64,000 bases of DNA, taken from the NCBI RefSeq assembly GCF_000165425.1, contig NW_001799647.1, forward strand, positions 124,001 through 188,000. The letters are read 5' to 3'. Below, piece by piece: positions 1 to 64,000 of the stretch. The notes beneath the pieces are model-generated. The model worked only from the letters and a program-made list of their open reading frames with translations. It was not told where the DNA came from and did not search any database. Position 1 is the first letter of the stretch. Each line of letters starts with the position of its first letter. Source of the stretch: Paramecium tetraurelia. Taxonomy: Eukaryota; Ciliophora; Oligohymenophorea; Peniculida; Parameciidae. A program made the translations under genes and the position numbers.

Positions 1-3000
1 CTTACATTTTGGGGTTCAATTCAAAACTATTGATTTAGATCTTTACTTCAGCTTGGAAATAACTGAGAATGCTAACTTCTATATAAATCTGAAATCATTA
101 TGGGGTAACTTTATTTGTTACATATTTGGTAGTGATAACTTCATAGGGAGCAAATCTCCCTATGAATCTAATCTAACCTTAACAAGCTTTTAGCAAACTT
201 TAATTATTGAAAATCCAAAATAGTTTTATTACCTGTATGTTAAAACTTCCTCTCGTGAAGTAAGTGAATCATATCAAATAATGTATTATCAACAGAGTTC
301 CTTTTTTGCAACTATTCCTTGGCGATACATTTTATGGTTTGCTAGAAGATTAAAAAACCTTATATTTTTTCTACTAATCAATCTAAAATAGCAAATAAAT
401 ATAAATTATTGTAACATATTAATCTGAATATAATAATAACAACAATCTCTAAATTTATATCAGTAGCATTAACAAATATCCTGATTAATTTAATTATGAA
501 TACCTAATTAAACCAAACTCCAATCACATAACCATTCCTAACATCATTTATGACAGCATCCTATAAATTGGAGTTTACAGCAGAGGATCCAACAAGTACA
601 CCCTTCTAATTCAAGATTCTGATTCTGCGATTTTATTAAAAGATAATATCGTTTAAACAAGGCCAATCTAGAACTAACAGCATTTCTACTTTTACTATTT
701 AATTCCTAAGAATATCATTAATCCTATTAAGATTTAAGCAATTACTAAATTCAATTTAATCGAATTATTGTGTAATATTGTTGATTATGACTCTAATAAT
801 ATAGAAAAAGAGAATTACCCAACTTTTTCCAAACATGACATAAAAGAGTTATTTAGTGCCAGTCCATCCAATAAATTGCTTTTCATAAATGAAACCAATC
901 TAATGAAATGCTAAAATTAAGGCTGCATCCTGTTAATAAATGCTTATGTATTAGGACATTTTGATTATTTCAATGTCATGGTATCCTCAAAATATACTGT
1001 CATTAGAAATCTAGAGATGATTATTGGATATGCCAGCTAAAATAGCATGTCTTATTACTACTTTGAGATTAGCGAAGTAATAATGGATATCCAAATTACT
1101 GTTAGAGCATTATAAGAATGTAAATGCGATATTTATGTCTAGAAATCTAAAGGACAAGATAATATCCTTTATCCTTCTATTGATAAATACACTTATAAAT
1201 TTACATCAGATACGCTAACAATCTCAGAAAAGGATAATATAGGACAATATATGATCGGTGTAACGTCTCAAAATTGCATCTTTGAAATAATGTTACATCT
1301 TGGAGGTTTCTAGTTGCATTACATTCACAACGGATAATTTGTTGAAACTTCAATTAATGATAACGTTTAATATTATTACTTGAATACCCACTAAGAACCA
1401 TTTCGAATAATGATTTATAATATGAGGAACATCATTGCCTCAATAAGGATTGAAAATAACAATGAAACAATGGAGTTGGCTAATAATAGTGATCTTTTTG
1501 GAGGAATAATGTAAATTGATAAGGATGTATGCTAATCTTGCACATATATTTTATCTCTTCATCCAATTAGACCAACTGCATTATCTATACTTCTTATATA
1601 TAATAAAATTCCATTTTCTATTCCGTATGGTAGAATTTATTATGACTAATGCCTAACTACTTGTGAATTCGAACTTACCCCAGGAGAGTTGAATTTATTT
1701 GTCTACTCAAAATCTATCACTTTGACTTTTAACTTTAAAATTAAACGCTTTATTAAAATGGATCTAACCTACTCTAACCACTTGATCCCAATAAATGAAA
1801 CCTGCATTTTACAAATTGGGAAGGATGCTTATTATTCTATCAATCTAAGCAATCGTGAAAATCCAATCATTTTATAATTAGGTCGAGTATTCAATAGCAA
1901 AAATACTATAAGTCGTAATTAATCATTATTTAATTTTAAAATTGACAGAATTGATTAGGAGTATGTAATCTAAGTTTCAAGTTAATCTGATGTAATAATT
2001 GAAGTCATTTTCAATGACGAGTAATAAAATAAATTAAAGATAATTCCAAAATCAGAGTTAATCTTCAATTAATCAAAGAAAAAATTCATTTATTAATTTC
2101 AACAAATTGAATAACCATACTAAATCACCCTCTAGTGCAGTGATAATTACTATATTCTAGTGGATGCCTATAATGCAAAAAATAAATTCAAGTATATTAA
2201 TTTTAACAATCATTATATTGAAATAATTATGGAGACTTAATAATACAATATTTAAGCTACTTATGAATAAGAAATGCAATTTGAGAAATTCGATTGTCTA
2301 GGAAAGACTCAATTGCAGAAATTATCTCAAGGCAATTAAAGAGAAACATATTTCAAAATTTAAGTAATAGAAAGATCAGATCCTTATCCATTTAATATAG
2401 TCAGTTTAGTGCCGCATCTTTAATATTCTCACGATCAATGGCATTAAAAGAATACAAGATTTGAAATCATTAAATTGTCAAATGATTATTTAGAAGTAAC
2501 TGTTAATGCGATGAAAAGAAAAAAAACTGGGAGTATGAATTTAAATAAACTAATGTAAATTATTTAAAATAACTTATAGCTATATCATGCATTTCTCTAA
2601 CCAAGAAAACTATATGAGACCACTGGGTTGTGAAATCGATATTGAGTTTCTGGGAAGATATACTAATGATAGTTCTATATTTTACAATACCTCTATTTTA
2701 GAAGTGAAAGAGAAACAGGAAGCTATACAATTTATAGGTATGTTTAATACAAAATTGTAGTGCTAATTAATAGAGAAATAATATACGGATAACTTGTATT
2801 TAAAGCTTTTTATGAGGGTTACGATATTCCATATACCTACTTTTATAATGTCGCTTTAATTTATAATGAAACGAACGATATGAAAATGAAGATGAAAGAA
2901 GAAGTGAAGATTGAAGAAATAAAAATAGATTATATATTGATAGTCATTGGAATTAGTTTAGCAGTGGGAATAGGTTTAATTCTTTTATGGATTTACATTC

Positions 3001-3092
3001 CTAAGTAGAAATAGAAAAGAAAAAAATTGAATGAGGAATAATAATATGAATTATCATAGTTAAAGTAAGGAGATTAAGTGAATACAACTTGA
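1..3092 (+). CDS. Large single-pass membrane protein, 5' end outside the window
   Basis: The gene is already open at base 2 and ends at TGA 3090-3092; about 1,020 residues are visible. From about base 385 on the frame is continuous and rich in TAA/TAG glutamine codons. The bulk looks like an ectodomain: aromatic, Asn-rich, beta-like, with scattered cysteines and N-x-S/T sites. One strongly hydrophobic segment, LIVIGISLAVGIGLILLWIY, lies near the C-terminus, followed by a short basic, Gln-rich tail of about 25 residues. This is a type I layout with a small cytoplasmic tail. The frame changes by one base near 345-360 at a run of six A; a 55-nt intron would also restore it but would be long for this genome. 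I recognise no family. A surface or membrane-trafficking protein is only an inference from topology. Confidence 0.7.
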
Positions 3093-3141
3093 TTAATGTT
3101 TATGTGAATATGTGTTAAAAATAAGAATATATATATATATA

Positions 3142-4894
3142 TCATTTTTCTATTGTTACTTTTTCTAATTTGGTAATAAATTGATTGATTTCATCTTGAG
3201 CTTCATCAACAGGTTCAGCCAACTCTGGTTTATCTTCCAAATTCAAATCTTTCATTAAATCTTCTAATTTAACATCATCCTCATCATCATCTTACCATTC
3301 GTCATCATTATCTTTTTTCTATTACTAAACTTGTTTCTTTTATTTCTTCTTCAAATCCTCTTTGCTTAACTTTTTAATCTTATCTTCATCTCTATATAAA
3401 TTGATGTTCTTTCTCATCTCCTTATCCTTTTCTACATCATCTAAGAATTCTTCGAATTGCTCTTCTTAATCATTCTATTTCTTCTCTAAAAAAGATAATG
3501 GAATATTTAAATACATTAATTTCTCTTTCTTTCTCCTCCTTCCTCTTCCATAACATTCTGAGCTTCCAACCTCTTCAACTTAAAGATTCTCAATTTTCTG
3601 GCTTCCTTATTGATTTGTCTCTTCACTAATATGCATTCAGGATAATTAGAAATATCCTCCAAAGATTCAATAGTCAATTAAGTTAAATCATAACCAATAG
3701 CAACCTGACCTGTTTTGAGGATGTCTCCCAAATGACTTTTAACAGTCACAGGCACATAATTATTAGATTCCCTAATAATAGTAACTTTTGTCAATTTTGG
3801 AAGGAATGCATTTTATGAACTTGAGATATAACTTTCATTCAAATTTCTGGTGTGAATACGTTCAACATCAACAACAGTGAATTCATGTTGATGTGTTTTT
3901 AAGGTTATAGACTTCAATTTCATTTTCATACAAAGAAAAAGCTTCAATGGATAGATCTGAACATTTCATTGAGAGGGGATCAATTAAATGAACTATGGTT
4001 GTCAATTTATAACATAATTGTACTCTACCAACTCCTCCCAATTCTTTGCACAATTTCTAAGGGAGAATAACCAGATCATCCTTACACACTTTAGGCAAAT
4101 CTACTGCATAGACATACTTATAATTGAAGAGATTGCTGCTAGCATCATGTGATACCAATTATTTAGATTGTTTCACTCTGATTGGCAATATTGTTGACAG
4201 GTATTCTACTAATCTATTGGCATGTGATCTTGATTTATAGAAGAAATCCAATCCATCATCAACTTGTTCTATTTTCAACACTTTATCATTTGCATTGTAT
4301 TTCAATAGCAATTGTTCCAAATAAAAGAATGTCTTCTTATGATCCACTCTTTAACGAACTTAGACTGCTGCTCCCCAAGTGTGAGGAGTGAATTCCTTTT
4401 TACAATCTTCACATTGTTGATAATGTTCCACGAATTCGCATATGAATGTCTAATTAGTTATGAAATCCATACTTATTGCATATTAGTATTGTTGAGCACT
4501 TCCTTCTGTATTGTTAACTTGACTTTAATTCTCTTTGAACTTGGTTCAGTGTACACAAAGGCTGCATCTATGATTTTTACTTTATTCAATCTACACAAAA
4601 GAATTCAAATATCATTTACCCTCTTAATCTCTTCAAACAAATGCTCAATAATTCTTTTGATTCCCTCTCGCACAAGGTCCAAGGGGGTCTTAAATAACGA
4701 TGACAGAATCGACAGTAATTTACAATGCCCTCTTTGGTTATACCAACAGTAATGTCAGTCTAATTGATAATACAATTTGTGCAAATAAGTGTCTTCTATT
4801 CACTGGGAGTGAAAGCAAGATCGCAAATTGAACAAAGAATTGTAGTTTTAGGTTTAATCTAATTACCAATTTATTAGTTTTCTGTTTCCATCAT
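3142..4894 (-). CDS. NMD3: NMD3, 60S ribosomal subunit export adaptor
   Basis: NMD3 bridges the pre-60S subunit to the exportin CRM1 and carries it out of the nucleus. The N-terminus shows the family's paired zinc-binding CxxC motifs (CSICD, CTNC, YCRFC) followed by RYLRPPWTLCERES. Further on come FVYTEPSSKRIKVKLTIQKE, CxxC as CEDC, then WGAAVQVRQRVDHKKTFFYL and FFYKSRSHANRLVEYLS, all classic NMD3 blocks. The C-terminus is acidic, with LRKNINLYRDE-type sequence (here MRKNINLYRDED) and a coiled, Lys/Gln-rich tail. Two introns restore frame: 4450-4472 (23 nt) and 3486-3514 (29 nt). Spliced, this gives exactly 567 codons (566 aa), slightly longer than usual for the family. ATG at 4894 is the first of two adjacent ATGs. 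The gene is divergent from the next one with 93 bp between starts. Confidence 0.95.
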
Positions 4895-4987
4895 TAATTA
4901 AATTTATAATTAATTAAACAATAATAAGCATGATATTAACTATTTTTAATTCCCATACCACACTCCTCTACACTATATTATTAATTT
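4895..4987. promoter_or_regulatory. Short shared upstream region of NMD3 and the PAXX-like gene
   Basis: Ninety-three AT-rich bases separate two divergent start codons, so any promoter elements of both genes must lie here or inside the genes. No TATA box or other motif can be assigned with confidence. Confidence 0.45.
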
Positions 4988-5587
4988 ATGACAGAGAGAA
5001 GAGTTGAATTTTGTAGATCGCTTGGCAAATTGGCATTCCTTAATACACTCATCATCTACAATTAAAAAGAGTACATCATCTATTTTCAACCTATGGAGAG
5101 CAAGGGACGTTGCAAAATTCAAGTTACAAATGGTTTCGATTTTTGGGTAGAGGATTTTGATTTGGAAAAATTTGAATAAAAACGCAAAAAAAGTGGATTA
5201 GAAGGAACCTATAATAGTTATTTTGATATGATGCATCGATCAATTAGTCAAAGGAATTTTGAAGTTTGCGTTGATCAAACCTAAAACTTTGTTTTAACTC
5301 TCTACTTTCAACTAAACAAAGGTGTCTCATTAAAAGGGGACTTTGAATTAGGAAGACCTTTACATTTTGATGATATTAAAGAATTTCATTGTGTCTATCG
5401 ATTATTCTTGTTTGATATTTTCAAGGCCAAGGATTAAGAGAGGATGAAGGCTGAAGTTAGTAGAAAAGGAAGAAGAATGGAAGAAAGAGAATCCAAAAAA
5501 TCTATTTCTTAACCAAGATAGGATGAAGAGGATGAACAAGATGAAGATGAAAGTGCTGCTCAAAGAAGGAAAAAAGTTTAATTATGA
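4988..5587 (+). CDS. 199-aa protein, possible XRCC4/PAXX/XLF-superfamily fold
   Basis: An intron-free frame of exactly 200 codons runs from ATG 4988 to TGA 5585-5587. Residues about 1-125 look like a beta-rich N-terminal head: an N-terminal strand (KEYIIYFQP), then IQVTNGFDFWVEDFDLEKFE, a helix, and NFEVCVDQTQNFVLTLYFQL. The order strand, [V/T]-x-x-x-FW, helix, strands resembles the head of PAXX and XRCC4-like proteins. After it come a short helical stretch (HCVYRLFLFDIF) and a basic then acidic tail with RKGRRMEERESKK and EDEEDEQDEDES-like sequence. The total length, about 200 aa, is close to PAXX. The resemblance is by eye only and the sequence is too divergent for a firm call. SAS-6 or CCDC61 share the same fold and are alternatives. 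That the gene is real is much surer than its function. Confidence 0.78.
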
Positions 5588-5791
5588 TATATATTTATTT
5601 ATGATACAAAAATTAAAATCAAAGAATAATACTTGAAAATTCATTTCATTTTAAAGTATCGAGATTTAATGATAATCATTATTTAAAAAGGACAAACTAG
5701 AGCTTTAATAAATTTGTATAGTTTCATTAATATAAGATTTAGATGTATATAAAAATAGAATGCAATGTGATTATAAATATTTAGTCACTAA

Positions 5792-6411
5792 ATGAATCTT
5801 TTTTTTAAATTCAAAGCCAGATCTGGTTTTGATAATATTTTTCAAAATAAAAATTATAAAGATTCACAAAGCATGGGCAAATCCAATAACATTTAAGACA
5901 AATCAAAGAAAAGTAAGCAATATCAAAAAATTGAATGTGACCAAAGAATACTAATACTTGATATGCTATTGAATTAAAAGTTATCATTACAAGAGGTATA
6001 AATTAAAATCTTTCTCATCACTCCCCTTCTATATCCTTCTATTTAAATAAGCTGCTTTTTCAATTAATATCTCTTTAGGTGGCCAGCAAACTGTAATTGA
6101 AGTATTGCACCGTACGAACAATCTAGAAGACATATGAAAGAGAAGGTCGAATAGGGAAAAAAGAAACTAGAAAGAAGAAGTTAAATGTTGAAAGTATTCT
6201 CAAAATAAGTGTCTTAAATCCCTTTGCTATGGTTGTTCAACCCTTGAGTATCTAATCCGATATTCAATCGGTATTCGTTATTTATGTGATATTTAGATAT
6301 ACATTGACAAACAGCCAACGAAGCTTGATCAGATAAACATAACAAACCAATAACGATCCTAATTGCAATCTTAATGCTCTAAATTCATTTAAGCACTTGT
6401 ATCTCGCATGA
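5792..6411 (+). CDS. Small helix-turn-helix (homeodomain-like) protein
   Basis: Spliced length is 179 codons if one 83-nt intron (GTATAAATT...CTCTTTAG, inside about 5995-6080) is removed. The core reads ILDMLLNQKLSLQEV, intron, ASKLQLKYCTVRTIQKTYE, then REGRIGKKETRKKKLN. This is the shape of the short helix-turn-helix proteins common in Paramecium: an acidic helix, a turn with LSLQEVASKL, a recognition helix with YxTVRTI, and a basic arm. The C-terminal part (FAMVVQPLSIQSDIQ...) is unfamiliar. An alternative start is MGKSNN at 5874. The intron is about three times the usual size here. DNA binding is inferred from the motif; the target is unknown. Confidence 0.6.
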
Positions 6412-6965
6412 ATTAACCAAATTTAATATATTAATCCACCATTCAAAGCATATTACTTGCATCTTAACACGTATTTCAATCAATCCTTTATTTCAACCCT
6501 CAAGGATAACTCAAATAAGAATTTGACTCACATTCCTAGCTTCCGGCATCATTATCTTACACATAACAACCCTGCTAATCACAGCTTAACACATAACCAC
6601 ATATTTAGCTAAGAACTTGAAAATATGAATATATCGTAATCAATTCTCTAAAAAAGAAAATTCTATAGTATTTGTTCATATTATTTATATTTAAAAAGAT
6701 GTCCAATCCAATTCTGAGCTTCTAATACAAGTTCATTATTAAAATGGTTCAAGAATATTATAAATCTTTAAAATTATGCTAATGGCATATTAATAATATA
6801 TTAATTTTATAAAAAATTAATTAATTTTAGTGTGCTTATTTTGTTCTATTTTGTCAAGAGAAGAAATTAACTATTATACAATTCACACTCGCAACTTTAG
6901 ATACGATAAAATTATTTTACAATATAACATAGATTAAGCACTTAAATATTATATAAAAGTAAAAG
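6412..6965. other. Intergenic, AT-rich, between convergent genes
   Basis: No frame with coding character was found on either strand, and no RNA gene. The region separates the stops of the helix-turn-helix gene and the cyclin gene. Confidence 0.6.
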
Positions 6966-8118
6966 TCAACATTAGGTTTACATAATGTCTGAAATTTGAA
7001 ACTTACTGAATTTTTTAAGATTTTCAAAATTAGGGAACTGTTTATCAAATCCCTTAGCCAATTATAATAATCTATTGGCACAAGCAATGGAATCTTGATA
7101 ATCTAATTTTAATGTTGATATAATCAGTGGAATTGTCACTTCTGATGATAAATTTTAATCAATCTATTCAATAGTCTTTGTGCTAACAATTAAAACTGCG
7201 CATGCTAACTACAAATATGAGTATTGGTTGACAAATTCATAATCAAACAAAGCCTGCTTTATATTATAATAAATACTAATTTTGCTAAAAAATTAGCAGC
7301 TTCATATAACTATTGATGTAGATTGAGAATTGATAAGACCATTGTTATGATATCTAATATAGTAGTTCCATTCAAATTGAAATCAAGAACTTATAATATA
7401 TTTGCTTCTTTATCCTTGATTTCCTCCTTAGATAATTTTTTGTGTGCAATTTTTTCATAAACTACCTGCAATTTCACAGGATAGATTTCCTCATATTTAC
7501 ATGCTATAAACATTGATGAGACTCCAACTAAATGTAAGTCTTATGGAAGATGTTTCTGAGTAGTTTTTGATAAATACAAATCCATCAATCTTATTGATAA
7601 ATGAAAAGTTTGGTCCTTGCATTTATAAGATGAAAGAACTTCAACTATCCAATCTATCATTTTGGCTCTCAAATTGGCATTTATGGAATGGTTTTATAAA
7701 CTATTTTTAGGAGTTTCAGTCTAAAAATACATTTAAATAGCATACATCCAATTTAGTATAATAATCCAAAATAGGCTCTGAGTAGTTTTATATTAAGTTA
7801 CATAATTCCTTTGATTGACTTTCGTTGCTCCTCTCTTAGGATTATTTTTATGGTGATGGTATAGTTTTCAGCGTTTTAACTCTCTGCTCAGGCTTACAAA
7901 ATACAAGTGGTCTTTGAGAAACAGATACTTGAGTATTCTTTATATCTATGCCTTTAAATTCAGCTTCTAAGAGACATAGTATTTGATGTGATACTTCTAG
8001 TATTGTTTATCATTGTCAATGACACCAACTAAGTCAGTGATTTATTCAATTGTCTAGGATTATTGGAAACTTCTGCTTAATTTTCTTTTTCAAAGATTCT
8101 TCTTGAAATGTCCTTCAT
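6966..8118 (-). CDS. B-type (mitotic) cyclin
   Basis: A regulatory subunit of a cyclin-dependent kinase. The cyclin N box is clear: INANLRAKMIDWIVEVLSSY corresponds to the conserved MRxxLVDWLVEV motif, followed by FHLSIRLMDLYLS, QDLHLVGVSSMFIACKYEEI and the KLQ...Y region; a cyclin C-like helical part follows (YEFVNQYSYLQLACAVLIVS). Near the N-terminus, residues 11-13 read KEN, a possible APC/C degradation signal, as expected for a mitotic cyclin. Three introns restore frame: 7967-7994 (28 nt), 7721-7745 (25 nt) and 7257-7276 (20 nt). The spliced product is exactly 360 codons (359 aa). The start ATG at 8118 lies only 53 bp from the stop of the upstream minus-strand gene. Confidence 0.93.
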
Positions 8119-8171
8119 TAACAGTTAAATTTTTATTAATAAAATTATATTAATTAATATTTCATATGATC

Positions 8172-8738
8172 TCATTAAACCCCAAATGACTTCTTCCTTC
8201 CTTCATTTAAAATTAAAAATACTATACAAAACAACTTAAATAATATAACAAAATCAACATTTTATTGTAATAGATCAAATCGTAGATTTTCTATACCTTT
8301 AAGCACCGCATTCGACACAATGAATTTTATAGTATTAATTAATCTTTTGACATTATTAGCATTGCCATTCAAACTCAAAGAAATCATATTTTGGTTCTTC
8401 ATATTTTAATTGATTTTACATGTTTCTTTAGTTATCTGTTTTAAAATTGGTTCCATAGAAGGTAATTTATCAAATGAAAACTTATTGGTTCCAATATCAG
8501 TTTTCTCACCTGATGATTTATTTGACCGATCTGATATTGGTGGTATATCCCCATTACTCTCTGTCAAAAAAAGTGCAGATTTGAATCCTTTACTCTCATT
8601 ATTTTTCATAATTTTTATAGTATGACATCGATTGCAAGAGTCTCTAAATGCAAAATTCATATTGCTGCAATTACTACAAATCCAATCCCCCTACCTTTAT
8701 CTATGATTAATCTTATTCTTTCCTTTCTACTAAGCCAT
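8172..8738 (-). CDS. RanBP2-type zinc-finger protein, 188 aa
   Basis: An intron-free frame of exactly 189 codons. Near the N-terminus it has GDWICSNCSNMNFAFRDSCN followed by RC, matching the RanBP2 zinc finger pattern W-x-C-x2-C-x3-N-x6-C-x2-C that binds RNA or ubiquitin in other proteins. The rest is Ser/Lys-rich and likely disordered (SDRSNKSSGEKTDIG), with a short hydrophobic C-terminal stretch (VILFKLFCIVFLIL) that might be a tail anchor, or might be an artefact if a late intron was missed. The finger assignment is strong; the biological role is unknown. Confidence 0.8.
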
Positions 8739-9565
8739 TTTTATATTAATTAATTATATTAAAATTCAATCCCCTCCAAACATTGCATTAAATAAACCTA
8801 ATCATTAACAACCAAATTCAATCAAATTTGATCACTTTAGCTCTAAAAATAGATATAGACAACAATGAACTAATTTTTAAATTAACTATCAGAAATCTCG
8901 TTGATATAACTAGTTTCTATTATTTGAATTAAATCTTTGTATTTATTCAGTTTATCCAATTTAAAAAATGATAAAACTAAGAGAAAAATCAATAAAAAAA
9001 GGTTATTTCTCAACAATAGATCATTTAAACTATAGATATTCTAGAAGTAATTAAATTTAAAACTAATTACTAACCTAAATATCCACTCTTACAGATTATT
9101 TTTGATAAAAAAATTTGTTATATAATTATATAATAATTCTTATCTTTAAATTTAAATGCATAAATACTATATATTATTCATAATGCAGATTATATATCAG
9201 AATATGTATGATTTGATTTTATTGCAATTGAATAAAAATATATGTATTATATATAAACCTAAAAATAGAGTACAATCTCTAAATTGAAATAATAGTATTT
9301 TTTAATAATGTGAATATCTCAGAATTGAATTACGGCTTTTAATGTAACAACTTTTAAAAGTAGAAATAAATTGGATTATTTTGTGACATTTTCAGAAGAA
9401 GTTACAAAAATATGATAATAATCACTTTTATATTGGGGATAATTTTAGAGTTTGAAATAGAAGCCTAGACTTATAATTTAGTTATTTATATTTAAATCTT
9501 GCTCTGTGTTGAGAAATAAAAGGTATAAAATAAATTTAATATTGAATAACACAATTTATTTAATG
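8739..9565. other. AT-rich intergenic region downstream of the antigen gene
   Basis: About 830 bases lie between the start of the zinc-finger gene and the stop of the surface antigen gene, both on the minus strand. No coding signal or RNA gene was recognised. It must hold the antigen's 3' end and the zinc-finger promoter. Confidence 0.55.
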
Positions 9566-12500
9566 TCAGAAATATAAACTGAGTATGATTGCTATAGTAA
9601 ATAGCATAACTGACGATTTAGTGGAAACCTAAGTATTGGGGGTTACATTGGAATCAGTTTTGGCTTTGCATTAAGCACATTTGGATGTGGATGTGTTCCA
9701 AAGATATGTTTAGGCACTATTGATATAGCATGTATCCATGGTTAAGGTTGTTGGTTAGACATCCTAACAGGCGTTATTTATTTTCGCACAAAGAAGGAAT
9801 GATTTCTAATCAAAACTGGGAACTGGAACACAATCCTTTTTGGAGTTATAAGTGAGACAAGTATGAGGGATGCATTGTTTAGTTACATTGGATGAAATCC
9901 ATTAGCAGTACTTTGAGTTAGCAAGACATGTATCTTTGTCACTGTTAGCATCTGAACATTAAGTGAAGAGTTTACAGATTCCATCATTAGACTATGAAGC
10001 GATGGGTGTGAAAGCACATTATCCATCCATACCTCCAGAAGCACATGCAACCTTAGTAGTATATTATGAACAGTAATTGAAATCAACACATATGGACCCA
10101 TTCGAGACACATTTTTTATAGGTAGTATCAAAAGCAGACATGCAGACATCCAGAGTTTTGCCTGTGACATCTTAACACTGCTTAAGTCTGCAAGAGATTT
10201 AACTTGATGACTTATCGAGTGGTAATTTGTAAATGCAAGGTCCATCTGTGCCCAGTATGCAAGACTTCTCATTATAATACTAACACGAAGATAGACTGAT
10301 ACATTTGGTACCATTACTGGAACAATGCAAAGGAGTTAATTGATTAAAGCATTTGTTGAATGTATCAGTATTGGTAGTCAGATCTTCACATTATTTCAAT
10401 CGACAGGCATTATCAATCCAAATACAGACTCCATCAAGTCCATGATTATGTTCACATAAAAACTATGAGTAATAGAACGAACAAATATTTTATTCCACAC
10501 ATTTCACACCGTCACTTACACAAACATGAGAGTATTATTGACAAATAGGAGTTGAAGTTCCCAAAACATCTGAACATTGTTTGAATAGATTGCATTTGCT
10601 GTTATTCCAACCACACATCCCATCAATTCCTATATTACAGGATTCTTATTAAGTGTAATACTGACATTTATTTAAAGGTATACAATTTATTTAGTTTGAT
10701 GTACACAGTTCTGAGAATGTTTGACATTCTTCATGAGTGGTGAATTTCATATCTTCACATTTCGAGTAGGAATAGCAAGTGTTCTTATAGAATATGCATG
10801 GATTGCCTAGATAATCGGTTTGACAAGTTTTCTGTAGCAAATCTTAACATAAGTAATTTGGTCCAACACAATTAGCACCATTTGTAATACACCCAGACAT
10901 GAATGATTTACAAGATGAACTGGTTGTACCTAAGAAATCTTAGCATATTCTCTGTCTACATCCAGAATCAATCCATGTACATCTGTTGATTGGATCAGTG
11001 GAGTAAGCATATTAACATGTGAGTTTTTCATAATACTATCCACAAGATTTCATTATTTCACATCCATTCCCATTGGTTGTACAATCACTACTGAATTTCT
11101 AGCAAGTATTATTATCGTTGATGCCAACATAGTCAGAACACTGAAACTCTCTACATTTATTTATCGACAAATCATAAACACAACTCTTTCCATTTGATAA
11201 CACTGACGTTTGACAAACTGCTTATGATGTTAATAATGAGCATGAGGAAACAGAGGCTAAACATTAGCTGGCCAAAGTACAACCAAGTTTTAAGGAACAA
11301 ACATCATTACTAACTAAACTATTACAATTTAGGGATGGCTAGCCTTAATTATCATACGATTAAAACTTCATACATCCTTATCCTGTTGTTAAACAAGAAG
11401 GATGATAATCATAACATTATGCATCAGTATCATATGATTTAGGTGCTTCATAACATTATCTTGGTTAACAATATCCCATTGAATTGTCTAAATTACCTTT
11501 ACATGGTCCATCAACAATGGCTGTATACGTCTAACAAGTTATGTTATTGCCTGTGAAATCGCTGCATTTGGCAGGATTCTTGATGCAATTGATACCATTA
11601 CTTACACATAGAAGTGTCAAATTGCCATTTATCATTATCTTAGGAAAGGCTTGCTCACATTATTGATCTGTAGTACCCAATACATGAGAGCATAGTTTAT
11701 CAATACAATTGTAATTACTGGGAGCATCTATATTGTTCCAACAATAAACAGTTTTGTTGTTACCCATGAATTTACTGCATTGTTATTGAGTGCCTTTATA
11801 ACTGCTGCAACTGGCATTGATATCGATACAACCTTATCCATTGGTTACACACCCAGTCTTAAAGTATGAACATAAAGTATCACTATTATCTATTAGATTA
11901 TCTGAACAAATTCTTGATCTACATTTTGATTAATCAGTATTTGTAAAGTCTCCTGAACAGATCTCAGTTGTTGTTGGGGTCAGATACCCATTGAATTTAA
12001 TGCATTGATCTCTGGTTCCTCTATATTCATCGCATTTGGCTGTATTGGGTATACATCCGACTCCTCTGGTTAAACATCCATTTTGATATGCTTTACAATC
12101 TGAATCAGTAGTAGCTGTTGTGTTCTGATAACATGATAATGATAAACAAGGGCCGACGCCTTATTCAGACCCATTGATAACTTTACAATAGTTGATATTA
12201 TCAGAATCCAAATATTTGTTACATGAATCAGAATTACCAGTAAATTGAGAACACAGCTTAGATGAATCTATGCATTTGGATCCATCTGATTTACAAGATG
12301 ACTTCCATTCTTTGCATTCTGAATTCAAATAGAATAATTTATCACTGCACAATCTCTCCCTACATTAGGTGCTATTAGCATTATCTGCAGTACAATTATG
12401 TCCATTCTTGTCAATAAGTGTTGAGCAATGATTAATAGGATCTGCATTAGTTGGCCAATCACTCTTTTTATAAGTGGAACAATCAGAGATATTTATGCAT

Positions 12501-15500
12501 TTGGAATTGGTGGTATTAAAAAAGCATAAGCCTTTCAATTAGGCATCACAATCACTTAGTGATGCAGGATTGCTTATATTGTCACAAGTGAATGTGAGAC
12601 AGGTGGTATTCCCTTATAGACAGTGTCTTTGATTACTATCAAACAATGTAGTGCAATCACTCATATTAGATAACCCACTATATGTTTCACATTTATCAAC
12701 CGAATTGCAAGTCGTACCTTTGACATATATGCATTAGATTCCTGCTGAATTATACATGCCTAAACAAGCATTAATCTTATCGCTTATTCCATTGACATTA
12801 TAGGTTGTGCACTGATCTCTCACTCGACATAAATTATCATCTATTAGATAGGTACATTTCTGATTTGATATGGTAGGAATTCCATTGCAAAATAATTGCT
12901 TCAATTAATTATCAGTACCCAATGCATAATAATTATCACAATTGTTTTAAAGAGTGAAACAAGAGTTAATGTAGAAACTGCATCCAAATATTTTAGAATC
13001 ACAATCAGATTAACTTTGAGCAAGATCAACATCTTGGCATTTGTATTTTCTACAGATTGTAGATGCATCTCCATTTCTCCATGAACAATTGTATCCCAAT
13101 TTTGATTAACAGAAAGCCCTTTTGTCTGATTGTCCAGAAGCATCAAAATCAGTGCATTGTTTTGTATCTAATTCACAATGATCTGAAGCAGCAATCCAAG
13201 TACAAGTACTCCCCCCTGGATTATATGATTAACAATAACTTAATTTATTCGCATTTGTTAATCCAGAATCAAACAACATCGTTGTACAATCCTAAACCAA
13301 ATATTTCTCAATGCATTTTCCACTCTTTTATATGTAAACACAATTATTCATTCTCTAATTGCAGTACTCCTAACTTGTGACACTGGTAAAAACACTACAA
13401 TAATTCTGTTCAATCTCGCAATTCAATCCAGATGAATATCCACACATCTATCCATCAGATGATTTATAATCTCTGCAATAAACCCTCTTTTGAGAATCAT
13501 CACTACCACTTGCCAAGATATCTGTGCAATCCGTAGTTGGTAGTCCACAATTTGTAGATCCACCTACACAATATTTCTATGAACTATCAAACATATTCTT
13601 GCAAAACAGTTGTTTATTTGTTGTACCTAAGGGAATCACATATGCAGAACAACTACTCTATTTTGTATAACACTTGGTATTATAATAAACGCATTAGTTT
13701 GACAGTATTTTATCACAATCTGATTAACTGTTAGCTACGATTGTTTCACAGGTATAACTTTTAATGCTGCAAGTAGAAGCATCATTTATATTTGTGCATA
13801 CTGATCCATCACTTTAAATTAATTACTCACACCATGTTACTTTATCTAGTAATGCAGATACATTATATGATGAACAACTGGTCTATAGGTTGAAACATAC
13901 TCCTACACCCGGTATAAAAGTGCATAAAGTATTATCAGAGGACTTTAGACCTTCGCAATAATTTTTCTTAGTTTAATCATCAGTTCCATATGTTTTATAC
14001 AATTCACAATTGTTCTAAGTTGAAAGACAAGAATTTCTATAATAAGTGCATCCAGACATGCGTTTATTACAATCCATTTATTAAGTCGGAAGTTCAATAT
14101 CACTGCATTTAATTTAGCTGCAATAACTGTCATTTTATTCATCATAAGAGCAATTGCTAGTTGAGCTTCTTCTGGCTGCACAATAATTCTTTTTATCATT
14201 CACACTTGTTATTACAAACTAACCACATGATGTTACTTAATTCGAACATTTTATGTCACCAAATTAATAATTACAAGATCCTGATAATACAGATCTACAA
14301 TATGACAATTTTGTATTCTCATCTATTGTACTACTAAATAAATATTTATCACATGTATTCAAATTTGAATTCAATTCACATGTCTTTGTTGAATCCAAAT
14401 AAGAACAATTTGATGAAAAATACTAACAGCTTTCTTGACTTGTTATCGTACCAGTTATATAGGTGCAACTTAATGAAGCATCCACTAATGAACAATATGT
14501 TCCACTTACATAAGTACAAATATAGCCATCTTAAGATTTCCTTGCTTAACAATAGGATTATTTTAAAAGTGTCGTTGATCCTGTTGCAGTAATAGAAGTG
14601 CAACTGCTTTATGCTCCACAAGTACTGCCACTAACATATCCACAATATTAATTGGATGTGTTTTACAAATTGGTACAAAATGCAACTTTGTCAGTTATTG
14701 TAGAAGGTATTGAATAAGAAGCACAATTTGAAGGTTTAGTAAAGCAATAACCTGTGTAAAATTGACATCCAGACAAGTATGCATTACAATCACTCTAGGA
14801 TTAAGGACTTATAATCAATTCACAAGTAATTTACTTACAAGCACTATCTCCATTGGAATAGGCACATATGTTGGAAGATACATCTTTTAATAAATAACAC
14901 CAAGTTAATTTATCTGCGTTGCTTAATGTACTAACTGTATAAGATGCACAAGTACTAGTTTGCACTGTGCAAAATGAACTTCCTTTGATATAAGTACATT
15001 TTAAATTGCTAGTTGTTTAAGTCAGTCCTGAACAATAATACAATTTCTAATCATCATCTGCTCCATTTGCATAATATGAATTACAATTAGACTGTTATGT
15101 TATACATTATTTTTAATAATAAGTGCAACCACTCATTACACTATCGCAAGTCGCTTAATTTAAAGGATTGGCAATGTCAAAACAAGAAAAGGATCTACAT
15201 GCACTGCTAGAATCTCCTTTTCTCCAAGCACAACTTCCTGCTTTGCTCACTCTACTCAAACAATAGGATTTTTTATCATCATCATTTGAGATTGAACTGA
15301 TACTAATTGATGTACATGTCGATGTAAGATCATCGCAATATCCACTTCCTGACATCCAAGTACAATACCCATAATAATTCTTCACTTTTTAACAATAATT
15401 TAATTTGTCAGCATCAGTCGTTAATGTTGCAACGTCAAAAGTAATATCATTACAAGTTGTTAACCTTGATGTAGTAGCACAAAGAGAAAGTGATTAAATG

Positions 15501-18500
15501 AAAGTACATCCAGTCGCTGATAAATCGCAAGTGAGCTGGGAAGTAGGAGATTAGATTAATTCACAATAATTTGTTTCTAAACTACAATAAGAGTCCCCAA
15601 AAACATGACCACATAATCTACCTGAAGACGATCTTCTTTATTAACAATAAGTTCTTTTATTTGCGTTTGTCGATGGAACAGGAGATGGAGCAGGATTACT
15701 GTTATAACTAGCCCATCGATATAATTTACAATCGGATGAAGAATTTATACAATTATTCATACCATCTATGTATCCACAATGTTCTCCTGAAGAGTTCTTC
15801 ATATATGAGCAAAACAATGGTTTGTTTGAAGATACTGAGGTTGTACTGTATGAAGTACAAGCATTTTGATTAGTGTAGCATTTGCTTTAGAAATAGACAC
15901 AATTTAGAGCCTAAGTATCGCAATCTATTTGACTATTGGCAACTGAAATACTCTCGCAAGTTGCAGATGAACAATTAGGATTCCCATTCACAAATTAGCA
16001 TTAAATCACTTTTGTAGGATCATTACCAATAGATGTATTTAATTTCATTGCCTAACAAAATGCTGATTTTTCTGTATTGTTACTACCAATAGCAACATAT
16101 TCTGAACATTATGGTTTAATGGTATAACATTGACTATTGTAATATAAGCAGCCTTTATTGTTTGTGTTTGGATCTTGATATAGTATTCTATTGCAATCAG
16201 CAGAGTTAGTGGCTAAAACTACTTATTCACAAAGAATAAAATTTGAACATTTAGTTGAACTTAAAGTAGGGTGATATGAACATTATTTATTATTGATATC
16301 TTTGTATTAATTACACCAAGTTAGTTTAGATGAATCCGTTGTAGGTTTATTGGAAGATGAATTGTCTATGGTTATTTTTGTGCAATCATTAGATGAAATA
16401 CACAAGTTGTTGATATAATAACACATTTTGGTTGTTGTATAAGATTCACATTCTGTCTTTGTTAATATCTAATCACAAAGGTAATTACTACAATTGGCAT
16501 CTCCTGATTGATAACTGCAAATGAAATTATAGTTATCTTTGAGAGCTCTACAATAAGCATTTTTTTCAGTATTATTATTTCCTTAAGCAACATAATTAGA
16601 ACAAATAGTTTGATCAATACAGGAAGTTAATCCATTCACAAATCGACACTTAGAATGATAATTGTAACAATCTTCATGTTTGTTAGGGTTAGTATAATCT
16701 GAACATAATCTAGTAGTACAATTACTCATTCTAGTACATTTCTGACCATTCCCTACGAATTTAGAGCAAGTATCAGAGGTACCATTAAACAGATCACATG
16801 TAGTATCTTTGAGAGTGCAACCAACCCCATTTGAAACACAACCCTCTAGGAAATCATTGCATTATTTATCAGTCAGTCCAGATTGAGTATTATCTACGCA
16901 TTCTTTAACTTTGCATTGAGAGTTGGAACTATTACTACTTAAACCATAACACTTTAACTTATTGCCAATAAATGTATTGCACTATGATTGAACCCCATAA
17001 AAGGCATTGCAATCAGATGTTTCTTTCACACAAGAATTTAAACCATTCCAAAGACAACCTTTTAGGAATTTGCCACAATCTGTATTATTTGTTAATCCAA
17101 CTGCCATATCACATGTTTTAATGATGCAACTGGTAGTACTTGTAGCCCCAATTGTGTTGTAACACTATTATCTGTCGCTGCTATTTGAGATGTATCCTGT
17201 AAATTTATTACACTGATTTTGTGTTCCTTAATAGTCAGAACATACTTTTGTATCTTCTATGCATCCTTTGCCATTAGTTCTGCATCCTTTTTAAAAGTAA
17301 GCACATTCTTCATCTGTCGTGAATATGGTGTTATCAGAACACAATCTACTTCTACAAGGTGAAGTTTCTGTTGCATTTGAATCATTCCAGCATTTATTCG
17401 TAAATAATGCACATCTATTTTGATTCCCTTTAAAGTGTGTACAATCACTTTGTTTGTCTATACATCCATAACCACTGTAAACACAATTTGACATTACCTG
17501 TTGACATACTGAATCAGAATCATACTTGTCCCCAGTTAAATCAGAACATGATAAATTTTGACAAGTATTATTCTACCAAGTACATTTTGTATAATAATAA
17601 GTAGTAATTCCATCAGCAGATGAGTAATTAATGGCTGAGTTGTTTTCACATATCACTTATGTATTGAAATTAGAGCATTTTGTCGAATCTATGCAAGATG
17701 AATTCCATCGACATCCTACAGTACCCACACAACTGATTTCTTTTAGAGTCAATTGGCAACTTGTCTAATTTATACATCCATTACTATTTGTTACACAGTC
17801 TGATTAAAACTTCTTACATTCATAATCAGTGTTGTATGTACTTGGAGCATCTGAACAGGATCTCCTTTAGCATTTACCATCTGTACCTCCTTTGCATTTT
17901 CCATCAGACCCAATCAATTAGAAACATATCTCCTCAGTACCATCATATTCATTACACAATTTCAATTTGTAAACACATCCCATTCCATTTGTCTTACAAA
18001 TTTACTATATTTTTTAGCATTATTCATCAGTAACAAAACTATTATCACTATCCACTACACAATCCTAAACCAAACATGACTATTCATTATCCTCAATTCC
18101 TTTACACAACCCCTCGAAACCTATAAATCCCAAACAACTAGTTTTATTTCCCTTATAACTCGAGCAACTTTGCAAAGTAGTGACACAAGATTTTCCATTA
18201 GTAACACAACCAATCTTGTAATGATTGCAATCCTCATTTGAATTGAATTATCCATTTTCACAAATTCGACTTCTACAATTCTCTGATTGCTCTTCATATT
18301 CACAAATCCCATCTGAACCTACATAATTCTTACAATCTTTTTGATAAGTATTACATGGCCATAATTTTTAAACACACCCTTTACCTGTACTTAAACATCC
18401 CTTCAAATACTAATCACATTATTCATCTTTTGTAAATGTTATTGGAGCAGTTTCACATTTTTTTTATTAACAAAATTAACTACCCGATAAAAACTCACAA

Positions 18501-19185
18501 GTTCCATCTGACCCAATTAATTTCATACAATCTTGCCCTGAACTTTCATAAGTCTTACATTCCTTTAAAGGGCTCTCTGTACATCCTTATCCTTTTGTGA
18601 TGCAACCAATCCTAAATTTAGAACATTCCTAATCAGTAGCTAAGTCTTTTCCTGCTTCACTACACAATTCATCTCTGCATTTCTTATTTTCAGAATCCCA
18701 TTTACATTAACCAGATCCTAATTTTATCTATTTTATTTACCACTCAAACTTCCTGAGGTTTCACAAATATCCTATGTTAAATATTCTTCACATTTTTTTG
18801 CATCAATGCATCCATCACCTTCAGATATACAGTAAAATGATATTTATTGGCAATCAAGAGTTGTATGGAAAAAATATGCTGAGCAACCTGTAAAAAATGT
18901 ACAGCTGGAATTGTAGTATGCACAGCCTTTTACTTTGGAACAATTTTGAGCTGGATTCGCTACACTCTTACAAAAATTGCCATATCCATCTGAATTTCCA
19001 GGATTTCCATCTGAACCGTTATTAATACATATCCCTTCCGTGCTATCATTATTCGTACTCCAAATACAATTACTATATTCACAATCCTTTTTTCTAATAA
19101 GTTTTGAGCATTCCAAACATTAATCAGATTTTAAAACACTCAAACTTAAACTAATCTCTACTAATAATAAAATCCAGAGTCCCAT
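9566..19185 (-). CDS. Giant cysteine-rich GPI-anchored surface antigen (PSA-repeat protein)
   Basis: Start ATG at 19185 gives a signal peptide (MGLWILLLVEISLSLSV); the C-terminus ends in a hydrophobic GPI-type signal (SSVMLFTIAIILSLYF). Between them are about 3,150 residues packed with regularly spaced cysteines in units of roughly 65-80 residues, such as C-x-x-F-K-x-GC...C...CK and GSCAWRKGDSSSACRSFSC, as in the Paramecium surface antigen (PSA) domain. Units between about 13.0 and 16.6 kb favour C-x-W/Y cores, while the flanking units have another style, suggesting N-terminal, central and C-terminal blocks. One 23-nt intron at 18718-18740 restores frame, giving exactly 3,199 codons. Known immobilisation antigens are somewhat shorter (about 2,200-2,700 aa), so this may be a large antigen or an antigen-like relative. 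It would coat the cell and cilia surface. Confidence 0.9.
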
Positions 19186-20419
19186 TAATAATTTTTATAA
19201 TTTCTTAATTTTCTAAGATATTTTTTACTCATCCCTATAGATATTTGTGATTTAAAATCAGATACAAAACAGGATCTTTAATAATCACTTATCGAAGAAT
19301 TAATTTTTCAAACTCTCCTAGATAAAAGCTATTTACTTATTGATGTATGTTTAAAATTGACAAAAGTTTTTGAATTTTTCTAAATCGAAATTTTATTAGT
19401 TACATGTACTTCATTTAAATGTCTTATAATTTAATTATAGAACAATAACAATTGTCCATTCTCTGTGGTAATTTAAATTGAAAATCTATATTTTCTCAAT
19501 AGATCAAAATCAATATTCATAAAATTACACTACAACATACAATTAATTAAAGATGATATTTTTTAAATAAATAAGCTGATTATTTTTATAATCTCATATA
19601 ATTTAGTTGAGTGAAAATTAGTTAAAATGACTGAGAGGTAAAACCTAATATATTTAATTTATAAATTTTAGTAATCATTTATGAATTGCGTATTTCAAAG
19701 ATTTGACAACAAGGTATTTTAATCCCTGTAAATTAAGGAATAAGTTAACTTGATTATTGAATATATTTTTAAATAAGTTGCATAATTAAAGTATAATTAT
19801 GATTAATTAATATTAAATGATTTTAGCTCAATAGTCAATTTCAAATCTATTTTAAAGTCTTGAAAATGATAGAAATCATTTCAATCAATTTACTAATATT
19901 AACCTAATTTTACTACATTCTCATTATTAAATAGTAGGGACACATTCTTTTGTTCATTTTTTATAGGTAGTATAATAAATTCTCTTTTTTGAATGTATTT
20001 GAAGTGAATTTATAAATTAATTAAATTTTACATAGATTGAAATATTTAATTTTTATTCACAGTGTTTATTTATCAATATTGTTATGAAATAGAATTGAAG
20101 TATCTATCTAAATAGATGAATCAAATCAATTTTTTAAATTTTCAATATAAATTTAATATTATATTTAATAAAAGATAAATTATATTTCTTATTAGATTAA
20201 TCTTATTATGTATTTAATTCATCCAGCTATTTAATCCAAAGATGCCATATCAAGAGAATTCATTAGGTTCAAAATTTGAAAATTTGGAAATGAGAAATAT
20301 AATTAAGGTTGAAATCAAAGTGCACTTGTTATAATTAAGCACATAAATAAATTAAATCTTAAGTATATTTAATTAGAAAAATTTAGAGAAGTTGAAATCT
20401 TATTAATAATAATAAATAA
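19186..20419. other. Very AT-rich region upstream of the antigen gene
   Basis: No gene was recognised. This is the antigen's 5' flank and must contain its promoter; no element can be named from sequence alone. Confidence 0.5.
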
Positions 20420-20680
20420 TTCCTTGATTGCATGTTATATTGCTTTATAAAACAAAATAATTTGTAGAGATTACATTAAATCATATTTTAAGTTCACAAA
20501 AGTTTTTTGGTTTCGCAACTCATCATAGATTTCGAAAAACGTGAAGTGAACTTTCTTAATTTATTCTATCTTTGAGAGATTTGATATGAAAATCTTTAGA
20601 GAACAAGGCCTAAGTTAATAAAATGATACTTGCCATCAGACGGAGCAGGCCAATTGATCCTTTTACCAAAAATCAATGAT
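20420..20680 (+). ncRNA. Structured RNA candidate, possibly SRP (7SL) RNA
   Basis: A less AT-rich island inside the gene-poor region. It holds a long hairpin: AAGTTCAC near 20490 pairs with GTGAACTT near 20546, with an inner GTTTTT/AAAAAC pairing. About 80 bases on is GCCATCAGACGGAGCAGGCC near 20630, whose ACGGAGCAG resembles the conserved helix 8 of eukaryotic SRP RNA. The upstream TTGTAGAGATT could be an Alu-domain loop. Against this, the 5' side of the helix 8 loop does not match well, and a possible helix 5 pairing (TTTTTGGT with ACCAAAAA) would compete with the hairpin. The ends are guesses. Confidence 0.3.
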
Positions 20681-20790
20681 TATTTGGTTTAATTATGAAT
20701 TTGATAACAGTTATTTTCAAACAATTAAAATTAACAGATTTTAGAAAATAATCATAGGATAAGAAATAGAACAATAAAATAAAAATAAAA

Positions 20791-20860
20791 AGTCACCCCG
20801 AAGACTTGAACTCGGATCTCCTCCGTGATAGGGAGGAATGTTACCTCTACACCAGATGAC
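20791..20860 (-). tRNA. tRNA-like gene with anticodon ATC (nominally Asp)
   Basis: On the minus strand a 70-nt cloverleaf can be drawn. The acceptor stem is GTCATCT with GGGTGAC (two G-T pairs), the D region contains TGGTGTAGAGG (A-box-like), and the anticodon stem is CCTCC/GGAGG with loop CTATCAC. The T-loop is TTCAAGT (B-box-like) in a stem with one mismatch. A T-run follows, as expected for Pol III termination. The anticodon by position is ATC, which would read GAT (Asp); normal eukaryotic tRNA-Asp has GTC. The discriminator base would be T, also unusual. Either a variant tRNA or a decaying copy. Confidence 0.6.
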
Positions 20861-23800
20861 TATATTATGCTTATGAGGTAATTAGAATAAAATAAATATT
20901 AATGGTTTGCTGTTCTAAACATCTTAACAAAACACATATTTGCTATTTATTTAAATTTAAAAAATAAATACTATTATAACAGTGAAGTTTCATGGGAAAA
21001 ATTATTCTGAAAATAACAATTTGAAATTGATTCATAGATTGCTAAATTTAACATATTTATGTTAGTACATCCATAGTATTCATCATTCATTTATGATCAT
21101 TCCAACTTTTGATTTTTGTGTAGTAAATCTGTCGAAAGGCTTCCTTGTAAATAAAATTACTAATTTCTCAGAATTAATTTATATAAAATTTATAATTTTA
21201 TTTGAAGTAAGTGTAATTATGATTTTGATTATCGAATATATTGCTATTTTTCGACTAGAAAATTTTTACTTATCCATCCAATATATAAAATGATTTTGGA
21301 GGTTTAAATGCAATTAGAAATAAAATTTAAGCAAATTTAGAGTAACATAGTTTACCTAACTATTATAGGTATCATTTCTCCTTAATTGTAAATTATGGTG
21401 ATTCTATTTTAGATTCATACTTTATTACTTCATACAACTCAGTATCTGATTTTAACGATAAAAGGAACTAATAGGAAAACCCGGTTCTATAATATGAAAA
21501 TTTTATTTAAAACACTATTTATAGATTTAGTCAATTTCCACAATATAAAATTATGTGCTATTTTATTTAGAAATCATCAGAATTGTAGATCAAATCTGTA
21601 TTAAGAAGAATTATATTATATTAATTAATTTAAAATATCATGGATAATTTACCTTATGATAATTTTAAACAATAAAGATAAAAAAAAAGAGATAATGATG
21701 CAAATATTAAAAATGGAATCCTCAAAATAGTTAAAAAATACACTTCAACTTATCATACCTCTTATTATCAAGAACAGCTCAAGAAAATTGAAAATTAATT
21801 TGAATCTCTTCTTCATTAGGGGATAAAATCATAGATAAATGATGCGAATCATAGAATATTCAGAGATATTTAAAACAGAAGATATCCCAGAAACTAATAA
21901 ACTATTTCATACAAAAAAAATTCGTTTAATTATAGATTATTGATTTTTTCAATTTATATGAGTATATTTATATCTAATTATCACTAAATAGTTTTTCAAA
22001 TAATTCTGAAGACCTATTGGTCAAAGTAAAAATTAGTATATCTCTACATTTTTCATTTTTTTCTTTTTATTAGAATTTTGAAATAATAAATCAACAAAAA
22101 CGGGTTGGAATTGTCAGGTATTATTAGCAGTTTTCATTGATTTTAGTCTAAAATTTGATACCATTCATTAACTTATATTGAATTATTCATATACTTCGAT
22201 AGGAAATTATTATTAACATTATATTATCACAATCAATAAAAGCGGAACTTGAATTATCATTAGCAGCTGTTTAATTACTGAAACATGAGTGATATCTAAC
22301 AGCATATGATAGATAAGATCGCCAAATACTGGTTATAATTTTATTTATTAAAAAATTCAAAGTAGGTAATGATAAATGTCAAGTTGAAGAAATTAAATGA
22401 AGCTAATGAGCTTAAGAGAGGAGAATATTCATCCCTTGTTAATTCATCATATATTTAAATTACTCTGACTAGTTAGTCATTCAACTAATACCTTATTCTA
22501 CACCCTATCTCATTCTATCTTTAAAAACTAACTCCAATTCAATGGATTTGAAACCAACTGCTAAAGATTGTATTAATAAATAAGCTAATTTTAAGTTAAA
22601 ATTGCATAATAATATGGATAGAGCCTATATCCAACTATGATTAAAGATGATATTTTCAAAGGAAATTTTTCAAAATCTTAATAGCAATAGTTAATAATAG
22701 AAAAGTAATTTTCTTTTTACAAAAGAATCAAATCTAAATTATTGTAATTAAGAATTAACTGAATTTTATTCATTTAAATACTAATAAAACAAAAATTAAT
22801 TAGAATTAAATTAACATAAGTAAAACGATTATCAAAAACCATTATTTGAAATTCTTTAACTATGATTTGAAATTATTTTAGCATAAACAAAAATACTTAA
22901 ACTTTTTTTGTGTTATCATGAATAATATTCTTCCGATTTCAATGTAATTAATATATTAGGAATGCTAACTTGTTTTAAATCTTCATGTAGTATCCTAAAA
23001 CAATATTTATTTCATGAAATATACAGTTTTTTTAATTTAAATGTTATGAAGTCAAATTCAAATAACAGTAGACCTAAAGAATATCTCAAGGATATTATAT
23101 TGAAAAAGAATAAGAAAAATAACCATTGTAAACTTCCAATTATCACTTGAAAGCTAATTACAGAATTTTAAATAAAAGAATGTGAGTAAAGAAATGTTAG
23201 ATAATATATAAATCAATTTATATTTTAGTCGAATTCCATCATAGTTATATTTCTTAAAACTAGTTTGATTTTATCTGATATAGCTCTAAATAAATCTCGT
23301 TTATTTTGAAAATTTCGCATAATATCTCACTCTTATTAGTTTTTGTTGAAAGCAGATTTTATATCAATTAGGTTGGCGTCAAATCCACAATAACACTTTG
23401 GGCTATTTATAACACAAATAAAAGAAATCCAATAATTTTAAGTGCAGTAATTTTAAAGTATGGATTTGAATGATTTTCTGAAAGGACTTATCAAAAGCCA
23501 AGTCATAATGTACTTCATTTAAAAGATATCTAAAATTAATTAACAATGTCTTAGTTTCTACATTATATATTTTGCAAGCTTAAAAAGGGCATAAAGATAT
23601 GACATTATTACCTGTTTGAAAGAAATCGGTATTAAAAATCATCTAGTTTATCATCATTAGTTCGCTTAAAAAATTGAAAAAAATAGCAATAGTAAAATAC
23701 TTAATATATTTGATAATAAGTATTTTATGATTTCTAAATTTATGCCAATTATTTGTTGAAATTATCGATTAAATAAAATTAATGAAAAGTAAAATGTATT

Positions 23801-24919
23801 TCTTCCACATTAAAAATGTTTCAAAAATACATATTTAATTTCTAGATATTAAAATACGTATCATTTTAGATGTTCTTCAATTAAAAGACTAGAGATATAA
23901 AATGTTTGTAATTATAGATAATAATTTTATGTCTTTTGATAATTATTCAAATCTGGTATTTAGATTCATTGTTAGATTAAAATGTTTGAAATCTGAATCA
24001 TAAATAATGCTTAGAAAAAAGAAAGGCTGGGCCTTAACTTGAAATAAATGAAATAACTGCAATGACAATCGTTTAAATTGATTACAATGAAAAAATAATT
24101 CAAAAAAATGTTATATTTTATTAATTACAATAAGATTTAGTTTATAATAAATTTAATAATGATAAATGAATTTGCTTAGTATGAAGTAAACAAAATGCAT
24201 AGTCATAAAGAATTTCTTTATTGTTTATCAATTGTTCATCATAGTTTAGAAGAGACATAAGCATCTGTTATCTCTTTATCTGATAAATAATATTATTATA
24301 TTTTATAAACTATTTTACATTCATGCTATATTGAGTTTTAAAATGAATTAATGACAAGAGTGAATATAAAGCTATTCATCTTCAGGTTATTCATTTTGTT
24401 ATTTATAAAGCGGTTAAAAATAATTCAACCTTGTATATAATTGTTTGAAATCTATTTAAAGTATTGTTTTTTACATTAAAAATACAGTGAATTTATATAT
24501 AATATTATTCAAAAATCTGTTAATGCTTTTTGTTAATCAATATATATTATTTTAGTGTCGATTCTCCTTTGCTTTTGCTTTTTCTTTATTTCTAATTTTA
24601 TCTCAATCAAACAATGATCGGATTTTTACCAATTAGACTAAATTTTCATTTTCATTTTTTGATTAGTTAGAATGTGATCAGTTTATTATCGTACAATTCT
24701 ATTTAAAATTTATTTTTAGAATGCTATTGTATTTTGGACTAAGTATTAGAATATATATGGTTAATTATTCTAAGGATAATAATAGCTAGTAATATTTTGT
24801 GAATAGAATTATTTATGAACTCCTAATATTATGCCTCCAGATCTTTCAGTATTTTGACGAGCATTGTAAGATGTGTATTATAGATACGGTATTCATTTTT
24901 TAAAAAACTGATGTTCCAG
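20861..24919. other. Gene-poor, extremely AT-rich stretch
   Basis: No intact gene was found on either strand. Short stretches look faintly coding in the ciliate code, for example about 22375-22555 on the plus strand (KLKKLNEANELKRGEYSS), but they are quickly interrupted and lack family motifs. Four kilobases without a gene is unusual for a Paramecium macronuclear chromosome. Confidence 0.5.
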
Positions 24920-25850
24920 TTAACGATATTTAATTTTGTTTATATATTTGTGTCGTTCATGGAGGGTGTTAAAACTTTGTTTTTCTCATATGTTTTTCCT
25001 TCTTTCTAAAATGTATTATGGTAAGGTCTTTTTTAGAATTTTTTACATAGTAATTAAACTTCGAATTGTTCTTCGCTATCATTTGAGGTATCATTATCTG
25101 AAAATTATTTGTGGGATGATTGATATTTTATTTACATTTGATTCTCTTAAAGGCTTATTACTTTATTATTCATTTATTAATATTCAACTTTATTTGTTTT
25201 CTAAGTATGGTTTGTTTGACATGTTCACCCTAATGATTGTTATAAATAATTATGAACTTTTGAAATTTTTTACTTATTAAGTATAAGATAGTTTTATTAT
25301 ATTTTCCTTCCTCTAGGCATTTTATACTGGTCTAAATTTGTCTTTCATTGAAGTGATAAACTTGCTTGAGCGATACCATCCCTAAGTTCCTTTTCTTCTA
25401 TTTCTACACTTTTACTCATGACTATTACTTTCTTAAGTTTCATAATTCTCCAATTCTTGAATTTTTTATATTTTAACAACATTATCTATGGTTATGTTTT
25501 TTTAACTTTGTTTTTCTTATTCAAATGCTTTCTTTTAAGAGAATCATTCAATCTTTCTATACTTCTGATTGTAGATCAACTTGAGGTAAAAGATCAAAAA
25601 TATAGTCAATTGAATTTAGATAATCACTCTATTAGAATAAGTAAAAAATTACTTAAGACATACTTCGTTCGCTTTCGATACACATTCTTATATCCTAATT
25701 TTAAACAATTAATCAGAAGGGTTCAACGAAAACAGATCATTAATCATTCACGTTTTAACCGGGTTAATGTTCTTCATCGATTCTCCAAGCTTTCTTTGTG
25801 TATTGGTCTTATTAATTGCCCGAGTTTTAATCTTAAAGTTTTATCCTAAA
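24920..25850 (+). other. T-rich open frames encoding hydrophobic peptides, unexplained
   Basis: Two adjacent plus-strand frames stay open. One runs from about 24936 to TGA near 25420; the second, in another frame, runs 25418-25849. The second, and most of the first, lack TAA and TAG as well as TGA, unlike every confident gene here, where TAA/TAG are frequent. The translations are rich in Phe, Leu, Ile and Tyr with several possible membrane segments, and the second ends in a basic stretch (QLIRRVQRKQIINHSRF). A T-rich strand lowers stop frequency by itself, so these may not be genes. Confidence 0.25.
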
Positions 25851-26539
25851 ACATTTCATGATTGATAATTGATAATCTGTGGTTATAAGAGCACAATATC
25901 TTTTGAGAAAGTAGAATCCCTTTAATATGATGCCGTTATAAGCTGAATAAATTGATCCAATTGCTAAATTTGCCTTTTATAAAGTTATTGACACGGAGGT
26001 TAGGAAATTTATTTTGTATATTTATTTGATTTACATTTTTTATTCTCGAATTCAATGTTTATTTTGTGAATTCAGAATTAAAGATATTTAATTCATGATG
26101 GTTAACATTAAAACAATTGCAGAATAAATTAATTTCATGATTTTTAAGTTAAAAAATCGAATGTATTTTTTGAATTTTTTTATTCAGACAATTTATTCAG
26201 ACTTTAGTTTAAATGAATTTTGAGCAAATAGAAAGTGATTCTGACTTATAGTTCTTCAGATTTAAAAATAGTATCTATGTTAAAGCACATTGCAAAAAGA
26301 CCACAATTGTTTTGGTCATTGCCTAGATTATACTTTAGATTAAATTACTTAAAAATAAAGATTAACTTAAGAAGCAGTATTTAATAAATCTCTTTTACAT
26401 GATCAGGCAATGTAAAATTCTGTAGCATGATAATATAATAATATCACTCATTGAATCCAACAAAATTAAAATTAAAAAGAAAATTAAACAAGCAAAAAAC
26501 CGTTGCCTTTCATAGACTAATTATATATCACCTTTATTC
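25851..26539. other. AT-rich, no recognisable gene
   Basis: Nothing supportable was seen in this stretch on either strand. Confidence 0.5.
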
Positions 26540-27760
26540 GCAAGAGTAACTGGATAAATTCATTTGGGATTGAGTTAGGAGAAAGAAAGTATAGATAATA
26601 TATTTAGGTAGATGAATAACATCGTGCTTGGGTTAAATAATACATGAATACATAAACATAAAATAAACTTTGCTCTATGCGAAAAATATAACAGTACCTT
26701 TTGAAATATTTTCAATTAAGCAGAAATACCATTTCAAAGTAGGTTTAAATTAATTGTGAAATCTTAAGGTTTTACTTATAAGTTTGCATCAAAAATTAAT
26801 TTTAGAGCAACTACTAGTGTTAACAAAACAAGTAGTATTTGCACGCTTTAACAATTTTTCATCAGGTTAAAGATGAAACATAATTCATTTATATTGATGA
26901 AACAGAGAGAGGCAAATATTTTTTCACCAACGAGAATCAATATCATTGGAGCAATGAGTAAAGAGTTCCTAGTTTATGTGTAGATAAAATAAAACAAGAG
27001 TTTAGGGAAAAGATTAAAAAGTTGTATAGAACTCGAAATAAATTAGAAAAAAGTGTGTAACATTGATATAATTTATCAGATAAGGAGATAAAATATATCT
27101 AAATACCTCTATTATAAATTAAAATGAATTTGTTAAAATAGGAAAATGGGGAAAATATTTTTCAAATGCAGACTTACTTTCTAATTCGAATACAAGAAAA
27201 ATATTTCTCATCATTTTAAATTTTCAAAATGAAGAATAATTTTTGCAAATTAATTATAATTTATGGTTAGGAGAATTTATTTACACACAATGTTTTGAAG
27301 GGGATTCTAAATTTAAACTAATTTGAACTTACTCTTTGCTTTGACAAGTAGAATAATTTATTTTGGATTAATAAAATGATTAAAATGATGAAAAAGAAAT
27401 TCTTCTTTTAGAATTAACTCAATAAATATAGTTAGAGAATAAAGAATGGCAATTTATAATGTCACAGCATTTGAAGAACTAAAATTACAATATTAAAGTT
27501 TTGGAGATAGTATTTATATAATAAAAGAAATATAAAAGAGCTCATAGAATTAAAAAGATAAATTCATATAGAAATGAAAGACAGTATCAGCAAGAGTAAA
27601 AGTGTTGTGAACATATGCTTACATACATGTACAAAAGAAATTTGATTCTCACCTCATATTAATTATGGAGTACTATCCAGATTAAGATTCTTTAAAATTA
27701 CATTCAAATATAGATTTATATGATTATTTTTTTAAATGGTTTAATATTTTAGTATGAGAA
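26540..27760 (+). pseudogene. Decayed protein-coding gene, family unknown
   Basis: Coding character in the ciliate code is clear in patches: FIYIDETERGKYFFTNENQY and VDKIKQEFREKIKKLYRTRN up to an in-frame TGA near 27062. Then, in another frame, come KWGKYFSNADLLSNSNTRKI and LELTQQIQLENKEWQFIMS, ending near 27650 with CCEHMLTYMYKRN. The second patch contains two in-frame TGA codons between FKLI and QVEQF. No single set of small introns joins the patches. The mixture of good codon structure and breaks suggests a host gene in decay rather than random sequence. I recognise no domain. Confidence 0.42.
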
Positions 27761-27896
27761 TGAAAAAGATTAATTTGTCATTTATGTTAATTGAGTTCCT
27801 CTTAATATTTATAAAATTATCTAATCATTTTCAATATATATCATCATTTAGTATTTAAGCGAAAAAGAAATTATTTTTAATTTAATATTATAGATA

Positions 27897-29531
27897 ATGA
27901 GTTGTGGATGCTTTGAAAAACCATTATCTCAGGAACTTAGAGATTTTCTGTAACAACAGTATACAGAATAATAATGTCCAAATAAGATAATTTTTACATC
28001 AAATCCAGAAAGCTTTAAAAACAAATATAATATAAATAAGAAAATTTGTTAAAAACAAAAAATATACACTATCGATTAATTAGCGAGCAAACAAAATGTC
28101 CAAAAAATGATTATGTCTGAGTTGGAGGCCGAACAATTTCAATTAGCCTACAATTACAGAAATATTCAAAAAGATTAATTCTCAGCACTTGCTTATGGCA
28201 ATAGTGGGTACACCTTTCGTTTAGAATTACAAGAGACATTAAATAATGGTAGTAACGTTTTAGTGATTGGAGAAAAAGGTTCAGGCAAATCAACTTTGAT
28301 TAATGCAGTTGGAAATTCTCTTCTTATAGATTATGCCGATAGATATAGATATCATATAGCAGAATATGATTTTAATGGATATTTATAAGAGTGTGATATG
28401 TGGGTAGAAAATGTAAAATTTAAATTTTTGGAGGTACTTGGTTATGGAGAAAATCTCTTATAGAATTAATAGATTATGTTGTAGACATACGAGTTTCTAA
28501 AAGAAAAAAACCTTTAAATAGATTGTATACTAATTTGTAGAAAATTTGGATATTAGGGTTTACAAACAAAAGAAAAATAGATAATATGCCATTTGGCTGA
28601 AGTATTTGGATAATAATATATAAAAAAATGTTTCTTAGTTAATACAAATTATGATCATGGAGATGAAAAACAGATTCTAAATTAATTATAAGGAGATTTA
28701 AATAGGATAAATACTATTTTTGATTAAATGCCAGACCCAAAAATTCTATTTGTTAATTCCTAAATAACACCTTTTGAAGGTAATGCAGGGGCTCATCGTT
28801 TTGAGACTGTTAAAGTGGCCAAAAATGCAATCACTAATCTTATTAATACTAATGCTTATAGACTTGCAATAATCAATTCAGATGCATTTAGACATAGAAG
28901 ATCAAAAGAAAATTCATTGAAATAAACAAAGGACTAAATTAAAACTAGTTTAATTTAATTATTGCCATGCTTAGAAAATTATTTCTAAATCTGCGAAATC
29001 AATGAAAATGATGATCTATTCTATGCAAATTCAGTTTTTTGGAGTACTCTGAAAAATGATGAAAGAGTTAAAGAGAGCAAGGTTTTAAGCGTAATCTTAG
29101 AAGAAATAATATTACCTGATTCTGATTTACTATTAATTGAAAAAGAATTTGAAAAACTTGAACTATTGAATTCTCTTACTCTTGATTTTGAAAGATAAAA
29201 AAGAAGAAAAAATGAAGCCACTTACAAAAAATAATTCAATCGTTAAAAGGAGAAATTAACTGTTGAAAAAGATAGGTGGTTATAAAACATTATTGAATTA
29301 GCTGATTATTACATAAATGAATAGCAACAATTTTTACAGGAAACCTATGTTTATTAATAAGAGTCAAGGGAACAGCTAATTACTAATAATATGAATAATC
29401 AATTGAAATTATATTTATAATAGGATTAGGGTTTTGACAATGTACAATTAAAGCAAGAATTTGAGGTTATTAGATAAAGATTGTTTTTACCAAATACAAA
29501 TTTATTTGCAACACAGATCATTGCATTATGA
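27897..29531 (+). CDS. P-loop GTPase-like protein (AIG1/GIMAP or related), 544 aa
   Basis: An intron-free frame of exactly 545 codons. Near residue 130 it has a Walker A motif, VLVIGEKGSGKSTLINAV, typical of TRAFAC GTPases such as AIG1/GIMAP or septin relatives. Later segments fit the G-domain layout: DCILICRKFGYQGLQ as a possible G3 region and KKCFLVNTNYDHGDE in the position of the N/TKxD guanine-specificity motif, though that motif is not canonical. The C-terminal third is a long charged helix rich in Gln and Glu (EFEKLELLNSLTLDFERQKR), likely coiled coil. The N-terminus, MSCGCFEK, has cysteines that could be acylated. Nucleotide binding is well supported; the exact family is not. Confidence 0.85.
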
Positions 29532-29660
29532 ATATAAATAATAGATAGAAAATATATTATTTAAAACTTTATATTATTTATTGTTTTTGGGATTTTTTGA
29601 GGGTTGGTAATAACTTTGTTTATGAATTATAAATATTTGTGTTGTAATAATTTAATTAAA

Positions 29661-30073
29661 ATGGCTTTATGGAATGTGTTTCAGAAGGCAGGATAACTAT
29701 CAACAGTCTCTGCAGTATTTAAGTAGTATTTATTTAAAAGCAAGCTGAGTGTTAATATAAAGTAAAAATATAGCAATAAGTCATGACACAGCATCATGGA
29801 TGGATGTTAAGGTATGATATTTTAGAATAAAATCCAAATAAATGGCGATAAGTTTTTAGTAAATCTTATAGAGACTTCAATAACTATGGGACTAGAAGTA
29901 TATAAAAAGTTGAAAAATAGCTGTGTTTACAAGATGCACATTATTTTTGATAGGGTGTTGGTTATTTATTTTGTTTATATGCAAAACAAAGGTTTGATTG
30001 GTTAGATTATCACGATCCCAAATTTGAATAAAAGACTTATGGTGATTTAGAAGAAGGAGGTGATGATGATTGA
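29661..30073 (+). CDS. Small membrane protein, about 114 aa
   Basis: Best read with three introns of 26, about 23 and about 19 nt, leaving exactly 115 codons. The product starts MALWNVFQKAGQLSTVS, has a basic middle (MLRYDILEQNPNKWRQVFSK), one hydrophobic segment (LFLIGCWLFILF) and an acidic end (DYHDPKFEQKTYGDLEEGG). The first and last parts are clearly coding. The splice sites around the hydrophobic segment are uncertain because the third intron would start GTTT. Without splicing there, an in-frame TGA interrupts it. Size and shape recall accessory subunits of mitochondrial complexes, but this is only an impression. Confidence 0.55.
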
Positions 30074-30151
30074 GAATTAATGAAAAATATCAATAAAGAA
30101 AGAAAAATTAGTCGAAAGATCCTCTATATTATTATATAAATTTAAATTATA

Positions 30152-32095
30152 ATGAATCCTCCCCCTAGTAATAAGATAATAAACTGTCCTGGCAAAAGGG
30201 TTTCAGATTACCTATTTGTAAAGGAGATAGGAAAAGGAGCCTTTGGATAGGTATCAATATTCATTTAGATAGGTATTTCAAGCGAAAAACTTGCTAACTA
30301 ATGAAGTGGTTGCCATAAAATGTATAGCAAGATCGAAATTAACTGATCATGGAGGAATAGTTGGATAATTAATTCAAAGTGAGGTGGAAGTGCTAAAATA
30401 AATCAATAATCAGCATGTTGTGAGATTAGTGCAGTATTTAGAATCTGCAAATTAGTGCTATATTGTGTTAGAATATTGCAATTGTAATAATTAGATTAAT
30501 ACATCAGCTGGTGATTTTGAATAATTATGGCAAAGTAGAAACAAAAGAATTCCAGAGAATGAAGCTACCAACTATATGAAATAGGTATTGGCTGGCATGT
30601 AAGCCCTACATGAGAAGAATATATTACATCGAGATCTTAAGCTAGCCAACATTTTAATACATAATTCCACTTTAAAAATTGCAGATTTAGGATTCTGTAA
30701 ATAATTGAGTGACCCGAATCAATAAGAAAAATTGAGTCTAGGATCATTGGGAAACATGGCTCCAGAAGTCGTCGAATAACAGCCTTATGGGATGGCAGCA
30801 GATATGTTTTCCATTGGAAGCATGTTTTATCAACTTATTTTTGGATAATTCCCATTTACTAATCAAAGTTAATAAAAATTTTTGGATGACATAAACAACA
30901 GTAAAATATTTAAATCCCTATAAAAGATAAACCAAATTTCAGAAGAAATGGTTTAGTGATTTCTTTAGAATTAGAATAGCTATTAGAGAGAATGTTAATG
31001 AAGGATCCAAATCGGAGATTGAAGTGGAGTGAACTTTATTCCCATCCATTGATGCAATAAAAAGATTTAAGTAGAAATAGACTCTATATTAGGATATGCT
31101 TAATTATCTTTGAATGCCATCCAAGCTGATTTAATAAACACAAAGGAGATGGAACAATTTTACAAAGATAAGGATCAAAATAAAATGGTGGAAAAGCCTT
31201 AAGATATTCTTTCTAGATTAAATATTAATAAATAATAAGAATTTTAGATTAATAGGGTTGTTTCTTAATAATTAATTGAAGATGAAGGTACCCCAGGTCA
31301 GCTAGAAGACAATATTAAATAAGTAGAATAATTGTAACAAAACATGGAACAACAAATACAAGAAGATAAATTGGTTGAATATTATATTGATAAGTATATG
31401 AGATTGAGAGATGAGATTGTCTATGTTTCAAGAACTTTAAATGAAGCATATGAAAATCTTGGATTAGATTAATGCTGTTTACTTTGCCTTGTTTTAGCTA
31501 AAAAGATTTATATCTTAAATGAAAGATTGACCAAAACTCTATTAGAGAAAGATAATATCTTCTAAATTAATGATAGAATATTGATCAAAATATACGCGCA
31601 TCAACATTTCGAAAAGTTTATTTAATAAATTGTAGAAGAAACAACATTTGCGAAAGATTATGTGACTTATTTTGCAGAATCATTATAGTATCAAAAATAT
31701 TTTATAATTTTAGACATCAGCCCAAGCTCTTATAAAACAAATAAGGTTGGCATTCAGAGATTAATAAAGAAATTTCTCCATAATTCAATTAAATCTTTAA
31801 AGAAGTTCTAAATGACTTCGTGTTCAAATTAATGGAAAAGACTCATGATAATAATATGAAAAAAGAGTATGACGATGAGAAAAAAAAATCAGACAATAAG
31901 CATTTATTCTAATTACAAATACATCTAATTGACTGCAGTAAATATGATAAAAAATATAATTAACATGGAGTAATATAAAAACTATTTAATTATTAGAAAG
32001 TGAATATTTACGAGTAATTTGATGGACTAGCCAATAAACCAGTTTTCGAATAATAGTAATTAGCATAGCAGAGATTTGATGAAATGTTTGATTGA
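30152..32095 (+). CDS. Ser/Thr protein kinase, ULK/ATG1-like, 607 aa
   Basis: Five introns of 22-26 nt restore frame and leave exactly 608 codons. The kinase domain fills the first half: glycine loop EIGKGAFGQVFQAKN, catalytic lysine in VVAIKC, hinge YIVLEYCNSGDFEQLW, catalytic loop LHEKNILHRDLKLANILIHN, IADLGFC (DLG in place of DFG), LGSLGNMAPEVVEQQPYG, then ADMFSIGSMFYQLIFGQFPF and a normal C-lobe end (MLMKDPNRRLKWSELYSHP). The DLG and MAPE features, with the GDF after the hinge, resemble ULK/ATG1-group kinases. The C-terminal half is Gln-rich and helical (LVEYYIDKYMRLRDEIVYVS), unlike known adaptors. An autophagy role is inferred from group membership only. Confidence 0.92.
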
Positions 32096-32143
32096 ATCCT
32101 AAAGTTTTAATTAATATATAAATATAATAAATTTCAGTTTCAA

Positions 32144-32464
32144 ATGGCAGATGAAAATTTAGAATAAATTATTGATATGCCAGAGCAATCAGATATGATC
32201 AATGATGCCAGAACATAAGTAAATATGAATTTATTTCAAGGCTAAATATGCAGTTGAACATTTTAAAGTTGAATCACAAATCTCTAATTACATCAAGAAG
32301 TTTTTCGATGAAAAATATGGTCCAAATTGGCATTGTGTTGTTGGTAATTATATAAATTGAAATAAAAAGGAAAACATTTCAATTCATACTCATCATACGA
32401 AAGCAAGCGTTATATGTTTTTTTACGAAGGATAAATGGCAATATTACTTTACAAGATGGGTTGA
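32144..32464 (+). CDS. Dynein light chain LC8
   Basis: LC8 is a small dimeric hub of dynein and many other complexes. Two introns (22 and 26 nt) leave exactly 91 codons (90 aa), the expected size. After a short N-terminus come ISNYIKKFFDEKYGPNWHCV, VGKHFNSYSSYESKRYMFFY and EGQMAILLYKMG, which match the LC8 family across its whole length. Ciliates have several LC8 paralogues, so whether this one is axonemal or cytoplasmic cannot be told. Confidence 0.95.
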
Positions 32465-32674
32465 TCAATAAAACAATATTATTAAATATGAATACCTATT
32501 CCAATTACCTTCTAATAATTCCTTTATATAATAATTATTTTAAACATGCAATAACATAAGACATTCAAATTCTCTAATCAATATTGAAACACCTCCCACA
32601 CAACCTCAGCATTTAACACGCTAAATCCTTTACAACCACATAAAAACAAAAACGTATAATCTATTAAATCAAAG

Positions 32675-33396
32675 ATGACCTAGCAATCTTCAAGAACCTT
32701 GAAAAGCTTGTAAATATTTAATATATCCTAATTATCCCTATTAAACGAATTAGAAAAATAAGTTAAATAATTAGAGCGAAAAATGACTCAAAAATGTAAA
32801 GTAGAATATAGATTGCTAACTCCATATTAGATTGGTAATAAATTAATGGAAATCAATGGAATTGAAAAAAATTATCATTCTCAGATAATTTTGACTGTCA
32901 TAAATTGAAGCGACATTTAAGGTAGAAGAATGCATTGTGCACTTATCAGATATATAAAGGCTACGTGGTGTGGACCTTGTAAAATTCCTATGAATCAGAA
33001 CCAATAAATACTTTAGTAAAAGGAGCAAACACTGGAAAAATAAAGTAAAAATAATTGCTATCTCCCTTGATAAAGATTCGCAGAATGTTATTCAAAGATT
33101 TAAATAAAGAGAATGGGGGCTTATTGAACATTATAGAGTAAAAAATGGAACTGAAGCTTATTCGCCTAAATTACTTTAAATAGAATATATTCCATTTTTC
33201 GATCTGATAAATAAATGGGGGAAGATAGTCTTTCAAAGTGGAACTTCAAGTTACTTAAATAAATCAATTAATTTAAGCAGAATAAGATATTAATTCTGTA
33301 GAAGACAATACTAATTATTAAGAATTATTCTTCATTAAACAAAGTAGATTTTAAGGTATTAAAACTCAATCTAAAATGCATTTAGAAACAACTTGA
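32675..33396 (+). CDS. Thioredoxin-fold protein, nucleoredoxin-like
   Basis: The redox motif WCGPC is at 32966-32980 (ATWCGPCKIP). Downstream, VKIIAISLDKDSQNVIQRFK and EYIPFFDLINKWGKIVFQSG match the AISLDxD and cis-proline (Y-I-P-F-F) parts of nucleoredoxin and tryparedoxin-like proteins. The N-terminal half includes LLTPYQIGNKLMEING, also typical of that group. Exon joins before the active site are unsure: two models restore frame, one with introns starting GTC and GTG and one with a 50-nt intron. The C-terminus probably uses a 28- and a 29-nt intron before TGA 33394. An alternative start is MTQKCK at 32783. Likely a disulfide reductase; its substrate is unknown. Confidence 0.68.
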
Positions 33397-33499
33397 AATA
33401 ATACAATTATAAAATTAATTCTAATTTTGAATTACAAAAGTGGATATTTGGAATAATGATGGAACTAAGAATACTAATTCCAGATCTAACTCAGTTTAG

Positions 33500-35075
33500 T
33501 TTATAATATATATAAATAATATGAAGATTCTCTAAAATCATTACTAGAAAGATTTTAGATTAATGTTTCGTGAAAATTTAACATTACCTTTTCTAGAATT
33601 AGAGATCTTTAAACAATTGAATAGGAGATCAAATAATTATTTCAGGATATTTTTTATATTTTTTAGTGATATATTTAGAGTATCACAATTTCTATGAATT
33701 ATACTGTTAATATTCGTCTTATATTGATCCAACACTTAATTTTTAAAAGATGTAATGATTTTTGGATATCATTACAGAATTTCAATGAAGAAATATGTTT
33801 CAATACTAAGAAATCATTAAATATACTAAAATTTATACATAAGCCATCCTGAATCTTATTACTATGATTAAAAAAATATGAATGAATTGACTAATTTTCT
33901 CAAGAAATCCGAAATATTTGTATATAAATAACTTGAAATTCCAGACAAACAGTAATCAGATGAAATTGAATAAGTGAAAGATAATCTTTATAAGAAGAAA
34001 TGGTAATAGAAATCAATATAGATTAAAAAATTAATATTACGAAAAATAAAGTAATTTTACAAAATCCAAACTTAATTATTTTTAGAGACTCATAATAGGA
34101 AGCATTTTAATAGATCTTAAATTTAAATTTCAGATAAGTCCTTAAAATGATTGGATTACTGCAGAGACAGTTTCAAAATCAATCTCTACTCAATATCTAA
34201 TAAATAATGTGTCTTTTTTTTTCTCAAGATATATCCTGTGAATACTAACAATATTACTCTCCTTTTAAGAATGAAATATGCATGTGCGTTTTGTACTGAA
34301 TTTGATGATTAAGCCAAAGTTGGAAAGGATAGATTTGATTTTTATTAATGGACCTTTAACAAATTTATCAGTGTTTTATTATTAGTAATAATAATTTATC
34401 GATATTGGATATTGATGAACATAAGATAGAGCAAAATGTTTAACTTAAAAATGGTCAAATAGGAAATCATAAATTCTCAGATATTATAACATGTAGTGGT
34501 TGTTTTGAAGGTTCCATTTGGTTTAGATATAATTTGGATACAAATTTGGATTATAAATTGTAGTTAACGCAAACCTGGTATATATTAACCTGATGTATTG
34601 TCACAATATTTAGTATAATTAGATTGATATTATTGATTAAATACAAATAATACAATTTAACTAATAAAATGATAGGGCTATGTTGAATGTTCTTCAAAAT
34701 GTTTTGAGATCTTGAAAAAAAATGGATTAAAGTATGCTTAACATTCGATTGATTTATATGCTAATTTTGGAATTAGCAGTGATACACTATTTATAAGGAT
34801 TCTATTTAATTATGGATCTTATAGAAAAAATTTTAATATAAAAATTAAAGCAAAACAAAATTTCCTTATAAATTTTTCTATGTCTCATTCAATTATATCT
34901 CAATTACTCTTAAGAATCAAAATCATGAGATGGCATTTTTTGATCTTAACCGAAATTATTAGGATTGAGTTCAAGATGTACTAGCATTTGGTGGATTGGT
35001 TCCTGACATTTTTGATCTAAAAAATTTCGTAATTTATTAGGAGAAGTTTTCTTCTGGAATTAAGTGATAATGCTT
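33500..35075 (+). pseudogene. Probable decaying gene with broken frames
   Basis: Several blocks look coding in the ciliate code but cannot be joined by ordinary introns. Examples are YEDSLKSLLERFQINVS, then an in-frame TGA near 33570; LEYHNFYELYCQYSSYIDPT; the long NELTNFLKKSEIFVYKQLE block ending near 34149; CAFCTEFDDQAKVGKDRFDF; LNVLQNVLRS; and VQDVLAFGGLVPDIFDLKNF just after another in-frame TGA near 34960. At least one plausible 26-nt intron (GTAATGATT...TTACAG, near 33750) remains. Either a degenerating host gene or a multi-exon gene spoiled by sequence errors. No family recognised. Confidence 0.4.
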
Positions 35076-35213
35076 ACTTACGATTATAATAAAAGTTATA
35101 AAAATATGATAGATTTACTTCATTAATATATTTATTTTTTTTAATTTAACAGTTTTACGGCATCAAAGGTGAAAAAAGAATGCATAAAATTAGGATATTA
35201 AATTAGTAATGAA

Positions 35214-37375
35214 ATGAAAATAGTTATTATTGACTTTTATAACCGATCATTGCATTAAGACATAAATCTGATTACATTAGACATAATCTAGAGGAAAAAT
35301 ATGGTAATTCATTTAGTTAAGCATTTAGAGCAATGCTTTTCGATCTTAATATATTCAAAAGGTTCATTTGTGTCACTTTCATTTTTACATCCAGATGATT
35401 ATTTATTAGAATTGAGATCTCCTGAACATCATATTCTTGCCATTTATAATTGTAAAAATAATTTTACAATTATCATCTATACCTCCATCTTATACTCCTC
35501 CTCCATTGATTCCTGATCCTAAGGTTGTTCCTTTAAACAGAAATTTAAATCATCCATTACATGCTTCTCAAACAGTTTAATTGTAATTATTACTTTAATT
35601 ATAGTTAACAATCACCTCGGTCTAAGATCTTGGATTGTCCAACTCAATATTCAACTTATTATGCTAATAAGTATTATGATGGGTATTACAGAAGAGGGTA
35701 TTGGTGAGATCAATAAATTCTTATTTTATTAATAAAATTTAACAATTGATGCAGTCTTTAAGAAATGCTAATATTCAATAATTAGAAAGGCCAAGGGGGG
35801 GAAGTGTAAATGCAAAATCGTTTCTGAAGAATGCACAAAATAGTAATAAAGGAGAATCATAATCATTTTTTTTATAAGCAAATAATTCAAAAAAGACATT
35901 CGAATCTTAAATGCCCAATAAAAATTAAACCTCTTAACATGATCCTCATTTAAGTTATTTGAATAATTTATAAAGCTCTGAAAAATAAATAAAAAATCAG
36001 AAATTGTCTACATTAACATCAAAATTCTCAACTCAAAATTTGAAATATTTGAGTCCTTCAAATATTAATACTACAAAAGTAGATACACCATCTGATAATA
36101 AATAATTCTTTATCCAAACAGCAAGAGTGAATTCTTTATTGTAAGAAATATCTGACATTAAACTACAAAATGAAAAAGTCAAATAGTTTTATTAATCCTA
36201 AATTCATAATCTGTAGAACAATTAAGACTAATTGAAGATTGAAAATCTTAGCTTATCGAACGCAATGAAGGGATTGACTCAATAACTTTCTGATGCCAGA
36301 TAAATTATGCAGAGAATTTATCAATAAACAGATCTTGAAGAATTAAATAATTCCTTTGATTAGATTGACTTCAACAATAATCCTAATATCTAATAGGCAT
36401 TTTATCAATTTCAATCAGAAATATTCCAATTCATTTACGAATATTAAAGCCAAACAAATTAGAAAATTCAATAGAAATAATAATAACTAAACAAAATCAT
36501 TATTAAATTGAATTAAATTATATAAAAATAAAAAGGAATTGATCATAAATCCATCATATACGATTTGTAGTAGACGAACACTAGTCTCCTTAATCAACTC
36601 AAATCTTAAGAAGTTTAATTGAAACTTGTTCATAAGAAAACCACAGCTCCAATTTCCAATGAGCTTGAAGAATAAATTAATGAATTCAAGAAACATCACT
36701 AATATATTATCAATAATCTGGAATAAGAGAAGGAAATTGCAGTTGAGTAAGAAGCATAACTCAAAAAGGAATTCTAAATAAGGATTTAGAAGTTGGAATA
36801 AGAACTTAGTCTATTATTAGATGAAAATTAGAGAAAAGAATAACTTATATCTGAATTAAATGACTTAAATCAATCAAAAGTGCTTCAAGTAAAATTATCA
36901 TAATATTTAGATGCAAAAATAAGAAGAATTATAATTATTAACAGATAAATTATAAGAAAGTATTAACATTTAAGTTAATCTAAATGACTAAATAGTAATA
37001 CTGAAATAAAATTGTAATAGTCTCTTAAACGATTTTGAAAAATAACTTTTTGAGATATAGAAACTATAGAAAGAAAAACAATATTTTCAGACCTAATTCG
37101 AGAATTAACAAAATGAGAATATGGAATTATTGAATAAACAATAATTATAAGATGAAAATCATTAAATCTAAATTGATTCATTAAAAAATGAATGGCAATA
37201 ATAAAATTATTCATTATCTGAAAAATTAAAAATTAATGAATCAAAATTAAATAAATTATAAGACAATAATAATACTTTGTAGAAGTAAAAATAAGAACTT
37301 CAAAATGAAATTAAATTATTTCAAAATGAAACTAATAAATTTAAAGATTAGATTGATTAAATCTAATAATTTTGA
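35214..37375 (+). CDS. Long coiled-coil protein, N-terminal part
   Basis: The 5' end is uncertain. A frame with MKIVIIDFYNRSLHQDINLI begins near 35214 (alternative ATG 35301). It is followed, after a one-base frame change at the palindrome at 35446, by a proline-rich stretch (SIPPSYTPPPLIPDPKVVPL) and then by SPRSKILDCPTQYSTYY. Introns of 22 nt (near 35577) and 26 nt (near 35669) restore frame there; another 22-nt intron lies near 36890. From about 35750 on the product is almost entirely helical, Gln/Asn/Glu/Lys-rich coiled coil (for example LEEQINEFKKHHQYIINNLE). It ends at an in-frame TGA at 37373-37375, but sequence of identical style continues after it. Probably a cytoskeletal or basal-body protein, from composition only. 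Confidence 0.5.
35446..35473. repeat. Perfect 12-bp inverted repeat with 4-base loop
   Basis: ATAATTGTAAAA, spacer ATAA, TTTTACAATTAT. It lies in the 5' part of the coiled-coil gene exactly where the reading frame changes. Confidence 0.9.
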
Positions 37376-37454
37376 CTTAAAATTAATAAATAGAATTAAA
37401 CCATTTAAGACTTAATTTAGTAGAATTAATCATATGAGAATATGATTAACAAAA

Positions 37455-39506
37455 ATGCAACTGAGAAGGGAGGTATTAGAAAAATAAATTGTTGAATTAA
37501 AATAAAATAGTTAATAAGTTTCCTAAAATAAATAACATGAATAGCCTAGAGATTCTAAGAATGAAGATAAACAATCTGAAATTAAAACACTTTTAATAAA
37601 CAACTGTGGATTATAAAATCAAATTAAATAAGAGTAACTAAATTAATAACAACTCAAAACTTAAATTGCTAATCTATAAAATGATATCATATTATATCAA
37701 TAATAAAAAACATAAATAGAGTAACAATTAGGTCAACAATAAAAGTATAATTAAGAGTTGCTAATGTAAATGGAGGAATTAACACAAAATAACTTAGATT
37801 AATAAGAATAATAGGCAAATGAATGGCAAAGTCAATATAGTATGCTAACTCAAAAATAGAATTAATCCGACCAGAATCTAAATCAAGCACTTTAGATGAA
37901 TAAAGAGTTAGGAGTAAGAGTTCTAGAGTTGGAATAGAAATTAGAGGAGGAAATAGATCGAAATTAATAATTAGTTGAGGAATCAAAGAAGTATTCAATT
38001 GATTCGAAACAAAAAGAAGTTGAAATCGGTCAATTTAAATCGCAAATATAAATGTTAGCTTAACAGCTTAACAATCTCGAAAAGGAGAAATCAGATTTAA
38101 AGGCAATTCAATAAAATGGGTATGTTTAAGAGATATAGGAATATTAAAATTAAACCAGGCATTTAGAATAAGAAAACTAAGTGTTATAAGAAAAGTTGAG
38201 GTTGCACTCAAATACTTGTATTTAGGAAATATAAAAATATTAATTAAAAATATAATAGTATGAAAATGAATCAAAAGAGAATTAAAATAACTAAAGATAA
38301 CTCAACGATAGGTTACAAGAAACTTTAAAAAATTTGGAATAGATCTAATAATAATTACATGAAGAATAGTTTAAATCTCAGTAACTAATGAAATAGTTAT
38401 CAAGCTTATCAGAAAATAAGAGTTCATCTTAGCCTAATTAGGATTTTATGGATCTATTCGACGTTTAATAATCTCCAAGAGGTTAACAAATAGGAACTGT
38501 TCAATTACCTGAAACAAGCTAATCAGAAGAGTAGATTTCTGTATTATCATAGTAGCTCCATTTATTATAATTGCAAATAAAATAATAGAATTGGAGTCTA
38601 GAAGAGAAAGATATAATTATTAATGAAATAAATCAACAGAAATCATAAATAGAGAATAGTTGGAATAAGTCAAAAGAAGAAATAAAAAAATTAGAGGGCG
38701 AAATCTTTGATTTGAAATAAGAATTGCAAAGTTTGGATCAACTAATAAAAGATATTAATCATTATTAATAAAAGATATCGAATTAATAATAGATCATTCA
38801 AAGTCTGTAAAAATAAATTGAGGATTTATAAAAAGAATCATAGGAATAAGAATATAAACTAACTATCTAATAATAAAGTGAAAAATAGTTGGTAAATAAA
38901 GAATTGTTATAATAAAAAGATGAGGAAATTTTGAAATTATAAGAGGAAATGAAAAATATTTATTAAAAGGTAGAGTAAAGAATGAATAAGTCTGTAATTA
39001 GTAATGGATCTAAAAGGAGTTAAAATATAGTGAAATTTGAATAGTTTGAAGATTTAGATGAAAATGATGTTTCTGTTGAATCAATGGATGAGGAATAAAT
39101 CCTTGAGAAATTTTAGTTACAAAAAGTATTAAAAGAAAACAATGATAAAATTATTCTGAATTAACAGGAATTAAAATAAAAGGAACAAGAGATTTTAGAT
39201 CTAAAAGAAGAAGTTAGTAGATTGAAAGGATAATAATATAACTAATTTTTGAATAGATAAGGAGCTGGTCATAAAAATGAAGAGAATAATAAAGAAATGA
39301 TGTAAAAATAATAGAATGAAATTTTGGATTTACAAAAAGAAGTCGAAATTTAAAATTAAATGATTTAATAGTTGTTAGATGAAAAAAAGTATTAATTTAT
39401 ATTTTAACCAAGACTTCTTGAAGAAATCATCCAAACATAATAAAATAACAATTAATCTATCAAGGAGCATTCTCAGTTTAATGAAATTAATGATTGGTTT
39501 AATTGA
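37455..39506 (+). CDS. Long coiled-coil protein, C-terminal part or separate gene
   Basis: From ATG 37455 to TGA 39504-39506 there is an uninterrupted frame of exactly 684 codons without introns. It is coiled coil throughout: QLRREVLEKQIVELKQNSQQ at the start and LQKEVEIQNQMIQQLLDEKK near the end, with very high Gln encoded by TAA/TAG. The 79 bases between the preceding TGA and this ATG also read as coiled coil in the previous frame (LKINKQNQTIQDLIQQNQSY). The simplest view is therefore one gene broken by a TGA and a one-base shift at GGGAGG near 37468. The alternative is two tandem genes. No known domain is visible. Confidence 0.6.
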
Positions 39507-39546
39507 TTATATTTATTTTATTATTATTGCTGTTTTCAATAAAAGA

Positions 39547-41725
39547 TCATATGTATTGTACTGTAGGTTAAGAACTAAAAAAATTTGTATCTATGACATC
39601 CATTGATATTTTTTAGGAATTCCAAATTTGTTTACTTGATTTTTGGTTTCTTGAAGTAATTTTAACATTTGTAAATATTTTATCAAATCTTGATCGAGTG
39701 CTACCGTGATCTGGTATTGGATGAAGAGAATCACATAATACAAATCCTTGTTATGCTTTGATTTTATAAAATTAATCTACACTCTAAGAAACTGATTTGG
39801 AATGAGAACTCATTGGATTACTTAAACATTATTTTAATATTTCCATTTTCTATTAGATTTAAGGACTTGTAATACGGAATTATCTTTTACTCATTGTAAG
39901 AAAAGGTAAGCTATTTTATTAATATTCAGGTTCCTCTTATTGATTATTTTCTTTTGGTATGAGATTACGTTTAATTTAATCAAGTAAATCTTTACTGTCT
40001 TTTTGATGCTTACTAAAACAAGGAGTCTTTCCTCTAATTATAGCTAGAATAAAATACTTAGGTTTTGTTGGTTGAAATTATTCAAACTACTTTTCAACTC
40101 GGATTAATAAACATTTTTGAAAATTATCACCTGCCATTTTCAACATATTGAATTCCTCTTATTTATTTGATACTTTATCGCTTTTGGAATGTTATAAAGC
40201 AATTGATTGATTCTATTCAACCATTTGTTATTTTGTCATTTTAGGATGAATTGAAGATCTTAATATTGGAGAGGATATTTGAGGCGATTTAATTAATTTT
40301 CGTTATTAATTCATTTCGATATCGTTTAGGTATCTTCTCTCAACAATATTGCTTTCTTCTCTCTTATGTAAATTGAGATTTAAAATTTTAGTTTATATGA
40401 TTTCTTCCAATCGTTTGTTATATAGATTAGCATTCTTCTAAGAAAGCAATTATAGAGGGTTAATAAATTCTGGGAATTATCTTTTAACTATCAAATAATT
40501 ATCATGATTTAAGACATATACAATGCATTGGGAAACTGTTTTGACTGTGTAATCTCTTCTTTCATTCTAGAGATAAATATCGGTTTCCCCAATAAAACAG
40601 CCATCAGTCAAATTCGCTAACTAAATATTAGAATTTCAATTTACAGTGACTAGATCAATTTATACAATTTTATCTTTTTTAGGTTCAATTGGTAATTGAT
40701 TCTATTCTTGTTTTAGAAATGGATGAAAATCAATTGTTTTTTATAATTAGATTTCTCCTTCTTTAAGTAAGAAGAACCCATCTGCCAAGTCATTTTATTT
40801 CCAAATCTTATAATTTTGTGGATATTTGTATTATGAAAAATACATAATCAATTTGCTGATTTTAAATTTAGTCATTGTCGGAAACATTCTCAAAAAATAT
40901 TCAATTTTCTCTTACTAAGATTTGATTTATTTTTCAAATATTTTCTATATGATAATAGAGAATATACTTTGAAGTTAGATTTATTAAGAGAGAGTACTTA
41001 TAGATCAGAAATAGTTATAATGCTGGCGGCTCTAGGCTTATCAGTAGTTAATGCCATATCACCAAAGTATTATCCAGAATGTAGTTAAGAGATCTATTAG
41101 AATTTACAAATTCCATAGTTTGTAAAATACATATCGAAATTCCCTGTATTTAGTAAGAGCAATTCAGATTCAATTTGTTTAAGTGGTTTAGTTTACTTTT
41201 TAATTAATTTTTCATAAAAGGAGAATCTTGATTGAGATTCAATTTCTGAAATCGAATTAAGTTGCATTTTTTCTAAATACTATTCAATTTTAGGTTAGAT
41301 CTCTTATTCTTCTGTTTCAATTTGTTGCGGTTATCTTTTAATGTATACTGCAGCTGTTCCTGTGAGAATTATATAGAATTTGTCTCCTTGATCACCTAGA
41401 ATATGTATAAGAGATACCTAAATCAAATACAGCATTTTATTTTTGAAAACTCTCGTATTACAAATTTTATGATATTAACCTTGTGAATTCGAATAGTGTG
41501 CTTGTTTCTGGACACCAAGATTTAAATATTTCTATATTTTGCATTACTCCTGTTATAGAATCCACTTGCATTTCTGTCAAACTTTGATTATCTGTGTACA
41601 TCTAAATGACAGGCTGAGAATATTATTTATTTGATTACTGCATACATCAATTCTTTAGATTAGATTTCATCAACTATATCAATTTGGACTTCTTTAGTAT
41701 TAGCATTAGTTTTCCGTCTACTCAT
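39547..41725 (-). CDS. Protein with two cyclic-nucleotide-binding domains
   Basis: The gene starts MSRRKTNANTKEVQIDIVDE at 41725 and ends at TGA 39547-39549. The first cNMP-binding domain contains LGDQGDKFYIILTGTAAVYI and, after a long insertion, GQYFGDMALTTDKPRAASII, which is the phosphate-binding cassette pattern FGxxALxxxxPRAAS. A second, more divergent domain reads DLADGFFLLKEGEIQL and DGCFIGETDIYLQNERRDYT. Introns of 23 and 24 nt (GTATATTCTC...ATAG and GTAAATTG...TTTAG) restore frame in the middle; others near the N-terminus are needed but unsure. The C-terminal third is basic, Ser/Gln-rich and without domains. It is not a kinase or channel; a cGMP/cAMP-sensing regulatory protein fits best. 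Confidence 0.88.
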
Positions 41726-41849
41726 GTATTATTGATAATAATAAAAATAGTATGGAAAAATAACATTCTGTAATTTTGACGATAGGAGTCCTATTATCAT
41801 TATTGTATGAATTGATCATCTATTTGCTAGGTTTAGTTCAAAATTCGAT
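41726..41849. promoter_or_regulatory. Divergent intergenic region, 124 bp
   Basis: It lies between the starts of the cyclic-nucleotide-binding protein and the small membrane protein and must serve both. It is AT-rich; no motif can be assigned. Confidence 0.4.
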
Positions 41850-42446
41850 ATGAGTGAAGGTACTGTTAATATTAAATTAACAATACAAACAATCTTATGG
41901 GTTTTGATTTCCTTGATTTTGGTTGTTATTTAACACCTATATTCAAGAAGAAAGATTCCTTCGCAGCCTTAATAAGAAATAATTCAAGAACAAATAAAAG
42001 ATATAGATTCGCCCATGCGGCCAAGAAAGGTAGCTGCTTTAATGGACGAACAACTTACATTAAGCAAGGAAGATTCTTGTGCTGGCATGGGCGAATCATT
42101 ATAATTAAAGACCATTCAAAGTTAATAAGATTTTGATGAAATTTCTATAACATCTAGTCTAAGAAAAAGATCAAATTCCATTGCAAGTGAAGGTTTGCAA
42201 AGGAAGGTCTCTTTCGATGAGAGTTAGAACAAAATTCACACTTATAAAAAGAACAATAAGTTGGAAATTAGAAATTTTGAATCTAGCTTTTAGTCAATAA
42301 AATAAGAGAAAAAGAAGAAAAATGAATTAGTAAAATAGAAGAGAAAGGAAGAAAATTTCAAGAAGATGAATATTAATGATATCAACAAGAAAGGAAGAAA
42401 AAGAAAATCTTCTTTGGATGAGAATTTATCCTAATCCTCATATTGA
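41850..42446 (+). CDS. Small single-pass membrane protein with RVxF-like motif, 198 aa
   Basis: An intron-free frame of exactly 199 codons. Residues about 10-28 (LTIQTILWVLISLILVVI) form one membrane anchor close to the N-terminus; the rest is a basic, Ser/Lys-rich, probably cytoplasmic tail. In the tail, LRKRSNSIASEGLQRKVSFD contains RKVSF, which fits the protein phosphatase 1 docking motif (R/K-V-x-F), preceded by basophilic kinase sites (RKRSNS). The end is lysine-rich (KKKNELVKQKRKEENFKKMN). No family was recognised. A phosphatase-targeting role is only an inference from the short motif, which occurs by chance often. Confidence 0.75.
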
Positions 42447-42558
42447 TCTATCATTAAATTATATTAATTAATGTTTCTAGAATTATATTAATTTTTGTTG
42501 CTCAATATTTACTTGAGCATTTTATAATTTAAAAGTAAAATAATTTTTAAAGTAAATA

Positions 42559-44778
42559 ATGTCAAACACGCTCTTTCAAAGAAATGGCAATCCCAATATT
42601 TTTTAAACAAACTAATCGAATACTAATTCATGGACCCTTCCTTAGTACTTTATATACTAATTTTAAGAACATAAAGAAAACGGGATGTCCAGGGTTCATA
42701 TAGAGCCAAGTTTGAACAAATCAAAATCTAAGTGGTCGATGACAAAAATGTATTGTCTACTTCTATTATCCTTCAGCCTTAATATGATAAAATGGTAATA
42801 TTGGCTCATAATTTTAGACTATGGTAATGATTAGATTGGAAGATTATTACTTGATTCGAGCATAATAAATCGAAGATTATCATATAAACACTATTTAAAA
42901 TGCAATTCATTAAAAACGGTTCAATCCAACTTTGATTTCTAAAGTGGCTGGCAAATGTAAATCTAAATTCTACTTTAGCTATTAACGTACCAATTTTTCA
43001 AATATTAAAATCTGGTTCTTCAATATGGGAATCCAATAATTAGTCTCAATAATAACAAAATATTTTTAACACGGCAAGCTCCTCTATGAATGATAATAGA
43101 CAATAAAATAATTTTTTCAGTTCTATGAACAACTAAAATAATTAGTAATAATAATCAAAGTAATATGGAAACATATTTAGCACTGCTCCAATAAATAATA
43201 ACACTACAAACTCAGCCAATATATTTTCTAATTCTAGACAGAATCAACAATAATTAAATATATTCAACTAAAATGTGTTCAATAATACCAACCCTCAATC
43301 TGAATAAAACAACTACTAGACAAAAGATCAGAATGTTCCTTGGATGTAATCATAGTAATAATAATAAATAGGGAATATTTTTTAATAAAACAAACCCTAA
43401 TTATAAATTTAAATTCCTAATCAATAATAATCAAATTCAAATAATGATGCAATTTAATTTAATAATAACTAAACTATTAACTCAATATTTTCTTAACCAT
43501 AATAGTAATAACAGATGAATAATAACTTATAGTCACCATTTTTTTAATAATAACAATAAACTTCATAATAATAATAAATATTTTAATAATAATAATCATA
43601 AATTTAATAATAATAGCAAATGATTCCTATACAAATGCCTTCATAACCATTTCAACCATTCTAAAACATGAATAACATGAATATGTTACCTAACGATTTA
43701 TAAATGATTTAATATTAAAATTAAATGAATCCTATTTAATTTATTAAACAATCAGTAGACATGATAAATACTTTTACAACCACCTTAAACAACTCTATTT
43801 AAGAAATGGAGAAAATGTATAAACTAGAGGAAGAAAAATATTTAGAATAGGAATACCTGATCAATTAACTTGAACAAAAAAAAAGAATAGAAAGGTAAAA
43901 AAAGTAACAAGAAATAAATTTATTGCCTAAAAAGAAAAACGATTCTCACACTCTCTTTAGAATGATGCACTCATCTAATCATTTAAATATTTCTAACAGC
44001 CAAAAAAATTCAAGAATTAGTACGCAATAATCATAAGTTAATTGTGGTAATAATGTCAGCAGAATTTCATCCAAACAAACCAAAACCAAAAAAGAATATA
44101 TTATTGAAATCTATTTTGAAGAAAGTGAAAATTTTATAACATTTAATGAAGAATTTAAGGATATCAAATCCAAAAATGATTTTAAAGAATAAATTCTTCA
44201 AAAAATTGATTAAATGTAGGTTTTTTAAAATGATAAAGCTGCTTATTTTGCAAAAAGCGAGTTAATTATAGATGAAAATAATAATGAAGATAATCATAAA
44301 ACTTTATCATTTCGAATATTTTAAACTTACAGACCTATATTAACAAAAAATGGATATTACACCTTACCTGATATTAGTCAACTAACTATAAATCAATTAA
44401 AAAATGTAGAAGATTTCACCATTTTTAATGAATATGGCTCTTTGAGATGGGATTCTCCAACAAATTTATTATATCTAAATTTGGATAGAATTGTTGATAT
44501 CCAAGATTCAAAAGTGGAAGTATATGATCTAGATCAAATACATGAATACCTCAAGCCAAAAGTGAATAAGAAACTAAATAAATCGTGTTTGATTACTTTA
44601 AAGGTTCCAGTCGAAATAAATTAAGAGAATTATGATAAGGAACATAAATTTCTTTCATAAAAATGCCATGAATAAAATATTGAATTAGTGGAAATAGATC
44701 AAATAAAATAATAATTTGTTGTTAGAGTTAATCACTTCTCCATCTATACATTTGTACATGATGAACATGAAGAATAGC

Positions 44779-44811
<33 letters not shown>

Positions 44812-46298
44812 CAATTTTTAGTGAAAATACTAATAATTAATAATCATAGGAATAAATTGATAGCAAACAGAATCAAGATAAATAGATGAAACAAAATGAA
44901 TTTGATGAGAAACACTATTTGTTCTTACAACAAGTAAATGATATTTGTAGCTTGACAAAGTAATCTACAAATTAAAAAATATCAAAAATAAATCAAACAA
45001 AAAGATAAAATATAGAATTAGTTGAAGATTTTTAGATTTGTGTAAGTAATAAAGAAATGAATGAAATTGACTATCAGATCTGTCATTATTTCATGCAAGA
45101 CTTCGAAATTTAAAAGGAAATTCCTATTCAAAATTAATTTTGTATTAAACTATTGAAATGTTTATTTGCAATAAGAAATGATGATAGATCTTAATTAGCT
45201 CCAAATGAAAAGAAATTACTCGGACAGAGATTGCAGTTTTTTAATATTTTATTTGGTAACTCACTTATACAACTAGAAGATTATATATAATTTTTGGAAT
45301 TATATCCTGAATAATATGATTTTTCAGATTTAGAGTAATATTAAAGGCCTAACTAATTTTAGTAAGGATTAAGCTTAATTTTATATTTAGAATCAATTTA
45401 AGCCTGTAGACTCAAAGACGAAACTGAAAGTTCATATACAGAAAAAGTAATCAAAGAAATAAAAAATAAAAATTTGTTGAATTAAACCTAAAAACAATAA
45501 TAAATGTTATCATTTTTATCTGCTCAACCCTCAAAAGTGATTGATTTACCGTTTTAAGCAGATGATTGGATTAGTATGATTTTAAAATGGAAAGTCTAGC
45601 AGAATGCCGTCCAATATTCATAAGAATGGTGGATAGGGTTGCTAAATTTATTGGAGGAAAATGAAATTTAATCTACTGAATTAGCTTCCCTCATGTATTT
45701 TTTATCTTCAAAATAAAATCGACCTTTAGAGAAGATCTATAATTATTTAAATAAAAACCATAATTAAATGTCAATATTTTTAGAAATACTAATTTATAAC
45801 CAGGATAAAGCAAATGTAAAAATACACAAAAGAATCATCACAAACAAATTAACATTTTTGATAGAGAACAAAGAAAATAGCTATTTTATAGAGTAAATCT
45901 TACAATAATTTCAAGAGTTATTCACCGTAAGTGAATCTGAAAAGTATAAAGAATATATATCGAAAATGCAAAGCACATTGTTTTACTAAGAAAATTTTTT
46001 AATAATAGATGAGGAAATTCGTTTGTAAAAATTGATTGATCAACAAGATTATATAAACTTAGGAATTTACATTTTAAAGTTGAATTCTCCTAGGTTTGAG
46101 AACTATGTTAAATTCCTATTTGAGTATACAATTCCAATTTTAATTATTTTTGGAGAAATCGAATCATTGACGAATATTACTCAGGAATTAAAGGCAAAGT
46201 AAGGCATTTATCTATTCAAAAACAGATATTAACAAATTTTAGACATGAGTGAAGTAATTCATATGATTTATAATTATAGGTGTTTTGTGGAACTTTGA
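42559..46298 (+). CDS. NUP98: Nup98-Nup96 nucleoporin precursor with NIF-type repeats
   Basis: A component of the nuclear pore. Three introns (23, 23 and 22 nt) leave exactly 1,224 codons. Order of parts: a short N-terminus with GNPNIFQTN; a GLEBS-like Rae1-binding segment (STSIILQPQYDKM, then MIRLEDYYLI, the conserved RLEDY); a Gln/Asn-rich repeat region with NIFNTASS, GNIFSTAP, ANIFSNS, LNIFNQ and GNIFQQN; a helical segment; then the autoproteolytic domain (NGYYTLPDISQL, VEDFTIFNEYGSLRWDSP, LYLNLDRIVDIQ) ending in the cleavage motif HFS at 44733-44741. About 500 residues of helical Nup96-like sequence follow. The repeats are NIF-based instead of GLFG. In Tetrahymena, NIFN repeats mark the micronucleus-specific Nup98, so the same is inferred here. 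Confidence 0.93.
44776..44811. repeat. TAA trinucleotide run encoding poly-Gln
   Basis: An uninterrupted run of TAA codons just after the Nup98 cleavage motif gives about 12 glutamines in the ciliate code. It lies at the start of the Nup96-like half and may be length-variable. Confidence 0.9.
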
Positions 46299-46423
46299 TG
46301 TACGAAAGTCGAATCTTTGAAGACTTTAAGTCAAAAAATGTTTTTGAATACTAAATGTTATAAGTGTTAGATGAATATTATTTTACATGATAATGTAGAT
46401 ATAAAATATGATTAAATATAAAA

Positions 46424-48859
46424 TCACATGCATTCATACATGAATATTAGTGCTTTGTATTATTACAATTCCTCCAATCCATTTTGCATTAAATTGATAT
46501 ATTCTTGAGAGTAGGTATTTTATATTTTATTTAATGCTTTAGTCAATTATTCTTAACCAATTTATCTTAAGAGTAATTGATAAAGCAATTCTTTTGGCGT
46601 TTCACAAATAATGTCTTCATCATCTTGAAAGCTGTCTCGTTCTCCATTTTCATTTGATGCATTCGACTTTTATTCTAAACTATCATCATCCTCTCGATCC
46701 ACACTTTCTCTAACTGATTGTTGTATATTAAGTAAATCACCATCTCCTACATTAATTACTTATGAATGTTTAACATCACCGCCTTCAGCAGCTATAACAA
46801 TATCTTCTAATTCTGCTAATAACTGTGATGCTTCATTTTCTTATTCCTCCGAATTCTTAGATGCTTCTTTGATAACTTCTTAGATTTCGGATTATGTGTT
46901 ACTATTTCTTTATCTTTTCATCTCCATTAATTATTTCATCTTCTCTCTATCATCTTTTGTGTCATTTTTTATTTCTCTAATTTCTTATAGGATGAGTTGA
47001 CTTTCCTTTAATTATTATCTGCTTGGTTTAACAGATTCAGTTTTTTAGATTGGATCAGCTTATTATTAACTGGGAGGAGGTTGAGAAATGTATTGTGCAA
47101 CTTATACTCTTTCAGTTTAAGGGGCTTAATATACGCTGTCCCTTTATTCCTTTTAATCTCTAGAAGATGAAGGGTATTATGATTATAATTGTTATTCTAT
47201 CTTTTATTGCAAATCGATTTTTTATTATTATTATTCTGTCTTTTAATTATTATTGATTGGTTCCAATCTAATCGGATCTTTTACTGACATAGGATCAGAT
47301 TATTACTTTTAATATTTTTATTGGATTTATGGTTAAGAGTATGGTTCTCTAGATAACTTGGGTAATTCATACTTATCAGGTTATAAGTATTTTAATTTAT
47401 TTTCTTAAAGCTATTGAAACTTTTCTTCATTTCTTTTGATTTATTATCTGACTTATTCTCTTTATATTTCAAAGGGAGATTTGTCCCTCCCTTCTTTATT
47501 AAATGGAGATTTGCTTAATGGTGATTTATCTTCGTAATATGGTGATTTTTCATTTCTTTATTGATTTAATGGTGAAATATTTGGTCGATTATTAACTTAT
47601 AATGGTTATATTTATTATTGCTATTGTTATTATTATTATTATTATTATTATTTATTGTATTGATATTTTGGATAATTCATATAAGGATTATAATTTTATT
47701 AAGATGGTTTAGATATATAGTCATAATTCTAATTTAAATATATAAGATATTTACTTATGGTAAATGCTATTAATATAATTGTTTCTGTTTTAATAAATTA
47801 TTTTAAGGTTATCCTCTTGCATTAAATGCCAATAAATAATTGCTAGGCTATTATTATTATTGAAATTGTTGCAATGGTTGTTGTTATATTTTGCCAAGGT
47901 TTGGTTATGAACACACACTCCTCAATTCTGTATCATATGGAACTATCAAATTATGATTAACAAAATTTTATTTGTGTAAAATAGTATGGGAAAATTCAAC
48001 ATTTCTAATACTTTCAGAGAGAACACTTCTGATTCTGTTTACTATGATAGGCCTAAATTAATGTTTGAATATACATCTTCAAGACTTCATGTATATTGGG
48101 TCTTCTATTTGGATCAACTTAAAGTAAAGATGAGATTAATTATCTCATATTGGTGGAGAATTTATCAGGGATAGGGGTTGTATTGGCCTCTAACAATTTT
48201 AAGGGCTAATCCATGTAAGGATTCAGCATTAAATGGAGGTTTGAGGAGTACATAGTTCATAAAGGATGATGCCCAAAGACCAAATATCAGTTTTGAATGA
48301 GTAATCTCTACTTTCTATGATTTCAGGGGATAAATAATAGGGAGTTCCAACTATGGTCTTGCATTTTTCTCTTGTGTGATTCAACACTCTGGCAATTCCA
48401 AAATCCCCAAGTTTGATAATACCATCTTGAGTTAGAAATATATTTTAGGTTTTTAAATCTCTATGTATGATTTTTCTATCATGAACATGTTTGATTGCTA
48501 AACATATTTATGTGAACCAATCAAGTATTTATACTTCACTAAAGAGACATGATCCTGTCTATTTGATTTTATTGCTTAAATCCCCACCATCTGCATAATC
48601 CATAACAATGCATAACCTACCTTTTTTTGTTTTGTAGACTTCTCTGAATTTTAACTATGTTAGGATGTCTCAAAGCTTCTAAAATTCTTGCTTCTTTGAT
48701 TGTTTCTCTTCTTTCATCTTCTTTCATTTAATTTAAATCTACTTATTTGATCACACAAAGGGTTCCATCTTGAATGCATTCCACCAAATATGCCTTTCCA
48801 AAAGAACCTTCTCCCAGTAATTTGATTCTTCGATAAATCTCATTTTCATTCTATGCCAT
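46424..48859 (-). CDS. NEK (NIMA-related) protein kinase with frame breaks in the kinase domain
   Basis: The N-terminal kinase domain shows NEK features: [88 protein letters not shown] and LGIILYELC. But the frame shifts by one extra base at three places: AAAA between HPNIVK and FREVY, near the CT-rich run after YELCT, and CCCC in QYNPIPDKFS. Two introns fit: 22 nt (inside EVLKM/PIIVN) and 26 nt. Removing these and the three bases leaves exactly 795 codons. The C-terminal 430 residues are intact, Gln/Pro-rich then helical and acidic. Either a decaying duplicate whose tail is still clean or homopolymer errors in the assembly. NEK kinases act on cilia, basal bodies and mitosis. Confidence 0.8.
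47611..47655. repeat. Trinucleotide run encoding poly-Gln in the NEK tail
   Basis: TTA/TTG triplets on the plus strand are TAA/CAA glutamine codons on the coding strand. Confidence 0.85.
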
Positions 48860-48959
48860 TTTTTATTTTTGAATTTAAATTAACTAGTATAATTAATTGT
48901 TAATTTATTATTGAAATAATTATTCTTCAGTTCAATATTGTTTATAATTGTATATGATA

Positions 48960-51900
48960 TCACTAATCAGATAATTGAGCTACATTAAATCTTAGATCCT
49001 GAATCTCTCCATCTTTGTCCGTACACTGTTGTCGTAATCCTTCACATTCTCCAAAGAGTACTGTCAACATCACTGTTTAATCTTGTACTCTATATTATCA
49101 TTATACACTCTTACATTTTCTTCACTTTCTCTAACTCTTGTAACTGTTATTCTTAATTTCTGATTTTCTTTTGTAATTCATCTGATCTATTTAACTCCTA
49201 TTCATATTTGGGCTACACGATTGCATACTAAAATATTAAAAATAATTAATACTTTCTCTTCAAATGGAGTCAATTGGTGAATCTTGTCCTCTAATTATGG
49301 AAGTAGATTTTTATAATTCATTCAATTCCTTAAAGTTTCTGATTCAAAGAAGAATTTAATCTATCTTAATCAATTTTATATTGTTTATTGTTATTTTCTA
49401 ATTCCAAAATTCTTGGCCTCTCAGGAATTTAGTATTAAATTGTTAATTTTGTTCTAATTAATATTAATCTCTCCATAATAATTTCCTTAATATTATTATT
49501 GTAGATTCTTGTATTTTGTATCCAATAACCCATTATTTTGTTTCAATTCCTCATATGCTTATAACTTATCATTCAATTATCTTGTTAACTTTTCAACTTC
49601 TTTTTGACTTTGATTTAACCTATTTTCAACTTCCTTGAATCTGGCTTCGTTTTATTTCAAATCTAAAATTGTAATTTCTTCCTTAGCAATCTATTGTCTC
49701 ATCTAATCGTTTTCATTTTATTAATAAGTGACTTCCTTCTTGGCTCTATTTAAATCATTTTACAATCCTTTAATTTAGGTTTCTAATTGATTGATTTTAT
49801 CTAATGCTTATTGTAATTAACTTTAAATCTACTCAAAATTTAGAGTTTTCTATCTCTCATTATCATATGATCTCTAGAGATTATTCAATCTAGTTTCAAG
49901 CGAATTTATGCTATCATCCCTATTTCTTAACAATCCTTCAGTCTAATTCAATATCCAATTTAATTAATCTATATCTAACTGTTTCTATCTCAATTATTTA
50001 GTTAATCTTTCAATATCCTATTGTAATCCTTAAATCCTATTTTCAAATAACCTATTCTTCTCTTCTAATTATCTTTTTTCATCAATCACTGGTTCAAGTT
50101 TAGAGTATTTCAACCTCCATTCATTCAAATCATTTGTTCTGGAATCCAACAATTATTTTAATCTAGTGATATCATCCAAATGGGTTTATAATTTCTTTTC
50201 CAATTCCCTTAATAAAGGTTCTAAATTTTTAAGTTTATTAATTTCATTCTCCATTGAAATTATTTACATATTTAATTTATCATTTTCAGTTAGTTTCTAA
50301 TTCAAGAATTCATTTAATCTTTAAATTTCTTTAGCCAATTCTTTAATAATGCTTTCTAATTCTTAGATCTTAAATTCATTTGATTTAGATTATAATAATT
50401 GTAATTCTTATTGAGCAAGTTTTCTCTTTAGATCATCAACCAATTATGTTAATTCATTGATTCTAGCGATTAGCTATTTATTCTGTAATTCAACTCCCTT
50501 GAGATCACTAAGAAGATAATCTAATTATGCATATCTACTTTGTAATTCTAATAATTATTGTAATCTGAGTTTGTTCTAAGCTAATAATCTTTGTATTTCA
50601 TCATTTTTATTGGCTAATTGATTATTCAAAGAGCTGATCATTGATTCCATAATTTATCTATCAACTTAGAATTGGTTTAATTAGTCCCTGAGATCTGCTA
50701 TATCCTTATCCTTTCCTTCTAATTGATCATTTGCACTTTTAAGTTCCCCTACATTATCATTTGATTTAGCATATAAGTCTTAGAGTTATCTTTCCAACAT
50801 TTCCTTTGAATTTTAGAGTGCCATAATCTAATCCTTGCATTCCATAATTTATTCATTTAATTAATTGATTTAATCTTCATATCTCTTGAGTTGATCATTA
50901 GCCTGTTGTAATTATTATTTCATGAAATCCAATTCATTCTTTCTGTTTCTTAATTCATTTTACAATTTCTCGTTTTCCTTCAACAAGTTGTTATATCTGG
51001 ATTATAAATCTTATAATTGATTATTTAAGGTAAAGTTGTCTTATTCTAATCTCTAGAGTTTTTCTTTTAATGCCTAAATCTAAGCATCTCTATCTCTTAA
51101 TTACGTGGCCTATCTATCAAAATCAGATTGTAATTATGAAAGTCTATTTTATAAGTCAGTGATTTTGGATTCACTTCCTGATTGAAGACTTCCAAGATTG
51201 TTAAATTAGCCTTCCAACTTAGCATATTTATTTTTCCAATCATTTAAATCTCTATCCCTATTCTAGAGTGTGTTAGTTAAATCATTAATTTTGGATTCAT
51301 ATTATGATTTCATTGTATTAAATTGATTTTACAGATTCGTGAATTTACTTCTCCAATCATCTAATTCTTACAATCTGGTTTTCAATTCAGTCTTCAATCT
51401 ATCAATTTCTGAGTTTCTCTCCAATAACAATTTATTCAAACGATCAATATCACTCTTATAGGTGCTAATTTAACTTTCATATTCTCTTATTTTAGTTTCA
51501 TATTATCTCAATTATTATTATAATTGTTCATAATTTTTACCTTAATTATTTTTATAATCATCTAATTCTTTTTATTTTTAAGCGAGTAGATCATTCAATC
51601 TTCTGATTTCATTATCCCAATTAGTTTTATCTGTATTATATTTATTTTTCCAATTGGTCAATTCTTTATCGCTGTCTTATAATTTCCTTTCTGCCTCTTT
51701 TAATCTACCAGCCAGACTTTAATCTACGCTTCCCAATTTCGATTTGTATTCGTTCAATTCTGATTCTAATTACTTAATTCTTATAATATGCTTTTCGATT
51801 TCAGATCTAATAAATATAAATACTTTAACTTGTAATTAGATATTTCAGTAGTTTATGAATCTAACTTAGTCTAGAGTTCTCGGATTCTTATTTCTTATTA

Positions 51901-52259
51901 TTCATTGACACCCTCTAATTCTTTAATTCTATTGAATTATGCATTATTCTCTCTCATCATTCTATCATTTTCCAATGCCAATAAAAAGCACACAACTTCT
52001 GGATTCTTGCCTAACCACTTTCTTTCAGTAGTTGGAGGAGGTCTAAATGTGTTATGAATCATATATACACATTAATTACTGTAGGCTATCCACTTGCTCT
52101 GAGTTGACTTGATCTTCTCACATCTGATCTTTGAACTGGCTGAGGTGATTAGTCTGCTGGTTTGGTAACTTAAACAGTTGGAGTAGTTGTTGGTTTAGTT
52201 TCTACCTAACTTTTGACAGTCTATGGTCTAGCTGATGAATATCTTGATGTATATGACAT
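48960..52259 (-). CDS. Long coiled-coil cytoskeletal-type protein, about 1,080 aa
   Basis: The start at 52259 gives a basic, Ser/Thr/Pro-rich head (MSYTSRYSSARPQTVKSQVE) followed, after a 26-nt intron near 52047-52072, by PPPTTERKWLGKNPEVVCFL. The remaining thousand residues are continuous coiled coil with clear heptads, for example LRDLNDWKNKYAKLEGQFNN and DDLKRKLAQQELQLLQSKSN, ending FGECEGLRQQCTDKDGEIQD just before TGA 48960-48962. A head of this kind on a long rod resembles ciliate striated-fibre, rootlet or infraciliary proteins, but no specific family can be named. At least one more small intron near the 3' end is possible. The rod frame is clean apart from introns. Confidence 0.85.
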
Positions 52260-52302
52260 TAATAAATAAATATCCTTAAAACAAAAACGAAGCAATGATT
52301 AA

Positions 52303-52959
52303 TCAGCAACACACCTTTTTCTTCTCATCTTTATTTTTGTTGCTAGTCAATTATTATTGTTATGGATGAACCATCTCTCTTAATGACTTCTCATTATATA
52401 TTGATCTTGCCAAATTTAAAAATGCATTCTCAACCTGTTAAATATCGCTATCATATACATACTTCTTCAGCTGTCTTTGCACTCACAAGATGATGCTGCA
52501 TATTAAATTCTTTTGATAATTGTTCAGCCATTTCCTAACTAACTTATCTAGTCTCCTCTGTTGCCATATCGATCTTATTACCCAGCAACATCAACTTTAC
52601 ATTCTAATCTGCATAATGGGATAATTCAGCCATCCAATATTTTGTTACATCCTCAAACGATTTTGCATTTGTTACATCATACACTATTACTATACCCTAT
52701 GCGCCTATAAGTAAATCTATCAATTGATACCTTTGTAATATGAATTTGTGATGTTTCTGAATCTCTCTTAACCTGCTGTATCCCAAATCTACAACTTTAT
52801 TCCTTGTCCATCTAACTTTATTGTTTTAAATCGGAAGTCGACTCCTATTGTGCTTAAATAAATATCTCTAAAAGTGTCATCACAATATCTAATCAATAAA
52901 GATGATTTCCCTACAGCACTATTCCCTATTATCACTATCTTAAATATTTACTCTTACAT
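52303..52959 (-). CDS. Rab-family small GTPase, 200 aa
   Basis: Rab proteins switch between GDP and GTP states to direct vesicle traffic. All G boxes are present: IVIIGNSAVGKSSLL (G1), STIGVDF with the effector threonine (G2), WDTAGQERF (G3), GNKID (G4) and VSAKT (G5). The C-terminus KDEKKKVCC ends in two cysteines for double geranylgeranylation. Two introns (26 and 28 nt) leave exactly 201 codons. The effector region DIYLSTIGVDFRFKTIKLDG places it with the Rab1/Rab8-like group, without certainty about the subfamily. Confidence 0.96.
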
Positions 52960-53945
52960 TTTATTAAATTATATATATTTTAGAAATTATCATTAAATAA
53001 ATGTCAATAATAAAATTATTGATCTTATTTCTTTAATAATTGTACTTAATATAATATATTAGTAAGCACAACTTATTCCAATAATTCAAAAATTACAATT
53101 TTAACATATTTTTAACAAAATTAATTGAGAGTACTTAAATAAATTACTATAATACAACCAATATATTGATTAATTCAAAAATCGAAAATCCATATTTAAA
53201 CTTATACATTTTTTCTAAGTAGCATATAAAGTTTATGATCGAATTATCATAAATAAACTCTTTAATTTTGAATTAAGGAAATAAATATGTATAAATATTG
53301 TGTCATTATATAGGTATTGCTTTTTTTCTTGTATTTATTTTATATTTCAACTCATGTGGAGTTCCACCCTAATTAAATCAAATGATATATCAATTATTGA
53401 TACTAATTTATAATAAATAGTATTATACTCCTATTTTATATATGTAAAATAATTGATCATGTGAATTTTAAGAAATTCTATGAGAGATATAATTTTTGCT
53501 TTCTTCATTTTAAGGGGAATTGCTCCCCCTTTGCGTTTGATAAAAACTGACTGATTAATTTCTTGAATTATATTCCGTTATTTATTTTATTGTAGGCTTT
53601 CCCATAGAGATACAAAAAGCATTATTATGATTACTACAATGCATGTTTAATCTGAAATAATAATCATGAAATCAAATCTATGTTAACAGTATTTTTAAAT
53701 TTTAAATTATACTATATTTTAATGAGGGAAGCTGATTGTTGATTGCCATTAAACTAGTTTAAAAGGAGAAGAATAAATATTAATATATATATATGATTGT
53801 TAATTATATATAAAAATGTTGGAAAATATAAAATATTTATTAATTTCCTCATTCAAGAGAAAGATATGGAATTTACCCCATTGTTTTAAAATAGGTGTTT
53901 GGACAATTGTCAAGGGATGTTTAGATTTACATTTATTTTACAATA
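52960..53945. other. AT-rich intergenic region between divergent genes
   Basis: About 990 bases separate the Rab start and the RING gene start. An open frame begins at 53816 but overlaps the RING gene in another frame and shows no family signature. No RNA gene was seen. Confidence 0.5.
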
Positions 53946-54800
53946 TTGAAATTGCTGACAACATTAATATTTTTAGGAGTAGCTTTGAAGTGTGTAGCTT
54001 TCAGAATCACATTCAACAGCAACGACAGTTGTATTGCACTGCATTTTCATGCTATACCACGAGTTCAAGTACAAGGTGGAGTTGGAAAATTACGACAAAT
54101 TGAACTTAATTCAATATACTATGGAATAGTAAGGAATGAACTTAGAAGAGATTCTAGATAGACAACAATTAAATAAGGTGATGATGACTGTGAAGAAATT
54201 AATATTTTCTTAATGTCCTGATTTGAATGTAATTGGTAGTAATATTTAAATAGAGAGAATAAAAATATTTGAACTTTTTGGCTTAGTTGATTATAATTAG
54301 GTTTTTTATATTGATGTTGAATTCGCCATTTCGTTTTAACATACTCGAATACTTTTAAGAGAGTTGTGATGCAGAATTATTGAATATATTGTTGCCAATA
54401 ATTTTGTCGATGTTTCTAGAGTTCATCTTGCTCTATTGTTTGGTGTTTGTATTAGTGATTGCATTGCCGTAGATATTCAATAGTATTTTAGATTACTTTG
54501 TTGTTTGTCAATTTACAGGAAAGGGAAACATTTATATTCGATTAGGCGATTAAAGAAATATTTGGATTCTATTCCTCCTCACAAATACACAGGTTCAGAT
54601 GATACTTGGATGAAAGAGGACAAGACTTGTTGTATTTGTATGCAGGAATATGTTTAGCATGAGAACATTCTGTAATTACCTTGCAGTGGATAACACTAGT
54701 TTCATGAATTATGCATCAGGAATTGGTTCAATGTATATGATTTCCCTAATTTGAATAGGTATCGACTAGTTGTCCAATTTGCAGATAATAGTTAGGTTGA
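53946..54800 (+). CDS. RING-H2 finger protein with signal peptide
   Basis: The start MKLLTTLIFLGVALKCVAFR is a good signal peptide. The C-terminus is a RING-H2 finger: CCICMQEYVQHENILQLPC, then HQFHELCIRNWFN, a 26-nt intron, and SCPICRQQLG before TGA 54798. This is the zinc-binding core of E3 ubiquitin ligases. The middle is less sure. A stretch reading IKIFELFGLVDYNQVFYIDV and IIEYIVANNFVDVSRVHLAL is coding-like but holds an in-frame TGA near 54368 (REL-TGA-CRIIEY), and the exon boundary around 54175-54245 is not resolved. Membrane or luminal location followed by a cytosolic RING is typical of this class. Confidence 0.6.
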
Positions 54801-54907
54801 CAATTGCATTTTGATATCTAAATAATCTATATAATTGACAATTATGTTAAATATAAATTTTGTGGGAAATTGAATAATTATTATAATTAACGAATTTTTC
54901 ATAGTAA

Positions 54908-56780
54908 ATGGATCAATTTAAAAGAATCAAGAAAATAGGCAAAGGCAATTATGGTGATGTTTTGTTAGTGTAAAGGAAATCAGATGACAAAGTACTGTTA
55001 TTATTTATCCTTTCAGTTATTCGCTATAAAAAGAGTAGATTTGAGTTTTAGAGAAAGCTATGTGGTTGATCCACTCAATGAAGTTAAATTGTTACGCAGT
55101 CTGGATCACCCCAACATTATTTCGCATTATGATTCCTTCACCCATAATAATAAATTATGTATTGTTATGGAATATGCCGAGAATGGTATCAAATTCTTAT
55201 CCAAATCTTCTAGCCGATCTGAGTATGATGACCAACCAAGCTAAATAAACACAAACATACATTGATGAAAATACAGTTTAGTATTTGATTTATGCAATAT
55301 TATAGATTCTTGGCTGGTTCTCCTAGATCTCCATAGCCATCCAATATCTCCACCAGTTGAAGATAATCCACAGAGACATCAAATTACAAAACATCTTCCT
55401 CTGCAACAATGGAATTGTAACATTCCTTATTTATTTTAAGGTCAAATTGGGAGATTTTGGAATATCTAGAACTTTAGACAGCACCTTGGATCTGGCCTAA
55501 ACATCAATTGGTATTATACTATTTTAATATCAAAGGAACTCCATTTTATCTCTCTCCTGAAATCTGTTAAAATCAACAGTACAATCATAAGATAGATATC
55601 TGGATGCTTGGATGTACTCTATATGAATTGTGCTCACTTCAAAAACCATTTAAGGGGGAATCCATCAGTGAAATTGCTTTTAAGATCATTAATGAACCTC
55701 ATCCCAAGATTCACAGAAATTATTCAGATTTTATCTCATAATTAATAGATGAAATGTTAGAAAAGAATCCTGAAAAAAGACCTGACATCTCGACTATCCT
55801 CTAATATCCATAAATTTAATCAGAATTGTATAGGCTACAAGGACATTATAAGACCTAATTTAATTACATCATACCAGTTTCGCCTATACAATCCAATAAA
55901 TCTTCTTAAAAGAAAATGCATAAAAATTCTATTCACTTCCTTGTTGAATAGTCAAAATAATTACAATAATAATAACAATAACAATAACAATAATAATCAC
56001 CATAAGTATGTAATTAGAAGAGAAGAAAAGTCTCGTTGCAATAATTAATTTAAGATACTTCCAATCAGAATTCACCTACATTCAAATAATTAGCAACTGC
56101 TGACAATGCCAATAAGAATAAGCCATTATCATTTAATCTACATACACTTCCTGACGTTATCAATGAATCCATCTAATAGAATTAAGCTGTTATGGCTCAA
56201 AAATAATTAAGATACTAAAAATCAATCTCAATCAATACTCAAATTGATGACAGTACTAAAAGAGGTACAAATGAATATGAGAATGAAAATCAACCAACTC
56301 TACTTAAAAATCCAAAGACTTTTTCATTTGCAGGCTAGTTTTTAAATCCTAATGCTCCAACATCTCCCTAGAGATCCATTTTATTGACAGATTTCCTTAA
56401 AAGAAAGATAGGAGAAGAGAGATTCCAATAGATGAAGACACTCTTAGAATCTTCTAATAATCCTATAAAAATGTTGGATTAGGAAAAAGAGTTGGTAAGT
56501 GAAATATTAGGAGAAGAAAACATGGAATGCATTAAGGTATTTATAATTCATTTTGTAGATATTTAAAGTTCTGATCAGTAGTTCAATCACCCCTTAAGCG
56601 TAACACACTAGAACAAAAAGCAGTCAATCCTTTTAGCAATATCATCATAATGATCAGTCATTAATTGATTTGATTAAAGACTCAGATTTAATTTAAAATA
56701 CAGAACACTCTTAGAATTCAGTATTTGAGATTTCATTTAAAAATTTATAAAATTGCCATGATGCTTTTAAACAATCGTGA
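54908..56780 (+). CDS. NEK (NIMA-related) protein kinase, 582 aa, intact
   Basis: Five introns (25, 28, 24, 25 and 22 nt) leave exactly 583 codons. The kinase domain is complete: KKIGKGNYGDVLLVQRK, FAIKRVDLSF, HPNIISHYDSF, LCIVMEYAE, LKIIHRDIKLQNIFLCNN, VKLGDFGISRTL, GTPFYLSPEI and IDIWMLGCTLYELC, ending MLEKNPEKRPDISTILQYP. The FYLSPE and GDFGISR blocks and the compact C-lobe place it with NEK kinases. The tail of about 300 residues is Gln-rich, with poly-Gln at about 55960-55995, then short conserved-looking helices. It is the same class as the broken NEK gene at 46.4-48.9 kb but clearly a different paralogue. Probable roles are in basal body, ciliary length or nuclear division control. Confidence 0.95.
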
Positions 56781-56912
56781 TTAACTTGATCATATAAATA
56801 ATAAATTATCTTATTAATTTTAATAGATTTATATATTCTAATATAATTAGATTAATTAACAGGTGAGTAAATTCTCTGAATGAAAGCAGAAAATGAATGG
56901 AAATGTTATCAT

Positions 56913-56997
56913 CCGAAAATAGCTCAGTTGGTAGAGCGAGGGACTGTAGTGTTATCCAGTTATCCCCAGGTCGGTGGTTCAAATCCGCCTTTTCGGA
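56913..56997 (+). tRNA. tRNA-Tyr (GTA) with a 12-nt intron
   Basis: Acceptor stem CCGAAAA/TTTTCGG, TA at 8-9, D arm GCTCAGTTGGTAGAGC, anticodon GTA at 56946-56948 followed by G37, and T arm GGTGGTTCAAATCCGCC. Bases 950-961 of this block (56950-56961) interrupt the anticodon loop after position 37, the standard site for eukaryotic tRNA introns and usual in tRNA-Tyr. Mature length is 73 nt. A T-run follows for Pol III termination. Confidence 0.95.
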
Positions 56998-57070
56998 GAT
57001 TTTTTGTTATTTTTTTGATTAAGCAAGGATTAATTAAAAATAATTAAGGCAATAAATAATTAAATATTTA

Positions 57071-57534
57071 ATGAATTCATCTAGATATGGTGTTGGAAAT
57101 AGATCAAGTGTTTCTTAAAGCCAAAACTAATAAAAGCCTGCCAAGGGATTGTGGGGAAAGTTAATTAGATTTTTCTAAACAGGATGGTTGAATCCAAGAT
57201 CTCTATATAGGTAGTCAAGAAGGTTATTGTGGGTTGGAACAACAGGTATAAAATTGTGATAAAGAAATAAGGATTAATTTTTTTGATTGCTCCATTTGCA
57301 TTTTCACACTTTTTGGAAGTTAGCGAGGAATTATCATAGATATCAAGAATGGGTGCTTAAGAAAGTAAGAGAATTAACAAATAAATTAGTGAGCAAAATT
57401 TGATGAATGATTATTATTATATATGTTCAGGGAATATTGTAAATCAATTCGGGAAAAGAGCTTATTTTTTAAATTAGAATAATGTTGAATAATAAAATTT
57501 GTTTTTGCCCATGCTTATTCAAGACGTGGAATGA
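57071..57534 (+). CDS. Small membrane protein, 146 aa, overlapping the SR gene tail-to-tail
   Basis: With one 23-nt intron (GTTAATTAG...AACAG near 57160) the frame from ATG 57071 to TGA 57532-57534 is exactly 147 codons. The product starts MNSSRYGVGNRSSVSQSQNQ, has a basic stretch (VVKKVIVGWNNRYKIVIKKQ) running into one hydrophobic segment (GLIFLIAPFAFSHFLEV), and a polar Gln/Asn-rich tail ending LFLPMLIQDVE. No family was recognised. The last 16 bases overlap the end of the SR gene on the other strand, so the last codons could instead be untranslated if an intron was missed. Confidence 0.6.
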
Positions 57535-58156
57535 TGTTAAGAGTCTGAAGGTGACCTCCTCTTGTTGTAATTTCCCTTTTTTTATTCTTCGCCTCTCCTG
57601 GGACTGTTGCTATATCTGCGTCTATTTCTGTGATCTCTGTTTCTCCTTCTGGAACGCGAGGATGAGTAAGAGGAACGTGATCTTGAGCCAGATCTTCTTT
57701 TGTGATGTCTATAATAGAATGTCTTAACAACCTAGATCTCGAATTTGAGTATCTTCTGCTTCTGCGAGGGGATCTGCCTTTGGGACAATCTCTGGCCCTA
57801 TTAAGATTGAATGAACTCAATACCAGTGTCCTCCTTTGCCACATTTGAAACATTCGTCACTCTCATTAGGTCCATTTCTTCTCCCTTTGCGATTGTCGAC
57901 GACATCTACTTTCAATTTCTATCCATTATAGGTGGCCCCATTCATTTCTGTAAGAGCCTCCTTAGCTTCATCTTCATTGCTGAAAGTCTTTAAGAACTTA
58001 AATTGAAAGAGTTACTATGAAAGAGTAGGAGCCCTTGTATGCGACTTCTTTGACTGACCCATACTTTCTAAAGATTTCTCTCACATCTTTCTCGTCCTAC
58101 ACCTTGCTGCGACTGTATCCAGCTACGAACAGCTGATTAGACACAATCTCACCCAT
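57519..58156 (-). CDS. SR splicing factor: RRM, zinc knuckle, RS domain (189 aa)
   Basis: SR proteins guide splice-site choice. Three introns (19, 26 and 23 nt) leave exactly 190 codons. N-terminal RRM: NQLFVAGYSRSK (RNP2), then the RNP1 region KEVAYKGSYSFIFLKTFSNE and MNGATYNGQKLKVDVVDNRK. Next is a CCHC zinc knuckle, CFKCGKGGHWARDC, as in SRSF7-like proteins. The tail is rich in RS and SR dipeptides (RSPRRSRRYSNSRSRHHKRR, then SGSRSRSSYSSSRSRRRNRD). The intron-spliced RS tail is strong evidence that the splice model is right. Given how many tiny introns this genome has, a core splicing role is expected. It shares a 55-bp divergent region with the KATNIP gene. Confidence 0.93.
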
Positions 58157-58211
58157 TAATTAAAATTTGGTAATGTAAAAATCCCAATACTTAGTTAATA
58201 AATAATAAAAT
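58157..58211. promoter_or_regulatory. 55-bp divergent region between the SR factor and KATNIP
   Basis: Two start codons face away from each other with only 55 AT-rich bases between them, so both promoters share or overlap this segment. Confidence 0.5.
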
Positions 58212-61200
58212 ATGAGTGTTTAAAGACTGCCTCTCGAAAAATAGGCTACTCCGCGTCATAACAGTTCCAAACCAATTCAACAGGTCTCAAGCACTGCAAG
58301 AACAATTACTAAACCACCTCTGGTACAACAAGAAATGAATCCTGATAATACAATCCTATCATTCATGAAATCTTTAGATGGTAAATAAGCAGGCATTCTC
58401 AATCGATCCATTAGAGATGGAGAAAAACTACATGTAAGAACCACTTGATATTTCTATTAGAAACCCTTAATCAAACCAAGAACCTACATCGCTTAATAAA
58501 AAACAATTCCAACATCTAACGTAGAGCGATAAATTTTAAATAATCTGGAAACAAGGTATTCTTTTTTCATACTAACAAGACCTTAATAGAATACAAAAGC
58601 TCCCGCAATATGAATAAGAATTAGTACTACAAATTCTAGCATCCATTGAAAATGGTTAACCTAAACATGAAGAACTCATCTCCTTCTTCAAAAGCAAACG
58701 AATACACCTCAAAATCCATTCCAACTATGGCAACAAAACTCAGGTTGGATTAACTAGTATTGAATTGTTGAATAATAACAGAAAATATGTCAAAATCAAC
58801 TGCATTTACTCTGATGATGATTCCCATAACACTATTAATAATCTGATCAATGGACACAATCTTACTATATACTCTGAATAGATGTGGATTACTAATTTTA
58901 GATAATTCCCAATCACAATCACAGTTTGTTATCTACTTTAGGAAGAATCTGAATTTCTCACATCTGTTAAAATATGGAATTTTAATAAAAATAGAAAAGA
59001 ATTGGATAAGTGTGTCTGTGAATTAGAAATTCTCCAGAATGATTATGTCTTATGGTAAGGTTAAATTGCCAGAGGAGTAGCCAATACATTTTCAGAATAC
59101 GCTTAAACTATCGAATTACTACCATAACCATAACAAGTTGTTAACACAATAAAAGAGAATGAAACTCGAATTAAGAATCAAAATGATTCAACTTAACCAT
59201 TCAATTAATCATCCCAATCCATTAATTCCAAGAAATCTGATGAAAATAAAGAGTAATTATAATAATATTTCTATTTAGAATTAATTTATCCAAAGCATCA
59301 AGTCAATAAAAACATGCAAAACCTAAATTAATATTTGATCCTTTTGATGATGATAAGAAATTTAAAAAGTTTGAATAAAAATAAGAACCATCCTCAGTTA
59401 AAACAAAATAAACAATCCATCAATAAAGATTCTTCAAGAAATCTCTTAATTTGTTCTCTTAAAAGTAATTGACCGAAGAGGATTCAACTAGTCCATAGCT
59501 CAACTTCAAAAGAGGAGTTGCTCACATTGCTGCAGGAACTACATCCACTCGTACCAAAAATATTTCAATTCCTGAATGTCCTTTTGGATCAAAATTAATT
59601 ATTAAATTTCTTAAAAATTGGGGAGATCTCTATTCAATTGGATTAACAGGTATTGAAATTTTTGATTATAATGGCAAAAAAGTAAAAATCAATTCAGTTT
59701 CTGGTTTTTTCAGAAATGCTGCGGTTTTGTTTGATGACAATTATTTAACGTAAGATGATAAAAATATGTGTATCGAAAGAATAGATAAAAATATGGAAAT
59801 TACAATTAAGTTTAATGACACTAAATTATCCATGATTAGAATCTGGAATTACAATAAAGGCAGAACTTACAGAGCGAAATGTGTTCGAAATATTGAAATA
59901 GTTTTGGATACAGATTCAATATTCAGTGGTGAAATCAAATAAGCCAATGGTACATGTGGTATTGATAATGCTGAATACATAATGTTTACTAATAATCCAT
60001 AAATTATGGAAAAGATTTAGGGATAGGATTGGCTTAATACATTACATGAAAGTTAAATACAATAGTAAAAACATATTCTAGAGAATACTGTCAAATTGAG
60101 TAGACCGGATACAGCAACATTTAATAAGCCTAAAGGTGAAATTACAGCTTAAAAATTTGCAAATAATAATATGAATTCTTAATTAAACAAAGATTACTAA
60201 CATTAAAAGTCTGATTCAATTCCACAAATTATAAGATAAGAGTCTGAATCAAAATTACAATAATTTCCTAAAAGGTTGTTCTCATCTCAAAATTAGATTA
60301 ATGTTAAGTCTTTACCAACTGTTACTGTAAAAGTATTAACGTTGTATATAATAAGAAATTGGGGTGACAAATTTGTTGGCCTTGATAAGATTGATATCCA
60401 TGATAAATTTGGATAGTCAATGAAAATTAAGAAATACAAAGTCATTACATCCTAATCTGAGACTGTTGTGAATAGTGATGAGAGATGGTAATTGAATAAT
60501 GGGAAAATAAAGATACAATTTGTATTCATTTAACCAACTCAAATCAGTAGGGTTTCAATTTGGAATTACAATAAAGAGGATGAATTGGAAAAAGGAGTGT
60601 AAATGATTAATATCAAAGGTGATAATCAAATTCTAAATACTATCTAAGGCATTTATTTGAGAAAAGGACATGGATTGAGTGATGTAAATGAACCCCAATT
60701 GATTGAGTTACCTTATCAAAAGAGAATAGATACTGTGATGGTAAATTACTAATTCGAAAGAAATATATATTAAGATTATGAAACCACGCAATTACCTTAA
60801 GGAACCAAGCTAGTTATCAAGCTGTTGTCAACATGGGGGGTATTTGCAGTTATATTGGATTGAATGGAATTGAGATATTTGATCCAAATGGAGAATAACT
60901 TTATCCTAAATTGTTTGCAAAACCATATTCAGTTAAGGAACTGCCTCAAATGGAAATGGATGTCAGAACTCCAGATAAGTTATTAAATAATGTTAACATA
61001 ACCTTAGATGGTAAGCAAATGTGGTTATCTCCTTTCGTTAATTCATACACAGATAGATTAAAAACGAATATAAATTCGAGTGTTTTTGATCAGATTAGTT
61101 ACTAAGTCAACAAATTGATTTTGTTATTTGATACTCCTCAATAAATATCTGCCATATCCTTTTACAATTATAGTAAAACACCTGTGAGAGGAGCTAAAGG

Positions 61201-61442
61201 AATGTGAAATCTCAATTGATGATAATATAATGTATCAAGTAAATCGATTCATTTATTTTAAGGGCTATTTGAATTTATCAACTTTGACCCAAACTGTACG
61301 AGGAATTATGGGCAATAATAAAACTACCGTATTGTTTACAAGAGATGAAAGATTGATTGATTAAATTGGGACTGTTGAAATTAGAGAAAGCATCATTGGA
61401 TCAGAGACTCTCTTAATCAATGAAAACTAAGTAATCTTTTGA
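58212..61442 (+). CDS. KATNIP: KATNIP homologue (katanin-interacting, ciliary base protein)
   Basis: In other organisms KATNIP binds katanin at the ciliary base and stabilises microtubules. The hallmark repeated domains are visible four times: IHSNYGNKTQVGLTSIELLN, FLKNWGDLYSIGLTGIEIFD, YIIRNWGDKFVGLDKIDIHD, and near 60830 LLSTWG followed by SYIGLNGIEIFDPNGE. Each is followed by a segment ending in IWNYNK (or FYNYSKTPVRGAK in the last), the KATNIP signature. Introns of about 27, 24, 26 and 24 nt are supported, the last just before GYLNLSTLTQTVRGIMG. Frame problems remain: the fourth repeat changes frame at GGGGGG (about 60834), there is one extra base at AAAGG (about 61198), and the exon 2 join is unsure. 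The gene looks otherwise well preserved over 3.2 kb. Confidence 0.85.
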
Positions 61443-61997
61443 AATAACATCATTAGAAATTGAAATATAATAGTATCAAAAATAAGGAGGTCAGACTGCA
61501 ATAATAGGGATTGTATAAAGAATTAGATAGACCAACTACCACATAAGTTTACTGATTTTTATACTTTCATTATTGAAAATTTTGTTACAATAAAGAGTAT
61601 CATTAAATATTATTCTTTTGCAATCTACTATTGAATTTTGAACATTAATGAAAGTTTATTCGTAATTCTAGTGTTAAGATATCATATTTTATTGCTAATG
61701 GATTTGATATATTTATATAATATATCCAAATTCAAACAAATCCACCTAGATATATAGTTAGAAATTTATAAGACTTTTCAAATCCAAATGCTTTTTAAAT
61801 CTTATATAAAGAAATAATACTTAGGGTTTTCATACTTTAATTAAATCTGAGTGAAATATTTGCTTAAATAAGGAATAGGACTTAGTAGATATTTAAAAAA
61901 CCTTCTATAAATTTGGTATTGGTCATTATTTAAGAATTTGGATTTGTAAAATAAATTATTAGATATATAATCATAATTGTTATTATATATATATAGA
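61443..61997. other. AT-rich intergenic region between convergent genes
   Basis: No coding frame or RNA gene was recognised. It contains the 3' ends of the KATNIP and channel genes. Confidence 0.5.
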
Positions 61998-63474
61998 TCA
62001 CAATTAGGGACTTGATATGTATGGTTTAGCTTCTACTCCTAATTTATTCATGATGTCTTAATTTTATTATAATAATCCTTTCTACTTTTCAATGACTTCA
62101 CTAAAATCTGATTTTTAGAGACTAAATTAGTTAGTAATTTCTTCATTCATATTCCCTACATCTTGTTTATTCCTATATTTTCTCCTTGAAATTTTGAAAT
62201 CATTCAGATTCTTCCTTAATTTAATCAGTAATATTTTGAGCTAGACTTTACTCAGATTTCCCTTTCTAAATTCATAAGGATAGAATAATACTTGAGTGCA
62301 ACATAGATTTTAAGTGAGTAGAACACCACCCAAGAGGCTGATGAAACTAAATTCTACCTTAATTGAATTCTTTCCAATACAGTAATTGCATGGGATTCTA
62401 AAGTTGAAATTACCAAGGAGTTAATAAGAGTGACAACCATAACAGAAATTACAAATATTCCTAAAATACAAACAACGAAGATAACAAATCTTCCTAAATC
62501 TGTTCTTGTATAGAAATCTCCATATCCCACTGTAGTGATTGTAATGATAATATTCCATAAAGCATTAGCATATCTACCTAAATTATTATTTGCAGGGTCA
62601 TTCCTAGCTAATGGGTTCTCGCATATTCTGACTCCATAACCAAATATGCCAATCAAAGACACTAGAGCTATGAATTATGAAGTATATGGAGAGGTTCTCA
62701 TTAATGATTTGGCCACAAACATATAATTACCTTCGCATGCGTAAAGATTGCATACTCTTTGAGTTCTGTTGCTGTACCAAAATGTCTAAGCCAAAATAGT
62801 TCTAAAGATAAACACAGTTCTGGTTATCATAAATAGAGCAAGTATTTCATTAACATGATAGTAGGCAGTTGCATCTTGAAAACTATTGTAAAAGTACACT
62901 CTCATCCCAATCGTGAAAGGAAAAGGAACTACACAATAAATTATCAATTCTATGAGCATTGGATACCATTGTTCAGTTTGCCATATTCTATCATTTTAAC
63001 TAATTTGTTTTCTTGATTTCAACCAATTCATGTGTTATTAATAACGCAAGACAGTTAAAACTAATAAAACCAATGTAGAGATAAATATGATCCATAATAA
63101 ACAATTTGAAATCTAATTTCTATTTTTAACTAATTACATCCTCGTTCTCTTCTTCAAATTCTAAATCATATTGCATAACACTCAATCCCAAACCCATTAA
63201 ATTGAAAACAAAGCAAATCTATTCAGTCATCAGAAACTTTCTAAATTGTAACTTCGTGATTTTTCCTTAAGAATATTAATTTGGATTACCATCCTCTAAT
63301 CCTCCCAATTGTTGAGTACAAACTACAAATATTTATCCAAGAGTTGCTGCTTTCAAAAAATCAGGTTTTTTAACCAACTATTCATTTTCCAGTTATCTTC
63401 TGCTGCTTCTTTCCTATCTTATTTAATATACTTACGCTAACTTTCCCACTTTATGAGTTTTTCCTTACTTTCAT
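61998..63474 (-). CDS. SK-type (calcium-activated) potassium channel subunit, 467 aa
   Basis: Three introns (22, 25 and 26 nt) leave exactly 468 codons. There are six likely membrane segments, including CLLWIIFISTLVLLVLTVLR, MLIELIIYCVVPFPFTIGMR and FIALVSLIGIFGYGV, then the pore helix NALWNIIITITTVGYGDFYT with the K+ filter GYGD, and the last segment FVIFVVCILGIFVISVMVV. The stretch AKSLMRTSPYTSQFIALV before S5 is like SK channels. The C-terminus has a helical, basic region (VQLKILLIKLRKNLNDFKIS) in the position of the calmodulin-binding domain. S4 lacks a regular array of arginines, consistent with SK rather than voltage-gated channels. Paramecium uses calcium-activated K+ currents in swimming behaviour; this gene could serve that, by inference. 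Confidence 0.93.
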
Positions 63475-63675
63475 TCTAATATAAAAATTAAATCATAATA
63501 TATAAAATTTTACTTATCATTCAAGCGTTATTCAATTATAAAGCAAGTTCATATGATAAATTGGATTTATAAGTTAATTCTTATTGATTGAAATGGAAAA
63601 AGAAAGGAACATGAACCATAATCATAAAACAAGATAAAAGGATTATAATTAAACATTTTTTTGAAACAATATTAA

Positions 63676-64000
63676 TGGATTATATTTAGGATGAACAAAC
63701 CAATGATTGTTAAAAATAGATTAATTATTCATGCTTTGTAATAATATATGTTGTTTGATTTTGTAATTAATACTATATGAATAAATATCTATGTTTTATG
63801 TTTTAGGAATTACTAATTATATTCATAAAAACAATAAATTTTGGTATTTCACATTTTTATAGAGATGAAAAATCATAGACTCTTCGTTTTAATGCTTATA
63901 TTCTCAAGGGACTGCAGTATAATCATATGGAAGAGATTATGAGGATTAAATTAATAAACTTGAATAATCTGATTATTAAGAATAATAGTATTAAAGTTAT
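63676..64000 (+). CDS. Possible 5' part of a gene running off the window
   Basis: MDYIQDEQTNDCQKQ begins at 63676, and the last 120 bases read well in the ciliate code (SYGRDYEDQINKLEQSDYQE). The joins between these parts are not resolved: the intervening AT-rich block could be an intron of about 68 nt, or the real start could be MKNHRLFVLMLIF near 63865. Weak call. Confidence 0.25.

Follow-up and report, generated by a model that had tools for sequence, protein, structure and literature searches.

Here, we describe a gene of Paramecium tetraurelia that encodes a Nup98-Nup96 precursor in which NIF repeats take the place of FG repeats. The gene lies in a window of 64,000 nucleotides (contig C228, positions 124001-188000), and the genome searched comprises 69,072,372 bases in 231 contigs. 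At the sequence level, the protein combines a GLEBS-like block, NIF repeats, an autoproteolytic domain with the HFS motif, and a conserved C-terminal half, and it has three paralogues of the same repeat type. In the available parts of two reports on Tetrahymena (PMC5450191, PMC4432229), four Nup98s are described, the GLFG type being confined to the macronucleus and the NIFN type to the micronucleus, just as an initial annotation of this DNA had stated; Nup96 is made there in one transcription unit with MicNup98B. Coupling of NIFN repeats to Nup96 is thus already known, and the window gene is MicNup98B-like. We consider it probable that the gene encodes a precursor of the MicNup98B type, whose NIF-bearing product acts at micronuclear pores, with a non-NIF paralogue (C206) at macronuclear pores.

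The initial annotation had placed the gene correctly, and our five-exon model starts at 42559 (Table 1). This start is backed by the ohnologue on contig C158 (MANTLFQRNG in one, MSNTLFQRNG in the other). The gene was said to end at 46298, but that stop results from reading through a 26-nt terminal intron that had been missed, and the true end most likely lies at 46390. We prefer the spliced form because the terminal exon has homologues in the last exons of C2 and C153, two paralogues of the window gene; the C2 match extends to residue 1243 of the window protein. One point in favor of the shorter reading is that the unspliced reading in C158 stops at the matching place. Across the final models of the Nup98 genes, predicted introns are 22-28 nt long and in-frame TAA and TAG encode Gln, features that fit Paramecium; the C2 model includes one intron with an unusual GTT start. 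Another predicted intron in the window gene, 45256-45276, was rejected, as it would cut into conserved sequence (FNILFG onward) that C2 and C153 share.

Table 1. Features of the Nup98-Nup96 precursor gene (window positions) and of the C206 repeat tract
Feature	Position	Strand	Remarks
Nup98-Nup96 precursor gene	42559-46390	+	5 exons, 1245 aa, ciliate code 6 (TAA/TAG = Gln, TGA stop)
Exons	42559-42644, 42668-42794, 42818-42956, 42979-46253, 46280-46390	+	spliced model
Intron 1	42645-42667	+	23 nt; acceptor AAG, least certain; length and place as in C158
Intron 2	42795-42817	+	23 nt; counterparts in C158, C2 and C153 models
Intron 3	42957-42978	+	22 nt; counterparts in C158, C2 and C153 models
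Intron 4	46254-46279	+	26 nt; after splicing, the final exon aligns with its counterparts in C2 and C153
NIFQ unit 1	42595-42606	+	in exon 1
GLEBS-like (Rae1-binding) block	42693-42907	+	aa 38-101; RLEDYYL core; interrupted by intron 2
NIF repeat region	43059-43385	+	5 units
NIFN	43059-43070	+	NIF repeat region
NIFS	43170-43181	+	NIF repeat region
NIFS	43218-43229	+	NIF repeat region
NIFN	43257-43268	+	NIF repeat region
NIFQ	43374-43385	+	NIF repeat region
Autoproteolytic domain (peptidase S59 / Nucleoporin2)	44331-44741	+	aa 569-705
HFS cleavage motif	44733-44741	+	aa 703-705; aligned with HFS of Nup98-Nup96 chain 7f60_C
Nup96-like half	44739-46387	+	541 aa (S705-T1245)
12-nt unit array encoding GLG-rich tract	L008 3229-3382 (G000 C206)		

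The GLEBS-like segment, the autoproteolytic domain and the HFS motif are conserved, in agreement with the initial annotation. The RLEDYYL core of the GLEBS-like block is invariant in the four paralogues, and a profile built from these scores 25.5 against human GLEBS, whereas 200 shuffles reached 14.5 at most (0/200 as good); hhalign aligns the block with human GLEBS over 24 columns (E 8.4e-5). Pfam PF21240 and a PDB sequence search both left the block of the window gene unmatched. The autoproteolytic domain matches PF04096 with an E-value of 2.8e-22 (79.9 bits versus a cut-off of 28.4), as well as Nup98 chains in the PDB, and a cut is expected between F704 and S705.

Six NIF units are present in the window protein, two each of NIFN, NIFS and NIFQ, in the order NIFQ, NIFN, NIFS, NIFS, NIFN, NIFQ. 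GLFG is absent from all 1245 residues, and FG occurs twice in all and never in the 278-aa repeat domain. These counts bear out the repeat units originally reported. An FG-dense repeat domain is a trait of the Nup98 family, and the window gene lacks one. This does not exclude the gene from the family, because NIF stands in for FG as it does in the MicNup98s of Tetrahymena, themselves classed as Nup98s; NIFN-type repeats without GLFG, the combination that marks a MicNup98, are what we find. It might be argued that NIF units are a functionless by-product of an A+T-rich genome and of disordered sequence rich in Asn and Gln. The repeat domain is indeed 18% Asn and 26% Gln, and its DNA contains TAA-type simple repeats. 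Yet its five NIF units compare with a mean of 0.29 in shuffled sequences, none of 20,000 shuffles reached five, and the excess over composition is equally clear in all four NIF-type repeat domains (0/20,000 shuffles each). Moreover, all six units are kept as NIF in the C158 ohnologue despite a dS of about 1.1, Phe is retained at 15 of 17 sites, as compared with 171 of 237 sites for the remaining residues there, and the dN/dS of the repeat domain between the two copies is 0.14. The by-product explanation is therefore very improbable.

We assign the second half to Nup96 from its position in the precursor and from predicted helices. Single-sequence structure predictions were poor (mean pLDDT 42.3 and 37.5); the lower value belongs to the Nup96-like half, which is predicted to be helical at low confidence. 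No significant Pfam or PDB match was obtained for this half, and its identity to the C2 and C153 counterparts is 23 and 24%, respectively. Nonetheless, the proposal that the Nup96 half is kept in a fused precursor with NIF-type repeats is supported. A poly-Gln stretch is encoded at 44779-44811, close behind the cleavage site, and is shorter in C158.

The ohnologue C158 lacks most of what would be the Nup96 half. When window positions 41800-48000 are compared with C158, DNA identity is 81% on one flank of the missing part (41800-44813) and 85% on the other (46228-47997), adjoining frames included. Between these flanks there are 1,414 bases in the window versus 157 in C158. The deletion site, 157 bases at L007 2037-2193 (G000 C158; 4809-4965 on the reverse complement), is followed by a relic terminal exon. 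This relic exon, with its intron, is 47.5% identical to the window protein over 40 residues (aa 1192-1231; E 3.8e-5) and ends early. The comparison indicates that C158 lost the Nup96 solenoid when about 1.2-1.3 kb was deleted; it has likely turned into a solo Nup98 of the NIF type, with a tail released from constraint. It is also possible that the missing part may reflect an assembly fault. The loss in C158 would illustrate one route from a fused Nup98-Nup96 gene to a solo Nup98.

Such decay raises the question of whether the window locus itself is a relaxed pseudogene or is mis-assembled, given that the C158 copy lost its Nup96 half and that what remains behind its cleavage site evolves at a dN/dS of 0.92 (106 codons, gapped alignment). 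But that loss concerns C158; the window gene model is open throughout, and between the two copies dN/dS is 0.05 in the GLEBS-like block and 0.05 in the autoproteolytic domain. We regard a pseudogene or an assembly error at the window locus as hardly credible. Three neighbors on the minus strand were identified by eye: a frame for a Gln-rich protein (46424-47914), which falls within the region of similarity to C158; a protein-kinase-like frame (48223-48859); and a cyclic-nucleotide-binding-like region (39547-41643).

In the genome as a whole, five autoproteolytic domains were found, on C228 (window), C158, C2, C153 and C206. The same five places were returned by the PF04096 profile, by an artificial domain query and by the C-terminal half of C206, and the PF04096 search, which gave five places here, gave none in 14 control genomes. 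The curated proteins are 1245, 818, 1164, 1189 and 586 aa long, respectively, and contain 6, 6, 11, 8 and 0 NIF units. FG occurs 0, 0, 1, 0 and 6 times in their repeat domains, which measure 278, 284, 256, 229 and 265 aa with limits set by hand. All five genes are thus FG-poor, which was unexpected. HFS is present in the four NIF-type genes and absent in C206, and Nup96 halves were found only in three of the four (window, C2 and C153). A tree of eight autoproteolytic domains separates the four NIF types from C206 and three outgroups, with support of 90/90, a value below the threshold of the tool; C206 and C153 form long branches.

The initial annotation had named the absence of any GLFG paralogue as evidence against a micronucleus-type gene. 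Taken to the letter, this is what we see, because strict GLFG is absent from all five Nup98 genes found. The search for a GLFG paralogue nevertheless had a second outcome: a distinct repeat class does exist, in the form of C206, with LFG, GLLG and GLG units. Judged by its sequence, C206 is the kind of second repeat class that the micronucleus-type hypothesis needs. One caveat concerns the reach of the searches. Profiles PF21240 (GLEBS), PF13634 (FG repeats) and PF12110 (Nup96) had no match in the genome or in the 14 control genomes, and are uninformative. An artificial GLFG query had no genome match and missed the LFG units of C206 too; it is silent on the absence of GLFG. Nor were the queries with parts of known genes exhaustive: the second half of the window gene matched only C228 and C153 although the C2 model shows a further copy, the C2 GLEBS query found C2 (two exons), C153 and C158 and missed the window gene, and the C153 NIF region matched only itself, missing the other three NIF genes. 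Because repeat queries missed known genes, the genome may hold a further GLFG-rich Nup98 that lacks a detectable autoproteolytic domain.

C206 is a solo Nup98, without NIF or Nup96. It has four LFG units (three in the repeat region and one inside the autoproteolytic domain), 23 GLG (overlaps counted) and three GLLG. An array with a 12-nt unit (12.8 copies, 81% matches) accounts for a large part of the GLG tract. In an eight-row alignment, the protein end (...FELDQL) is set against ...VSHF, just before the scissile serine of the others; five-row alignments place it differently, HFS is absent in either placement, and PF04096 loses C206 before the last 20 positions of the profile. C206 ends at the place where the others carry HFS; it therefore would not have to be cleaved, and it lacks Nup96. 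By eye, a GLEBS was proposed in C206 as well, but it is not supported: 12/200 and 84/200 shuffles scored as well against human GLEBS. Models with introns inside the GLG tract were rejected, the frame being open through the tract, and a 27-nt intron was dropped, since the unspliced frame is open and gives a better domain fit by eye. Used as a query, the C206 repeat region returned, besides its own locus, ten weak matches with E-values from 5.8e-6 to 0.08; of these, at least four lie within 300 bases of a contig end and are perhaps telomeric.

What might these proteins do? By homology, the precursor would cleave itself after F704. The 704-aa N-terminal product would then dock on the pore scaffold via its autoproteolytic domain and carry Rae1 on its GLEBS, and the 541-aa C-terminal product would join the Y-complex. 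By analogy with Tetrahymena only, the NIF-type product would line micronuclear pores and change which receptors or cargoes pass, and the solo LFG/GLG-type C206, ending where the others are cut, would serve macronuclear pores. Fusion to Nup96 agrees with a micronuclear type, because Tetrahymena Nup96 is made with the micronucleus-specific MicNup98B, according to the parts of the reports at hand (PMC5450191, PMC4432229). Alternatively, the NIF types could be the general Nup98s of both nuclei, with C206 a side paralogue in another role and repeat type no marker of the nucleus. NIF-type genes are four of the five Nup98 genes found and hold the only Nup96 halves found, and C206 shows few FG (6 in its repeat domain), the 12-nt array and no supported GLEBS. 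However, gene number and fusion are no argument for use in both nuclei, because the Tetrahymena NIFN type, as far as the available text goes, is exclusive to the micronucleus even though Nup96 is made with it. We thus find use in both nuclei rather unlikely and retain the MicNup98B-type explanation, against which we count the lack of strict GLFG, the unmatched Nup96 half, the sub-threshold tree and the unsupported GLEBS of C206.

A more speculative possibility is that the whole Paramecium Nup98 family gave up FG-dense repeats: the four NIF genes, probably micronuclear, by turning to NIF; and C206, presumed macronuclear, by swapping most FG for GLG and GLLG, largely via expansion of the 12-nt unit. 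If true, the Nup98 barriers of both kinds of pore would be non-FG and would differ in the receptors that they prefer. This would contrast with a study reporting FG number and density as nearly constant among eukaryotes, with 36 to 58 FG per Nup98 domain among eight table rows and a database median of 43, in the part of that study available (PMC4283134). FG-poor C206 also raises the question of how little FG a Nup98 needs. In the literature examined, some of it available in part, differing pore repeats for germline and somatic nuclei are described for Tetrahymena only. No paper on Paramecium Nup98 appeared among the matches listed in the open-access literature (titles and abstract starts), and an earlier remark is possible. 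The association seen here, of NIF with fused Nup96 (three genes, and one more that lost it) and of non-NIF repeats with a solo Nup98 (one gene), supports, but does not prove, a repeat split that is older than Tetrahymena or that arose twice. Finding the same association in a second ciliate makes it testable whether the split is a general device of nuclear dimorphism.

Comparison with other Nup98s places these features in context. Yeast Nup116 and Nup100 are Nup98s that carry no Nup96 and close with the autoproteolytic domain, as does C206. Nup116 domains also show up as relatives in the PDB comparison; C206 differs from the yeast proteins in its richness in GLG and in its final DQL, which occupies the position of HF. 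Human NUP98-NUP96 shares GLEBS, the autoproteolytic domain and HFS with the window gene. The human Nup96 is longer than the 541-aa second half described here, and the GLEBS-like block of the window gene, in contrast to the human arrangement, sits close to the N-terminus, ahead of most repeats. The repeats of human NUP98 are FG/GLFG, in the sections of the source available (PMC4283134), whereas those of the window gene are NIF. Closest in description is Tetrahymena MicNup98B-Nup96, which likewise has NIFN-type repeats and Nup96 in one transcription unit (PMC5450191, available in part). Beside this likeness in description there are differences: the Paramecium genome shows four NIF-type genes, three with a second half, and in the window gene NIFS and NIFQ each equal NIFN in number. 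Finally, C206 resembles Tetrahymena MacNup98A/B in having LFG, GLLG and GLG units and no NIF; but with no strict GLFG and 6 FG in 265 aa, it differs from TtMacNup98A, for which the available part of the source gives 42 FG in 666 aa and 4.0 GLFG per 100 aa (PMC4283134).
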